This document shows, in pieces, positions 1-57,227 of a stretch of 57,227 nucleotides of DNA (its first letter is position 1; the number at the start of each line of letters is the position of its first letter). The position numbers were made by a program, and so were the translations under genes. Location of the stretch: NCBI GenBank assembly GCA_038093515.1, contig JBBPSI010000159.1:1-57227 (forward strand), read 5' to 3'. The notes below the pieces were generated by a model, which had not been told where the DNA came from, made no database searches, and was given only the letters and a program-made list of their open reading frames with translations. The DNA comes from Butyriboletus loyo (taxonomy: Eukaryota > Basidiomycota > Agaricomycetes > Boletales > Boletaceae).

Positions 1-3000
1 AACATCATCGTGCTATCACTGTTGCAGAGGAAAGGTTCTTCTGTGAATGTGACACCAGAAAAGGTGATAATCTTTCATGATAATGCTGTCTGAGCTGATT
101 GGTTTGGGTATTAGTGCCAGTGATTGTGTTATTTACCAAATGGGATGCACTTGTGATATAGGCATTTCAGCCTAAATACCTAGATCAGCCTCTAGAAGAG
201 CAACTCATGAAGCAGAGGGAGCATGCTGAAGAAATCTTTTACATGAGAAATATATGGAAGGATCTGAGCAAGATGGTATTTTCCTCACAGGCATATGTGA
301 AGCTGGAAAGTTTGTACATATATGCTCTTATCTCTATTCTCTTGTATTAATCATATTTCTAGGCATGGATAGATCTGACACAGGATGTTACACATTGCTG
401 AGAGAGACTGCAGCTGCATTGAATGATGCATCACTGCAGATGTTGTTGGTTACAGCACAGGAAAAGAATATCCTGCTCTGCATTGAGTATGCAGTCAGAC
501 AGTAAGTGAACCATGTTCTGGGTGTAAAGCATAGTATATTGATACCATAAAGTGTCTTGGTACCTTATGCTGAGTCCAGGACTGCTCAAAAGCGAAATCT
601 CAATCTGGGTGAGGCATTGGCAAGTTGGTTTCCACACACAAAGGTAAGAATTTAAGTCATTGGGATGAAAATATTATTATGCTTGAATGATATTGATGGA
701 TGGCTAGGTAATTGACATAACATGAAATCAAAAAAAGAGCTTACTGATTGATTGTTTAATTCTGTCCATGAAGAGAGTATGTGATACATTATGCATTGAA
801 GTTATGATAAGCTCACATACTAACAGGGTGTAAGTAGTATATCAAAACAAAAAAATCATTTAACCTATTCTATCACTCTTGCATTAATAGCTGGTGAGTA
901 ATCTAATGCAGACTTGAAAATATGAGTTCCTGTTTATTAAGGATTTGATTTCAAAGGGAGTAAGTCACACAGGAATACATGCAAATCAGCACATTAATAA
1001 TGGATTTGTTCATGCCTATTGCTATTTTGGTATCATTAGAGAGTAAGTGATCTGAAATGCACTAAGAAAGAATATGGCTAATAGATTGATGTTTGTCTTC
1101 ATGTAATATGATAGCAAGTAAGTGGTCTGATTATACCTGAAAGACACAAAACTGATACTTTCATATCCATTTGTATAAAGAAAGTAAGTGGCATTTGGAT
1201 GAAAAATATAACTTTAATTGATGACTTCAACTGCCATTTCCATGATAGTTTGTAGGTGATCAAGTATGCATTCTGAAACAAGGTGTTGACTATGGGCCTA
1301 TGTGCTGTATATTCCTTTCATAGCTGGTAAGTATTCTCTCTGAATATAAAATCCAAGCACTGCTGATGAATCCACCCTGTGCTGCTCTTCAATTGAAAGA
1401 TTGTAAGCACTCTGATGTGGAATTAAAATGAGATAGCTGATGATAAACATCCTTTGTATTGCACTCTCATTCATAGCAAGTAAGTGATCTATGGTGAATA
1501 CATCTGAAGTGAGAATTTTGTTGACACACATGCCTCCTCTACTCCCCTATTCATAGGATGTAAGTGGTCTTACATGGATTTAATGTAAGAATGTTACTGA
1601 TGAGCATCCTGTTATGGATTGGTATTTTTCCTCTGTTTTTTTCCTGCTGCTCTCCCAATGATAGGATGTAGGTGGACTAATGTTGATTGAAAGGAGAATG
1701 TGCTGATGAACATCTCTCCTGCTACTCTCCCATTGATAGTTTGTAAGTGGTCTGATGTGGATTTGAAATGAAATTGGTGCTGATGAGTATCCCTTGTGCT
1801 GCTCTCCAATTGATAGTTGGTGTGTGGCCAGATGTGAATTTGAAATGAGAATGCTGCTAATGAGCATTGTTCCTATTTCCCCCCATTGATAGGATGTAAG
1901 TGTCTGGATGTGAATTGGAATGAGAATGGTGCTGATGACCATTTCTCTCCATTGATACATAGCTTGTATGTGGCTGGATGTGAATTGGAATGAGAATGGT
2001 GCTGATGACCATTCCTCCTATTATAGTGTAAGTCTGAGTGAATTGGAATGAGAATGGTGCTGATCACCATTCCTCCCATTGACAGGCTGTAAGTGGCTGG
2101 ATGTGAATTGGAATGAGAATGGTGCTGATCACCATTCCTCCTATTTCCCCCCATTGATACATAGTTTGTAAGTGGCTGGATGTGAATTGGAATGAGAATG
2201 GTGCTGATGACCATTCCTCCTATTTCCCCCCATTGATAGCATGTAAGTGGCTGGATGTGAATTGGAATGAGAATGGTGCTGATGACCATTCCTCCCATTG
2301 ACAGGCTGTAAGTGGCTGGATGTGAATTGGAATGAGAATGGTGCTGATCACCATTCCTCCTATTTCCCCATTGATAGCGTGTAAGTGGCTGGATGTGAAT
2401 TGGAATGAGAATGGTGCTGATGACCATTCCTCCTATTTCCCCCCATTGATAGGATGTAAGTGGCTGGATGTGAATTGGAATGAGAATGGTGCTGATGACC
2501 ATTTCTCCTATTTCCCCCCATTGATAGGCTGTAAGTGGCTGGATGTGAATTGGAATGAGAATGGTGCTGATGACCATTCCTCCTATTTCCCCCCATTGAT
2601 AGTATGTAAGTGGCTGGATGTGAATTGGAATGAGAATGGTGCTGATGACCATTCCTCCTATTTCCCCCCATTGATAGTATGTAAGTGGCTGGATGTGAAT
2701 TGGAATGAGAACAGTGCTGATCACCATTCCTCCCATTGACAGGTTGTAAGTGGCTGGATGTGAATTGGAATGAGAATGGTGCTGATGACCATTCCTCCCA
2801 TTGATAGGCTGTAAGTGGCTGGATGTGAATTGGAATGAGAATGGTGCTGATGACCATTCCTCCTATTTCCCCCCATTGATAGTATGTAAGTGGCTGGATG
2901 TGAATTGGAATGAGAATGGTGCTGATGACCATTCCTCCTATTTCCCCCCATTGATAGGCTGTAAGTGGCTGGATGTGAATTGGAATGAGAATGGTGCTGA

Positions 3001-5232
3001 TGACCATTCCTCCTATTTCCCCCCATTGATAGGATGTAAGTGGCTGGATGTGAATTGGAATGAGAATAGTGCTGATCACCATTCCTCCTATTTCTCCCCA
3101 ATTGATAGCTTGTAAGTGGCTGGATGTGAATTGGAATGAGAATGGTGCTGATCACCATTCCTCCTATTTCCCCCCATTGACAGGTTGTAAGTGGCTGGAT
3201 GTGAATTGGAATGAGAATGGTGCTGATCACCATTCCTCCTATTTCCCCCCATTGATAGCGTGTAAGTGGCTGGATGTGAATTGGAATGAGAATGGTGCTG
3301 ATCACCATTTCTCCTATTTCCCCCCATTGATAGGATGTAAGTGGCTGGATGTGAATTGGAATGAGAATGGTGCTGATGACCATTCCTCCTATTTTCCCCC
3401 ATTGATAGCATGTAAGTGGCTGGATGTGAATTGGAATGAGGATGGTGCTGATCACCATTCCTCCTATTTCCCCCCATTGATAGGATGTAAGTGTCTGGAT
3501 GTGAATTGGAATGAGAATGGTGCTGATCACCATTCCTTCTATTTCTCCCCAATTGATACATAGCTTGTAAGTGGCTGGATGTGAATTGCAATGAGAATGG
3601 TGCTGATGGTGACTATTCCCCCCAATTGATAGGCTGTAAGTGGCTGGATGTGCATTGGAATAAGAATGGTGCTGATGGTGACCATTTCTTCTATTTCCCC
3701 CCATTGATAGAAGGTAAGTGGCTGGATGTGCATTGGAATGAGAATGGTGCTAATCACCATTCCTCCTATTTACCACCATTGATAGGATGTATGTGGCTGC
3801 ATGTGAATTTGGAGATGGTACTGATGAGCATTCCCCCTATTTCTCTCCTCTCAATAGGCAGTAAGTTGTGTAATGTGAATTTTAATGTAGAGTTGCTCAT
3901 GAGGATCCCTCTTGCTTCTCTCCATTGATAGCAAGTAAGTGATCTAATATGGATTTCAAAGAACAATGTTGTTGATGAGCTTTCCTTGTGCTCTTCCATT
4001 GATAGGGAGTAAGTTGTCTGATGTGCATTTAAAATGAAAATTCTGCTAAGCAGTATCCTCCCTGCTGCTCTTTCTTTCACAGGATGTATGTGGTCTCATA
4101 TGGACTCTAGGCCAGATGCTGTTGCTGATTTCTCTCTGATGGTTCACCTGTCTGCTTCTATGGCTATTTGGATACTAGTTTGTGAGCATCTTTGTATGCA
4201 TGTGAAAATGTTCATTGCTGATTAATTCATGTTCATTGCTTTCATTGCTTTCTCATTAACAGGCAGTGAGTGATCTGACCTGACATTGGAGAATGAATCT
4301 GATTTATCTGCCCACTTTACTCTTCCTTCCAGAGGGTAAATCACATGATATGTTGTTCCAATGTGTATTACTAATATATGCATGCCTGCCTCTCATGTTT
4401 TCTTCCAAATAGAATGTAAGTGATCTCATTCACAATTGAAATCTGCATTCTGCTCATGAAACCTCTATTTATTTTGAAATTTTGATATAACCCTATTATC
4501 TTCTGGTATACTTAGCTGGTAAGTATTATCTTGCTACTGTAATAGTTATGCAGCTATGAATTGATTATCATTCCTATAGGATGTAAGTTTATTTTTCCAT
4601 GCAATCTTATTTGTGTTATTTAATTTTATGCTTTATCCACATTTAGAGGGTAAGACATCTATGTGATTGTTTAAATATTGTACTCATAATTTGACCAGAG
4701 TGTCAGTTTTTAACTTGAAGGTCTTTATATTGCAATTGACATCATGCAGATTGTCACCAACCCTCAGTCCTCCCTGGTAAATCATTTATCATTTGATCAT
4801 ACTAGGAATTTGCTACAACAATTCATTTCAGAGTTCTCTTCAACCAACAGAGGCAAAGACCATGGTGGCATGTACAATCATGAAAATATATTTACTGTAT
4901 TAACTCTTTATGTATTTCAGATCAAAAAGAGAACCACTGAGAGAATGGTTCTGCAACGTGGCATTGGTAAGTTAATTCATTTTGAATTTTCATAACCTTG
5001 ATATCTTTTCATAGGCCTTATACTACTTCTTCAATATTCCTTCACTCTGGTCCAAAATAAATCTGAAAATCCCTTTGCCTTAGCAGAAGAAAGGTATAAA
5101 GCATCTGGGGTATCTGCTCAGATATCAAAGAAACTGGATGAGATCTTATCCAAACATTTTGCCACCAAATCTAGAGATGAAAAAGTGGACCTTGTCATGG
5201 ACATCATAAAGCAGCACCCTTTGTGTAGGTAG
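1..5232 (+). pseudogene. P-loop GTPase, copy 1 (3' part; probably decayed)
   Basis: This is the 3' part of a GTPase paralogous to the gene at 45,823-51,091; its 5' end lies left of the window. Exons by alignment with that copy are 1-63, 115-309, 363-501, 535-643, then the one-codon exon array, then 4750-4776, 4832-4864, 4921-4966 and 5015-5232. The G4 motif TKWD is at 135-146. The C-terminus ends in a conserved helix and TAG at 5230-5232. Decay is visible: codon 159-161 is TAG where the other copy has CAG. A second TAA at 548-550 is in frame if the short version of the preceding intron is used. One array spacer (2027) has shrunk to a single base. Splice sites and C-terminal exons otherwise remain intact, so a truncated product or readthrough is not excluded. 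In this family the protein is expected to bind and hydrolyse GTP; its cellular role is unknown. Confidence 0.75.
644..4749 (+). repeat. Tandem intron array with 3-nt microexons, copy 1
   Basis: This is a run of intron-like units, each starting GTAAGT, GTGAGT or GTATGT and ending in TAG, CAG or AAG. The gap to the next donor is exactly three bases in 52 of 53 cases (for example 774-776, 827-829, 891-893, 2305-2307, 2453-2455, 4516-4518, 4647-4649). The exception is a single T at 2027. Units at the two ends are diverged. The core (about 2029-3635) is homogeneous: a 72-nt intron plus 3 nt, period 75 bp, with some 65-bp units lacking part of the pyrimidine tract. Each core unit has donor, CTGAT branch site, pyrimidine-rich tract and TTGATAG acceptor in the correct order and spacing. 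Because 75 is a multiple of three, long meaningless reading frames run through the core on both strands. No triplet is a stop. The alternative reading, one 4.1-kb intron filled with satellite, does not explain the fixed three-base spacing at the diverged ends. Confidence 0.8.
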
Positions 5233-6258
5233 TGAAGTGACAAAACTTTCTACCTACTAACTTGTCTTACAGCATAGGCCAATGCATAGCTAAAATGTTA
5301 TGACTTGCCAGATGACTTACCCTATCCTTTCTTTCTCTTTTCCTGCAATCTGTTTGCTTTCCCCACATTTGTACTGATAGTCTGGCCTGACCCAGAATCT
5401 TCCTTTTCCTTCTGTTTTTCCACAAAATTCAACCTTTGTACCTTCCAAAACATTCACCAAAGTTCTTTAACATTCTGTCACATATTTTCCTCCACAATCA
5501 CAGTATTGAGAACTGGAATAATGTTATGTGCCAGTTGATGTTGCCAGATTGTGCTAAGTTTTTCACTCAACTGAAAAGTGCATACAGTGAGGTGGCCTGG
5601 AGAAACACTTTTTTCTGATCACCTTTTGTTGACCATGTTTGGTAGATCAAAAAGGATGTTCTCTCAAAGATGGGCATAGGATAATTTGTGTGACAAATGA
5701 AGCTACCAGTATCCTGTGGAGCTCATGTATTGCAACTGCAGTACCAATCAATGGAAGAACATGAGCATTGAGATCATGATGCTTCATTCACATGACTGCA
5801 CAACTATATGCAACTGAAGAAGCAAACTCTCACCACCACTGTAAATGCATGCACTGCCTGTCCCTGGCACCACAGTTCAAACTGGAAGTGACATTCAAAT
5901 GCATGAACAACCTGGACATTCCTCCATAGCAAAAGACAACCCATAGAAGATGTGCAACCAAGACAATAGGGGCACTATTCCAGATCCGAATTCATCCCTG
6001 TACCACTTTAACAGTCCCGACAAATTCGGCTCAACATTCGAGTGTTCAACACTTGATGGATGAGATGTATCGGTCCTGATGTGACCAAAAACCCTCGAGA
6101 ACAATGAATAGCAGAGAAGAAAACATACGACGACCAGTGAGCAAACGTGTCCTACATGTACTGCAAAGAAAAAGAAAGGCTCTGCAGTCCATGTTACCGC
6201 GAGCCCTGTCATTGTGCACGCTCCACGTTCCACCTCAAGACCTCCCTCACGCTTCTGA
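5233..6258. other. Intergenic; 3' flank of the duplicated GTPase block
   Basis: From 5233 to about 5790 the sequence matches 51,092-51,638 with small indels, so the duplicated block extends some 550 bp past the stop codon. Copy 1 carries about 38 bp near 5690-5730 that copy 2 lacks. Around 5790 copy 2 is interrupted by the LTR, so this side shows roughly what the unoccupied site looked like. From about 5800 to 6258 I see no gene; short open frames there have no recognisable features. Confidence 0.6.
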
Positions 6259-7500
6259 TCAACTCCGTACGCTCGTCCCGACACGTCGGTAAAACAACAA
6301 ATATGCACACCGATCGTCCCGCTCCGGTGTCCCAAACACGTCCTTGGGTCTCACATCCGATACGAGCTCGTCGTCTATACGTATCCATCCTTCGCGCGGC
6401 TTCACCATCGGTCCCGTACCCACCATATCATCAATATTAGGATGCAGCACGTCGAGGGTGTAGTGTCCGCCCAAGGCAGAGAGACCATGGTGGTACAGTA
6501 CTATGCGTAGTAAAGGGTCAGTATCGCGGTACAGAGGCGGAGATGTGCTTACCACCAAAGAGTTTATACCGCGTCTCGTGGGGTTTCTTCCCCGGAGCCA
6601 TTACCTCTACACACAAGAAAAATATTACGATCATGCAGACTGGACGTCAGGAATAAATTCCCTACCGCTGGGAACGTCCAACTCGGATGAAAACGACACT
6701 TGCTTGCCAACTTTAGCTACGCCGCCTGCACTCGCATCGTATATTTCAGATGGAGGATAAGAATCGGAGGGAGTGCGTCGATGTGCACCGTTTGTGTCGC
6801 GTCCAGAGTTGCACCAGGCTTAGTGACCGAAGTAACTTGCACGGGTTGCGGTGAAGAAATGTATGCGAGGGCATCTTTGATCGTATGAATCTATTCGCGC
6901 TACAGAAAACAGGTTAGCCGATGTAATAGTAGCGCTACAAAAGTAAGGAAACGAACCTGAATGTCTAATCGCGGCGAACGCCAGTCTTCGACCAAAACCG
7001 AGTCTTTTTGTTGAGGGACGCGTAGTGTCGAGCGGAATTTCCCGCTAAACATGCGAGTGATCGGTGACTCGGTGGACTTGGCCTGTCACATGGTTATTTT
7101 CATGTCCGTAAGCAACTAATCTGCCTCGTTGTGAGCGACCTACCATGCGTGTGACAGCCATTCGGTTGCGTTTGGCGAATTCGAGCCACGGTCCGCCCTC
7201 CTGGGCCGCATGGCCGTTTTGTGACCCAAGATGCGATTCCGTTTTGGAAGCAAGCGAGGGGGATATGGAAAGGAGCTCCTCTTCCAACGTGTCCAAGTAG
7301 AAGCCCAAAAATTCCTCCGCATCTTCTTGGTGACCGCCCTGAAAGAGATCGAGTCAAAGGACATAAGCATGGATGATACTGACTTACTCGCATGTGATCG
7401 AATCGTTTTTTTTCTTTGAGTGCATCGTAGACGCAGGTAGGGATAAAGGAGTTTATCGGATTGTCTTCCTCGTCACCGTAGCCGCTGTTTGTACGATCGA
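6259..7500 (-). pseudogene. UBP3/USP10-like ubiquitin hydrolase, 5'-truncated
   Basis: This is the C-terminal half of a deubiquitinase of the Ubp3/USP10 type. Exons on the minus strand start in FIPTCVYDALKEKKRF (7500-7388), then the diagnostic GGHQEDAEEFLGFYLD (7338-7144), then KDSVLVEDWRS (7082-6957), 6890-6646, 6604-6553 and 6500-6259. The last exon holds the His box GLSALGGHYTLDVLH and RIDDELV, ending RCAYLLFYRR and a TGA at 6259-6261. The N-terminal Cys box is nowhere upstream; the preceding sequence is a duplicated fragment of its own exon plus low-complexity DNA. Near 6733 the frame breaks between HLK and YDASAGGV, with the usual residues between them missing. Without the catalytic Cys and with a frameshift it cannot be an active peptidase. 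Intact Ubp3/USP10 deubiquitinates trafficking and translation factors with its Bre5/G3BP partner. Confidence 0.72.
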
Positions 7501-7515
7501 CAGCTTTCCCTTGCC

Positions 7516-7687
7516 ATGTCTAATCGCAGCGAACGCCAGTCTTCGACCAGAACCGAGTCTTTCTGGTGAAGCACGCGTAGAATTTCCCGCCAAACATGCG
7601 AGTAATTGATGACTCGGTTGACTTGGTCTGTCAAATGGTTATTTTCATGTCCGAAAGCAACTAATCTACCTTGTTGCGAGCGACCTG
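7516..7687 (-). repeat. Duplicated fragment of the UBP3-like exon and intron
   Basis: This stretch is a diverged direct copy of about 6960-7142, covering the intron and the exon that encodes KDSVLVEDWRS. It lies upstream of the more N-terminal UBP exon at 7500-7388, so exon order is scrambled. The copy has lost about 10 bases relative to its sister just after the Gly-Gly-Lys-Phe codons, which shifts the frame. It is therefore a decayed tandem-duplication product, not an extra working exon. Confidence 0.7.
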
Positions 7688-7689
7688 GA

Positions 7690-8469
7690 TGTAAGGAGGG
7701 ACAGCAGCTCAGTTTTATTGCTTGGGGAAACAGGTGACATGGTGGATGATGCGGAAAGATCAGATGCAGGGATGGAGAAACCGACGACGCAAGAGGTCGG
7801 GAGGGAATTAGATTTTGAAGAGAATGCGGCATCTTGCTGGAGGTGGGATACCCATGATGGATTGGGAGCAGCTGGTTTGGCTGGGGCTGGGGTGGCAGGA
7901 GGTTCCGTGCTAGGCGGCTGGACCGATTATTCCGTAGCGACGGGACTAATTCTGGAGCGATGTCTGGTTGAGGCGGGACAACGCAATCCGGTTGTGGAGA
8001 CTCATCTGACTTGGTTTTTGCGGGAGGGTCAGCGGCAGAAAAGGACGTATCCGTAGAGACGGGGGAAGCGGGGACGGAGGTATCTGGTGCGGTGGATGTT
8101 GCAGGAGTCATTTTGGTGTCGGCCGAGGAGGGGCATCTATGTGATCGGGCGCGGTCGGGGAGGACCTCAGTGGGAGGCGAGGAGGGAGGAGAAGAGGGGA
8201 GCACGAGTGCTTTCCGGATGATGTCATCTGGAGGACGGGCACGGGGGGAGATGATGATACCAGGCGCGATAGAGCGCCCCCGTCATCGTCTTCGGAGACC
8301 ACATGCTCGACGACGCAGGGGAAGACGGGGGAGAGGCGGGAGAGGCGGGAGAGGCGGGAGAGGCGGGAGAGGCGGGAGAAAGGGCGGATGGGACGGAGGG
8401 GACGGAGGGAGCAGAGACAGAGGCAATGGGAGCGTGAGCGGGAGACGGGGATGAGCGTGGGTTTCGCCC
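7690..8469 (-). other. Ser/Pro-rich low-complexity region
   Basis: A long minus-strand open frame (8204-7473) gives a protein rich in Ser, Pro and Thr without a recognisable domain, running into the duplicated UBP fragment. It could be the remains of the disordered N-terminal region that Ubp3/USP10 proteins carry, but the expected Cys-box exon between the two is absent. The region also holds a short minisatellite (8331-8384). No other gene is supported. Confidence 0.4.
8331..8384. repeat. 9-bp minisatellite (GAGAGGCGG)x6
   Basis: Six perfect tandem copies of GAGAGGCGG lie inside the low-complexity region next to the chimeric junction at about 8505. Purine-rich on the plus strand, it translates to a Pro-Pro-Leu repeat on the minus strand. 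It is probably simple slippage. Confidence 0.9.
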
Positions 8470-8505
8470 TCGGTGTCGTACTTCACCGGACCAGGGGGTT
8501 CGGGT
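8470..8505 (-). other. Short Nop8-gene-like segment fused to the ESF1 copy
   Basis: About 34 bp here match 31,592-31,625 inside the Nop8-like gene with two mismatches; on the minus strand both read SGPVKYDT. In the intact ESF1 gene the residues after GLSQTK continue TPEDENTLERY, but in this copy they switch at about 8505 into the Nop8-like peptide. The breakpoint is therefore directly visible by comparison with the two parent loci. Confidence 0.65.
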
Positions 8506-8506
8506 A

Positions 8507-10340
8507 TCGTCTGGCTGAGGCGTGGCATGAAAGTAAGTCCCATATCTACATCGCTATCGCCCCCTATTCCACTTTCTCTCCCCTACTCGCCTTGTTGTCG
8601 AAAGCATCACCCCATCCCTCTGGTAGTTCGTCGTCGTCTCCGCCAAGGAGGAGCAAGCGGAGTTTATCTTTCTTGGCCTTCTTGGATCTCTTACCTTCCT
8701 TCTTCGTTTTACGCAGTTCTCGTCGACTCTCCTCAGAGTCCCCCTCATCTTCGGAGCCACCCTCGGAAGACGAGGAAGAAGCAACGTATGCACGAAAGTC
8801 CGCCTCTTCGATCTCTTGCTTCGTCAGCGGGCGACGCAAGATATAGCTTCGTTCCGGGTCGTCGTCATCCCACGTGAGTTTTACTTTCGAGTGGCGAAGG
8901 GCCTAGCGTCGAGTTAGTGTTTATGGAAAATAGTAACATTACGGGTACGCACGTCGGTGACAAATTCGACCACCCTGTAAGGCGCGTTTGAAGGCTGGGC
9001 AGCTTCATCTCTGAATACCGTGCAAACTCGATTTAGCGACTAGATTGACTCGGAAAGTGCGTAGCAACTACCGTGGCTCATCGTCGAATGTCATGTCGTC
9101 CGGGACAAAACTGAGGTCGAACGCGTTCGCAGATCTTTCTAGCTTGGTTCCTTCGAGCTCGTCGTATATGTGAGCAGCAGCCTCTACCGTGTCGCATTCG
9201 ACGATAGCATAGTAGTAGCTGTTCTTAACGCTCGTTAGCCAGCGAGAAAGGGGCCAATAGATGGAAGACACGTGAATGAGGGACGTACCGCAAGCGCTCC
9301 AGTTGATACTTTCTCAAAGCATCCTCATCATAATCTGCTTCGATGCCTGTCTGAATGATTGTCTTCTCGTCGATCCCCTCATCCTCCACGTTGTTGTTTT
9401 TCTTCATGAAGAGTTCTTTAGGCGGTCCTTTCTTCTCCTTGACCATCCGCTTTTTTCCAAATTCACTTGGGTAAACACGGACACTTAGTAGTCTTCCTCT
9501 GACCACATTCACGCCACCTTTGATCGCCGAAGTTGGATTTTTTTCGGTATGTGAGGTGGATGCAGATGCAAGAGGTGCAGTGGGAGATACGAGCGACGAA
9601 AAGATCTTGTACAAGTGGACAGCACGAACGTAGTCCCAGTCGAGGTTGACCACCGCCAGTCTCCTCGTTTGCTGGATGTCTGCACCTCCTTCCCGGTCCG
9701 GGAAGGTCTTGGCATACTTGCAACCTGTGCGTCAAGGATAGTAATCGTGTTTTCGTCGAGATCGATATCGACGTCTCCCTCGTCCTCTCCCAACTTCTTG
9801 GGTTCAGCGCCGAGGGAGACGAAGCCATATTCGTCGCTGTCGCTCCCGTCCGCTGAAGGAACGCGGGGTGGTAGACCTCTGTCTTCCTCTTCCTCGTCTG
9901 ACGACTCCATGAGAGCGGCACCGCGCGCATAATCGATAACGGTCTGCACAACAGCTGGATCCTCCGCGCCATCCTCCGCCTCAAGCTTATAAAACCGCCG
10001 CAAATCGTCCTTTTCCTGCGTCTCCGATACCGTTCGACTATATTTGTCGACTCTTGCTGTCATTTGTGGGGCATGCAGTGTGGGTGGTGTTTAACCGCCA
10101 ACGAGTCGTCGATGGAGAATCATTATACGGCGTGCACGCACCAGGAATTTGCTTCGCACTCTTCTTCTTTTTACGCTTTTTCTCGTCTCCCAAGAGATGT
10201 TTGAAGCGATCGTCTAGGATGACCTTGGAGTGGTGTTTTTGGGGGGCGGCGGAACCGGGGGTCGGTTTTGAGACTGGCGAAGCGAGCGCCTGATATCGAC
10301 AGTGCTATCTGTGAATAAATGAGGAGTGTCGTACAACCCA
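8507..10340 (-). pseudogene. ESF1, decayed partial copy
   Basis: This is a near-identical, partial duplicate of the intact ESF1 gene at 33,870-36,445, collinear from its 5' flank to the exon holding GLSQT. The last third, including the C-terminal NUC153-type region, is missing and replaced by the chimeric segment at 8470-8505. Both candidate start codons are destroyed: the intact gene reads ATG-TCG-ATG-TCA, this copy CTG-TCG-ATA-TCA (near 10,295-10,303). A one-base deletion near 9716 shifts the frame just after the acidic stretch ending LDAQVA. The intron positions are still recognisable, so the copy arose from DNA, not from mRNA. Confidence 0.85.
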
Positions 10341-10341
10341 A

Positions 10342-11695
10342 GCACAGCATCCTACCTCTCCTCTAGTAGATACTATACATACACTCAGTATTCTACCATA
10401 CGTCTCCCGAAAATTGAGATATTAGAAACCTAGATTGAATACGTTGAACCTCAACAATATACTGTGGGCGTAGCACTCACCGTACGTGTTGCCGGCTTCC
10501 TTCCTATTCCTCCGGCCTTGCGCAATCTAATGCCTCCCGGTTCAAATATGCCTCAGTCAGCAAAGTTGTCAGTTGATGCCTCGACCTTGCCACCGCGCCT
10601 AGCTTGGCACCTTTGACATTCATCTTGGGCATCGCGGGTTCTCCATTCTCGTTCAGTTCAGCGTTGCCCGCTGTCAACGCCTTCCCATCCTCACGTTCCT
10701 TGATCTCCCGACGTGCCTTCTCCATCTCCGCAGCCATATCGACATCCCGAGCACCCTCTGCTTCAGACTCGTGCTGAGATTTCTCGAGCGCACGGATATG
10801 TCTGGCATTATTTGTGGGCATGGGAGGTGTAGTATTCAGCATCGTAAGAGGCGTATGCGCCAGAGGGAAGCTGGTGATAACCCGGGTAGGGATCGTCCAA
10901 CGTGGGCGAAGGTGGTCGGAAGGTCGAAATGGCAGGGGCGGAAGTTACGGAGAACGAAGACGATGCTGACGTGGACGGTGCGCTCGTGATGGTTGGCACG
11001 GAGGACGTGGATGGTGTGGGTGTAGATCTGGCGGGAGGCGTGCTTGAACCTAGCGAGAAGAAGTCCACGGGCGGGGCGGCTGATTTCAGGGGCTGCATGG
11101 ATACCGGAACGGGTATTTTGGAGGGACCTTCGTTCTCGAGGGATACGTTCGCCTTGCCCTTTTGTAGGGAGGGAGGAACAAACGACGTCGATGGCCCAGA
11201 AACATCAACAGGTCCTTCGACCTCCCCTGCACTGACAGAGGGTTCTTCCGTGCTCGCGAAACCAGCGGTGTCGTGATGCCGTGCCTCATTCTTGGGAGTA
11301 CGAAACACCAGCCCGGGTCCACCTCCACCCCCGAGTACGCGCTCTTCTTTCTTGTCGATCACAGGCACTGGCTGTTTCGGCGCGGGAAGCATGCTGAGGA
11401 GGGAGGACATTCCGGCATCGATTCCCCCGCCTGCGCCCGATGCGGCCCGGGGCTTCTTCGCTAGTAGACTATCATCCTCGTCGTCTTCAGGAGGAGGAAG
11501 GTTGATGGCGATTTTCTTGGTTCGTTTTCGTTTCGGCGGTGCTGTACTGCCCTTGCGTTTGTCGTGGAAGTGAAACTTGAGGGTGCAGGAAGGGAGAGGG
11601 AGGACGTGGATGTAGATGTGGACGACGACTTTGGAGGGGGAAGTGAAAACGTCGACTTGGAGTTTGGTGGAGCGTTGCTAGCAGGTTGATGTTGA
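10342..11695 (-). pseudogene. PRCC-domain gene, decayed copy
   Basis: This is a duplicate of the PRCC-like gene at 38,743-40,140. The conserved C-terminal PRCC segment (ARSRHQLTTLLTEAYLNRE) is present at about 10,530-10,600. Several indels break the frame: the codons for YARKWKAEYDK are partly deleted near 10,800-10,815, part of EDRIAQ is lost near 10,520, and the N-terminal Ser-rich region loses blocks around 11,660-11,690, where similarity ends. It abuts the ESF1 copy directly, whereas the intact pair is separated by about 2.2 kb containing histone H2B. Confidence 0.85.
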
Positions 11696-12502
11696 TCTCA
11701 TCTTATCAAAGTCAGAAGGGAGGCACACGATCTAACATGACGCGTTTTGCAGAATTTAACTTATGCTTCCCGCTGTCACGCTTATCGTAAAAAACAACCA
11801 AATGGGGCAGCGTGCGACTGCGGCCCAATGCTGCTCGACGACTGTGCCCTCTCTTCTGTCGCACACCAGCAGTAAGAACCACCAATGGAAGTTCATTACA
11901 GATACTGTTCACTGAGCATGTCAGAACGTGTCTATGTCCAGTCTGAAAATTAAAACTTGAAGTAGACTCGGATTCGTAATGCTACGGTGAGGATGACACT
12001 CGGAAACATGCGGCTGCTTGTGCGCTCGAGACAAACAGTAAGACTTCGATTAGGTAGCACTATGGCTACTACCACAAGTAGCCAGCGGCCGACTTGAACG
12101 TCCGCCTCCAAACTATGTCTGCTCACATGTTTATAGCACCTCCATCATCTTCTCTTATCCCTTCTGTCGCGGGGAGGCCTGCCAAATTACCTCGCACCAT
12201 TATTGTCGTACAGTTCGACGCACCCTCGGGCAGTAACAGCGCCACCCCTCACACAAGTCTCACCAACCAGTATGGCCACCCGAACATGGACCACTTAGTT
12301 CCGCAGGTTCTCTTTCTTTCAACGAGAAACACTTGCTTGGGCCAAATTTATTCAGACCCAATAGAGATGATACTTCCCCCAATACCGCCGACAGACGGAA
12401 AGTACTGAGAACATCCGTAAGTGCCCGTGTTACGCATTTCATGATTGTACTCACTTCTGTGCGAAGTTCAACACTGAGCGAACCCCTGAAGTTGGAGACT
12501 AC
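11696..12502. other. Region without a recognised gene
   Basis: Open frames here are short and without known motifs. A plus-strand frame at 12,094-12,408, followed by a plausible intron (donor GTAAGT near 12,418, acceptor near 12,466), may be the 5' part of the unknown gene whose clearest exon is at 12,503-12,742. Confidence 0.35.
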
Positions 12503-12742
12503 ATGGATAAACAAATGCTCAATCTATCTCGAATGAGTCGGGAAGTCTACACTGTAAAAATGAAGTACCAACGTCTTCGCATGCAAGAACTGGAGATGGT
12601 GAGATCCATTGCAGAGGGCGAATTGGAAGAATCCCAGGTATACCTCAATCAGATGGGGCATCAGATTGGCCACATCCGAAAAGATCCACACTGGGAGGAT
12701 GTCAGGTGGAGACGCAGAACAATGGGCCCGCGTCTTCGATAG
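12467..12742 (+). CDS. Unknown protein, putative coiled-coil exon
   Basis: I do not recognise this gene. After a plausible acceptor (AAG at about 12,466) an open frame runs to TAG at 12,740-12,742. It encodes a Met-, Glu- and Arg-rich segment containing MKYQRLRMQELEMVRS and AEGELEESQVYLNQMGHQ, which looks alpha-helical and could form a coiled coil. Upstream exons are uncertain: a frame at 12,094-12,408 could join it through the intron between them. No membrane segment or catalytic motif is visible. It may be a fragment, since neighbouring sequence holds several gene relics. Confidence 0.3.
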   Translation, partial: FNTERTPEVGDYMDKQMLNLSRMSREVYTVKMKYQRLRMQELEMVRSIAEGELEESQVYLNQMGHQIGHIRKDPHWEDVRWRRRTMGPRLR

Positions 12743-13784
12743 GGCGTCTGGAGCTTATGACAATGATGGTGGCCTCTGGCGTTCGGAGCAACGTGACGGA
12801 GATAGTACAAGTTCATTTGTCACTGCTGCTCCGTTAACGTCAATCAGCTAATTTGTTATATCTTACTTGATTTGGAACCTGTATTTTCATGCTAATACCT
12901 ACAGAATTTGAGCACTGTATGATTTCCGACTAAAAGAGACACGAAGAAGTCCGTGGTACTGATTTCCAAGCCAGAGACGAATTGTGTGCCATACCAAAAA
13001 TACGAGGAAGGGTTTTGATTGAGAGAATGCCTACAACAGATTGCTCTATAACTCGACCTTACATGGTCGAGAGGCCACTCCAAACTCTTGCTAGTGAGGG
13101 ACAACTTCGCAAGCTAGTTGAGCCGAATTCTTTTGGGCACTCTTGTTTTGTTGGTCTATGGGGACGATAATATACTTTGCGGTCGCTCAGAAGAAAGATC
13201 CACCAAAGCCAAACTCTGATGGCGAACATCGAGCCGACCGAACCCTGACCTGCACGCTGAGTGCACCGTATTCTAAACGCCATGCTTACTGCGTTTTGCG
13301 TAGCGCACACCGCGCTTCATACATACCGCATTTCATTTCAAAGGGCTGTTGTCACTTGTTCAAGATCTGCCTGAAATTGCATACAGTCGGCGGACGGTAG
13401 AACGATCCCCAGTGGACTTGAGACGCAAAGCGATCACGGCGCTACGGCCTTTCGCCAATTCACCGATCTGCAACTCTCGTCTGGTCGCAAGGTTTTCGTT
13501 CACGTATTTCCCGTCCGTGTCCTGCACTGAGTGGAGATTGGGAGGGGTAGTCACCAGGCACGGGCGGAAGTCAGAGCCGACATGAGTAAGTTGGACAGTT
13601 CCAATATGGGAGCTGATAATAATAGTTTAGATGTATCGCAAGGTTTGATACATACGAGACTATAACCTGTACTGGTAGTACTGGCTGTCTGATCGAAATT
13701 TCATTACTGTATCCGGGTGTTCCGTCGAACTTGACTCTTTGTGCCATTCGAGTGGCCAGCTAGCGCTATCATACCACAACAAGC
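12743..13784. other. Intergenic, no gene seen
   Basis: Only short unsupported frames occur on either strand. The last few hundred bases are the presumptive promoter of the DcpS gene that starts at 13,785. Confidence 0.5.
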
Positions 13785-15267
13785 ATGCCGGATCCTTGTC
13801 GCTCGAGCAGCCTTGCTTTCCCTTATGATCTTGACGATTTTACCTTTGAACGCGTCCTTGACGAAAGTAGGACGGTTCTTCAGACCATTAACCAATCCTT
13901 ACCGTCGCTTCGTATCAGATCCGAATTTTCACTGCTTGATCGTGCTTGGGACGTTCCCTGCCCCTCCGAGTACACAATCGTCCGACAGAGACCCGGCGAG
14001 CGGTGCTCAGGCTGGCGCTCAGACCAATAGCTCCGACGAGTCCACTGATGTCGTTCGCCTCCCTGCCATCCTGCGCGTCGAGCGGACTGCGTTCCCGTCC
14101 ACGTTCTCCGATCACTTGTCTACTGGCGTCGTCACGTCTATGAAGCGTATAGGAGATACAGACATCGTACGTCCATCCGGTCAATCGCGTATACTCGCCA
14201 TGCTCACACGACCTGGACATCTGAACGTCTTGCACAGTATTCGTGGTGGCATGCGTGGTTGGCTCGCAAGGACGACATCCCAGACGTGAAAATCACGGTA
14301 ATATTCCCCGCGACAGAAGTGCATATTCGAAAGGTGCTTGCGTGGCGTTCCTCTTTTGCATGCCAGTAGCTCAATCCCCATGACGATACCCCGTCGACTG
14401 CTCTAGTACACGAAACAAGAACGTATCATGGTTACAGAAACGCCTGATTTATACCGCAAAGTTGTACAGCCTTATATCGACGCGTTTCCTGCGTCACGCA
14501 CGCAATGGTACGTCTCGGAAACAGTGGATTGACTGACCGTGACGACGACGACGACGATCCCATCGCAGGGTCAGAGACGTGTTAGAGGGCAAGTCTGAAG
14601 CTGACAGCGTCCTCTGTCGCACCCCGCGCTTTCTCATCTTCCCTGATATGAAATGGGACCCCTCTGGACCGATCTCATCGCTCTACCTCCTCGCCATCGT
14701 ATTTGATACTTCCATTCGCTCTCTGCGCGATCTTAGAGGCGGACCGGACGGCCATGTTGGGATGTTGGAGGAGATACAGGACAGGGCGCACAGCATCGCA
14801 AAGGAACGATGGGGACTTCCTAGAGGCGCGTTACGGATGTACATCCATTACCAACCGTCTTATTGTACGTGGATCTCTTTGCCTCCGCAGGTATGGACGG
14901 CGTCATGGCTGATCGATGCGTGGGTGTTAGATCATTTCCACGTGCATATCGTACATGCGTCGCAGGATGGGATGATGGGTATGGCGGTCGGACAGGCTCA
15001 TTTGCTAGAAGATATCATCTCGTTGGTGCGTCTATTTCTTTTTGGGGGGATGTGGTTATCCTGCTTTTTACTCTCAAGAAACTCATCGTTGCGATGCTGG
15101 CTGAATAGCTCAAACACTCTCCGAATATCTTGTCCGAGCTCACGTTGACGTACGGACTTGGTTTGCAGCATGGGCTTTACGATGCGATGGTCGCTTCACA
15201 AGTAGACGCCGGACAGCTTGCGGACGCAGCCGCACGAGTAGAGCAGATCTCGAGCGCGTTCGTATAG
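13785..15267 (+). CDS. DCS1: Scavenger mRNA decapping enzyme DcpS
   Basis: This enzyme hydrolyses the cap remnant (m7GpppN) left after 3'-5' mRNA decay. Seven exons keep frame throughout: 13,785-13,866, 13,919-14,166, 14,238-14,333, 14,407-14,507, 14,569-14,864, 14,931-15,025 and 15,109-15,267. They give 358 residues, the usual length for the family. The cap-binding N-terminal half contains DIYSWWHAWL and VIFPATEVHIRK. The C-terminal HIT half has FLIFPDMKWD, LYLLAIVFD and SIRSLRDLR. The catalytic His triad HFHVHIV is split across the 14,864/14,931 splice junction, and AVGQAHLLEDIISL follows. All expected blocks are present, so I regard it as functional. The start is the first ATG giving the family-like LDDFTFERVL. 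Its upstream neighbours are relics; the downstream neighbour is convergent. Confidence 0.93.
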
Positions 15268-15648
15268 TCTATTAGGTGGGTCGGTTTCTCGCTGCTTCAT
15301 TGCACGGAAATGCTCACATGCACTTTGGCATATAGGAAAATGGCCGAGGCAAGTCCTGATACTGGATACATAACGGATCGTGTTAGATGAAAGCACCTCG
15401 AGTGATCATACACCACGTGATACATCCTTTGCTTTTTCATTCCTCGAGGCGGTGTGCTCAGAGCTGCCATGGTCAACATCCTTCGAGATGGTGCGGAAAG
15501 CCGAGCACACTCGTGACAGATCAAGAATTACCTCGCAAAGTAATGAAGAAGACACGGCTACAAAGCTTGATTCGAGTACAAAGCGATAAAACATACGTAG
15601 TTCGGATGTTACAGCGCGAGTGACTCCCTCCATGGCGTTGGCAGCCAC
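15268..15648. other. Convergent intergenic spacer
   Basis: This separates the 3' ends of DcpS (+) and the GH128 gene (-). It would hold both polyadenylation regions. No additional gene is apparent. Confidence 0.6.
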
Positions 15649-16925
15649 TCAACCAAAGTAGTTATATGCTAGCGATGTTGGCCACCCGTCCGCGCTTAGT
15701 AGCGAGTTACCTTCGTTCACTCCCTGCATGTCATGCATCACTCCTAGCCATGGCTTCAGTCACTAGTACTCGTCGGAAGAGATCCAACATACCGAACGGG
15801 AAGACAGCCTCAATCCATGGCGTATTCTCTACGAATTCAATAACTGCACTTTGAAATGCATAAATGTCAGACATCGAGGCTTGACCACCACTTCCGCTAT
15901 AATTCTGTGACGTCAGGCATTGCATCATCAGCACTCGGGTGATGCGGTGGAATGGATGGGATGCCCCGCAACCCTACCTGGTCTGCAAACTCGGTGATCC
16001 ATATCGGTCTGTTGTATGTTTTGTGCAGGGTCGTGGCGTGCTCAACGAATGCGCCAGGGTTGGTCCCGTAGAAATGGAACGCGACGGCGTCAATCTGTTA
16101 TTGCAGCGCTCAACACCTTACCGGGGCGACGACAGAAATCCTTACCGTACAATCGGTGCATCCGTCGACAAAGGATTTCATCCAATCAAGTCCCGCTTGA
16201 TCATTTGTGCACGCCGGAGAGATGAGATAGTATCCCTGAGATTTCAGCGGGTCTATAAATTGCTTCCACAACGCGATACCGTCCTGAGGACTCAAGTTCG
16301 ACTGAGACGATTCATTTGGTCTAGGGTTGGTCGTATCATTGCAAGGGCGAGACAAACAAGATGTGAACATACTCGTTCATCCCAAGCACTTTTTTCGCGT
16401 AGCCTTGAACTACCATGCTCTTGAAAGCGTCTACCTGATCCCATCCCCACAGCATCGGGATACCCTCCAATCCGAGATCGGACGCTGCGGAAGGTAGATA
16501 TGGGCTCCAAGTATATAGGCTAACAACAACGTTAGCATCCGCGTAGACAACTAAAATGAACATTCGAACTAGCGGACTCTCGGGCGGGCAAAATTCGCAA
16601 GGTAAGAAGTGTCGCCGTTGGGCCATGCCAACCCCCATTTCCTGGACTCGCCGACGGCGACCGAATTTGTATTGGGAGAAACTTGCGAACTTGCTGGCGT
16701 TTTCGGACCACGGGAATGTTCAGAAGCGTTGCAACGCTTCACGAGATAATTGCGCCCACCACGCTTGCGTTTCTCGTGTACGCCGTATCCAGAGTTTCCC
16801 TTGTGCTCGTTTAAGAGCGGACTGAGATGTTTTGCGTCGGTCTTGGGTTCAGCAAATGTTCGGCCTGGTGAGGTGGAAAGGCAGAACCAGAAGACGAGGC
16901 AAGAGAAAATAAGAGATCTGGACAT
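15649..16925 (-). CDS. Secreted GH128 beta-1,3-glucanase
   Basis: A predicted endo-beta-1,3-glucanase of glycoside hydrolase family 128 (Asl1-like fold), acting on cell-wall glucan. Six exons on the minus strand (16,925-16,570, 16,519-16,373, 16,320-16,146, 16,094-15,978, 15,904-15,793, 15,743-15,649) join in frame to 333 residues. Residues 1-25 form a signal peptide (MSRSLIFSCLVFWFCLSTS). A basic linker follows, then the catalytic domain: KWGLAWPNGD, YTWSPYLP, MLWGW, LGMNEPNE (probable acid/base Glu), GYYLISPACTN, AVAFHFYG, and WITEFAD (probable nucleophile Glu). The protein ends SLAYNYFG. The start is set by the signal peptide; a longer open frame upstream is not needed. The glucanase role is inferred from family; substrate linkage cannot be read from sequence. 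Confidence 0.88.
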
Positions 16926-17767
16926 TGTAGATTCTGACCGTGGATCCAGGGATCGTTGACGAGGACACAACCCCCAAGCTGAGCGCACTCTCTCGGACCA
17001 CACCCTGATAAGGAGCAAAAACGAAGAACAACTTGATGTTTGCTGGCGTCGCGACCATGTTGAATGCCAATTCGAATATGGCCGAACCTATGGAATTCAG
17101 AATAATGGAACCTTGACTCCGATTCGACATGAATAGTAAACAAGCGATTGACGATGTAGTTGTCAGTGTGATGGCCTGACAACGTAGGTCTCCGGGTGCA
17201 TTCGACGTGCACGGTATTGCTGCGGCACAGGTTGATATTGATTCCCGGTGGAAACGCAGACATGCCAGATCTATCACATGAGGTCGAATAATGCAGGAGG
17301 ATGGGAATCCTACTCTACACTTCGAACCCCGTATCGTCCACACGGTTTTTCCTGCCCACATGCCGCCGTGTACTGCCCATGTCAAAGATAAGTGTGACGA
17401 GAGTTTATGGTGGTGTGATGATAAGTTTGAAGTAACGGAAGATTTATACTGCAACAAGTATTAGGCTAACCTACTAAATGCTATGACGCGGTGCATGCGT
17501 GAAATATAAATGTACAGCGAATAGTTGTATCGTCTTCTCGCTTCAGACCTCTTTGCACATCCTCTCCGAGTCGAACGATACTCTGCGCCGTGTGCATGGC
17601 AACCAGCTGGTCTCTCTCGCACACAGCCATAATAAAACACGCAACGAATAGAATGTGCATACGACGTGCCGACGATCACGATTATAAACTCTAGTAGTAA
17701 CGATAGTCATAGTTGGTCAGAATTGGTGGGTGTGGATGCAACCAACCACGGCGACGCAATTCAGAAC
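16926..17767. other. Intergenic, upstream of GH128
   Basis: A 202-codon minus-strand open frame (17,457-16,849) overlaps this region and runs over the GH128 start, but has no coherent domain. A few Cys codons near 16,985-17,230 recall hydrophobins, but the obligatory Cys-Cys doublets are missing. I treat this as promoter plus non-coding sequence. Confidence 0.45.
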
Positions 17768-19677
17768 TCACACGCGCCCCTTCCACGCCCGCCACAGATA
17801 CACCGACGTGCCAAACGCCAGTGCAGCGGCCAACGTGCTCACCTCAAACGTCAACGTCCAACATGCCGGTCCGTGACATACTCCGTCCTGATTGATTTCG
17901 GAGTCGGAGACGTGGGCGGCAGAGATGAAGGCGTAGAGGTACGAAAAGGCGGGGGTACCGAGGAAGGGGGCATAGGTGATGATGCCGTAGTTGCGGGCTA
18001 GATTGGAGAGGCCCCAGATGGAGGAGACGATGGAGGGGCTGTGATGTGATGTGATGTGTTAGCGATAGGAGGCGATGGCGAAAAAAATGGGAGGTGAGGA
18101 GGGGGACATACAGCACAGTGAACGCGCATCCATACGCGAGGCCTGCGCCAATACTGTCGCGGCGTATCGCACGCATATAGTCAGATCCAGTTGGAGATGA
18201 AAAGAAAGAAGGGAGAACGTACCTCAGCGCCCATACGCTTGCTTGTTCCCTGATGCCAATGACCATCCAAGTGTAGGTGCAAACAAGCAAAGTTGTGGAG
18301 AATGTCAGGAAAGCAATTTTACTTATACGATACTTCTTGAGGAAGCTATGGTTGCCGTCTATGGCGGGAGAGGGCACGCGCGAAACAATGTCCGCAAGAG
18401 GCCCAACAACGAGCCGCGAGACAGTATTCGCGAGGGAGAGCAAGCGGACTTGGGTCGTCGTCATGAGAACAGTAGAAGGGATCTCGACAAAAGCGGGAAT
18501 GCTTGAGGTTCGACTTGGAAGGGAGAGAACAATAGTACCAATGTTGGAGATGATCATCTCACACTATCCAATGCATCAGCAAAGACAACTCAGAATAAAT
18601 GCGTTAGTGTGAGGAGCAACTTACAGATCCGAGGACGACGAACACGATAAACACGAGGGCCCAAAATTTGCGGTCCAACAGTATATCCAACGCACTGTTT
18701 TTGAATTCTGGGGATTCGTCAGCCACGGAAATGACATCGACTTGAACTTGGTCGTGCTCAACGTCGTTGGTGTTGGTCTTGTTCGGAAGCAGCGCGGTAC
18801 GTTCGTTCAGTAGTTCTGGGTCACTTGCGAGGGTCGCTGACTTGGATTCCTCCTCCAGGGCCGAGGGGATGATGTGCATAGTGAAACCTCCTATGAGATG
18901 CACACATCCACAGAGTATGGCGAGGAATTGGAGGAAATGAGTGACATTGATTTCGCCATCGAGGGATGAAAAATATCGGGAAGCGAGTATGGAGAGGAAC
19001 GTGGGTGAGAGGCCAAAGAGGCCTGTGCTTATCCCGGCTGTTATCCCAATATAATTTGGGAAATTCTTCGAGGCAGCAAAGACAGATGAAAAGTAGCTAT
19101 CATGGCATGCAGGCATTAATGTACGCGCGAAGTGGGAAATGGAAGGATACGCACGAGAATACGGTGCCCAGTCCACCGATAAAGAAAAATATGACGAGGT
19201 TGTGAAATGTAGATACGGAAGATTGGGTGGTATCTGGAGTCTTGGATATCTCATTGGCGAATAGGCCAAAGCCGACAGTGAAGAGAAAAGCGGAAATCAG
19301 GGAGCACACCCAGGCCCCATAGTAATCAAGGATCTTGCCGACGAAGGCTGCAAAGGGATATTGCCCCACCATACCGCTATACGCGAGTGAAGTAAGTAGG
19401 CAAGAATAAATCGGGGAGAAACGGAGTGTACGCAAGGGCGATGGTGGTCAATTGTGGTTGTGTGAGCTTCAAGTGTGCCACCAATGCTGGTGAAATGATT
19501 GGAAAGCAGAAAACGCCTCCGGCACATATTCTAGTGGACAGTGTGGATCAGCGTCAATTTGGTTCCACAGATTGAAAGTGGGACCAACGCATTAGCACCG
19601 ACGGAGAAGCACAAAAACGCGAGCCTTATTCGGCGAAGATAGGGCCGAGTTGACCTCTGTTGGATTGTGGTGGGCAT
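17768..19677 (-). CDS. MCH1: MCH1-like major facilitator transporter
   Basis: A multi-pass membrane transporter of the MFS with nodulin-like/monocarboxylate-porter features, resembling yeast Mch1. Seven exons (19,677-19,589, 19,530-19,432, 19,376-19,155, 19,096-18,625, 18,563-18,223, 18,153-18,112, 18,038-17,768) join without a frame error to 511 residues. The N-terminal half has the family-like SVGANAICAGGVFCFP, the loop VGKILDYYGAW, and GGLGTVF. A long acidic cytosolic loop between helices 6 and 7 holds LNERTALLPN. The C-terminal half has LLSLANTVSRLVVGPLAD, SIVSSIWGLSNLARNYG and a last helix ending VYLWRAWKGRV. The substrate is unknown; despite the name, Mch1 proteins are not proven monocarboxylate carriers. 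Length and helix count look complete. Confidence 0.9.
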
Positions 19678-20174
19678 AAGTAGCTAAGAAAAGTCCACCA
19701 GAGTGCAGTGGGGAGGAAGAGACCTTGAAGAGCTGTGGAAATGAGTCGCGGAGTTCAACTTCACACACACCAAACTCGTAGGTCTCTCTCCTCGTCGTGG
19801 GGGATTATTCAGTGCTTGACCGATATCAATCTGGGACTCGGAAGATGGTTTCTCGCAGGGTCCACGTCCTCGCGAAGGTGAAAGGGAAGAGGACGACCTA
19901 TCGAGTGACAGCTCGCTCAGGGGTTATTTACCCTAATTGGCACTGTACGCAAACAATGTACTTACGTTTGGAGAACAAAAAGACGATCTGGTTAAACGGT
20001 TGGCACGTTTCAATTGTCCACAGTGGATACTTAAAACGTACCACACCATGGTCCATCATCTTCCTCCCCCCCAATATATAAGCCGGTCTCTGGAGGCGGT
20101 TGCTGGTCAGCTCACTTGTGGTTTCTGTGAAATCTTGGTCTACTATTACTCTTCACCCTTATACCACTTGCGCT
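19678..20174 (+). promoter_or_regulatory. Bidirectional promoter region with TATA box
   Basis: This spacer separates the divergent MCH1-like gene (-) and the membrane-protein gene (+). A TATATAA box lies at 20,075-20,081, about 95 bp before the ATG at 20,175, preceded by a pyrimidine-rich stretch. No gene is seen between. Confidence 0.45.
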
Positions 20175-21595
20175 ATGGAATCATTTCCGCTCTTCTTCAG
20201 AATCCGTGCAATCACGTTCAGTGAGTCCAATCCATGACACCTATTTCTTCAGCAGCTCACACCATCTATAGCGTGCATCATGTTGTTCAGTTTCCTGTGG
20301 CTTGTCCTACTATGTATTGAAATGTTCACTCGATGGAGCATGTCTGATCAAATCAGTCGTACGTTCTATTGCCCTACTGTATATCGCGTCTCGTCTCTAA
20401 TGTGCCGCTAGAATCGTTGATGGTTGTGTTCATTCTTACGAACACCACTACCCTCATCATGTTACCCATTCTGTTGGTCCCTTTTCTGCACACCTGACCC
20501 AGTTGCTGATCGGTTGTCCCCAGTATCCTCGTCCAATTTCAAATCTGGTTGGACGCAGCACGTTTGCTTCTTCTATTCGTCTTGCAAGTTGGTGCGTATC
20601 AATACAAATAACAGCGTAGATTGTCAAACTCACCCGATCGTATGACAGGCTCAGCTGCCGCTGGTAGCATCTGGAGTCCTAAAATTCGGTGCCCTGACCA
20701 AAGTAAATCCCTGAATTTATCACCATTTGAAATCATCTCAACTAAAACCCCTCTTAGCTCCAGATGACTTGGGCGTCTGCCAACTCATTGGTGTCTATAC
20801 CATGATAGCTTGTTGGATCATCCCTGCGATATGTAAGCCCTGAGTTCCTCTCTGTTGAATTCGCCTGCTTATTCATTTTAAACAATAGTGGTTTTGTACT
20901 CGACTTATTTCGCAATCGTGGTCTATCTCCAATCGCGCATTCCGGTTGTTGTGGAGCCCAAGCTGCACAAGCGTCTTTCCGGTGTCGATCTCGAGATGGG
21001 TTCCACTGATTCCCTTTCCTCATGGAGCGAGAAAATGAAGGATATTATCAGACTACAGGGCTCAAACGCTAAGAGGAGTGCTCCACCTCGACCACTGGTC
21101 CTGCCTACCATAGTTCACGCTCGTCAAGCATCGCTCCCCCAGTCGGCGGTATCCCAGCGTCAGTCGACCCTGCTAAACGCTCCATGCCGCCAGTCGACAA
21201 TGCCATCTTTGCCGCACACTGGTCAACAACCCTCCCACGCACTTCCCTCAGTGCCTAGTCGACACCACTCTCTTCCTGCATTCAAACATGGCGACGGGCC
21301 TCACGTCCATCCCTTGCTCAAATTGAACATGCCACACCCTCTCGCCACCAATGCATCTTCATCCCACTCTCAATCAACCTCTTCACACTCACACTCCGCC
21401 CTCTCTCCTGCGAAACCTCAGAATCAATTCGTCAGCTTCGAACCTAGTGTTGCGGATCATCGCGGAATATCGAAACATCTCTCGATGATGCCCTTGTCTT
21501 CGTCTCCTAGAGAGATACAAAGTGCTGAAGGGAGTTCCACGACACGCCTCACAGGAGCGAAACTGACGAAGCCACCTCCCGCTCATTTAATGTAG
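20175..21595 (+). CDS. Multi-pass membrane protein with Ser/Pro-rich tail
   Basis: I recognise an architecture but no named family. Short exons encode hydrophobic helices: about 20,272-20,358 (MLFSFLWLVLLCIEMF), 20,412-20,476 (LMVVFILTNTTTLIMLPILL), about 20,524-20,597 (ILVQFQIWL...LLLLFVLQV) and about 20,755-20,832 (GVYTMIACWIIPAI). The helix at 20,888-20,945 (VVLYSTYFAIVVYLQSRIPVV) starts the last exon. The rest of that exon is a Ser-, Pro- and His-rich tail ending at TAG 21,593-21,595. The layout, four or five helices with a cytosolic disordered tail, recalls MARVEL-like fungal proteins. The splice at 20,476/20,524 does not join the most hydrophobic frames cleanly, so one boundary is wrong or there is a frameshift. 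The ATG follows a TATA box by about 95 bp. Confidence 0.55.
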
Positions 21596-21920
21596 CCCTA
21601 GAATGCATGTTTTTGTATCAGCTCCCTTTTTCCCTCATCGTAGGTTAGTTCATTATCATAGAAGTGTAGAACACAAGCACAACATGTTCGCAACAAGTAC
21701 TTGTAGAATCGCAATATAAAAAAAAGCTTGGATCGTTGCAATGAAATCGAGCTAGCAGGACTGTGCAAGCCGCAACCGGGCAAGATTTGACTCCGCCGAT
21801 CGTTTGCCATGTACTAGAATTGTTTATCCAGTGCGCGCTAGTAACAATAAGCATAGGCCAGTGCTACTTTTACCACTCGCCTTCTACCTTTTGCCTTCAC
21901 GCACTGGCGCTATCGACACA
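21596..21920. other. Intergenic spacer
   Basis: Terminator of the membrane-protein gene and promoter of the IST1-TBC gene. No gene is seen. Confidence 0.5.
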
Positions 21921-24900
21921 ATGGAAAACTGGGATCCGGTCGCATTCAAGGCAAGTCCATTTGCTACACGTTCCTTTAGTACCTCGTTCTCACCGTCCAA
22001 TGTTGCCGTCCAACTCGGATGACCTGTTGCCCAACGCCTAACATGCGATGCTACACACAGACCCTCCTTCGAACGACCTCTCAACGCCTCGGCCAACTCC
22101 AAGAACGCAAAGATTCCCAAGGTGAACTCACGCGACGCGACATTGCCACGTACCTCTCTCAAGGTCACCTTGCCCTCGCACGCGCCCAAGCGGCGACATT
22201 GATTCAGGAGGACATAATGGGGGATTTGTTGGAGGAGCTGGAGATGCTGGTGGGTGCAGTGGGGAGTCATGTTGGGGAGCTAGGGTTGGGACTGGGCAAC
22301 TTTGTGGACGGGGAAGGGGACGTGGAGAGGCAGAGGGAGAAGGACAGCGGGAGGGGTGGTCGTATGGGGTGAGTGGTTAGAGTTTACTTTTCGAAGAAGG
22401 GCGGCTGATGGTTGCGGTGGGCCTTTGGGCGGCGTTTAGGAAGCCGTCACGGTTAAGTCCTGCTCTCATCGAAGCTGCAGCGGGTATCATACACGCGGCC
22501 CCGAGTACAGAGTCCAAAGGTAACTATCGTTCATTGTTCTCGATCCGACAGCGCGTCGTCGTGGTTTGGTTCTGATTTGATTCTGCATGGTGAAGACCTG
22601 AACGCGGTGACGGAGATTCTCATCCAACGGCTGGGGCCAACGTTTGCTCAGACAGCATCCGCGAGCCGGAATAACCACGTTTCTCTACGCGTAAGTCTCC
22701 TATTTTTACCTTGACTTTCACTCATTTCGCTGGAATGCCTTTCTGACGTGTTGGTTGGGACAACACAGATAATGCAAATTCTGTCCTCCCCACCGCCCAC
22801 GGCCTTGAAAATGGACGAATATCTCGCTGAAATTGCACAAACGTACGGCGTCAAGTGGGTTCCTGAACCCCGAAGAGAAGATTTGTACGTCTTATTGTCT
22901 ATCCGAGCTTCGTGATCCTTCACTCATTTGTGCAGACTTAACGTCATTTCGGAAATCTTGCGTGTAAATGCTGGTTCGTCACCTATCGTGGATCTTCCAC
23001 GTTTGCGCGAGATATGTGCACATGGTACGTCACCTCTAGGATATGAGAGTCGCACATGGTCAGATTCAGGACGGTGAACTTGACGATAGGTCTTCCTGAT
23101 GATCCACCGTGGGTACGACCCCGCATATGGAGGTGAGATCCTTGCATTTTTTGGATGGGCGTAGTGGACTGAGATGAACATCAAACGTGTAGGCTGTTGT
23201 TTGGTACCCTTCCGGTCTTGAAATCGGCATGGGCCAAGGAGAGCCAGAAACAACGAGATAGTTACTACGTGCGTCTTGCTCCATTCTTTTTTCAAAACCT
23301 TTGAATGATTCTCCCGGACAGGACCTTGTCCGTCGTCTTCTCGACCCCCTCGCTTCTCTACCATCTCCGACAGAACCCCTCTCCCCGACGGACGCGCTCA
23401 TCACTCGAATATCCGAATCTCTCTTCCGCGTCTCCCCGGACTTGTTTGTCCTCCTCGGAAATGAACCGAAAAGTACTCATTCGGGTCGATGCCCACTAGA
23501 CCCAACTGCTCCTGACACGATCCAAGTACCATGCGCATCCAACCTCGACAAACGACTAGCACTCCTCAACAACAGTGACACCTGCGAGACTCCCGAGATC
23601 CGTCTCGAATCAGACCCAGCGTCACCATCACCACCGCCTTCATCCGCAGCGGCTGCGCTTGCTTCTCGGCGTCGAGGTCACCCAACGACACTCCTCCCTT
23701 CTAAGGCGTACAACGCACCCCCCGCACACCGTGCCCATCTTTCCGCTCTCTTACGCCTTCTTTACCTCCACAACACACTAAACCCGGCCGTTCAATCGCC
23801 ACACGTCCCTTGGTTGCTTGTCCCGCTCTATAGCACTCTCGCCGGGGAAACTGACGAAGATGACGTGTCACATGTTGAAGCGGACACGTTCTGGGTGTTT
23901 GAGGCACTCGTAGGAGAGATTGCCGAGATGGAAGAAGAGGAAGGGGGGAAGATTTGGACGCGAAAGTTGAGCGAGCGTATCAAGTGGGCAGACGGTGAAC
24001 TGGCTACGAGCCTCGTGCGTGTTTTCTTTCTCGGAACGTGTGTTTGCGCACTCGCCGTGTTGGAGTCACTGGTTAATATTTCACCATTCCCATGACAGCA
24101 TGCAACTGGACTGGACCCCGTCCTTCCGCACTATTCATAGTAAGTGTTTGTTCTGTTTCAGATTTTCTGTCCGCTGCGATGGGGCTTTCGCTCACGATCA
24201 CATTTTTTGGTCAGCCGTTGGCTCGCGCCGTTATTGGCACAGACCCTTCCCTTGTCTTCCGTGTTCCCCATTTGGGACGTCCTCTTTGCTCGTCCGATGC
24301 GCACGCGCGATGCCAATCCAAAACTCGAATATCTCATCGATATATGTACAGCGCTTCTCGTCCGTGCTCGAACTCCTCTCTTTAGGTATGTGTCGAGCTT
24401 TTAGCGACGTCCACCCGCTCTAATTCACCTACCATCCTGTCATCCATTTACTTCCCGTATGCTTCCCATATGCCATAGACTCGGCAAGCCGGGGCGCAAT
24501 GCTCCAGGTCTCTGGACTCAAGAACATGCGGCTTTGCCACCACCTTCACCCCTCCGTCCCTGGGAACTCAGTGATGCCTTCACAGAAGGTATCGCACTCC
24601 TCACGACTTACCCGATCGACGCAGCAGGCGGTATCGACCGGATCCTTCAAACGGCCTCGGATCTCGCTCAGAAATGGGTCGAGGCGAGGGATAGAGAGAG
24701 GGAGCGGGAGCGGGAGCGGGAGAATGTTGGGTTCGGAGAGAGGATTAAGCAGCAGATTTGGAAGGGCTTTACGAATCAGGTTGCGGATGGGAGTCCGGAG
24801 GAAGGGGAGGAGGAGGAAGAAGAGGAAGAGGAAGAGGAGACAGAGGATGGCGAGACGGGGGAACATGATGACGGGAACGAGACGGAGACGCCTGCTGCGC

Positions 24901-26903
24901 CGACGTTGACGTCAAGGTTTGCGAATACGGTGTGGAGGGGGATTACGAATCAGAGTTCGATGGATGATGAAACGCCGTCACCGCCTTCGCCTTTGTCTGC
25001 GCGAGACTCGCCGACCCCTTTGGAGGAACAGGAGATCGAGAAGGTGCCTCTGGACCAGGCCCAGCCGACGCCATTCTCGCAGGCCAACTTATGGGACTAT
25101 GCAGGAAAACTAAAAGACTCGGACACGGTAGCTGCATTTTCAAAAGTGAGCACTAACTGGCGTGCCAAAGCGCTCGATGCGTGGCGCGTACGCAAAGGGA
25201 GTGATGCCTCTGCATCGTCTAGACCCGTGGTGGTTGGACAATCGACGCCCCCAAGCATTACGAGCGAAAACCCCCCAGGACAAAGCGGCTGGCCAAGTTT
25301 GAGTGTCGCAGATGCACAGAGTCACCGACAGGGATCGTTACCTGGGATACAACACGAGAGCGAAAACATCACACTGAACCCACCCCGACCTGCCTTTTTC
25401 CGTTCCCCTCGGGAAAGCTTTCTTCCCCAGCCTCGTCGACAACATGCCACGGCACCTTCTAGTCCAAACATCGCCCCCACACCGCCTCCACCTCGGGATT
25501 CGGACACCGAATCGACTGGGTCGTCGTTTATACACCGAGCGGGGACCTCGCTTGCCTCTCTTTCTGCGTTCCAATCGTCCCATTCGACTCCAAAGAGTGT
25601 GCCTAAGCCGCTCATGCTCAACTCACGCGGTCTCATCACGACCAAGTCCTCTCAGGCCCAATCCCACTCGTTGACCCGTTCGGAAGGCGGCGCGCCGGAG
25701 TACCGTGGCGGGGCCGGCCAATGGGGAGACGTGTTATTATCCACCAAGAATGGCCATGCGTTCAGACAAGAATCCGTCTCTTCTATATCCTCGCTGTCGC
25801 CTTCGGAAGCTATGAACAGATCACCGTATCCGTCTTCGAGTGGATATGTGCGTAGCATGGGTACAGGCCCGCGCTCGGATTACGAATCGGACGGATCGGC
25901 AGCAGCAATGAGTCGGAGGATCCCGTTGAATCGGAAATCGGTGTCACCGATGGCGCTGGCGTCGCGGTCACCACGTTTACCTTGGAACGCGTCGTTTCCT
26001 GGTGGGGGACGCAGTTCTGGGCATGCGTTGTCGAATGGGAGTGTGACGGCGGAGGAGATGGAAATGGCGGAGGAACGTGGATGGAAGCAACCCGAGGAAC
26101 GGGTCCGTTCGAGTAGTTCGACGATGGCTTCGACGGTGACGGTGACGACGACGACAGGGTTTGACTCAACCACGACGATAGCCTCTCCACCGATCCCGCG
26201 TACGCCTGTCCTGCCGGCCGTTCCTGGTCCAAGTGTCGTCCGGATCGCCAATGGGGGGAGCACCGGGAGTGGGAGACACGTCGGGACAAGCTCAATATCG
26301 ACGCTGAGTGAAGCCAGCGAGGCAAACGCTGCTCCGCTCGAACCACCCACTCCAAGTAGACTCCTCGCACGGAAGAAAACCCCTCCGCTTCCCGTACGGA
26401 CGCCGACCGACAACAATGGAGAGAATGGGAATAACGGGGAGACGTTGACCTCGGAGTCTGGTGATTCGGAGATGTCGATGTCGTTGGAGCGGACGCCTTC
26501 AGGGAAGGCGCCGGTGAGATTGCGGTCGAAGCGGTACGTGCCCCAACCTGGGAAGTTGTATTTACGGCCTGTGGCGACGGGGACGGGGATGTCGGAACAG
26601 CGAACGCCGAGTCCGAGGCAGCGGAATTTGGCGCCTGAGTGGCCGAGTGAGTATGAGGCTGCGACGACGCCCAAGATGGAGAGATATTCGGGGGGGATTG
26701 GTGAGGGGGAGGAGATGGACGATGAGGGTATGGGCGCGGTGTTGTCGAGGCGACCGATCGTGCGCAAGTTGTCCAAGGAGGCGAGGTTGAGGGGGAACAG
26801 GGAGACCAGACGGATGAGGGATAGTGGTGCGGAGGAAGGGGACGACGAGGGGTATGATGACTTGTTGAGTGCGTATGAGAGCGAGGGAGGAAGTCGGGAA
26901 TGA
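21921..26903 (+). CDS. IST1-TBC fusion protein
   Basis: One continuous model of 12 exons (21,921-21,950, 22,061-22,368, 22,440-22,519, 22,596-22,690, 22,769-22,884, 22,936-23,024, 23,090-23,132, 23,193-23,268, 23,322-24,014, 24,099-24,139, 24,215-24,385, 24,479-26,903) gives 1388 residues. Residues 1-220 are an IST1 (DUF292) domain: SQRLGQLQERKDSQGELTRR, LARAQAATLIQEDI, YGVKWVPEPRRED. IST1 binds ESCRT-III and Vps4 and modulates membrane scission. Residues about 235-580 are a TBC (Rab-GAP-like) domain: GLPDDPPWVRPRIWRLLFG, SPHVPWLLVPLYS, LPHYSYRWLAPLL, NPKLEYLIDICTALL. Residues 580-1388 are a Ser/Pro/acid-rich tail. Every junction keeps frame, including the two between the domains. The first intron is GC-AG. 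The usual TBC Arg-finger (IxxDxxR) and YxQ motifs are not evident, so GAP activity is doubtful. Confidence 0.85.
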
Positions 26904-27187
26904 GCCGAGGTTACTTGTGATTTGGCTTTCACGAATCGACGACGAGCAAAAGTGTTCAAGGCCCTTTGTGCTGGCTGTAGACTACTACGACTTTTTTTAT
27001 TTTATAGATAGACAGCAAGATCTATTCTTGCCATGGCACTTGACTGCGACGGGGACACATACATACGTAGCCTATGAAGGCCCGAGCATAAAATGGTATG
27101 TGACAACGGGTATGTACAACCAGAAGCCTCCGAGACCCCCATTCAACGCGTTCTGGGATCAAACTACACTCCACTTCATCGTCACGA

Positions 27188-28767
27188 CTACGCGTCTGTC
27201 CAGATGCTAGTAGCAAGGTCCTTGACGAGCTGTAACTTTTTCTTCATGTCCGGCGCCGTGAGCAAGTTGCCTTCTTCGTGCGACGCGAAACCACACTGGG
27301 GAGAGACGCAGATGCGGTCCAACGCGTCGTTCACGGTCTCACCCGTGCCGCTCGCCACGATCCGTGCAGCTTCGAACACGCGTTCCCTGAGAAGCGCCTT
27401 GTCTTCGAGTTCTGGGAATTTACTGGTGACGAGACCCAAGACGACCGATTTGTGTTTTGGGAGATGCTTTAGGGGTTCGAACGTGCCTGTGCGTTGCGCA
27501 ACGATCAGCCCCGCCCCGGAAAAATAAGGAAAAAGGAAAAAGGGGAACGCACCAGCACGCTCGGTGTCATATTCGAGGTAATAGCAGTCCACGTTCACCT
27601 CGTTGAACAGTTTCACTGCGATGGCATCATAACCCCCCTCAGAGAAATGTATCGAGTGCCTAAAGTTTCCTCGACAGAGGTGTAGACCGATCGTCATGTC
27701 CGGTGGACGCGTCGCGAGGCAGTTGTTGTACAGCCGGATGTACGCATCAAGGAGGGCATCCGCGTCCGTGCCTTCATCTTCCATTCCCTTGAGCATCGAG
27801 ACAGAGCAAAAGTAGGCGAGGAGCGGGTCGTCGATTTGGACGTTGCGGCAGCCGGCGGCATACAAACCCTCGAGCTCTTGTCGGTAGGCGGCGGCGATGT
27901 CATTGAAGTAGTCTTCGCGATCTGCGTACACCCCGGGCAAGAACGCGTGTTCTCCTGATTATTCAGTGAGTCGGAGTGAGGACTAGGGAAGGGAGGGGCG
28001 CGCACCGTGACGTAAATGGAACCACTCAGGTGCTGCCAGGGTCATCTTAATATTTTTAACCTCGTCAGGATGGACGAGCTGCTTGAGTGCTTCGAATTGG
28101 GGAATATAGCCGGATTTGACATATCTAATCTTTCCCGTGCATAGCGTCGTAGCTGCTGGCTTGGCGTCTGGAGAATATATACATTGACGTCGGGCTTTCC
28201 CGTCATCTGCGGATGTGCACTTACTGTTGGTAGTGAAAGCGTGTATATCAGGAACGTAGAGCTGTTATGTCGTAAGACATTGTTCGAGCAGAACGGACGG
28301 TTTGATTGGCAAATTACCTTGAAAATCTCCAAAGGTGGATTGTGAATTTCTTCGACAGACATCAGCTTTTGGTCTTGGCCTGACCTATTTCAAGAAGCCG
28401 CACCTTCGAAGCCTTCTAGATATTCAAAGAATCCGTCGAAGAACCTTGTTATTCGAATGATCAGCTGCTGACTATGTTCATTGCGACGATACATACATGT
28501 GTCGCCTGGATGGGATGTCAGTAGGAGTGTTCGGCTACTATGTAATTTATTCGCTGACCTGTATTCACCATCTGTAAAGCTCTTTATGCCAACTTCGCGC
28601 TGCATGTCGATCGCCCCTATGATGGAACGATCTTCGATCTCCCTGAGTTGCTCCTGAGTAACCTCAACTTTCTTGTCAAACTTCCTGCGTGCTTCGAGGA
28701 GGTAGTCTGGACGGAGCAGAGAGCCGATATGCTCAGCACGGAAAGGGGGGGATTGCTTGGGCGCCAT
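27188..28767 (-). CDS. MetE-like cobalamin-independent methyltransferase (UROD/MetE superfamily)
   Basis: A short MetE-type barrel like the bacterial YxjG/YxjH proteins and fungal UROD/MetE-like proteins. Members use zinc to activate a thiol or selenol for methylation; the substrate here is not known. The protein starts MAPKQSPPFRAEHIGSLLRP at 28,767 and ends WTDA with TAG at 27,188-27,190. Visible landmarks: GIKSFTDGEY, RRHMFFDGFFEYLEG, YVPDIHAFTT, LCTGKIRY, MTLAAPEWFHLRH, VQIDDPLLAYF, the zinc ligand region TIGLHLCRGN, and SPQCGF near the C-terminus. The splice pattern includes a 9-nt exon at 28,505-28,497 whose codons supply RRHM. All junctions I checked keep frame. The neighbour IST1-TBC is convergent. 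Confidence 0.85.
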
Positions 28768-30412
28768 GTTCAGAGGAATGAAAACACGGGGATCGGACGA
28801 TACCTCGCTAGTGATAGATGCCAGTACCTTTGGTGCACATTATAAACTGTTTTCTCGGGCGGGACCGCCCGAGTGGGGTTACGCAGGGATAACAGAAGAC
28901 CGCAGGGAGTACGATTCGATGCTGCAAATGCGACACAGATAAGACCAACATCTGCATGGCAACAAGGCTCGTGCGAGGTTCCTGTTGACCTCGGAGTCAG
29001 TCGGTCACTGCAGGGTAACGCCCAAAGATATGTTCAAGAGAGCATGTGGTCAAGAATTCTCGGAGGTGACAGTTTACCTCCAATCTGATTCACGGACAAG
29101 TGTCATTTGACCTTAACAAGTAAAATGACTGAGATCTATACTACATACTACACCCGCGGCAGGTTTCTAGAACGCGTATGATCCCAGTTGAAGCTGCGGG
29201 CGTAAATTGGACACTAGAATCGGATGTTTTGTCACTTGGGGGACCACGGGAACCGCGGTCGCCGTCCATAGAAGAGAACGGAGAGAACTATAACATCATA
29301 ATACCGAAACAAGCGATCAGGCGGATGGAATGTGTAGGGTTTGTCGAAGCTCTTGACGTTTCACGCCCAATCATGACCCTCTGAGGGAAGTAAAATCATT
29401 CACTAGTAGCACCCAGATCACTGTAAATTAAATTCAGTATCAAAGTATACTTGCCGTAGACAATGAGGGCGGCAGCTTCATCAATCGCTCCACCAAGTAA
29501 GAGATGCAAATATGTTTGTCCGAGAAAGCTGGACTGAGATGGTGTTATTTGCCCAGTCAACTAAGGTGAACCCAAAACTGAGTAGCTCACGGGCGAAAGC
29601 GGCCTAACTCATAATTCAACAGTACTACGACCGAGCGAGAAGCAGGTGTGTCAAGACTTATCTACATCGAAACCGCGTGGGTTTATTGGTTCAGCTCTGC
29701 TGCGAAACATCTCGGCACGCCGCAAGGATGAGAAAATGGAAGGCACACCAAGTGCACGGTAATGAACGGCAACGCCGATGCTAGCACCAAAATAGGAAAT
29801 TATATTATATATCTCCCATGTATATTTTTGGAGCATCTCAGGATCGCAGTAACTCAGTCCAAAACGTCCACTTCCTCATGATGAAACTTGCTTCCAATTT
29901 CGTCTCTCGTTCATGCCACAGACACCGTGAATGACCCCGTTTCACACGCCGACATGCTCGTTACAAAGCCTCGGATGGTCTCAAGGCAACTGGTGCTCTT
30001 CAATGTGTGAACCAGATGAGTGTTGCAGAGCTTTTAAATCCAGCAGCCAAGATGCACAATGTTTTTGCCACAACGGTGACATCTTCAAGTCTGTGATGGG
30101 GGCAAAGGAAGTTGAGGAGAGGAATGCTGGAGGTGATGTTGATGATATTGTCATATTGATGATGTGCCCGCGTCACCGCTGCCAACATGTAGCGAAGGAC
30201 TCGAGGCAAGCGAACTCGTGTTGCCGGGATGTGGGGCATGAACAATACCAAGTTTTCCTGATATATAGGTTCATGGTAACTACTAGAGCTTGATATTGCC
30301 AGATTTTGTGTGCCGAGTGGTACGACAGTGCCCTAGACATCGACGCGTAATGTACTACACAGCTCCGTGCACTCGTTTGCGACGGCCCGCCAAGTGGCCC
30401 AATGGTGCATCC
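28768..30412. other. 1.6-kb region without a recognised gene
   Basis: I checked both strands and found only short frames, for example 29,931-30,293 (+) and 30,251-30,000 (-), without motif or clear splice structure. The part next to 28,768 is the presumptive MetE-like promoter. Confidence 0.45.
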
Positions 30413-32450
30413 TCAATAACCGCCACCGACTTCACCACCGGCTCCAGCTTTTCCCCTCCTACTTCCTCTGGCTTCCCGGCACGCCTTCTTCCAGTCGTGT
30501 GTCAACGATGACTTGTCCATTTCCCACCTTTCACGAATGGATTCGGGGGTATCTTGAGGCGAACGAGTGAAGGTAATGCTTGACGGGAGGTGATACAAAC
30601 CCCGAACTCGTGTTGCCGATGGAAACAGAAAGCACATTGGCATGGCGTGTCGGTGGATTGCAGTCGTGGGGTTGGAGGAAACAGTATGTGGGTGTGGGAG
30701 TGAATCTAGTGGCGGGAAAAGTAATGGGAGTGAAGGGTCAAGCGTCACCCGAGATCGGGCTTTCGTCGCTGATATTGTGGCAGGGATCTGTATGACATGG
30801 GGTGTCGGTAAGATCGGTTCAGACAGATGGCCATCTTCCCGTGATGCACCGGAGGGTGCACTAATCCCAAGAATGTCGGCGTCGAGTTCAAGGTCGAGGT
30901 CAAGGTCAAGGTGATCGAGGAGAGAAAAGGATGCTGGGGATACAAAAGATTCTTCAGCAGTGTGACAGGGCGGGAAGATCCCACAAACCTTCTTCCCTCG
31001 GTGCGAACAGGGCCTTGAGGTTCGTTCGGGGGGCAGGTTCCGCTGCTTGTGCCAACACTTCTATACTGACTGGCGGACCGTCCATTTCTACATCAGCATC
31101 GCGCGCCGTCTCCAGATCATCCTTATATCCGAAATGAACCACTCCCACCAACTGTTCTTTACCTTTACCCTTGTCCTTCTTGGCGACTTTGCTCCCCTCA
31201 CCCACCCCAAAATCGCAAGGCACAATTTCAATTCCATCCTCCTCATCCTCTTGCATCTCATCCCCCCCCGCCTCATTGTCCCCTAAATCTTCCATCTCGG
31301 GAACACTTTCTCTCCCATCCCAATCTTCATTGTCTCCAAACATATTATCCAGCATTGCGAGCACAGCATTCGCTTCGTCACGTACATCACTGAACTCGGT
31401 AGCTTCACGTATTCGTGAGGGGGTCGCGGGAACAGCCTCCTGTGATTGTTGAACACTCGGCACGGCACGTGCACGATCTTGAACCAACTGTGAGATATGC
31501 CGGGGTGATTTAATCTCTTTCCGGACAATACTAGAGACAACGTCGCTGTCGGCGCCGTCGTCTTCCGTCTCTGTCCCATCCTCTTCACCCAAGGTGTCGT
31601 ACTTCACCGGACCAGAGGATTCGGGTGCATCTTTCGATATGGGTAAAGACACGGAAACATTGTCCAAAAACACCCCTTTGAGATACACCGAGTCCCACTT
31701 TGTGGGGTCTATGAGGCGTCGACGAGCTCGTGCGGGCGGTAGCTTGACCCGTTTCTTTACCTTACCATTCGTGCCTTTGACCTTCGAAGTGCTAAGTTCG
31801 CTACGCATCGACTCCAAGGGCCGCTCAGGTCTCATTCGCATCGGGCGAACGACACGGCCGGAAGGAGTCACGATCCATCCTGGAGTGGATGCGGCAGCAG
31901 TGGCAGAGAGTGGAGTCAACGGAAGAGTGGATGAAGGATAACCATAGTGGCGGGCATGCGTTCGTTTCGGTGGAACAGATTGCGGTGACTGGGAGTTGAT
32001 CAAGACGAGTCTGGGGTAATCACGCTCTTCGAGCATGTGGGAGGTTAAGTCAAAGAACGCGCTTACCGTTCCCGAAAGTCAGGTTTCGCTTCGCCGATGC
32101 GAAGCTTGGCGCCTTTCCACGTCGACCCACTGAGGACATTCAAACCTAATGATCTCAGATGTGTAAGAATCCTGTTCTAGGATATGGTAGTACGAATGCA
32201 TTCCACGTCCAGCAAATTCGAACGTCGTCGAACAAAGAAAATAGGACTCACATTTTGCTAGTTCCTTTTTGCCGATCTCCATCGTCACGAAACCAAATTT
32301 TCTGGGATCCCCGAGAGCATCGCGTGCTCCAAAGCCGTCCATCACCACGACCTTCCCAAACAAAGATAAACGGCGCTCAAGGTCTGCTGGAGTTATCGAG
32401 GGTGTAAGCCCAGAAATATGGAGCCGTTTCGTGAGCAATGGCTCAGACAT
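30413..32450 (-). CDS. Nop8/NOL8-like nucleolar RRM protein
   Basis: A predicted 60S ribosome-biogenesis factor. The first exon (from ATG 32,450; an ATG at 32,477 is also in frame) encodes an RRM: RLHISGLTPSITPADLERRLSLFG with RNP1-like KFGFVTME. The second continues LNVLSGSTWKGAKLRIGEAKPDFRER. A long third exon (about 32,010-30,965) is basic then acidic, with SGPVKYDT, and ends NLKALFAPREE. The last exon restarts FSLLDHLDLDLDLELD and carries the family-like C-terminus IRERWEMDKSSLTHDWKKACREA, ending at a stop at 30,413-30,415. The RRM, acidic middle and basic C-terminal helix match Nop8/NOL8, which acts with Nip7 and Dob1 in the nucleolus. The exact limits of exon 3 are approximate. A fragment of this gene occurs in the damaged ESF1 copy at 8470. 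Confidence 0.75.
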
Positions 32451-32588
32451 TTTTGGCGTAATAGTACAAGCTGTCACTTGTCTCGAAGGAATTTTCTGTC
32501 GGCAATTGGAAGGACATAGCTAAGTATATTATAAGTACCACGAAAATAAACTCAGAAATAATATCTCCTCGGTTACCCCGTTACCGTC

Positions 32589-33522
32589 ATGTCGGGACCG
32601 CTTTCCCTCGATGAAGAGGTCCGGTTGTACGCTACGAACGCAGAAAGGGAGAAATACTCTCTTCTGGCTACGCTGTTCGGAATAGTTGTCGCACTGGACT
32701 ACCTCGAACGAGCGTACGTCCGCGATGCGCTCACGGCTGCCGAGTGAGTCCCCTTCTCAAACTCTGACCGTCCCGGGGGCTGCGGATCTCGCGCGCTAAG
32801 GTTCGTGTTTGTGAGAGAGGTATTCGCCAGCGTGTACGAGGCTGCTATCTCAGTACATGACGATGCTTAAGCTCGTCAAGGATTCCGTCTCCTCCATCGA
32901 GCAGTTCATGACACGTTATCGAGTAGGGAAACGTCTTTCGATCTTGTACGATCTCCCCGCCCACCCTATATTTTTAGATGGATACACCAGCCGCGTTACA
33001 TCGCATTAAAGTCGGCGTACCGGCGACGGTAGAACACTCGAGCGAAGCTGGTCCCGAGACGGGCAAGTGGATTGCCGAGACAACTCAGGTGTGTATCCTC
33101 AACAGCATATCTAACGTGGATTAATCCATACTTCCACTTTTAGAACTTCATTACTTTCATGGACGCCTTGAAGTTACGTCTTCGTGCCAAAGACCAGCTT
33201 CACCCCATCCTGCAAGAGCTCGTCACTGGCTATGCCAGGTTCAAAGGTAGTAAGGATTGGGAAGGGAGGAGTCGGATGGTTAGCTGGTGAGCTATGTCTG
33301 TCCCGTCTATCTTCATTGCATGATGTTGTGGCAGGTTGATTACGCTTAATGGTATGAAAGCGTCGGAAGAAATCACAGAGGAGCAGTCAAGACAGGTCAG
33401 TCACCCTCCCCGTCCTGCTGGTTGCTCTCCCCCATCGACCCCCCCAGCTTCTATTCGATGTCGATCATGCATATGCCGAGTTCTTCCGCAGTTTGAGTGG
33501 CACAAAAGGCGATTGGACTTGA
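32589..33522 (+). CDS. VPS28: VPS28, ESCRT-I subunit
   Basis: Core subunit of ESCRT-I, linking Vps23/TSG101 to ESCRT-II during multivesicular body sorting. Six exons (32,589-32,743, 32,820-32,922, 32,978-33,088, 33,144-33,286, 33,335-33,395, 33,448-33,522) give 215 residues, the normal length. The N-terminal domain has LDEEVRLYATNAEREKYS, YVRDALTAAEYSPACTRLL and LVKDSVSSIEQFMTRY. The C-terminal four-helix domain has NFITFMDALKLRLRAKDQLHP and WLITLNGMKASEEITEEQSRQLLFDVDHAYAEFF. The stop is TGA at 33,520-33,522. It lies divergently from the Nop8-like gene, with about 140 bp between starts, so the two probably share a promoter. Confidence 0.93.
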
Positions 33523-33869
33523 CGTGTTTTCGGACGTGCCCCTGCTACGTCTTACAACACTTTATAATCGATTCCACCGTCTCCCTGGGTAGAATTAAGA
33601 AATAAAGAATGAGTGGATCATCACTGTATATCACATTTGACTCATTTGCTCCATCTCTTATTTGATGATTGTTCATTCAGAAATATAGTCGGGCTGCATG
33701 TATGTCGACTGGGAACCAATCGTCGAAGCCCTGCGGCTTCTACGACTGGTGTCCAGTGACACCTACATTGATTCCCCCGCATTCCATCGTGAAGTTGGGT
33801 CTGCAGCAAGCGACAAGATTGTGGTACTTATCGAAACAGAGCTAGAATCTACATATTTCCTGCCCGCGT
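33523..33869. other. Convergent spacer between VPS28 and ESF1
   Basis: Holds the two 3' ends. A 79-codon plus-strand frame (33,698-33,937) is regular-looking, but it overlaps the ESF1 3' exon and has no recognisable motif or splice partners. Confidence 0.45.
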
Positions 33870-36445
33870 TCAACTCTTTCCGAGCTTACGTCGTTTTCCT
33901 AATCCACTATGGTCAACGGCAGCACTCTTCCGCTTGACGCTCTCCACTAGACTTTGCAAACTACGACCGTTCTGCTGTGCGGAGTTTTGAGACTGTACAG
34001 GATCGTCAGAGCGGGAGCTGCTTTTTTGGCGTTTCGAACGTTCGTCGAGAAGCGCCGCCATGCTTTTGGTCTTTTTGAATCTGCAAGGTACATGACGATG
34101 TGACGGTGATTAGCGTGTAAATACCGCAGACGGTAGACGTACTGAGGATTCGTAGGGTCAATTGCAAACTGGTGGTCTTCATGAACCGCAGCGAACCGAT
34201 CGTCGTTGACGTCGATAACGAAGCCGTCCTGAGTCTCCCCCGGTCCGTCGTCCACATCATTTTCCCTGTCACGTCTCTTAGAATTACGTCTGGACTTCTT
34301 GTTCTTGGTCTGCTTCTCCGCTTTGAGCACGGCTTTCATATCGAAATGTGCGGGCTCGCCATGGGGATTATCAGATGCTGCCAACAAAGCCAGTTCGGCC
34401 TTGGAGGACTCGGCAGGTTTCTTGGGATTCGTGGACCGGTTGGAGGGTGCTTCTTCTTCGTGCTCACTGCTACTCTCTACGCCAAAGAACTCGTCGTCGA
34501 AACTCGACTTAGTGATCTTCGTCGACACGCCGTCGTCGTCATCGACCTCTCCTCTCTTCCTAGCCTCCTCTTTCTTCTCCTTTCTCCTCTCTTTCTTCTT
34601 CCTCTGATACCTTTCCAGTGTATTTTCGTCCTCTGGGGTCTTCGTCTGGCTGAGGCCTGGCATGAAAGTAACTTCCATATCTACATCACTGTCGCCCCCT
34701 CTTCCGGATTTTCCTTTCTCTCCCCTGTTCGCCTTGTTGTCGAAAGCATCACCCCATCCCTCTGGTAGTTCATCGTCGTCTCCACCAAGGAGGAGCATGC
34801 GGAGTTTGTCTTTCTTGGCCTTCTTGGATCTCTTACCTTCCTTCTTCGTTTTACGCCCCCCAGTTTTCCTCGACTCTCCTTCAGAGTCCCTCTCATCTTC
34901 GGAGCCACCCTCGGAAGACGAGGAAGAAGCAACGTATGCACGAAAGTCCGCCTCTTCGATCTCTTTCTTCGTCAGCGGGCGACGCAAGATATGGCTTCGT
35001 TCCGGGTCGTCGTCATCCCACGTGAGTTTTACTTTCGAGTGGCGAAGGGCCTAGCGTCGAGTTAGTGTTGATGGAAAACAGTAACATTACGGGTACGCAC
35101 GTCGGTGACAAATTCGACCGCCCTGTAAGGCGCGTTTGAAGGCTGGGCAGCTTCATCTCTGAATACCGTGCAAACTCGATTTAGCGACTAGATTGACTCG
35201 GAAAGTGCGTAGCAACTACCGTGGCTCATCGTCGAATGCCATGTCGTCCGGGACAAAACTGAGGTCGAACGCGTTCGCAGATCTTTCTAGCTCGGTTCCT
35301 TCGAGCTCGTCATATATGTGAGCAGCAGCCTCTACCGTGTCGCATTCGACGATAGCATAGTAGTAGCTGTTCTTAACGCTCGTTAGCCAGCGAGAAAGGG
35401 GCCAATAGATGGAAGACGCATGGATGAGACGTACCGCAAGCGCTCCAGTTGATACTTTCTCAAAGCATCCTCATCATAATCTGCTTCGATGCCTGTCTGA
35501 ATGATTGTCTTCTCGTCGATCTCCTCATCCTCCACGTTGTTGTTTTTCTTCATGAAGAGTTCTTTAGGCGGTCCTTCTTTCTCCTCCTTGGCCATCCGCT
35601 TTTTTCCAAATTCACTTGGGTAAACACGGACACTTAGTAGTCTTCCTCTGACCACATTCACGCCACCTTTGATCGCCGAAGTTGGATTTTTTTCGGTATG
35701 TGAGGTGGGTGCAGATGCAAGAGGTGCAGTGGGAGATACGAGCGACGAAAAGATCTTGTACAAGTGGACAGCACGAACGTAGTCCCAGTCGAGGTTGACC
35801 ACCGCCAGTCTCCTCGTTTGCTTGATGTCTGCACCTCCTTCCCGGTCCGGGACGGTCTTGGCATACTCGGCAACCTGTGCGTCAAGGATAGTAATCGTGT
35901 TTTCGTCGAGATCGATCTCGACGTCTTCCTCGTCCTCTCCCAACCTCTTGGGTTCAGCGCCGAGGGAGACGAAGCCATCTTCGTCGCTGTCGCTCCCGTC
36001 CGCTGAGGGAACGCGGGGCGGTAGATCTCTGTCTTCCTCTTCGTCGTCTGACGACTCCATGAGCGCGGCACCGCGCGCATAATCGATAACAGTCGGCACG
36101 GCAGCTGGATCCTCCCCGCCATCCTCCGTCTCAAGCCTATAAAACCGCCGCAAATCGTCCTTTTCCTGCGTCTCCGACACCGTTCGACCATATTTGTCGA
36201 CTCTTGCTGTCGTTTGTGGGGCATGCAGTGTAGGTGGTGGTTAATCGTCAACGAGCCGTCGATGGAGAATCATTATACGGCATGCACGCACCAGGAGTTT
36301 GCTTCGCACTCTTCTTCTTTTTACGCTTTTTCTCGTCTCCCAAGAGATGTTTGAAGCGATCGTCTAGGATGACCTTGGAGTGGTGTTTTTTGGGGCGGCG
36401 GAACCGAGGGTCGGTTTTGAGACTGGCGAAGCGAGCGTCTGACAT
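33870..36445 (-). CDS. ESF1: ESF1, pre-rRNA processing factor
   Basis: Nucleolar protein required for 18S rRNA maturation in the small-subunit processome. Six exons (36,445-36,292, 36,206-35,435, 35,366-35,220, 35,158-35,101, 35,050-34,143, 34,080-33,870) give 749 residues in one frame. N-terminus: SDARFASLKTDPRFRRPKK and VILDDRFKHLL. Then DDLRRFYRLE, an acidic block, LAVVNLDWDYVRAVHLY, a core ending RYYYAIVECDT, and EFVTDALRHSKVKLTWDDDDPER. A long charged region full of Lys, Glu and Asp follows. The C-terminal NUC153-type box is DRFAAVHEDHQFAIDPTNPQFKKTKSM. An ATG six bases further upstream (36,451) is also in frame. A partial dead copy sits at 8507-10,340. Confidence 0.93.
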
Positions 36446-36451
36446 CGACAT

Positions 36452-37813
36452 TGCTATCTGTGGATAAATGAAGGGTGAGGTACAACCCAAGCTTGTTGTA
36501 GCTAGCGCAATTAAGCTTTGTTGTTTCTCTGAATCTCAAGTAAAAGTATCCCCGGAGCAAGCACGATTCCGATTCCGATTCCGATCACTTCGCGCACGTA
36601 GTAACCGAGTCGACGGAACATAGCAACTGGAGGATTTTGAGAACGTTCGGAAACAAACATGACCCTTTCAGAACGTATATAAACCTTCTTGTCCGGACGA
36701 CCATTATTCAGAGAATCTGCAATTCTACGTATACTAGCCAGTAGTGGCCACAGTGCCAGTGCACTGCCACCCACCGAAAGCGGGCCACTGGCGCTTCCGG
36801 ACCGCTTCTGAATCTCTGTCCGCACCGTTGACAAGAACCTAATAAACGCTGGAAGAAGACGAAAGGGGGACGCTGCCGACCTCATCAAAACCGTGAAATT
36901 ACACGAGAGGCTACCCGCCATAAAACGTCTCAATTCACCGAAGAACCAACTTCGTCGGGCATACTACAGCCTATGAAATACTTCAAGGGCTTACCCCTTG
37001 TTCGCTTATATTCCGATCAAATGCTATGAATCTGACAGAGATGGGACGCTGAACTAATCAAGTCCCTGTTCACTCTGACACACGAACATTGCTCATCATA
37101 CTCAGGTCAGTTCGAGTGTTTAGACATTCTGAGGGATACAGTTTACGTAACCTACCGCCATTCCTTTGGTGCTGTTGGACCTCCGTACGGTAGCCATTAT
37201 ACGCCGATTCTCTTCGCCTGCGTGGTGGGACCATCTCATGCGACATGTTTCGTCGGATATCAGAAGGACTTGACAAAGTGATCAGGCTGCAGGTAGGCCG
37301 TCATGGGGAACGATGAATAACACCTTGGATTAACATTATCGTGACCGACAAAAGAAGTTGGCGTGTTTGTTCCGTCTGGAATGGACGTGCTCCCCGACGA
37401 TTCTGGAGCGGGTAAAAGGTCCTGGTCGCCGGCTACGACAGGAAAGCATTCTATGCCGACAAGAGAGACGGCTCGGAAGACGCCATTGACGGTCAGTCAA
37501 TTCGGTCGACGAATGATTAATGACCCGCGCCCGAGTGATCAAGGATGGTGGGGCGTCCATTTTGGTGGTCGAGTCCGAGTCCGAGTGCTACGACTCGACC
37601 TGAAGATTCGGGAGCCTAGCGCGATGGACGAGACACGAACGTTCTACAGCAGATCTACATAGAACGCTAACATAGTGGATAATATACCCCCATAGATATG
37701 GAGATTTCAATGCTCCCTTGCTGCTGCAATTACACAATGATGTGGCCCATATGTACTCAAAGGTGTTGCCAAACACTAGAATTTGGCCTTGGCGCGATTC
37801 CAACTCCGCCGCG
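36452..37813. other. Region upstream of ESF1 and H2B, no gene seen
   Basis: Most of this belongs to the about 2.2-kb block (36,493 to about 38,660) that is absent from the duplicate locus at 10,341. A 140-codon minus-strand frame (36,933-36,511) is moderately hydrophobic at its end but has no recognisable domain. I looked for a divergent histone H2A partner of the H2B gene and found none. Confidence 0.45.
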
Positions 37814-37834
37814 ACGCGTCTATTTGAGACGCGT
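37814..37834. promoter_or_regulatory. Paired MluI cell-cycle boxes upstream of H2B
   Basis: Two ACGCGT hexamers, at 37,814-37,819 and 37,829-37,834, sit about 70-85 bp before the H2B start within a GC-rich inverted repeat. In fungi ACGCGT is the binding site of MBF/DSC1-type factors that drive G1/S transcription. That role here is inferred from the site and its position next to a histone gene. Confidence 0.6.
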
Positions 37835-37899
37835 CGCGTCAACTTCTTAGCCCTCTGTAATTCAATCTTCTATCCCATTCACTCAAAGCGTGCACTAGT

Positions 37900-38657
37900 A
37901 TGATGGTAGCGTCAAAGGTAAAATCGTCTTCTCTTTGCGAAATGTTGACTTGTAAACAACCGACGGAACATCGGACCCCATTGATAGACAACCGAACAAG
38001 CTTCGAGCGCCGTTCCCGCTTCCAAGGCGTCCAAGGCTCCCGTATCTGCCGCTGCTACCTCAACCGCCAAGTCCCGCGCGGAGCCGAGTTCCAAGAATGG
38101 AACCGAAGAACGAAAGAAGAGGAAAAAGGCCAGAAAGGAGACGTATAGTAGCTACATATACAAAGGTCGGTCGTCGTCGCCGTTTGCACTCTCGGATTAC
38201 CTGTCTATGAGCGGAACTCTGATACTTAGGTCCCGTGCTATGTAGTGTTGAAGCAGGTTCATCCGGAAACGGGCATCTCGAACAAGGGAATGGCGGTTCT
38301 GAACTCGTTTGTGAATGACTTGTTCGAGAGGATCGCAAGCGAGTCGAGCAGTGAGTGGATGGAGCCTTTGAATCGACGTCTGTTCAGGCTGACTGGTATT
38401 GCCCAGAGCTCGCTGCATACAGCAAGAAATCAACCCTCTCTTCTCGAGAAATACAGACGGCGGTAAGGTTGATTTTGCCAGGTGAACTCGCAAAACATGC
38501 CATTAGCGAGGGCACGAAGAGTGTCACCAGTTTGTATTATTCATCGATGTTTCGCACACCACATGCTGATTGTACACCTTACAGAATTTTCGGCTGGACG
38601 CTGAGCGGCTGTTCCATCCACATTTTAGTTACCATTGAGGATCCACAAGCAATGTAG
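37900..38657 (+). CDS. Histone H2B (divergent)
   Basis: Core nucleosome histone. Exons are 37,900-37,917, 37,988-38,165, 38,246-38,350 and 38,407 onward. The N-terminal tail is Ala-, Ser- and Lys-rich, ending [17 protein letters not shown]. The histone fold is [33 protein letters not shown], then [40 protein letters not shown], nearly canonical. The C-terminus is unusual. Reading straight through adds about 35 residues to TAG at 38,655-38,657. Splicing at GTTTGT (38,531) to an acceptor at about 38,583 gives a short alternative end. Neither is the usual Thr-Lys-Phe/Tyr-Ser-Ser terminus. Two ATGs (37,900 and 37,903) are in frame. This gene lies in the block missing from the ESF1-PRCC duplicate. 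Confidence 0.85.
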
Positions 38658-38742
38658 TATAGCATCTTACCTTTCCTCTAGTAGATACTATACATACACT
38701 TAGTATTATACCATACGTCTCCCGAAAATCGAGATATTGATA

Positions 38743-40140
38743 TTAGAAACCTAGAGAGAATACGCTGAGCCTCAGCAATATACTGTGGGCGTAGCACTCA
38801 CCATACTTATTGCCGGCTTCCTTCCTATTCCTCCGGCCTTGCGCAATCCTATCTTCCAATACCTCCCGGTTCAAATATGCCTCAGTCAGCAAAGTTGTCA
38901 GTTGATGCCTCGACCTTGCCACCGCGCCTAGCTTGGCGCCTTTGACATTCATCTTGGGCATCGCGGGTTCTCCATTCTCGTTCAGTTCAGCCTTGCCCGC
39001 CGTCAACGCCTTTCTATCCTCACGTTCCTTGATCTCCCGACGCGCCTTCTCCATCTCCGCAGCCATATCGACGTCCCGAGCACCCTCTGCTTCAGACTCG
39101 TGCTGAGATTTCTCGAGCGCACGGATATGTTTGTCATACTCTGCCTTCCATTTGCGGGCATAGGAGGTGTAGTATTCAGTGTCGTAAGGGGCGTATGCGC
39201 CAGAGGGAAGCTGGTAATAACCCGGGTAGGGATCGTCCAACGTGGGCGAAGGCGGCCGGAAGGTCGAAATGGCAGGGGCGGAAGTTACGGGGAACGAGGA
39301 CGATGCTGAAGTGGACGGTGCGCTTGTGATGGTTGGCACGGAGGACGTGGACGGTGTGGGTGTAGATCTGGCGGGAAGCGTGCTTGAACCTAACGAGAAG
39401 AAGTCCACAGGCGGGGCCGCTAATTTCAGGGGCTGCGTGGATACAGAAACGGGTATTTTGGAGGAACCTTCGTTCTCGAGGGATACGTTCGCCTTGCCCT
39501 TTTGTAGAGAGGGAGGAACAAACGACGTCGATGGCCCAGAAACATCAACATGTCCTTCGACCTCCCCTGCACCAACAGAGGGTTCTTCCGTGCTCGCGAA
39601 ACCAGCGGTGTCGTGACGCCGTGCCTCGTTCTTGGGAGTATGAAACACCAACCCGGGTCTACCTCCACCTCCAAGTACGCGCTCTTCCTTCTTGTCGATC
39701 ACAGGTACTGGCTGTTTCGGCGCGGGAAGCATGCTGAGGAGGGAGGACATTCCGGCACCGACTCCCCCGCCTGCGTTCGATGTGGCCCGGGGCTTCTTCG
39801 CTGGTAGACTATCATCCTCGTCGTCTTCAGGGGGAGGAAGGGAAGGGAGGTTGATGGCGATTTTCTTGGTTCGTTTTCGTTTCGGCGGTGCTGTACTGCC
39901 GCTTGCGTTTGTCGTGGAAGTGAAACTTGAGGGTGCAGGAAGGGAAAGGGTGGATGTGGATGTGGATGACGACTTTGGAGGGGGAAGTGAAAACGTCGAC
40001 TTGGAGTTTGGTGGATGGAGTGACGACGTGGGCGTTGCTAGCCGGGGCTGCGAGGTTGATGTTGATGTCGTCCTCGAAATCGTCTTCGAGCTTTCGTCGC
40101 CGCTCTCGACGTCGCTACCGTAGTCCTCAATCCCGAGCAT
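38743..40140 (-). CDS. PRCC-domain protein
   Basis: Homologue of the human proline-rich PRCC protein, a nuclear factor linked to pre-mRNA splicing and to MAD2B. Two exons (40,140-38,802 and 38,750-38,743) give 448 residues. The family-like start is MLGIEDYGSDVESGDE (an upstream in-frame ATG at 40,170 exists). The middle is Ser/Pro-rich with KKIAINLPSLPPPEDDEDD and SSLLSMLPAPK. The C-terminal PRCC segment is ARSRHQLTTLLTEAYLNREVLEDRIAQGRRNRKEAGNKYG. Splicing out a 51-nt intron (38,801-38,751) yields the short end KYGF, as expected for the family; the unspliced frame reads 20 unlikely residues instead. A decayed duplicate is at 10,342-11,695. Confidence 0.88.
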   Translation of the reverse strand: MLGIEDYGSDVESGDESSKTISRTTSTSTSQPRLATPTSSLHPPNSKSTFSLPPPKSSSTSTSTLSLPAPSSFTSTTNASGSTAPPKRKRTKKIAINLPSLPPPEDDEDDSLPAKKPRATSNAGGGVGAGMSSLLSMLPAPKQPVPVIDKKEERVLGGGGRPGLVFHTPKNEARRHDTAGFASTEEPSVGAGEVEGHVDVSGPSTSFVPPSLQKGKANVSLENEGSSKIPVSVSTQPLKLAAPPVDFFSLGSSTLPARSTPTPSTSSVPTITSAPSTSASSSFPVTSAPAISTFRPPSPTLDDPYPGYYQLPSGAYAPYDTEYYTSYARKWKAEYDKHIRALEKSQHESEAEGARDVDMAAEMEKARREIKEREDRKALTAGKAELNENGEPAMPKMNVKGAKLGAVARSRHQLTTLLTEAYLNREVLEDRIAQGRRNRKEAGNKYGECYAHSILLRLSVFSLGF

Positions 40141-40319
40141 GTTCGTCCTCAAAAGCGGCGTTGATGACAAATTAGCTCAAGCTTTGGCTTGTGGGAAAAT
40201 TGGTCATTCCAAGGGGTGACTTGCCTGATCTGGAAGTAACCACCCCAGGGTTGCCGCCCCTCGGCACACCAGGAAGGTGGTCGGAGTTCAATCTGAGTGT
40301 GAAGACAGGTCACGTGGGA

Positions 40320-41060
40320 TCGAAATCAAACCGTGATCGTTGGTTCTGCCGATATCGTGCTTGATGTCCTTGCCTTGGTGCGAATTCGAACTTCGATCCT
40401 GGGCCGTCGAGTTTTGAGGGTGCTCGGCAACATAACACGGGGACGGTTTACTCTCGGTTGTACGAGTGTGCTGGCCACGCCGTCCCTTGTCTCGTGGTCG
40501 TTCAAGGTCAGTAAGCCGACTGAGAAATCGCGCCCTGGCAATCGAGGAAAGCGAGACTCGCAGATGCTTATTACAAGGTGCGTTTTGTGCCGGGGAGCAA
40601 GTCATGCAGTCGCTCATGGTGAATTTAGGTCCATTTCAACTCCCCGCTGAACCCACTGGAATTGGAGATGTACCATCAAATCAAGAACGTGATCGGAGTC
40701 AACCCGACGTTTTACGTGTACTTGTTGATGCTGATACCACAGCGGACAGATTCTCTTTGAATCTGTTGATCTCTGCGTATGTAGTATCCCATCTTTCGCA
40801 TAGTAGCTGGTGCTCATTGGCGCTCACCATCTTTTGCAGCATGGTTCACGACAAGAAGGTGCTCGGGGTCAGGCGAGACAACACTGTCGAATTCCAAGTA
40901 GTCCATTATCGCGATGGTGCAGGTCTACGAGTATTTCATCTCGCACCACATGGCTAAGGCTTTCGAGTCGCTCTTTGGATCAATCAATTGTTTGCCCGGT
41001 TGGTTTTCGCTTTTCCGTCTGTGTACTTGGTCCTGGCCGAGTGGCGATGGCGAAGCTGCC
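40320..41060 (+). pseudogene. Chitin synthase fragment, decayed
   Basis: Scattered pieces in several frames match the catalytic region of a fungal chitin synthase: ADIVLDVLAL (about 40,355), RPGNRGKRDSQM (about 40,530-40,565), [28 protein letters not shown] (about 40,645-40,720), [22 protein letters not shown] (about 40,850), and [25 protein letters not shown] (about 40,928-41,002). The frame is broken near 40,725, where residues before DADTT are missing, and again near 40,872. A TAG stands where the family has Gln, after GETTLSNSK, at about 40,897-40,899. The essential downstream EDRYL and QRRRW regions are absent. It is a relic of a plasma-membrane chitin synthase and cannot make an enzyme. 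Confidence 0.72.
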
Positions 41061-41239
41061 GTCTTGTGATCTTTGCTCTCTTTTTCGGGTTTAAGTAAGT
41101 GACGGGGTCACTGTAATACTATCATCTGTATCGTCCACCAAGGCCATTTCTACCTCAGTGTCGCATCATACAATGCAGCATAGGTTGAGTACTTGTTAAA
41201 GCTTGAATTGTCTTATCTTTCAAGGTAAACCCTGCTGAA

Positions 41240-41862
41240 GGAGGAGAAGAACTCCTCGTTCCAAAATATGTCCATTCCCGTGAGAAACAGCCATCAAAGA
41301 TCTTCCCTCCACACTGGTGTACCAGCTGCAATTTGGTGCAGTTTTGTTGTGTGCCGATGGGGCCGTGTTCAAGGGCTGTAGCGTCGACAACGCGTCCTAT
41401 GGTACGTATCCCTTGGGTCTTGGAGCGAATCCCGGTAATCGCTCAAGTTGTTAGGCGACGATATGCGCCGAACGCACCGCGATCGTGAAAGCGATTGTAA
41501 GTCTCGTTTGACGACTCCGTTCTCCGCTCCATCCCCTCTCAACCTTTGACATCCGACTCGTTTATCAGATGTCCGTTTCTTTGTCGCCATGGATATCGCC
41601 ACGTGCGTTCTGATCCACTTCCAGCCCTTCCTCCTGTACCATATCCACAACCGCGACACTCACCGACGCTGTCCACGACCCCCCTCCTCCCCTCATACGT
41701 CCCCGCCGCCATCTCGCCCTGTGGCATCTGCCACTAAGTCTTCCACGAATTCTGTCACCTCGACACCCCCATCCTCCTCGTCCCCACCGATTACCCACAA
41801 AAGTCACCACAGGGAAGCGAGGGAGGGGAGGGTCAACTGACGCCGACGCAGGACGAAGTGAA
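41240..41862 (+). pseudogene. Cytidine deaminase, probably decayed
   Basis: Pieces of a small zinc cytidine deaminase (pyrimidine salvage). About 41,337-41,400 reads VGAVLLCADGAVFKGCSVDNASY. After an intron, TICAERTAIVKAI (about 41,462-41,495) gives the zinc ligand Cys and catalytic Glu. After another, SPCGICH (about 41,714-41,734) gives the PCxxC zinc ligands. The next codon, where the family has Gln, is TAA (41,735-41,737). Reading past it continues VFHEFCHLDTPILLVPTDYPQK, clearly homologous to the usual tail, so the stop is a point mutation in an otherwise recognisable exon. The N-terminal exon is not clear. Unless the stop is bypassed by splicing, the product lacks its last helix. Confidence 0.62.
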
Positions 41863-42813
41863 GGTAGGTCGGGGGGTTGTTACCACTGAGTTGGAGCGAC
41901 CAAGGCTCCCTCCGGACGTGGACACGAGAATGGAAGTGAATTATGGGGTGGGACGGCGTCACTTCATTTACAGTGGTGTCATGGTCGAATGACAAACCGG
42001 CCATAAGCACGCCGGGAACGAGCTCACGTCAGTTCCAGAACCTACCTCCACCACGGGTCGGATGGGTCGCTACTCGGAGCAATGCAACTGGAATCTGATT
42101 CATTTGATTCGGCGCGTCAGACATCACAGGGATCCCCTCATAGCTCCTGGGCACAAGAACAAGGGTCTTGAAGAACTGCCAATGGATGCGATGAGCCCCT
42201 CTTTATGGTACTGCAAATAACAAAAGCCAGTTCGCCATTCCCCGCCTCCTTTATCGATGAAACAGTGCGTGATTCCTCATCGCTCGTACTATCAGGAAGA
42301 GGAAGAGAAAATTTGAAAGCCAGCAGGGAGGCACACGGTCAGGCTCAGGCAAGTAATTAACACGGATCATTACTTGGTACCATTTTTTTCAACGACGGAG
42401 GCTCGAACAAATCGCTTCTTGTAGGTTCCCAGTATGAGCCCAACGCTGGAAAAAAAAGCGGGCGCGGACGGGCAGGCCGGGCAATAGTCCAACTCTCCAG
42501 CGTGGTCGACATTTTGGTTCAGAGTGAGATTGTTGGCGGCTTTGTTACTGCCCGCCGTCTTCCTCGAGAGATTACACGGGTAAGGTCTCCGTTCAACCAG
42601 TTATGCATACCATAACGCTCAAATACCTCTAATCCTGAACAGCTTACCTCTCGCAGTGCAGAGTGCGGTCCGGGATGCGTTTCGGTACGCTCTTCAGTGG
42701 AGCTTCATCACTCTCATACCCGCAGGTTATTATATCATTCTTTATGTTGGTCTTCTTGTAAATAATCATAAACACGGGGAGACTATCAAACGGTATGTAC
42801 CACGATCAAACTT
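41863..42813. other. Intergenic, no gene seen
   Basis: Short frames only. The right end is the 3' flank of the GH5 gene. Confidence 0.5.
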
Positions 42814-44778
42814 TCAAGAAAGAACAGCAACGATGACACCCTCCCCATCCGCTAGTCCCACCTTGAATCCGTTGCGATAGCAATCCTCAGTCCCTCGAGG
42901 AATAAACCCACCCATCGCACTCAGACTATCTTGAATGTATTGCTCCGCAAACCCGAGTCTCGACCACCCGTGCTGCGTAAAGATCTTGGCAGTTTGATAG
43001 CCGTCCGAGTATCCCTGAATCGACGACTGTTGCTGCGCGGTTGTCATGTTCCGCGAAGTGGTACCATTACTTGCTTGAGCTGGCATGGGGAAGCTCTCGA
43101 GCCTTTTGAGAATGTCAGACTGGGAGGGAACGGTCATGCTGGCCACTGCAGCGTAGACACGCTGAAGCTCAGCAGGATCGGTAGGAGGCGGTTTACCATA
43201 CGAGAAAAAGGTATCTGGGAGGCTTTTCCCGACGGCGGCTTTGAAGCACCAGCCTTGATCTGTATCACAGCCCTCCTTGTTATAAGCTAGTCAAATCGGT
43301 TAGGCTACCAGGGTTACCGAGAGAGGGGCGGGTACGGTACGACGCACACCAGAACGACCAGCCAGCACTCGTATTCGTATAAACACCCATCTGAGCAGTA
43401 CAGAATTGCTTTCTAGCTTCGTCTGGATTACCCTGGGTCGACAGACTCTGAGTGGTTAACGCGCATGACCATTCGTTAATCACTAGATTTTCGCGGTCTT
43501 TCGAGTCCGCCGCCCCAAGATCGCTAGAAATCGATCCTTGGACATCGCTGGTATGCTGGTATGCTGGTTCGGACTCGTCCGCAGGCGTGAAAACAAAATA
43601 GGAGTGGTGGTCCTCAACTACGAAGTCTGAGCGCCCGGAGAGGTAGGTACTGTACTTCTGGAGGTTGAAGCCATCATGAATGTAGAGCGGAAGATTGGGT
43701 GCTTCCAGGACGGTCCTTTGTCTCATAGCCGTGATCGCGTTCGTGTCTGTTACGGAGGCTGAGTGGTCACCAACAGCGCGCAAATCATGCACACGCTTAC
43801 AGAAATCTGAGAGCTCAGGTACATCGTTCGGCTCATTCAATACTTCGATGCCGACAACGTTGGTTACGTTATGAAGCTGGGCCGCCAAGAACATCAGAAC
43901 CTCCATGGTTTTGTCCGTGTATGCAGTATTGTTGAACAGCCTCGTCTGACCATCGGATACACCAGAGTGTGGTTGCCCGTTCTGACTTCCGACCGCGCCG
44001 TGAAGGTCCACTAACACACCGATGCCAGATTGCGCAGCCATGTTGATCGCCCGGACAAATCGAAGGAAGGAGTTCGTGTAAACGCTCGCATACGGCTCGA
44101 AAGGGGTGCCCGTGAGGAAGGTTGGTCCGAGCGTCCAGTATCCGATCGGGAGGCGGACGGTGTTGATGCCAATGTTTGCGAGGTAGTCAAAATCCGATTG
44201 GTTGATGAACGTATCCCAGTGTCGTTCGAGTACAGCGCGAGCATTTTCAGCGGATCCCCAACCTGAGGCAATGTCTATTTCTGCACTTCGTGGTCCTGAT
44301 GCGCACGTGAAAAGGGAAGGGACCATCCAGTTTTCTTGTACGAACCTGTCGAATGGAAATACTCATGTGAAAGAGCGGGAAGGTGTCTTTCCCATACTTA
44401 CCATGAGCCTAAGTTGACGGATTGTTGCCTTCGATAACGGTATATAGCTGCCGTGGTGGAGTCAAATGACCAGAAGGTTTGGTTGGTGAGGGGTGGGGAG
44501 TCGTACGGCACCACCGAGCATTGTGTGTCTGTACCAATGTCGCCACCCGTAGGGTGAAATGCCGTTGCATTGTAGTCCAAACCAGTGCCGGAAGTATTGA
44601 ACGTCGTATCGACTAGCGGACTCAGAAAGCCGGAGCCATGGAAGCTGGAAAATTCGATTGGATTTGCAGTGCTATTGCTTGTCGGTGGGCCGCTTGGGAA
44701 AGGTTTGTATGATCCCTCGACCAAGTTCAAAGCTCGAAGAAGGGTGACAAAGTTTTCGATGAACGTCGACGACGACAT
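42814..44778 (-). CDS. GH5 exo-beta-1,3-glucanase
   Basis: Cell-wall glucanase of glycoside hydrolase family 5, similar to fungal exo-beta-1,3-glucanases. Three exons (44,778-44,402, 44,345-43,348, 43,286-42,814) join in frame to 615 residues. The barrel begins FVQENWMVPSLF and has GINTVRLPIGYWTLGP, GVLVDLHGAVGSQNG, GIEVLNEPNDVPE (acid/base Glu), EDHHSYFVF and NLVINEWSCAL (nucleophile Glu). A C-terminal extension includes GYSDGYQTAKIFTQHG and GFIPRGTEDCYRNG. No signal peptide precedes the first ATG used here. A hydrophobic stretch on the same strand near 45,130-45,180 might belong to a missed first exon. Both catalytic Glu are present, so I regard it as active. Confidence 0.87.
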
Positions 44779-45822
44779 TGCTCTGACTCTTCCGAGTCGC
44801 GTTCAAAGTTTTTCCAAGGAAGAGAGGTTTTTATGACCATCAAGGTGGAATGGTATTGATGGCAGTGGAGTAGAGTTACTCGCCTGGTCAAATTCGAAAG
44901 TAGACCGAGGTATTGGACGAACCTGGCGGGTCAATATCGTATTCGGTGAGAGAAGCTGGAATCTGTTCGAGATGGATGTAACAGGATGTTGCCCAGTTAC
45001 ACGGGCTTGAACTGTAGTTAAAAGTTTCTTCAAATCTTGCAACCGAGCGTCCCCCACCTGTAAGGGAAGTCTTTGTCGTTGCGCTTCCGAGTCCTTCATG
45101 TGCCGGCTTAGTAGATTAGACCAAGGCTGACCGCTGTCGTCCGGGATGACAATGGATAATAGGATTGGTAGTAGTGCAACAGTAAACTTTCGTACACTGT
45201 CGTTACTACACATAAGGAGACGACATGGAAGCCACCCGCGAGTGACAAGTGGTGGCGACACGATCGTTTGGCACGTCAGTACGGTGTCCCAACCCCAGGG
45301 ATGATCTAAATTGACCTTCTTGCACTAACCCCACTGTATGTGCACGAGCATCTTCGGGCGATTCAGAGAGGGTCTTCGGAGGGCCGCTGTTCTGAGGAGT
45401 GTGGCATGTAAGTTACATGTTCAGTCTTCTCACTGAACAGTGGTTGAGCCAGTGCGCTCAACTGAGATAGTAATACAGAAAAGAAGAACGCGATATACCA
45501 GACGCACGTTTCATCCCAACGCTCACCGCTTCCCATTCGCCTTTGCCTTTTGCGCCCTTTGAAGGATCTCTGCTCCGGGACGCACTTCCCAAGGTAAGTA
45601 TATATCATCCGCTCCTCTTGAAGGGAGTAATTCTACGACTCTTCCGCACTACAAAGTGAGTTTCCTCTGTTTGACTGTTAACCCTTATGTGAAAAAGGGG
45701 CCATTCTTTCCCAATTAGTTAGTGCGCGGCATTTCCCGTCAACAGCATCGTTCGCATCCACCACCTCCCAAGCTATCCAGTCGTGTTTCATTCATCTCTC
45801 AGCTTTCTTGGCCACTCCCGCG
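44779..45822. other. Divergent intergenic region, GH5 / GTPase copy 2
   Basis: Contains a 152-codon minus-strand frame (45,261-44,803) with one hydrophobic stretch (VALLPILLSIVI) that could be an upstream GH5 exon; I could not find a convincing splice to 44,778. The part near 45,700-45,822 is the GTPase promoter and 5' UTR, pyrimidine-rich. Nothing else is recognised. Confidence 0.4.
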
Positions 45823-48800
45823 ATGAAGGCCTTAAAACAACGAATTCGACGCCTCCAATCCGGCATCGCCAGTAGAGATTCGTCTCCGGCGCCTTCAAGT
45901 TCCCAGCATTCCCATACACCCAATATGCAACCCAACGCAGTCCCCAGCGATTCAGACATTCTCCTGACCCAAGCCAAAGGCGCCGATGCTCTGGCCCTTG
46001 AGATACAGCACAAAGATTCAGATGTGCCCAAGGAACAGGTCACAGATCCCACCTCTCTCGAGCCGCACCCCGACAACTCGAGTGCTGTTGACATGCAGAC
46101 GTTCATGCAACATGTTGACCCGGATCTCATGGAGAAATTTGGACGATTTAGAATTCTCATCATCGGCAGGGCGAATGCCGGCAAGACGACCATCCTTCAG
46201 AGCATATGCAACGCGACGGAAGATCCGGAGATCCACCATCAAGGGGAAAAGGTAGGGTTGATAAAGCTGAGATATACCGGATGCTAATGCCGTTGACGTG
46301 TGATCAGGTTGACTTTGCGATCCAGGGATCCAGGGAGGTGAGTGTCATGGCTACGTCCATGTCATTTGCAGTGCTTTTGCAAGCCGTCTCGTGTTTCACA
46401 GCGTGGACTCCATGATATCAATTATGAGATGGTTTTCAAAAGCAACGGCAAATTTGTCTTCCATGACTCTGCTGGTTTTGAGGCTGGTCGTGAGGATGAG
46501 TTCGACAAGACAAAGGACTTCATCACGGAGCGTGCCAGTACAACTTTCCTTGAAAAGCGAATTCATGCCATCTGGTGAGTGGGCATTATTTTACTAGGTC
46601 CTGATGACTCTTATACAAGCAGGTACTGCATTCCAATGGATCAACATCATCGTGCTATCACTGTTGCAGAGGAAAGGTTCTTCTGTGAATGTGACACCAG
46701 AAAAGGTGATAATTTTTCATGATAATGCTGTCTGAGCTGATTGGTTTGGGTATTAGTGCCAGTGATTGTGCTATTTACCAAATGGGATGCACTTATGATA
46801 CAGGCATTTCAGCCTAAATACCTAGATCAGCCTCTAGAAGATCAACTCCTGAAGCAGAGGGAGCATGCTGAAGAAATCTTTGCAAAGAGAAATATATGGA
46901 AGGATCTGAGCAAGATGGTATTTCCCCCACAGGCATATGTGAAGCTGGAAAGTTTGTACATATATTCTTCATCTCTATTTTCTTGTATTAATCATATGTC
47001 CAGACATGGATACATCTGACACAGGATGTCACACATTGCTGAGAGAGACTGCAGCTGCATTGAATGATGCATCACTGCAGATGTTGTTGGTTACAGCACA
47101 GGAAAAGAATATCCTGCTCTGCATTGAGTATGCAGTCAGACAGTGAGTGAAACAATTTCTGGGTGTAAAGCATAGTATATTGATACCATCAAGTGTCTTG
47201 GTACCTTATGCTGAGTCCAGGAATGCTCAAAAGCAAAATCTCAATCTGGGTGGGGCATTGGCAAGTTGGTTTCCACACACAAAGGTAAGAATTTAAGTCA
47301 TTCAAAAATTATTGGGATGAAAATATTCTTATGCTTGAATGATATTGATGGATGGCTAGGTAATTAACATTACATGAAATCAAAAAGAGCTTACTGATTG
47401 ATTGTTTAATTCTGTCCATGAAGAGAGTATGTGATACATTATGCATTAAAGTTATGATAAGCTCACATACTAACAGGGTGTAAGTGGTATATCAAAACAA
47501 AAAAAAACATTTAACCTATTCTATCACTCTTGCATTAATAGCTGGTGAGTAATCTAATGCAGACTTGAAAATATGAGTTCCTGTTTATCAAGGATTTGAT
47601 CTCAAAGGGAGTAAGTGATCTGAAATGCACTAAGAAAGAGTCTGGCTAAAAGATTGATGCTTGTGTTGATGTAATATGATAGGAAGTAAGTGGTCTGATT
47701 ATACCTGAAAGACACAAAACTAATACTTTCATATCCATTAATATAAAGAAAGTAAGTGGCATATGGATGAAAAATATAACTTTATTGATGACTTTGTGTC
47801 CATCTCAACAACTGCCATTTCCATGATAGTTTGTAGGTGATCAAGTATGCATTCTGAAGCAAGGTGTTGACTATGGGCCTATGTGCTGTACATTCCTTTC
47901 ATAGCTGGTAAGTGTTCTCTCTGAATATAAAATCCAAGCACTGCTGATGAATCCACCCTGTGCTGCTCTTCAATTGAAAGATTGTAAGCACTCTGGTGTG
48001 GAATTAAAATGAGATAGCTGATGATAAATGTCCTTTGTATTGCACTCTCATTCATAGCAAGTAAGTGATCTATGGTGAAGTGAGAATTCTGTTGACACAC
48101 ATGCTTCCTCTATAGGATGTAAGTGGTCTTACATGGATTTAATGTAAGAATGCTACTGATGAGCATCCTGTTATGGATTGGTATTTTTCCTCTGTTTTTT
48201 CCTGCTGCTCTCCCAATGATAGGATGTAGGTGGACTAATGCTAATTGAAAGGAGAATATGCTGATGAACATCTCTTCTGCTACTCTCCCATTGATAGTTT
48301 GTAAGTGGTCTGATGTGAATTGGAATGCAACTGGTGCTGATCACCATTCCTCCCATTTCCCCTCATTGATAGCGTGTAAGTGGCTGGATGTGAATTGGAA
48401 TGAGACTGGTGCTGATCACCATTCCTCCTATTTCCCCTCCTTGATAGATTGTAAGTGGCTGGATGTGAATTGGAATGAGACTGGTGCTAATCACCATTCC
48501 TCCTATTTCCCCTCATTGATAGTATGTAAGTGGCTGGATATGAATTGGAATGAGACTGGTGCTGATCACCATTCCTCCCATTTCCCCCCATTGATAGCAT
48601 GTAAGTGGCTGGATGTGAATTGGAATGAGACTGGTGCTGATCACCATTCCTCCTATTTCCCCTCATTGATAGCGTGTAAGTGACTGGATGTGAATTGAAA
48701 TGAGACTGGTGCTGATCACCATTCCTCCTATTTCCCCTCATTGATAGTATGTAAGTGGCTGGATATGAATTGGAATGAGACTGGTGCTGATCACCATTCC

Positions 48801-51091
48801 TCCCATTTCCCCCCATTGATAGCATGTAAGTGGCTGGATGTGAATTGGAATGAGACTGGTGCTGATCACCATTTCTCCTATTTCCCCTCATTGATAGGCT
48901 GTAAGTGGCTGGATGTGAATTGGAATGAGACTGGTGCTGATCACCATTCCTTCTATTTGCCTTCATTGACAGGCTGTAAGTGGCTGGATGTGAATTGGAA
49001 TGAGACTGGTGCTGATCACCATTCCTCCATTTCACCTCATTGATAGCCTGTAAGTGGCTGGATATGAATTGGAATGAGACTGGTGCTGATCACCATTCCT
49101 CCTATTTCCCCTCATTGATAGTATGTAAGTGGCTGGATGTGAATTTGAATGAGACTAATGCTGATCACCATTCCTCCCATTTCACCTCATTGATAGCCTG
49201 TAAGTGACTGGACATGAATTGGAATGAGACTGGTGCTGATCACCATTCCTTCTATTTGCCTTCATTGACAGGCTGTAAGTGCCTGGATGTGAATTGGAAT
49301 GAGACTGGTGCTGATCACCATTCCTCCTACTTCCCCTCGTTGATAGGCTGTAAGTGGCTGGACATGAATTGGAATGAGACTGGTGCTGATCACCATTCCT
49401 CCTATTTCCCCCATTGACAGGCTGTAAGTGGCTGGATGAGAATTTGAATGAGAATGGTGCTGATCACTATTCCTCCTATTTCCCCTCATTGCTAGGCTGT
49501 AAGTAGCTGGATATGAATTTGGAATGAGAATGGTGCTGATGACCATTTCCCCCATTGATAGCGTGTAAGTGGCTGGATGTGAATTGTTGGAATGAGAATG
49601 GTGCTGATGATCATTCCTCTTATTCCCCTAAATTGATAGCATGTAAGTGGCTGGATTTGAATTTGGAGATGATACTGATGAGAATTCCCCCTATTGCTCT
49701 CTCATTGATAGGCAGTAAGTCATGTAATGTCAATTTAAAATGCAGAGTTGCTCATGAGCATCCCTCTTGCTCCTCTCCCTTGATAGCAAGTAAGTGATCT
49801 AATATTGATTTGAAAGAAGAATGCTGTTAATGAGCTTTCCTTGTGCTCTTCCACTGATAGGAAGTAAGTGGTCTGATGTGGATTTAAAATGAAAATTCTA
49901 CTAAGAAGTATCCTCCCTGCTGCTCTTTCTTTCACAGGATGTATGTGGTCTCATATGGACTCCAGGCCAGATGCTGTTGCTGATTTCTCTGATGGTTGAC
50001 CTGTCTGCTTCTATGGCTATTTGGATACTAGTTTGTGAGCATCTTTGTATGCATGTGAAAATGTTGATTGCTGATTAATTCATGTTCATTACTTTCATTG
50101 CTTTCTCATTAACAGGCAGTGAGTGATCTGACCTGACATTGGAGAATGAATGCTTTATCTTTACTCTTCCTTCCAGAGGGTAAATCACATGATATGTTGT
50201 TCCAATGTGTATTACTAATATATGCATGCCTGCCTCTCATGTTTTCTTCCAAATAGAATGTAAGTGATCTCATTCACAATTGAAATCTGCATTCTGCTCA
50301 TGAAACCTCTATTTATCTTGAAATGTTAATATAACCCTATTATTTCACAACTTCTGGTATACTTAGCTGGTAAGTATTATCTTGCTACTGTAATAGTTAT
50401 GCAGCTATGAATTGATTATCATTCCTATAGGATGTAAGTTTATTTTTCCATGCAATCTTATTTGTGTTATTTAATTTTATGCTTTGTCTACATTTAGAGG
50501 GTAAGACATCTATGTGATTGTTTAAATATTGTACTCATAATTTGACCAGAGTGTCAGTTTTTAACTTGAAGGTCTTTATATTGCAACTGACATCATGCAG
50601 GTTGTCACCAACCCTCAGTCCTCCCTGGTAAATCATTTATCATTTGATCATACTAGGTATTTGCTACAACAATTTCATTCATTTCAGAGTTCTCTTCAAC
50701 CAACAGAGGCAAAGACCATGGTGGCATGTACAATCATGAAATTATATTTACTGTATTAACTCTTTATGTATTTCAGATCAAAAAGAAAACCAACACTGAG
50801 AGAAAGGTTCTGCAACATGGCATTGGTAAGTTAATCCATCTTGAATTTTCATAACCTTGAAATCTTTTCATAGGCCTTATACTACTTCTTCAATATTCCT
50901 TCACTCTGGTCCAAAATAAATCTGAAAATCCCTTTGCCTTAGCAGAAGAAAGGTATGAAGCATCTGGGGTATCTGCTCAGATATCAAAGAAACTGGATGA
51001 GATCTTATCCAAACATTTTGCCACCAAAACTAGAGATGAAAAAGTGGACCTGGTCATGGACATCATAAAGCAGCACCCCTTGTGTAGGTAG
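45823..51091 (+). CDS. P-loop GTPase, copy 2, with 42 one-codon exons
   Basis: A GTP-binding protein with G1 GRANAGKTT (residue about 115), G3 DSAGF (about 175) and G4 TKWD (246-249), resembling the large agaricomycete family of 'G domain' proteins; role unknown. Ordinary exons are 45,823-46,251, 46,308-46,337, 46,402-46,574, 46,623-46,705, 46,757-46,951, 47,004-47,142, 47,176-47,284, then 50,601-50,627, 50,688-50,720, 50,777-50,825 and 50,874-51,091. Between 47,284 and 50,601 lie 42 predicted exons of three bases each. The spliced product is 536 residues, with 387-428 supplied by the microexons. Frame is phase 0 before, through and after the array, and the C-terminal exons read on to LVMDIIKQHPLCR and TAG. 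The intron after 47,142 is 33 nt with acceptor TAG, or 51 nt with acceptor AAG (six residues fewer). If the whole array were skipped, the protein would still be in frame at 494 residues. Confidence 0.78.
47285..50600 (+). repeat. Tandem intron array with 3-nt microexons, copy 2
   Basis: Forty-three consecutive intron-like units are separated by 42 triplets, every one exactly three bases (first 47,424-47,426, last 50,498-50,500). The outer units are diverged and align one to one with copy 1, except that copy 2 lacks one unit after the fourth microexon. The core (48,301-49,642) has 18 triplets between homogeneous units. Its sequence type differs from the core of copy 1: GAGACTGGTGCTGATCACC here against GAGAATGGTGCTGATGACC there. 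Core triplets all end in T and code for Arg, Ile, Tyr, His, Ala and Pro. Order repeats locally (Arg-Tyr-His occurs after a near-identical run), suggesting multi-unit duplications. Read without splicing in the gene's frame, each core intron meets TGA at its sixth codon. Confidence 0.82.
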
Positions 51092-51638
51092 TGAAGTGAC
51101 ACAACTCTATATACTAACTTGTCTTACAGCATAGGCCAATGCATAGCTAAAATGTCATGACTTGCCAGATGACTTACCCTATCCTTTCTTTCTCTTTTCC
51201 TGCAATCTGTTTGCTTTCCCCACATTTGTACTGATAGTCTGGCCTGACCCAGAATCTTCTTTTTCCTTCTGTTTTTCCACAAAGTTCAACCTTTGTACCT
51301 TCCAAAACATTCATCAAAGTTCTTTAACATTCTGTCACATGTCAATTCCCAGCCAATCACATATTTTCCTCCACAATCATTGTATTGAGAACTGGAATAA
51401 TGTTATGTGCCAGTTGATGCTGCCAGATTGTGCTGAGTTTTTCACTCAACTGAAAAGTACATATGTACAGTGAGGTGGCCCTGGAGAAACACTATTTTTC
51501 TGATCACCTTTTGTTGACCATGTTTGGTAGATCAAAAAGGATATTCTCTCAAAGATAGGCATAGGATAATTTGTGTTGCAACTGCAGTACCAATCAACAG
51601 AAAAACATGAACATCAAGATCATGATGCTTCATTCATG
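51092..51638 (+). other. 3' flank of GTPase copy 2, end of the duplicated block
   Basis: Matches 5233 to about 5790 with small indels up to the LTR edge. It contains no gene. Similarity stops exactly where the retroelement LTR begins, so the element inserted into, or at the edge of, the duplicated block. Confidence 0.7.
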
Positions 51639-52564
51639 TGTTACGCTGGAGTGCGAAACAACTAGCAGCGAGCACTTGAATAGGGGCTCGAGCCTAATCG
51701 GGAAGATGGCCAACTCGTGTAGACGACACTATCGGGCTTCTGCAGAGCAAGTGTTGGCGAGATGTCGTATGGTGGCAACCAGATGAGATCGAGCTGAAGC
51801 TTATCAGCTCTATCAGCAGATGGGGTATAAGCTAGATTGCTAGGCACTTGGTAGATACGTAGAACTAGCTAGGGAAGGCGTACTATGCTAAGTACGCTGG
51901 TATATATACGAATAGATATCGTGCACAGACCGAGCTGTGCATGGCAGTGAAGGGCAGAGGGTTATGAGTCTACTCGAGTCATAACAGCAAATGGAGAAGC
52001 GGCAAAGTGCCGGTAACAAGGGAGTGAAGCTCCAAGCAAGGTGGCGACATCGTCAGCAAATGAGAAGTGCTGAACATGAAGTGACAATGTCCTTGAGGCC
52101 GGCCCCACAGGGCAAAGGGGACGCAAACGGCGGAGCCCTGTTACGCTGGGCGCTAACAATTGAACAGCGAGGAGGCACTCTGGAGTGGCCTCGAGACTCT
52201 GGAGACGATTCTGAGCTGGGTCTCAGACTATGTCTTAGTGCGCACACTAAGAGTCTGGAAGTGAACTAATTGCTAGCAGGTTACTGCGTAGAACTAGATA
52301 AAGTACATGGTGGAAAGGCCGAGCCTTTATACTACTGGGGTCTGCGCACAGACCGTGTTCCTAATCGAGACGCGAGAAGGAAAGTACAAGTACGGAAGGA
52401 ACATTCCAGAAGATTCCGGAGTGTGAGGGAAAGTGCGTCCGTGCGCGGGAAGTGGTGACTAAGCTAGAACGGTTGGTACCGTTCAAAGGGAACTAGCTGT
52501 AAGCTAGGCGAATGAAGTAGTCCAAGTGGTAGTGGATGGAAAAAGTATACCACTACCGTAACAT
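51639..52564 (-). repeat. 3' LTR (926 bp)
   Basis: On the plus strand it begins TGTTACGC and ends CCGTAACA; the outer seven bases are inverted repeats (TGTTACG / CGTAACA), with the TG...CA ends typical of LTRs. The left edge coincides with the point where similarity to the GTPase block at about 5790 stops. The five bases preceding it (TCATG) would be the target-site duplication, but the partner is off-window. Confidence 0.82.
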
Positions 52565-52578
52565 TACCCCCTTCCCAT
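52565..52578 (-). other. Polypurine tract (plus-strand primer)
   Basis: On the element strand, GGGAAGGGGG followed by TAA abuts the LTR start. This is the expected primer position for second-strand synthesis. Confidence 0.75.
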
Positions 52579-52614
52579 GGTGGAGACTCCGACTCCACAA
52601 CTTGAAAACTCCCT

Positions 52615-53886
52615 TCATTGAGACGATCCCTCGTTGAAGTCGTAGTCGTAAGGATCGTCGGCAGGGAGGTCTGCCCACGCGTCGTCCCGGAACGTGCAGT
52701 TGGCGACGATGTGGCCAACGGCTCCACATAGGCCGCAGATGCGCTCTGGACAAAACTCCTGTATATGACCAGGGGCGATCCGATGACAGAAGGGACATGC
52801 GTAGTTGGGGCATTCCCTGCGAAAGTGACCGGCGGTCCCGCACTCGAAGCAGAGTTGCGGGCGGACGAGGCGAGGTCGAGCAGCGCTCGTGCTGGGGTCA
52901 GGCGATCGGTCGTCGACGATGATAGGGGAATTACGAGTGCCCCGACCAGGGAGGTAGGGGGGCGGGGGTCCGTACGAAGAGTCATTAGAGCTACCAGCTG
53001 TAGCGGCGGCGGTGGTGACGTGGGGAATGAGCTGGATGGCGGGCGTGCCTCGTCGGGTAGACGGTTGGGGGGTGACGGAGCGGACGGCTCTGTTGGCGAT
53101 TCTTCGTCCTGCGGCAGTAAGGGTGACGGATCCAGGGATTGCTCCGACCTGGAGTAGCGCCTGGCGAGGTTGGCGACGCACTGTACGAGGCGGTAGGGGG
53201 GAGTGTCGACGAGCGACCTGGGGCTCGTCGACGTCGGTCCGAAAGGACTCCAGGGACTCTCCTGTTGTCTCACGAGACGAATCTGCTACCAACGTGGTTG
53301 CAGGAGAGCTTCGGACGGGTGGCGCTGGAATAGGTACAGGCGAAGGAGATCTTGCCGGGGGAGGACGAGGCACTGGATTGGGGCCGCGAGCCATGGGGCG
53401 GAGGTAGCCGATGCGGTCGGCGGAATGGAGGTAGAATTGCCGCTCCCTAGGAGCAAGCGCGATGAGGATGGGTCTAAGGACGGGGGCCAGAATACCTGGC
53501 AAGAGTTGATCAACCACGTAGCCGAAGCCTTCGGCGTGGAGAATATCGAGGGTATATCCCCTAGCCTCCATCAAGGAGGACTCAAGGGCGGCGGAGTAGA
53601 CGGGTGGTTGATTGTCTGGGCACAGACGGGTGTGGACGGTGCGGGCGAGGGCGTAGGAGCGGTAAAGGGAAGCGAGTGTGCGGAGGACATAGTCTCCGGT
53701 AAAGTCCATACGCTGCTCCAGGGCGTAGGTGGCGACGGGGTTTTCGAGGACTGCGGCGTACAGTACGCGGCGAGAGGACACTGGGAGACGCGAAGAGCGG
53801 ACTGGGGGTTGCGGTGGAAGGGGAAGGTTTTCGTTGTTGTCGTTGGCAGCAGAAGAAGCATTGTTTTCGACTGGGGAGATGGACAT
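52615..53886 (-). CDS. Retroelement ORF downstream of pol, three zinc knuckles
   Basis: A 423-residue frame starting 11 bases after the pol stop. The first 150 residues are helical and contain ALEQRMDFTGDYVLRTLASLYRS. A Pro/Arg/Ser-rich middle follows. At about residues 345-395 there are three zinc knuckles: CFECGTAGHFRREC and CGLCGAVGHIVANC fit CX2CX4HX4C exactly, while CPFCHRIAPGHIQEFC has six residues before the His. An acidic Asp/Tyr tail ends at 52,615. Knuckles are normal for Gag nucleocapsid, but Gag is encoded before pol, so this is an additional ORF. It may bind element RNA; that is inference. Confidence 0.8.
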   Translation of the reverse strand: MSISPVENNASSAANDNNENLPLPPQPPVRSSRLPVSSRRVLYAAVLENPVATYALEQRMDFTGDYVLRTLASLYRSYALARTVHTRLCPDNQPPVYSAALESSLMEARGYTLDILHAEGFGYVVDQLLPGILAPVLRPILIALAPRERQFYLHSADRIGYLRPMARGPNPVPRPPPARSPSPVPIPAPPVRSSPATTLVADSSRETTGESLESFRTDVDEPQVARRHSPLPPRTVRRQPRQALLQVGAIPGSVTLTAAGRRIANRAVRSVTPQPSTRRGTPAIQLIPHVTTAAATAGSSNDSSYGPPPPYLPGRGTRNSPIIVDDRSPDPSTSAARPRLVRPQLCFECGTAGHFRRECPNYACPFCHRIAPGHIQEFCPERICGLCGAVGHIVANCTFRDDAWADLPADDPYDYDFNEGSSQ

Positions 53887-53897
53887 TTTCGAGTGTT

Positions 53898-56800
53898 TTA
53901 CTGCGAAGATGGGGAGGAAAAGTCCTTGGGGTGGCGCAGTTTATAAGCCTTGAGCAAGGCCTGCGCATGGACCAGGTTCCCGTTTGGTTCCCAGGTGTTT
54001 TCTGCTGCGGAATATCCTTTCCAGGACACAAGGAACTGACGGCGTCCCTTTGAACCGCGATGGGACAAGATCCGATCGATCTCGTACTCTTCATCTCCGT
54101 CTATCTCTTCCGGAGGGGGATTGGTAAAGTTCGGGCCGTGTTCTGCCGTTTCGCGATAAGGGGTCAGGAGGGACGCGTGGAAGACATCATGGATCTTCCA
54201 TGTCGGCGGCAGTCGGAGCCTGTACGCCACAGGAGAGATGACCTGTGCGATTTCGAACGGACCTTCCCGTCTAGGGGCGAGCTTCTTCGACGGGTACCTG
54301 AGTCGAAGGTTGCGCCCTTCCAACCAAACCTTATCGCCAGCCTTCCACGGACGGAACTTGGACTGGATCCGTTCCTTCATCAACCGGCGTGCCTTCTCGT
54401 GTGCTTCTAAAGCTTCCGTTCGGGCTCCCGTGAGCTCCGAGAGTCTAGACTCAAGGGCGGGGAGGAACGTCTTTCCGATTGGGGGATAAGACCTCGGCTC
54501 ATACCCGACCATCAGGGAGAATGGGGACACGTTCGTCGAGGAGTGAGTCATCGAGTTGTGGGAAAACTCGGCCATGGGGAGGAGCTCTGCCCAACGCTCG
54601 GGATGACCGTCACAGAAGATTCGGAGGTACGTCTCCAATTCTTGGTTAACTCGTTCAGTTTCACCGTCGGTCTGTGGGTGATACGCGGAAGAGAGGGCGA
54701 GGTCGTAATCGAGCAGTCTGGCGAGTTCCCTAGCAAATGCCGACGCGAACTGCGGACCTCTGTCGGAGATGCAGCGGGAATGTAGGCCGAACCGAAGGAA
54801 GACGGTTTTGAAAAATAACTTGGCAACTCCTGCCGCGTCGATGTCTTTGTTGCAAGGGGAATAAATTACCCCCTTCGTAAGCCCATGGTCTACCACGACC
54901 ATGACTGAATCATAACCCAGAGAGGGAGGGAGACCGGTGATGAGGTCGACTGAGACCTGTTCAAAAGGGCGAGAGGCCACGCTGGCCAGAGGGGTGAGAG
55001 GGGGGACGGTGGGATGAGTATTAACTTTATGCGCTTGACATACGGCGCAGCCCGAGACGAAACGGCGGACCAAATTAGCCATGCCTGGCCACCAATAATC
55101 ACGTTGCACCAGATTCTGGGTGCGGAATATTCCACCGTGACCCCCAGCGGGACTCTCGTGTAAGGACCGAATAAGGTCGACGCGTGCTTCCTCGGGGATG
55201 TAGCGCTTCTTGCGAAAGTACAGCTCTTTGCCGTCGAAGTCCCAATCCCCAGCATTCATTTTGGGAAAGAGCGGGGAGTCTTCGTAAAGAGCCTGCATGC
55301 AACGCTTAATCATAGGGTCGCTGGGGGTGGAGGCGGCAATCTTTTCGGCAAGAGCGACGTCAATCTTGCGAGCGAAGAGATTTTCGGGGAGGAGAGTAAC
55401 TTCCTGGTTGTCGGCGGAAGTGTCAACGTCGTCGCGGCGGGATAAGGCATCGGCCGGGCCCATCTGAGTACCCGGAATGTGATGGAAGTGCAGGTCGAAA
55501 TCCTGCAGGAACATAAGCCAGCGTGCTTGCCGGCGAGACAACTTGTTTGGTTGGCGGAAGTAGGTGAGATTCTTGTGGTCGGTGAGAATCTCCACCTGAT
55601 GACCAGTACCGCGCAGGTAGTGGCGCCATTCTTCTAATGCGTGAATGACCGCGAGCAACTCGCGATCATAGATATCGTAATTGCGCTCAGCGGGCGAGAG
55701 CGTCTTTGACAAGTAGGCGCAAGGATGCAGGTCGCCATTGACATCCTTTTGCATGAGCACTGCTCCAGTAGCAGTGAGAGAGGCATCCGTCATCACGGCA
55801 AACGGCTTCGTGACATCGGGCATTGAGAGAACGGGTTGTCGTAAGAACGACTGTTTGATTGCTTGGAACGCCTGTTCGCAAGCCGGGGTCCAAGCCCATG
55901 GAGAGTTCTTCTTAGTCAGGTCGTGCAGTGGCTTCGCGATGTGAGAGAAGTCCTGTATGAACCTGCGATAAAAATTGCAAAACCCGATGAAGGACCTGAC
56001 TGCCTTCACCGAGGTCGGGGGGTTCCATTCGCGAATGGCTTTCAACTTGGTCGGGTCCATCTTGACCTGCCCTTCTCGGACCATCATCCCGAGGTATTCC
56101 ACTTCTTCGGCATCGAACGAACACTTTTCCAGTTTGAGGAACAACTTGTGTTCGCGAAGTCGCTCCAGGACACGGATCGTTCGTGCCTCGTGTTCGGCAG
56201 AGGTGGCGGAGTGGATCAAGAGGTCGTCCATGTAGATGATCAACCACCCTTCTGCCATGAGGTCGCCGAAGATATGGTCCATCAAAGCTTGGAAGGTCGC
56301 TGGGGAGTTGCAGAGGCCGAAGAACATCACGGTGGGTTCGAACAGCCCTTGGGGGGTGATGAAGGCCGCTTTCCAGCGGTCGTTCGGCTTGATGAGGACG
56401 TTGTTGTATCCCCAGCGGATGTCCATCTTTGTGAAGATTTTGGACCCTTTGAGACGGTCGACGAGGTCGGAGATGAGGGGGAGAGGGTAGGCGTTTTTGA
56501 CGGTGTGCGAGTTCAGGTACCTGTAGTCCTGACAGGGGCGTAGCGAGCCATCCTTCTTGGATACGAAGAAGAAGGGGGCAGCTTGAGGAGACTTCGAAGG
56601 AGTGATCTTTCCCGACTTGAGGTGTTCCTCGACGAAAGCTTTGCAGGCCTCCGACTCTTTCGGGTTTAGAGGATAGACCTTGGCGACTTTTGGGACAAAG
56701 TCTTTGTCGAGGTCGATAGCATGGTCGAAAGATCGGGACGGGGGTAGTTCCTCAGTGTTCTTCTTGTCAAAAACGTCCGCGAAGGACTTGAACGGGGTTG

Positions 56801-57227
56801 GGAGAACTGCTTTCTCCTTGACGGCTTGGGCGGCGATCTCAGTCGCGATGGTTGCCTTTCTGACAGGGTAGGCGTCCCTTGCTGAAGCGTCTACTCGCTT
56901 CTTCCAGAGCTTGGCGATCTTGGAGTCTGGGTCCAAGTCAAGGTACCGTACCAGGTATCGTTGAGCGATTGCCCGAGGGGAGTCGTGTCGGGGCTTCTTG
57001 ATTTGATCTGGGAGATCGATGTGGCCAGTGGCCCAATCTATTACCGGGTTGGCCTCTCGTAGCCACGGCAATCCCAGGATCATGTTTTCTTTTCCTATGT
57101 TGAGGACTAGGAAACTTCGTTCCTCCTCGGTTTCTCCAATTCTGATGGAGATGTTGACCTTGTGTCTGATGACTCCTCCTTGGTTATTTGACCCGTCCAC
57201 GTTTTGGGCACTAAGTGGCTTGGGTAG
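53898..57227 (-). CDS. Ty3/gypsy Pol polyprotein (partial), chromovirus
   Basis: Open from the window edge; position 57,200 is GTG, not ATG, so the start is off-window. Order from the edge: end of retropepsin (MILGLPWL), reverse transcriptase with AAPFFFVSKKDGSLRPCQDYR and IYMDD (about residue 322 counted from 57,200), RNase H (MTDASLTATGAVL, YDRELLAVIHALEEWRHYL), integrase with its HHCC finger (HESPAGGHGG to CAVCQAHK) and DDE core (VDLITGLP, SDRGPQF, HPQTDGETERVN, about residues 750-847). A C-terminal chromodomain follows (EYEIDRILSHRG, FLVSWKGY, NTWEP). The chromodomain defines a chromovirus, a group that targets modified chromatin. No stop or frameshift is visible in 1100 codons. Confidence 0.92.
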   Translation of the reverse strand, partial: LPKPLSAQNVDGSNNQGGVIRHKVNISIRIGETEEERSFLVLNIGKENMILGLPWLREANPVIDWATGHIDLPDQIKKPRHDSPRAIAQRYLVRYLDLDPDSKIAKLWKKRVDASARDAYPVRKATIATEIAAQAVKEKAVLPTPFKSFADVFDKKNTEELPPSRSFDHAIDLDKDFVPKVAKVYPLNPKESEACKAFVEEHLKSGKITPSKSPQAAPFFFVSKKDGSLRPCQDYRYLNSHTVKNAYPLPLISDLVDRLKGSKIFTKMDIRWGYNNVLIKPNDRWKAAFITPQGLFEPTVMFFGLCNSPATFQALMDHIFGDLMAEGWLIIYMDDLLIHSATSAEHEARTIRVLERLREHKLFLKLEKCSFDAEEVEYLGMMVREGQVKMDPTKLKAIREWNPPTSVKAVRSFIGFCNFYRRFIQDFSHIAKPLHDLTKKNSPWAWTPACEQAFQAIKQSFLRQPVLSMPDVTKPFAVMTDASLTATGAVLMQKDVNGDLHPCAYLSKTLSPAERNYDIYDRELLAVIHALEEWRHYLRGTGHQVEILTDHKNLTYFRQPNKLSRRQARWLMFLQDFDLHFHHIPGTQMGPADALSRRDDVDTSADNQEVTLLPENLFARKIDVALAEKIAASTPSDPMIKRCMQALYEDSPLFPKMNAGDWDFDGKELYFRKKRYIPEEARVDLIRSLHESPAGGHGGIFRTQNLVQRDYWWPGMANLVRRFVSGCAVCQAHKVNTHPTVPPLTPLASVASRPFEQVSVDLITGLPPSLGYDSVMVVVDHGLTKGVIYSPCNKDIDAAGVAKLFFKTVFLRFGLHSRCISDRGPQFASAFARELARLLDYDLALSSAYHPQTDGETERVNQELETYLRIFCDGHPERWAELLPMAEFSHNSMTHSSTNVSPFSLMVGYEPRSYPPIGKTFLPALESRLSELTGARTEALEAHEKARRLMKERIQSKFRPWKAGDKVWLEGRNLRLRYPSKKLAPRREGPFEIAQVISPVAYRLRLPPTWKIHDVFHASLLTPYRETAEHGPNFTNPPPEEIDGDEEYEIDRILSHRGSKGRRQFLVSWKGYSAAENTWEPNGNLVHAQALLKAYKLRHPKDFSSPSSQ

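Follow-up and report, generated by a model that had tools for sequence, protein, structure and literature searches.

Tandem introns separated by single codons in a G-domain gene family of Butyriboletus loyo: a hypervariable segment predicted to be assembled one residue per exon

Micro-exon genes, such as the schistosome MEG genes, the bicycle genes of aphids, and the microexon clusters of plants, contain exons of several to tens of nucleotides (nt) that differ from one another. In coding minisatellites, such as the PRDM9 zinc-finger minisatellite and the TAL-effector repeats, the repeated unit is the exon. At the lower limit of exon size, a 3-nt exon is described as usable in the account of Drosophila homothorax (PMC7392893), and the gene structures given for lipase genes of Dactylellina haptotyla include two 3-nt exons (PMC5639578). 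Fungi also provide an example of coding repeats under selection: the WD-repeat arrays of Podospora het-d and het-e are presented as homogenized inside each paralog and among paralogs, with diversifying selection acting on a few codons and with varying copy number (PMC1805685). Here, we describe a gene, W2, in a window of 57,227 nt (the whole stretch of DNA analyzed, from the bolete Butyriboletus loyo), in which 43 introns lie side by side with exactly one codon between neighbors.

W2 is encoded on the forward strand. Its spliced model, supported by paralogs, opens with exon 1 (45,823 to 46,251), which holds the start codon, the N-terminus, and a P-loop of the form GxxxxGKT (GRANAGKT) and is open in 8/8 paralogs. 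Exon 2 (46,308 to 46,337), exon 3 with the G domain (46,402 to 46,574), exon 4 (46,623 to 46,705), exon 5 (46,757 to 46,951), and exon 6 (47,004 to 47,142) follow, and exon 7 (47,194 to 47,284) closes with ...ASWFPHTK in phase 0; the exons upstream of the array were open in 8/8 other copies examined. The start of exon 7, placed at 47,176 in the initial annotation, was revised to 47,194 by comparison with P0001 and the paralogs. Past the array, the spliced model continues with exons at 50,601 to 50,627 (VVTNPQSSL), 50,688 to 50,720 (SSLQPTEAKTM), and 50,777 to 50,825, and ends with an exon at 50,874 to 51,091 that includes the stop codon and whose start was set by homology to P0003 (GIGCALILEHSF). 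The product is a G-domain protein (Pfam MMR_HSR1, residues 110 to 217, 24.1 bits against a gathering cut-off of 21.9) with many relatives in Boletales; Pfam scoring and the first protein search used a 498-residue model in which exon 7 was 27 nt and the last exon 69 nt too short. A PDB sequence search returned no match, and a promoter scan, a tRNA search, and an Rfam search yielded nothing useful.

Between exon 7, which closes with AAG at 47,284, and the downstream exon, which opens with GTT at 50,601, 42 successive AG-NNN-GT junctions (47,285 to 50,600, forward strand) delimit 43 introns and 42 single-codon exons. None of the 42 triplets is a stop codon, and all share the reading frame of both flanking exons; the first lies at 47,424 and the last at 50,498, with start-to-start distances of 53 to 110 nt. 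The joined model comprises 530 codons without an internal stop, compared to 488 codons with the array left out, and all 42 triplets therefore keep the frame. The three-base gaps, the phase 0 at both array ends, and the readable downstream exons reported in the initial annotation were thus all reproduced. Comparison with seven paralogs defined a 5' constant part of 13 single-codon exons (47,424 to 48,300, forward strand; AGA GGT CTG GGA GAA AAA TTT CTG ATT CAA GAT GAT TTT), and paralogs likewise defined a 3' constant part of 11 (49,712 to 50,500, forward strand; GCA CAA GAA GAT TTT GCA AGG AAT CTG GAT AGG). Between them, unit comparison placed a variable core of 18 NNT exons in units of approximately 75 nt (48,373 to 49,642, forward strand).

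W2 belongs to a family. We found 17 arrays in the genome, with 6 to 57 triplets each and a stop triplet in two of them. The second array in the window, in gene W1 (644 to 4,749, forward strand; first triplet 774, last 4,647), contains 52 single-codon exons defined by the same junctions, and the 5' end of this gene is lost at the contig start. The family and the W1 array, like the codon hypervariability of the core, are additions to the initial annotation. In-frame models were obtained for W2, C149, C46b, and C6, with 42, 57, 40, and 42 single-codon exons, respectively, two 3' exons of C6 being only roughly placed. Array ends are constant across runs (..KFLIQDDF and AQEDFARNLD), and the middle, built of NNT codons, is variable. 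Across W2 and seven paralogs, pN/pS was 0.40, and it was 0.25 in the part containing the G domain. Seven further G-domain loci were fetched. Five distant ones (C20, C385, C209, C31, and C218) had no array, the sole chain being a 4-site chain with a stop in C20. C146, approximately 90% identical in the first exons, had no chain before its contig start and no match to the later exons. The seventh, C107, is cut by a contig end. Among the matches listed for a two-unit query and a triplet pattern, the latter reaching as far as contig C111 so that match counts are lower bounds, runs occurred only on family contigs, plus a 6-triplet fragment on C164 that could not be tied to any gene. One further pattern matched 5 times and its reversed control 20 times; it was used solely to see which contigs match. 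Later comparisons left out C351 and C164 (both short, with a stop triplet each) and one overlapping C6 triplet call.

Inside the 17 arrays, the nearest upstream AG lay exactly 3 nt from GTRAGT at 369/390 sites, and at another 12 it lay 1 nt away, as expected from AGA and AGG triplets; in the rest of the window, only 2/44 GTRAGT sites had an AG at 3 nt. A control outside the arrays at the same loci was unusable, as it treated each of the two window arrays as lying outside its neighbor (87 sites at 3 nt). Across the genome, a pattern of three successive sites with a 3-nt exon matched at least 274 times, compared to 10 for the reversed pattern, and two-site patterns with a 4-nt or 6-nt exon gave 0 and 3 matches, a contrast rather than a ratio as the pattern lengths differ. 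Apparent chains of 9-nt exons turned out to arise from the 75-nt repeat itself. Duplication passes on the 3-nt spacing within the near-identical core, and independent support for the rule therefore comes from the diverged outer units and the paralogs. There the rule, as initially proposed, held: 437 array introns (nine of 446 gaps outside 40 to 115 nt were omitted) had 43 different lengths, and the exon remained at 3 nt. CTRAY branch sites, noted earlier for these units, occurred in 281/437 array introns with no AG intervening ahead of the 3' site (shuffles, 87 ± 8), but enrichment was not clear in the 24 outer W2 introns (11, compared to 8.8 ± 2.3). The third base of 461 triplets was T in 287, A in 118, G in 56, and C in none; C was also absent from all 477 triplets, compared to 94/380 ordinary W2 codons, which is what a constraint from the 5' splice site would be expected to produce. 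Removal of 43 adjacent introns flanking 3-nt exons is a demanding task, and skipping could be common.

Core codons vary at their first two positions to an extent that the surrounding introns do not. Pairwise differences at codon positions 1 to 3 were 0.65, 0.73, and 0.10 among 158 core units, and 0.59, 0.61, and 0.00 among 615 pairs of core units with 47 identical flanking bases; 28 units sharing an identical 61 flanking bases carried seven codons. Positions 1 and 2 are almost randomized next to near-identical introns, with base counts of C66 G61 T25 A6 at position 1 and C53 A48 T39 G18 at position 2.

Further evidence comes from five intronless relatives on contigs of 1.5 to 1.8 kb (P0003, P0008, P0033, P0062, and P0117), which carry an insert at the array site, after WFPH. 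These contigs are probably cDNA derived, since each has 212 to 392 nt beyond the open reading frame (ORF), compared to 486 nt in the nine ordinary introns of W2. Four of the five inserts (P0003, P0008, P0033, and P0117) contain F-x(1,2)-N-L, residues that are spelled by single-codon exons in B. loyo; the P0062 insert lacks F-x-N-L. In 44,360 residues, 15 occurrences of the motif were counted, including those in these four proteins. P0008 and P0033 are close to each other. In several relatives, the gene models seem to leave the segment out or to read it wrongly, and it may consequently be overlooked in Boletales.

One alternative hypothesis is that the array is an intron-derived intronic satellite, removed whole as a single giant intron, so that the triplets never reach the mRNA. 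The frame is indeed kept without the array, the spacing of the core is explained by tandem repetition, and within the close clade outer triplets are conserved no better than introns (0.937 compared to 0.942; 0.887 compared to 0.905). Between distant paralogs, however, triplets and splice motifs outlive the introns, with identical bases at 37/42, 108/117, and 514/765 positions of triplets, splice motifs, and intron bodies, respectively (one-sided Fisher test for higher identity in triplets than in intron bodies, p 0.002; register of the W2/C6 pairs chosen by eye). Two of the four differing triplets were synonymous, and C158 against C6 taken alone was not significant (14/18 compared to 226/381, p 0.09). 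The lack of NNC triplets, codon hypervariability beside identical introns, and the insert in intronless relatives likewise argue against a giant intron, which we consider highly unlikely. A different possibility is that triplet exons are freely included or skipped, giving a cloud of isoforms per gene. Since all exons are 3 nt long and in phase 0, every subset would be in frame, and retention would introduce an in-frame stop in 183 of the 193 introns with a length divisible by three, leaving skipping as the variation that remains readable. At the array ends, mostly the same codons recur in the same order, suggesting faithful inclusion there, and such free splicing is possible but would not be our expectation. 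Antisense ORFs of 240 to 327 codons in the W1 array raised the question of whether the opposite strand encodes a tandem-repeat protein with 25-residue units; no ORF of at least 230 codons lies opposite the W2 array, and the unit length is not divisible by 3 in many units, so this candidate was rejected as having almost no likelihood.

The origin of codon variation invites two other explanations. Codon positions 1 and 2 might owe their variation to a dedicated mutagenic process and not to selection acting on ordinary mutations. In the two extreme rows among 11 listed comparisons, 0/288 intron bases differed alongside 6/8 codon bases at positions 1 and 2 (C111, units 17 to 20 against 19 to 22), and 0/272 alongside 4/8 (C158); furthermore, position 3 is T in 161/163 core codons, although A or G could alter the residue in 50 of the 163. 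Against targeting, codons are also inherited through block duplications (C111 at lag 6, 1/8 codon bases changed alongside 3/288 intron bases), runs of identical codons exist (nine successive GCT in C158), and the bases at positions 1 and 2 depend on each other (p 6e-5), a pattern that either residue-level selection or common ancestry would produce. We therefore deem targeting unlikely. A combined scenario, in which a dedicated process targets the first two bases of NNT codons and exon inclusion or skipping adds somatic combinatorial diversity, yielding receptor-like repertoires at both DNA and RNA levels, has a slightly smaller chance still. A diversity-generating retroelement would have a reverse transcriptase of its own and a template repeat with adenine-directed change; for comparison, the core base counts are those given above, and the reverse transcriptases seen resembled those of LTR retrotransposons (by Pfam or by eye). 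Finally, the units are complete introns multiplying in tandem and might represent neutral spread of a selfish introner-like element with codons as passengers. This is very improbable: among the matches listed, the unit is confined to family contigs and the C164 fragment, and neutral drift would not vary two bases while 61 neighbors remain identical.

We conclude that the W2 family very probably encodes a hypervariable segment assembled by splicing, one residue per exon, with diversifying selection as its putative driver. That the triplets are spliced into protein, as initially suggested, is a prediction from sequence supported by the frame in four paralogs, distant-paralog conservation, the absence of NNC from the triplets, and the motif in the intronless relatives. 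In this model, bolete GTPase genes carry tandem, complete small introns that would presumably be removed in succession, building a segment of 40 to 57 residues that is flanked by a conserved G-domain portion (..WFPH) and a likewise conserved C-terminal portion. Outer codons would be retained through purifying selection. The middle would expand and contract through tandem duplication of intron-plus-codon units, with introns homogenized and codons diversified so that each copy acquires its own string of residues. A role of the segment in recognition (non-self or ligand binding) is a tentative suggestion, with slightly less than even chances.

If spliced as modeled, these genes are extreme in both the size and the number of their exons, with one codon per exon some 40 to 57 times running across a gene family, and would test the limits of exon smallness and density for an intron-defining spliceosome. 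They would also reveal a new route to protein diversification: where the intron is the repeat, duplication adds exactly one residue and the frame is never broken. Core codon hypervariability beside identical introns could help to measure selection or targeted mutation, for which the introns would act as a built-in control.

Like schistosome MEG genes, aphid bicycle genes, and plant microexon clusters, of which some families evolve fast, the W2 model contains many tiny exons that are hard for gene finders, including several internal exons of at most 30 nt with lengths divisible by 3 (42 of 3 nt, one of 27 nt, and one of 30 nt). It differs in its 40 to 57 successive exons of one codon each and in that the intron is the repeat. 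PRDM9 and TAL-effector repeats resemble the arrays in that a small number of selected residues distinguish otherwise near-identical units, but there the exon is repeated, and in the W2 family the intron. Introners, introner-like elements, and stwintrons are likewise spliceosomal introns that multiply, in fungi as elsewhere; they are dispersed or nested insertions, whereas W2-family units are tandem and complete, each with its own GT..AG and none nested, and belong to one gene family as far as seen, with no spread through many unrelated genes among the matches listed. The 3-nt exons of homothorax and the D. haptotyla lipase genes number one or two and form no tandem array, and hypervariability is not mentioned in the passages that describe them (PMC7392893, PMC5639578). 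Podospora het-d and het-e are likewise fungal repeat arrays, homogenized and with a few diversified codons (PMC1805685). In the W2-family core, too, the units are homogenized, and a few sites within them are hypervariable and alter the residue; selection is the putative cause. In het-d and het-e, however, the repeat is a whole WD unit (PMC1805685), whereas each W2-family unit, if spliced as modeled, contributes one residue rather than a folded protein repeat, and the homogenized part is the intron.

The array of W2, the gene under study, contains 42 AG/NNN/GT junctions between 47,285 and 50,600, with the first triplet at 47,424 and the last at 50,498; none is a stop, which bears out the 42 single-codon gaps of the initial annotation. 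The seven exons 5' of the array (45,823 to 46,251; 46,308 to 46,337; 46,402 to 46,574; 46,623 to 46,705; 46,757 to 46,951; 47,004 to 47,142; 47,194 to 47,284) and those 3' of it (50,601 to 50,627; 50,688 to 50,720; 50,777 to 50,825; 50,874 to 51,091) join with the triplets into 530 codons without an internal stop (488 without the triplets), so the frame continuity also claimed there holds. In open-licence PMC literature on 3-nt exons, microexon arrays or clusters, fungal microexons, single-nucleotide exons and introners, we recognized no gene with a run of single-codon exons. A fungal lipase gene with two 3-nt exons appears in the available text of PMC5639578, while that of PMC11121469 calls functional microexons in filamentous fungi previously undescribed and mentions both predicted microexons in three fungal genes and functional ones in S. 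pombe. Near W2 lies an ORF with a GH5 cellulase domain (43280 to 44326, minus strand), and directly downstream lies an LTR-type retrotransposon (52615 to 57200, minus strand; zinc knuckle, reverse transcriptase, RNase H, integrase and chromodomain). The window also holds a perfect 9-nt tandem repeat (5.7 copies of GGGAGAGGC, 8329 to 8379).

In the 17 arrays found in this genome, the nearest upstream AG lies exactly 3 nt from 369 of 390 GTRAGT sites; in the window outside arrays, this spacing occurs at 2 of 44 (a second control was left out, being contaminated by the other window array). Genome-wide, a three-site pattern with 3-nt exons had 274 matches against 10 for its reversed control, and two-site patterns had none for 4-nt exons, three for 6-nt exons and none for a GTATGT version with 3-nt exons; since the patterns differ in length, these counts give a contrast rather than exact ratios. 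GTAAGT opens 335 of 437 array introns. CTRAY occurs 10 to 50 nt from the 3' site in 298 of them (161 ± 9.5 in shuffles), or in 281 without an intervening AG (87 ± 8); the 24 outer introns of W2 by themselves show no clear excess (11 versus 8.8 ± 2.3, or 9 versus 4.5 ± 2.0 without an intervening AG). The third base of 461 triplets is T in 287, A in 118, G in 56 and never C, and no NNC occurs among all 477 triplets; third-base C is found in 94 of 380 codons of the ordinary W2 exons. Its absence from the triplets presumably reflects 5' splice site constraint at position -1.

W2 belongs to a family of GTPase (MMR_HSR1) genes, its protein scoring 24.1 bits for the G domain in the first model (cut-off 21.9). 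Among the 120 of 553 relatives that were listed, the proteins with names come from Boletales genera (e.g., Butyriboletus, Imleria, Chiua, Rhizopogon, Boletus, Suillus and Pisolithus), including a Butyriboletus relative with 67% identity across 74% of the query. The pre-array exon has 12 matching places in the 30.3-Mb assembly, and we found 17 triplet runs: W1 and W2 in the window, and C46a, C152, C149, C8a, C111, C337, C46b, C351, C75, C6, C8b, C411, C254, C158 and C164 on other contigs, with a stop triplet in C351 and C164. In-frame models have 42 (W2), 57 (C149), 40 (C46b) and 42 (C6, with two 3' exons placed only roughly) single-codon exons. All 8 lifted copies read openly through the seven upstream exons, with one C46a donor reading TT, and pN/pS across W2 and seven paralogs is 0.40 (0.71 in the N-terminal 93 codons, 0.25 in the remainder, including the G domain); the family genes behave like functional genes.

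The W1 array (644 to 4749) has 52 single-codon exons, its 5' exons being lost at the contig start. Antisense ORFs of 240 to 327 codons across its core (1873 to 3704, minus strand) probably arise as a side effect of the 75-nt period. On visual inspection, C8a and C8b resemble a single gene interrupted by an LTR retrotransposon, with the insertion at a GTT triplet and GTTGT on either side (L012, L019), and LTR-like sequence breaks off the arrays of C337 (L014), C46a (L009) and C411 (L020); the LTR-type sequences of C8 and C337 carry retrotransposon-type ORFs. Contig ends cut C152, C111, C254, C158 and W1. Contigs C159, C111, C152, C158 and C254 terminate inside or beside arrays, so the assembly may underrepresent both the number of copies and the length of the arrays.

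The array ends are constant. The close clade largely shares the 14 triplets at the 5' end (R G L G R E K F L I Q D D F, without the second R in W2) and the final 11 (A Q E D F A R N L D x). Across the 15 and 12 end units compared, triplets are conserved about as well as introns (0.937 versus 0.942 and 0.887 versus 0.905), so that comparison alone proves nothing, and the distant paralogs are the informative ones. Between C6 and C75, the first nine units match at 24/27 triplet bases, 76/81 in splice motifs and 351/506 in intron bodies (p 0.02); between W2 and C6, where intron identity is 0.54 to 0.64 against 0.51 to 0.56 for shuffled introns, five end units match at 13/15, 32/36 and 163/259 (p 0.05). 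Pooled, triplets exceed intron bodies (one-sided Fisher p 0.002). C158 against C6 is weaker (14/18 versus 226/381, p 0.09).

Codon bases in the core are hypervariable. Over 158 core units, codon positions 1, 2 and 3 differ pairwise by a mean of 0.65, 0.73 and 0.10; AG, GT and +5/+6 are invariant, the remaining intron bases to +36 differ by 0 to 0.28, and positions -9 to -18 before the 3' site differ by 0.19 to 0.55 in ungapped comparison. Where 47 flanking bases are identical (615 core pairs), 59% of pairs still differ at position 1, 61% at position 2 and none at position 3. Among 28 units whose 61 flanking bases are the same, the codons are CAT (6), GCT (5), GAT (4), TAT (4), CCT (4), CTT (3) and CGT (2). 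Adjacent C111 blocks show 0/288 intron differences and changes at 6/8 codon bases of positions 1 and 2. Targeted mutagenesis could in principle hit just these two bases per unit, but we consider it improbable: one C111 block duplication retained 7/8 such bases, and C158 (L022, from 32) has nine consecutive GCT single-codon exons in units of ~71 nt, a young, uniform expansion; both findings count against instant randomization.

Five intronless relatives (P0003, P0008, P0033, P0062 and P0117; 432 to 543 residues) lie on contigs of 1,529 to 1,848 nt. We infer that these are metatranscriptome cDNA, because only 212 to 392 nt lie beyond the ORF and the nine ordinary W2 introns sum to 486 nt. When aligned with MAFFT, each of the five matches W2 on either side of the array and carries an insert after WFPH, at the site of the array: ERFEVFREFVFEFANLDR in P0003, TRDNFDWYYQDDRRDFKNLTEM in P0008, a segment beginning ARYYYDDVRDLDVLDLLRDLDVLLLL in P0062, about 36 residues in P0033 and about 40 N-, W-, D- and R-rich residues in P0117. 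Near the insert end, four of the five have F-x(1,2)-N-L (FANL, FKNL, FMNL, FDHNL), a motif carried on separate exons in W2 (TTT-GCA-AGG-AAT-CTG) and C158 (TTT-GCA-AAT-CTG) and found, those four included, 15 times in the 130 retrieved proteins (44,360 residues). Because P0008 and P0033 are closely related (62% over the insert region), the four do not count as fully independent cases. The aligned Suillus gene models P0123 and P0114 lack the insert. In P0118, P0121 and P0124, the predicted proteins apparently run on through intron-like units at the position of the array; LLLACSQ, for example, appears twice in P0124. This is a lead hinting at arrays in Suillus too.

We propose that every triplet is spliced in, with intron definition removing the units in sequence. 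Combinatorial skipping of triplet exons, by which transcripts would differ in the codons they keep, is a possible but less likely alternative. The array-encoded segment may recognize something, and its codons are probably driven by diversifying selection together with homogenization. The same driver is reported, in the available text of PMC1805685, for het-d and het-e of Podospora, where diversifying selection acts with homogenization.
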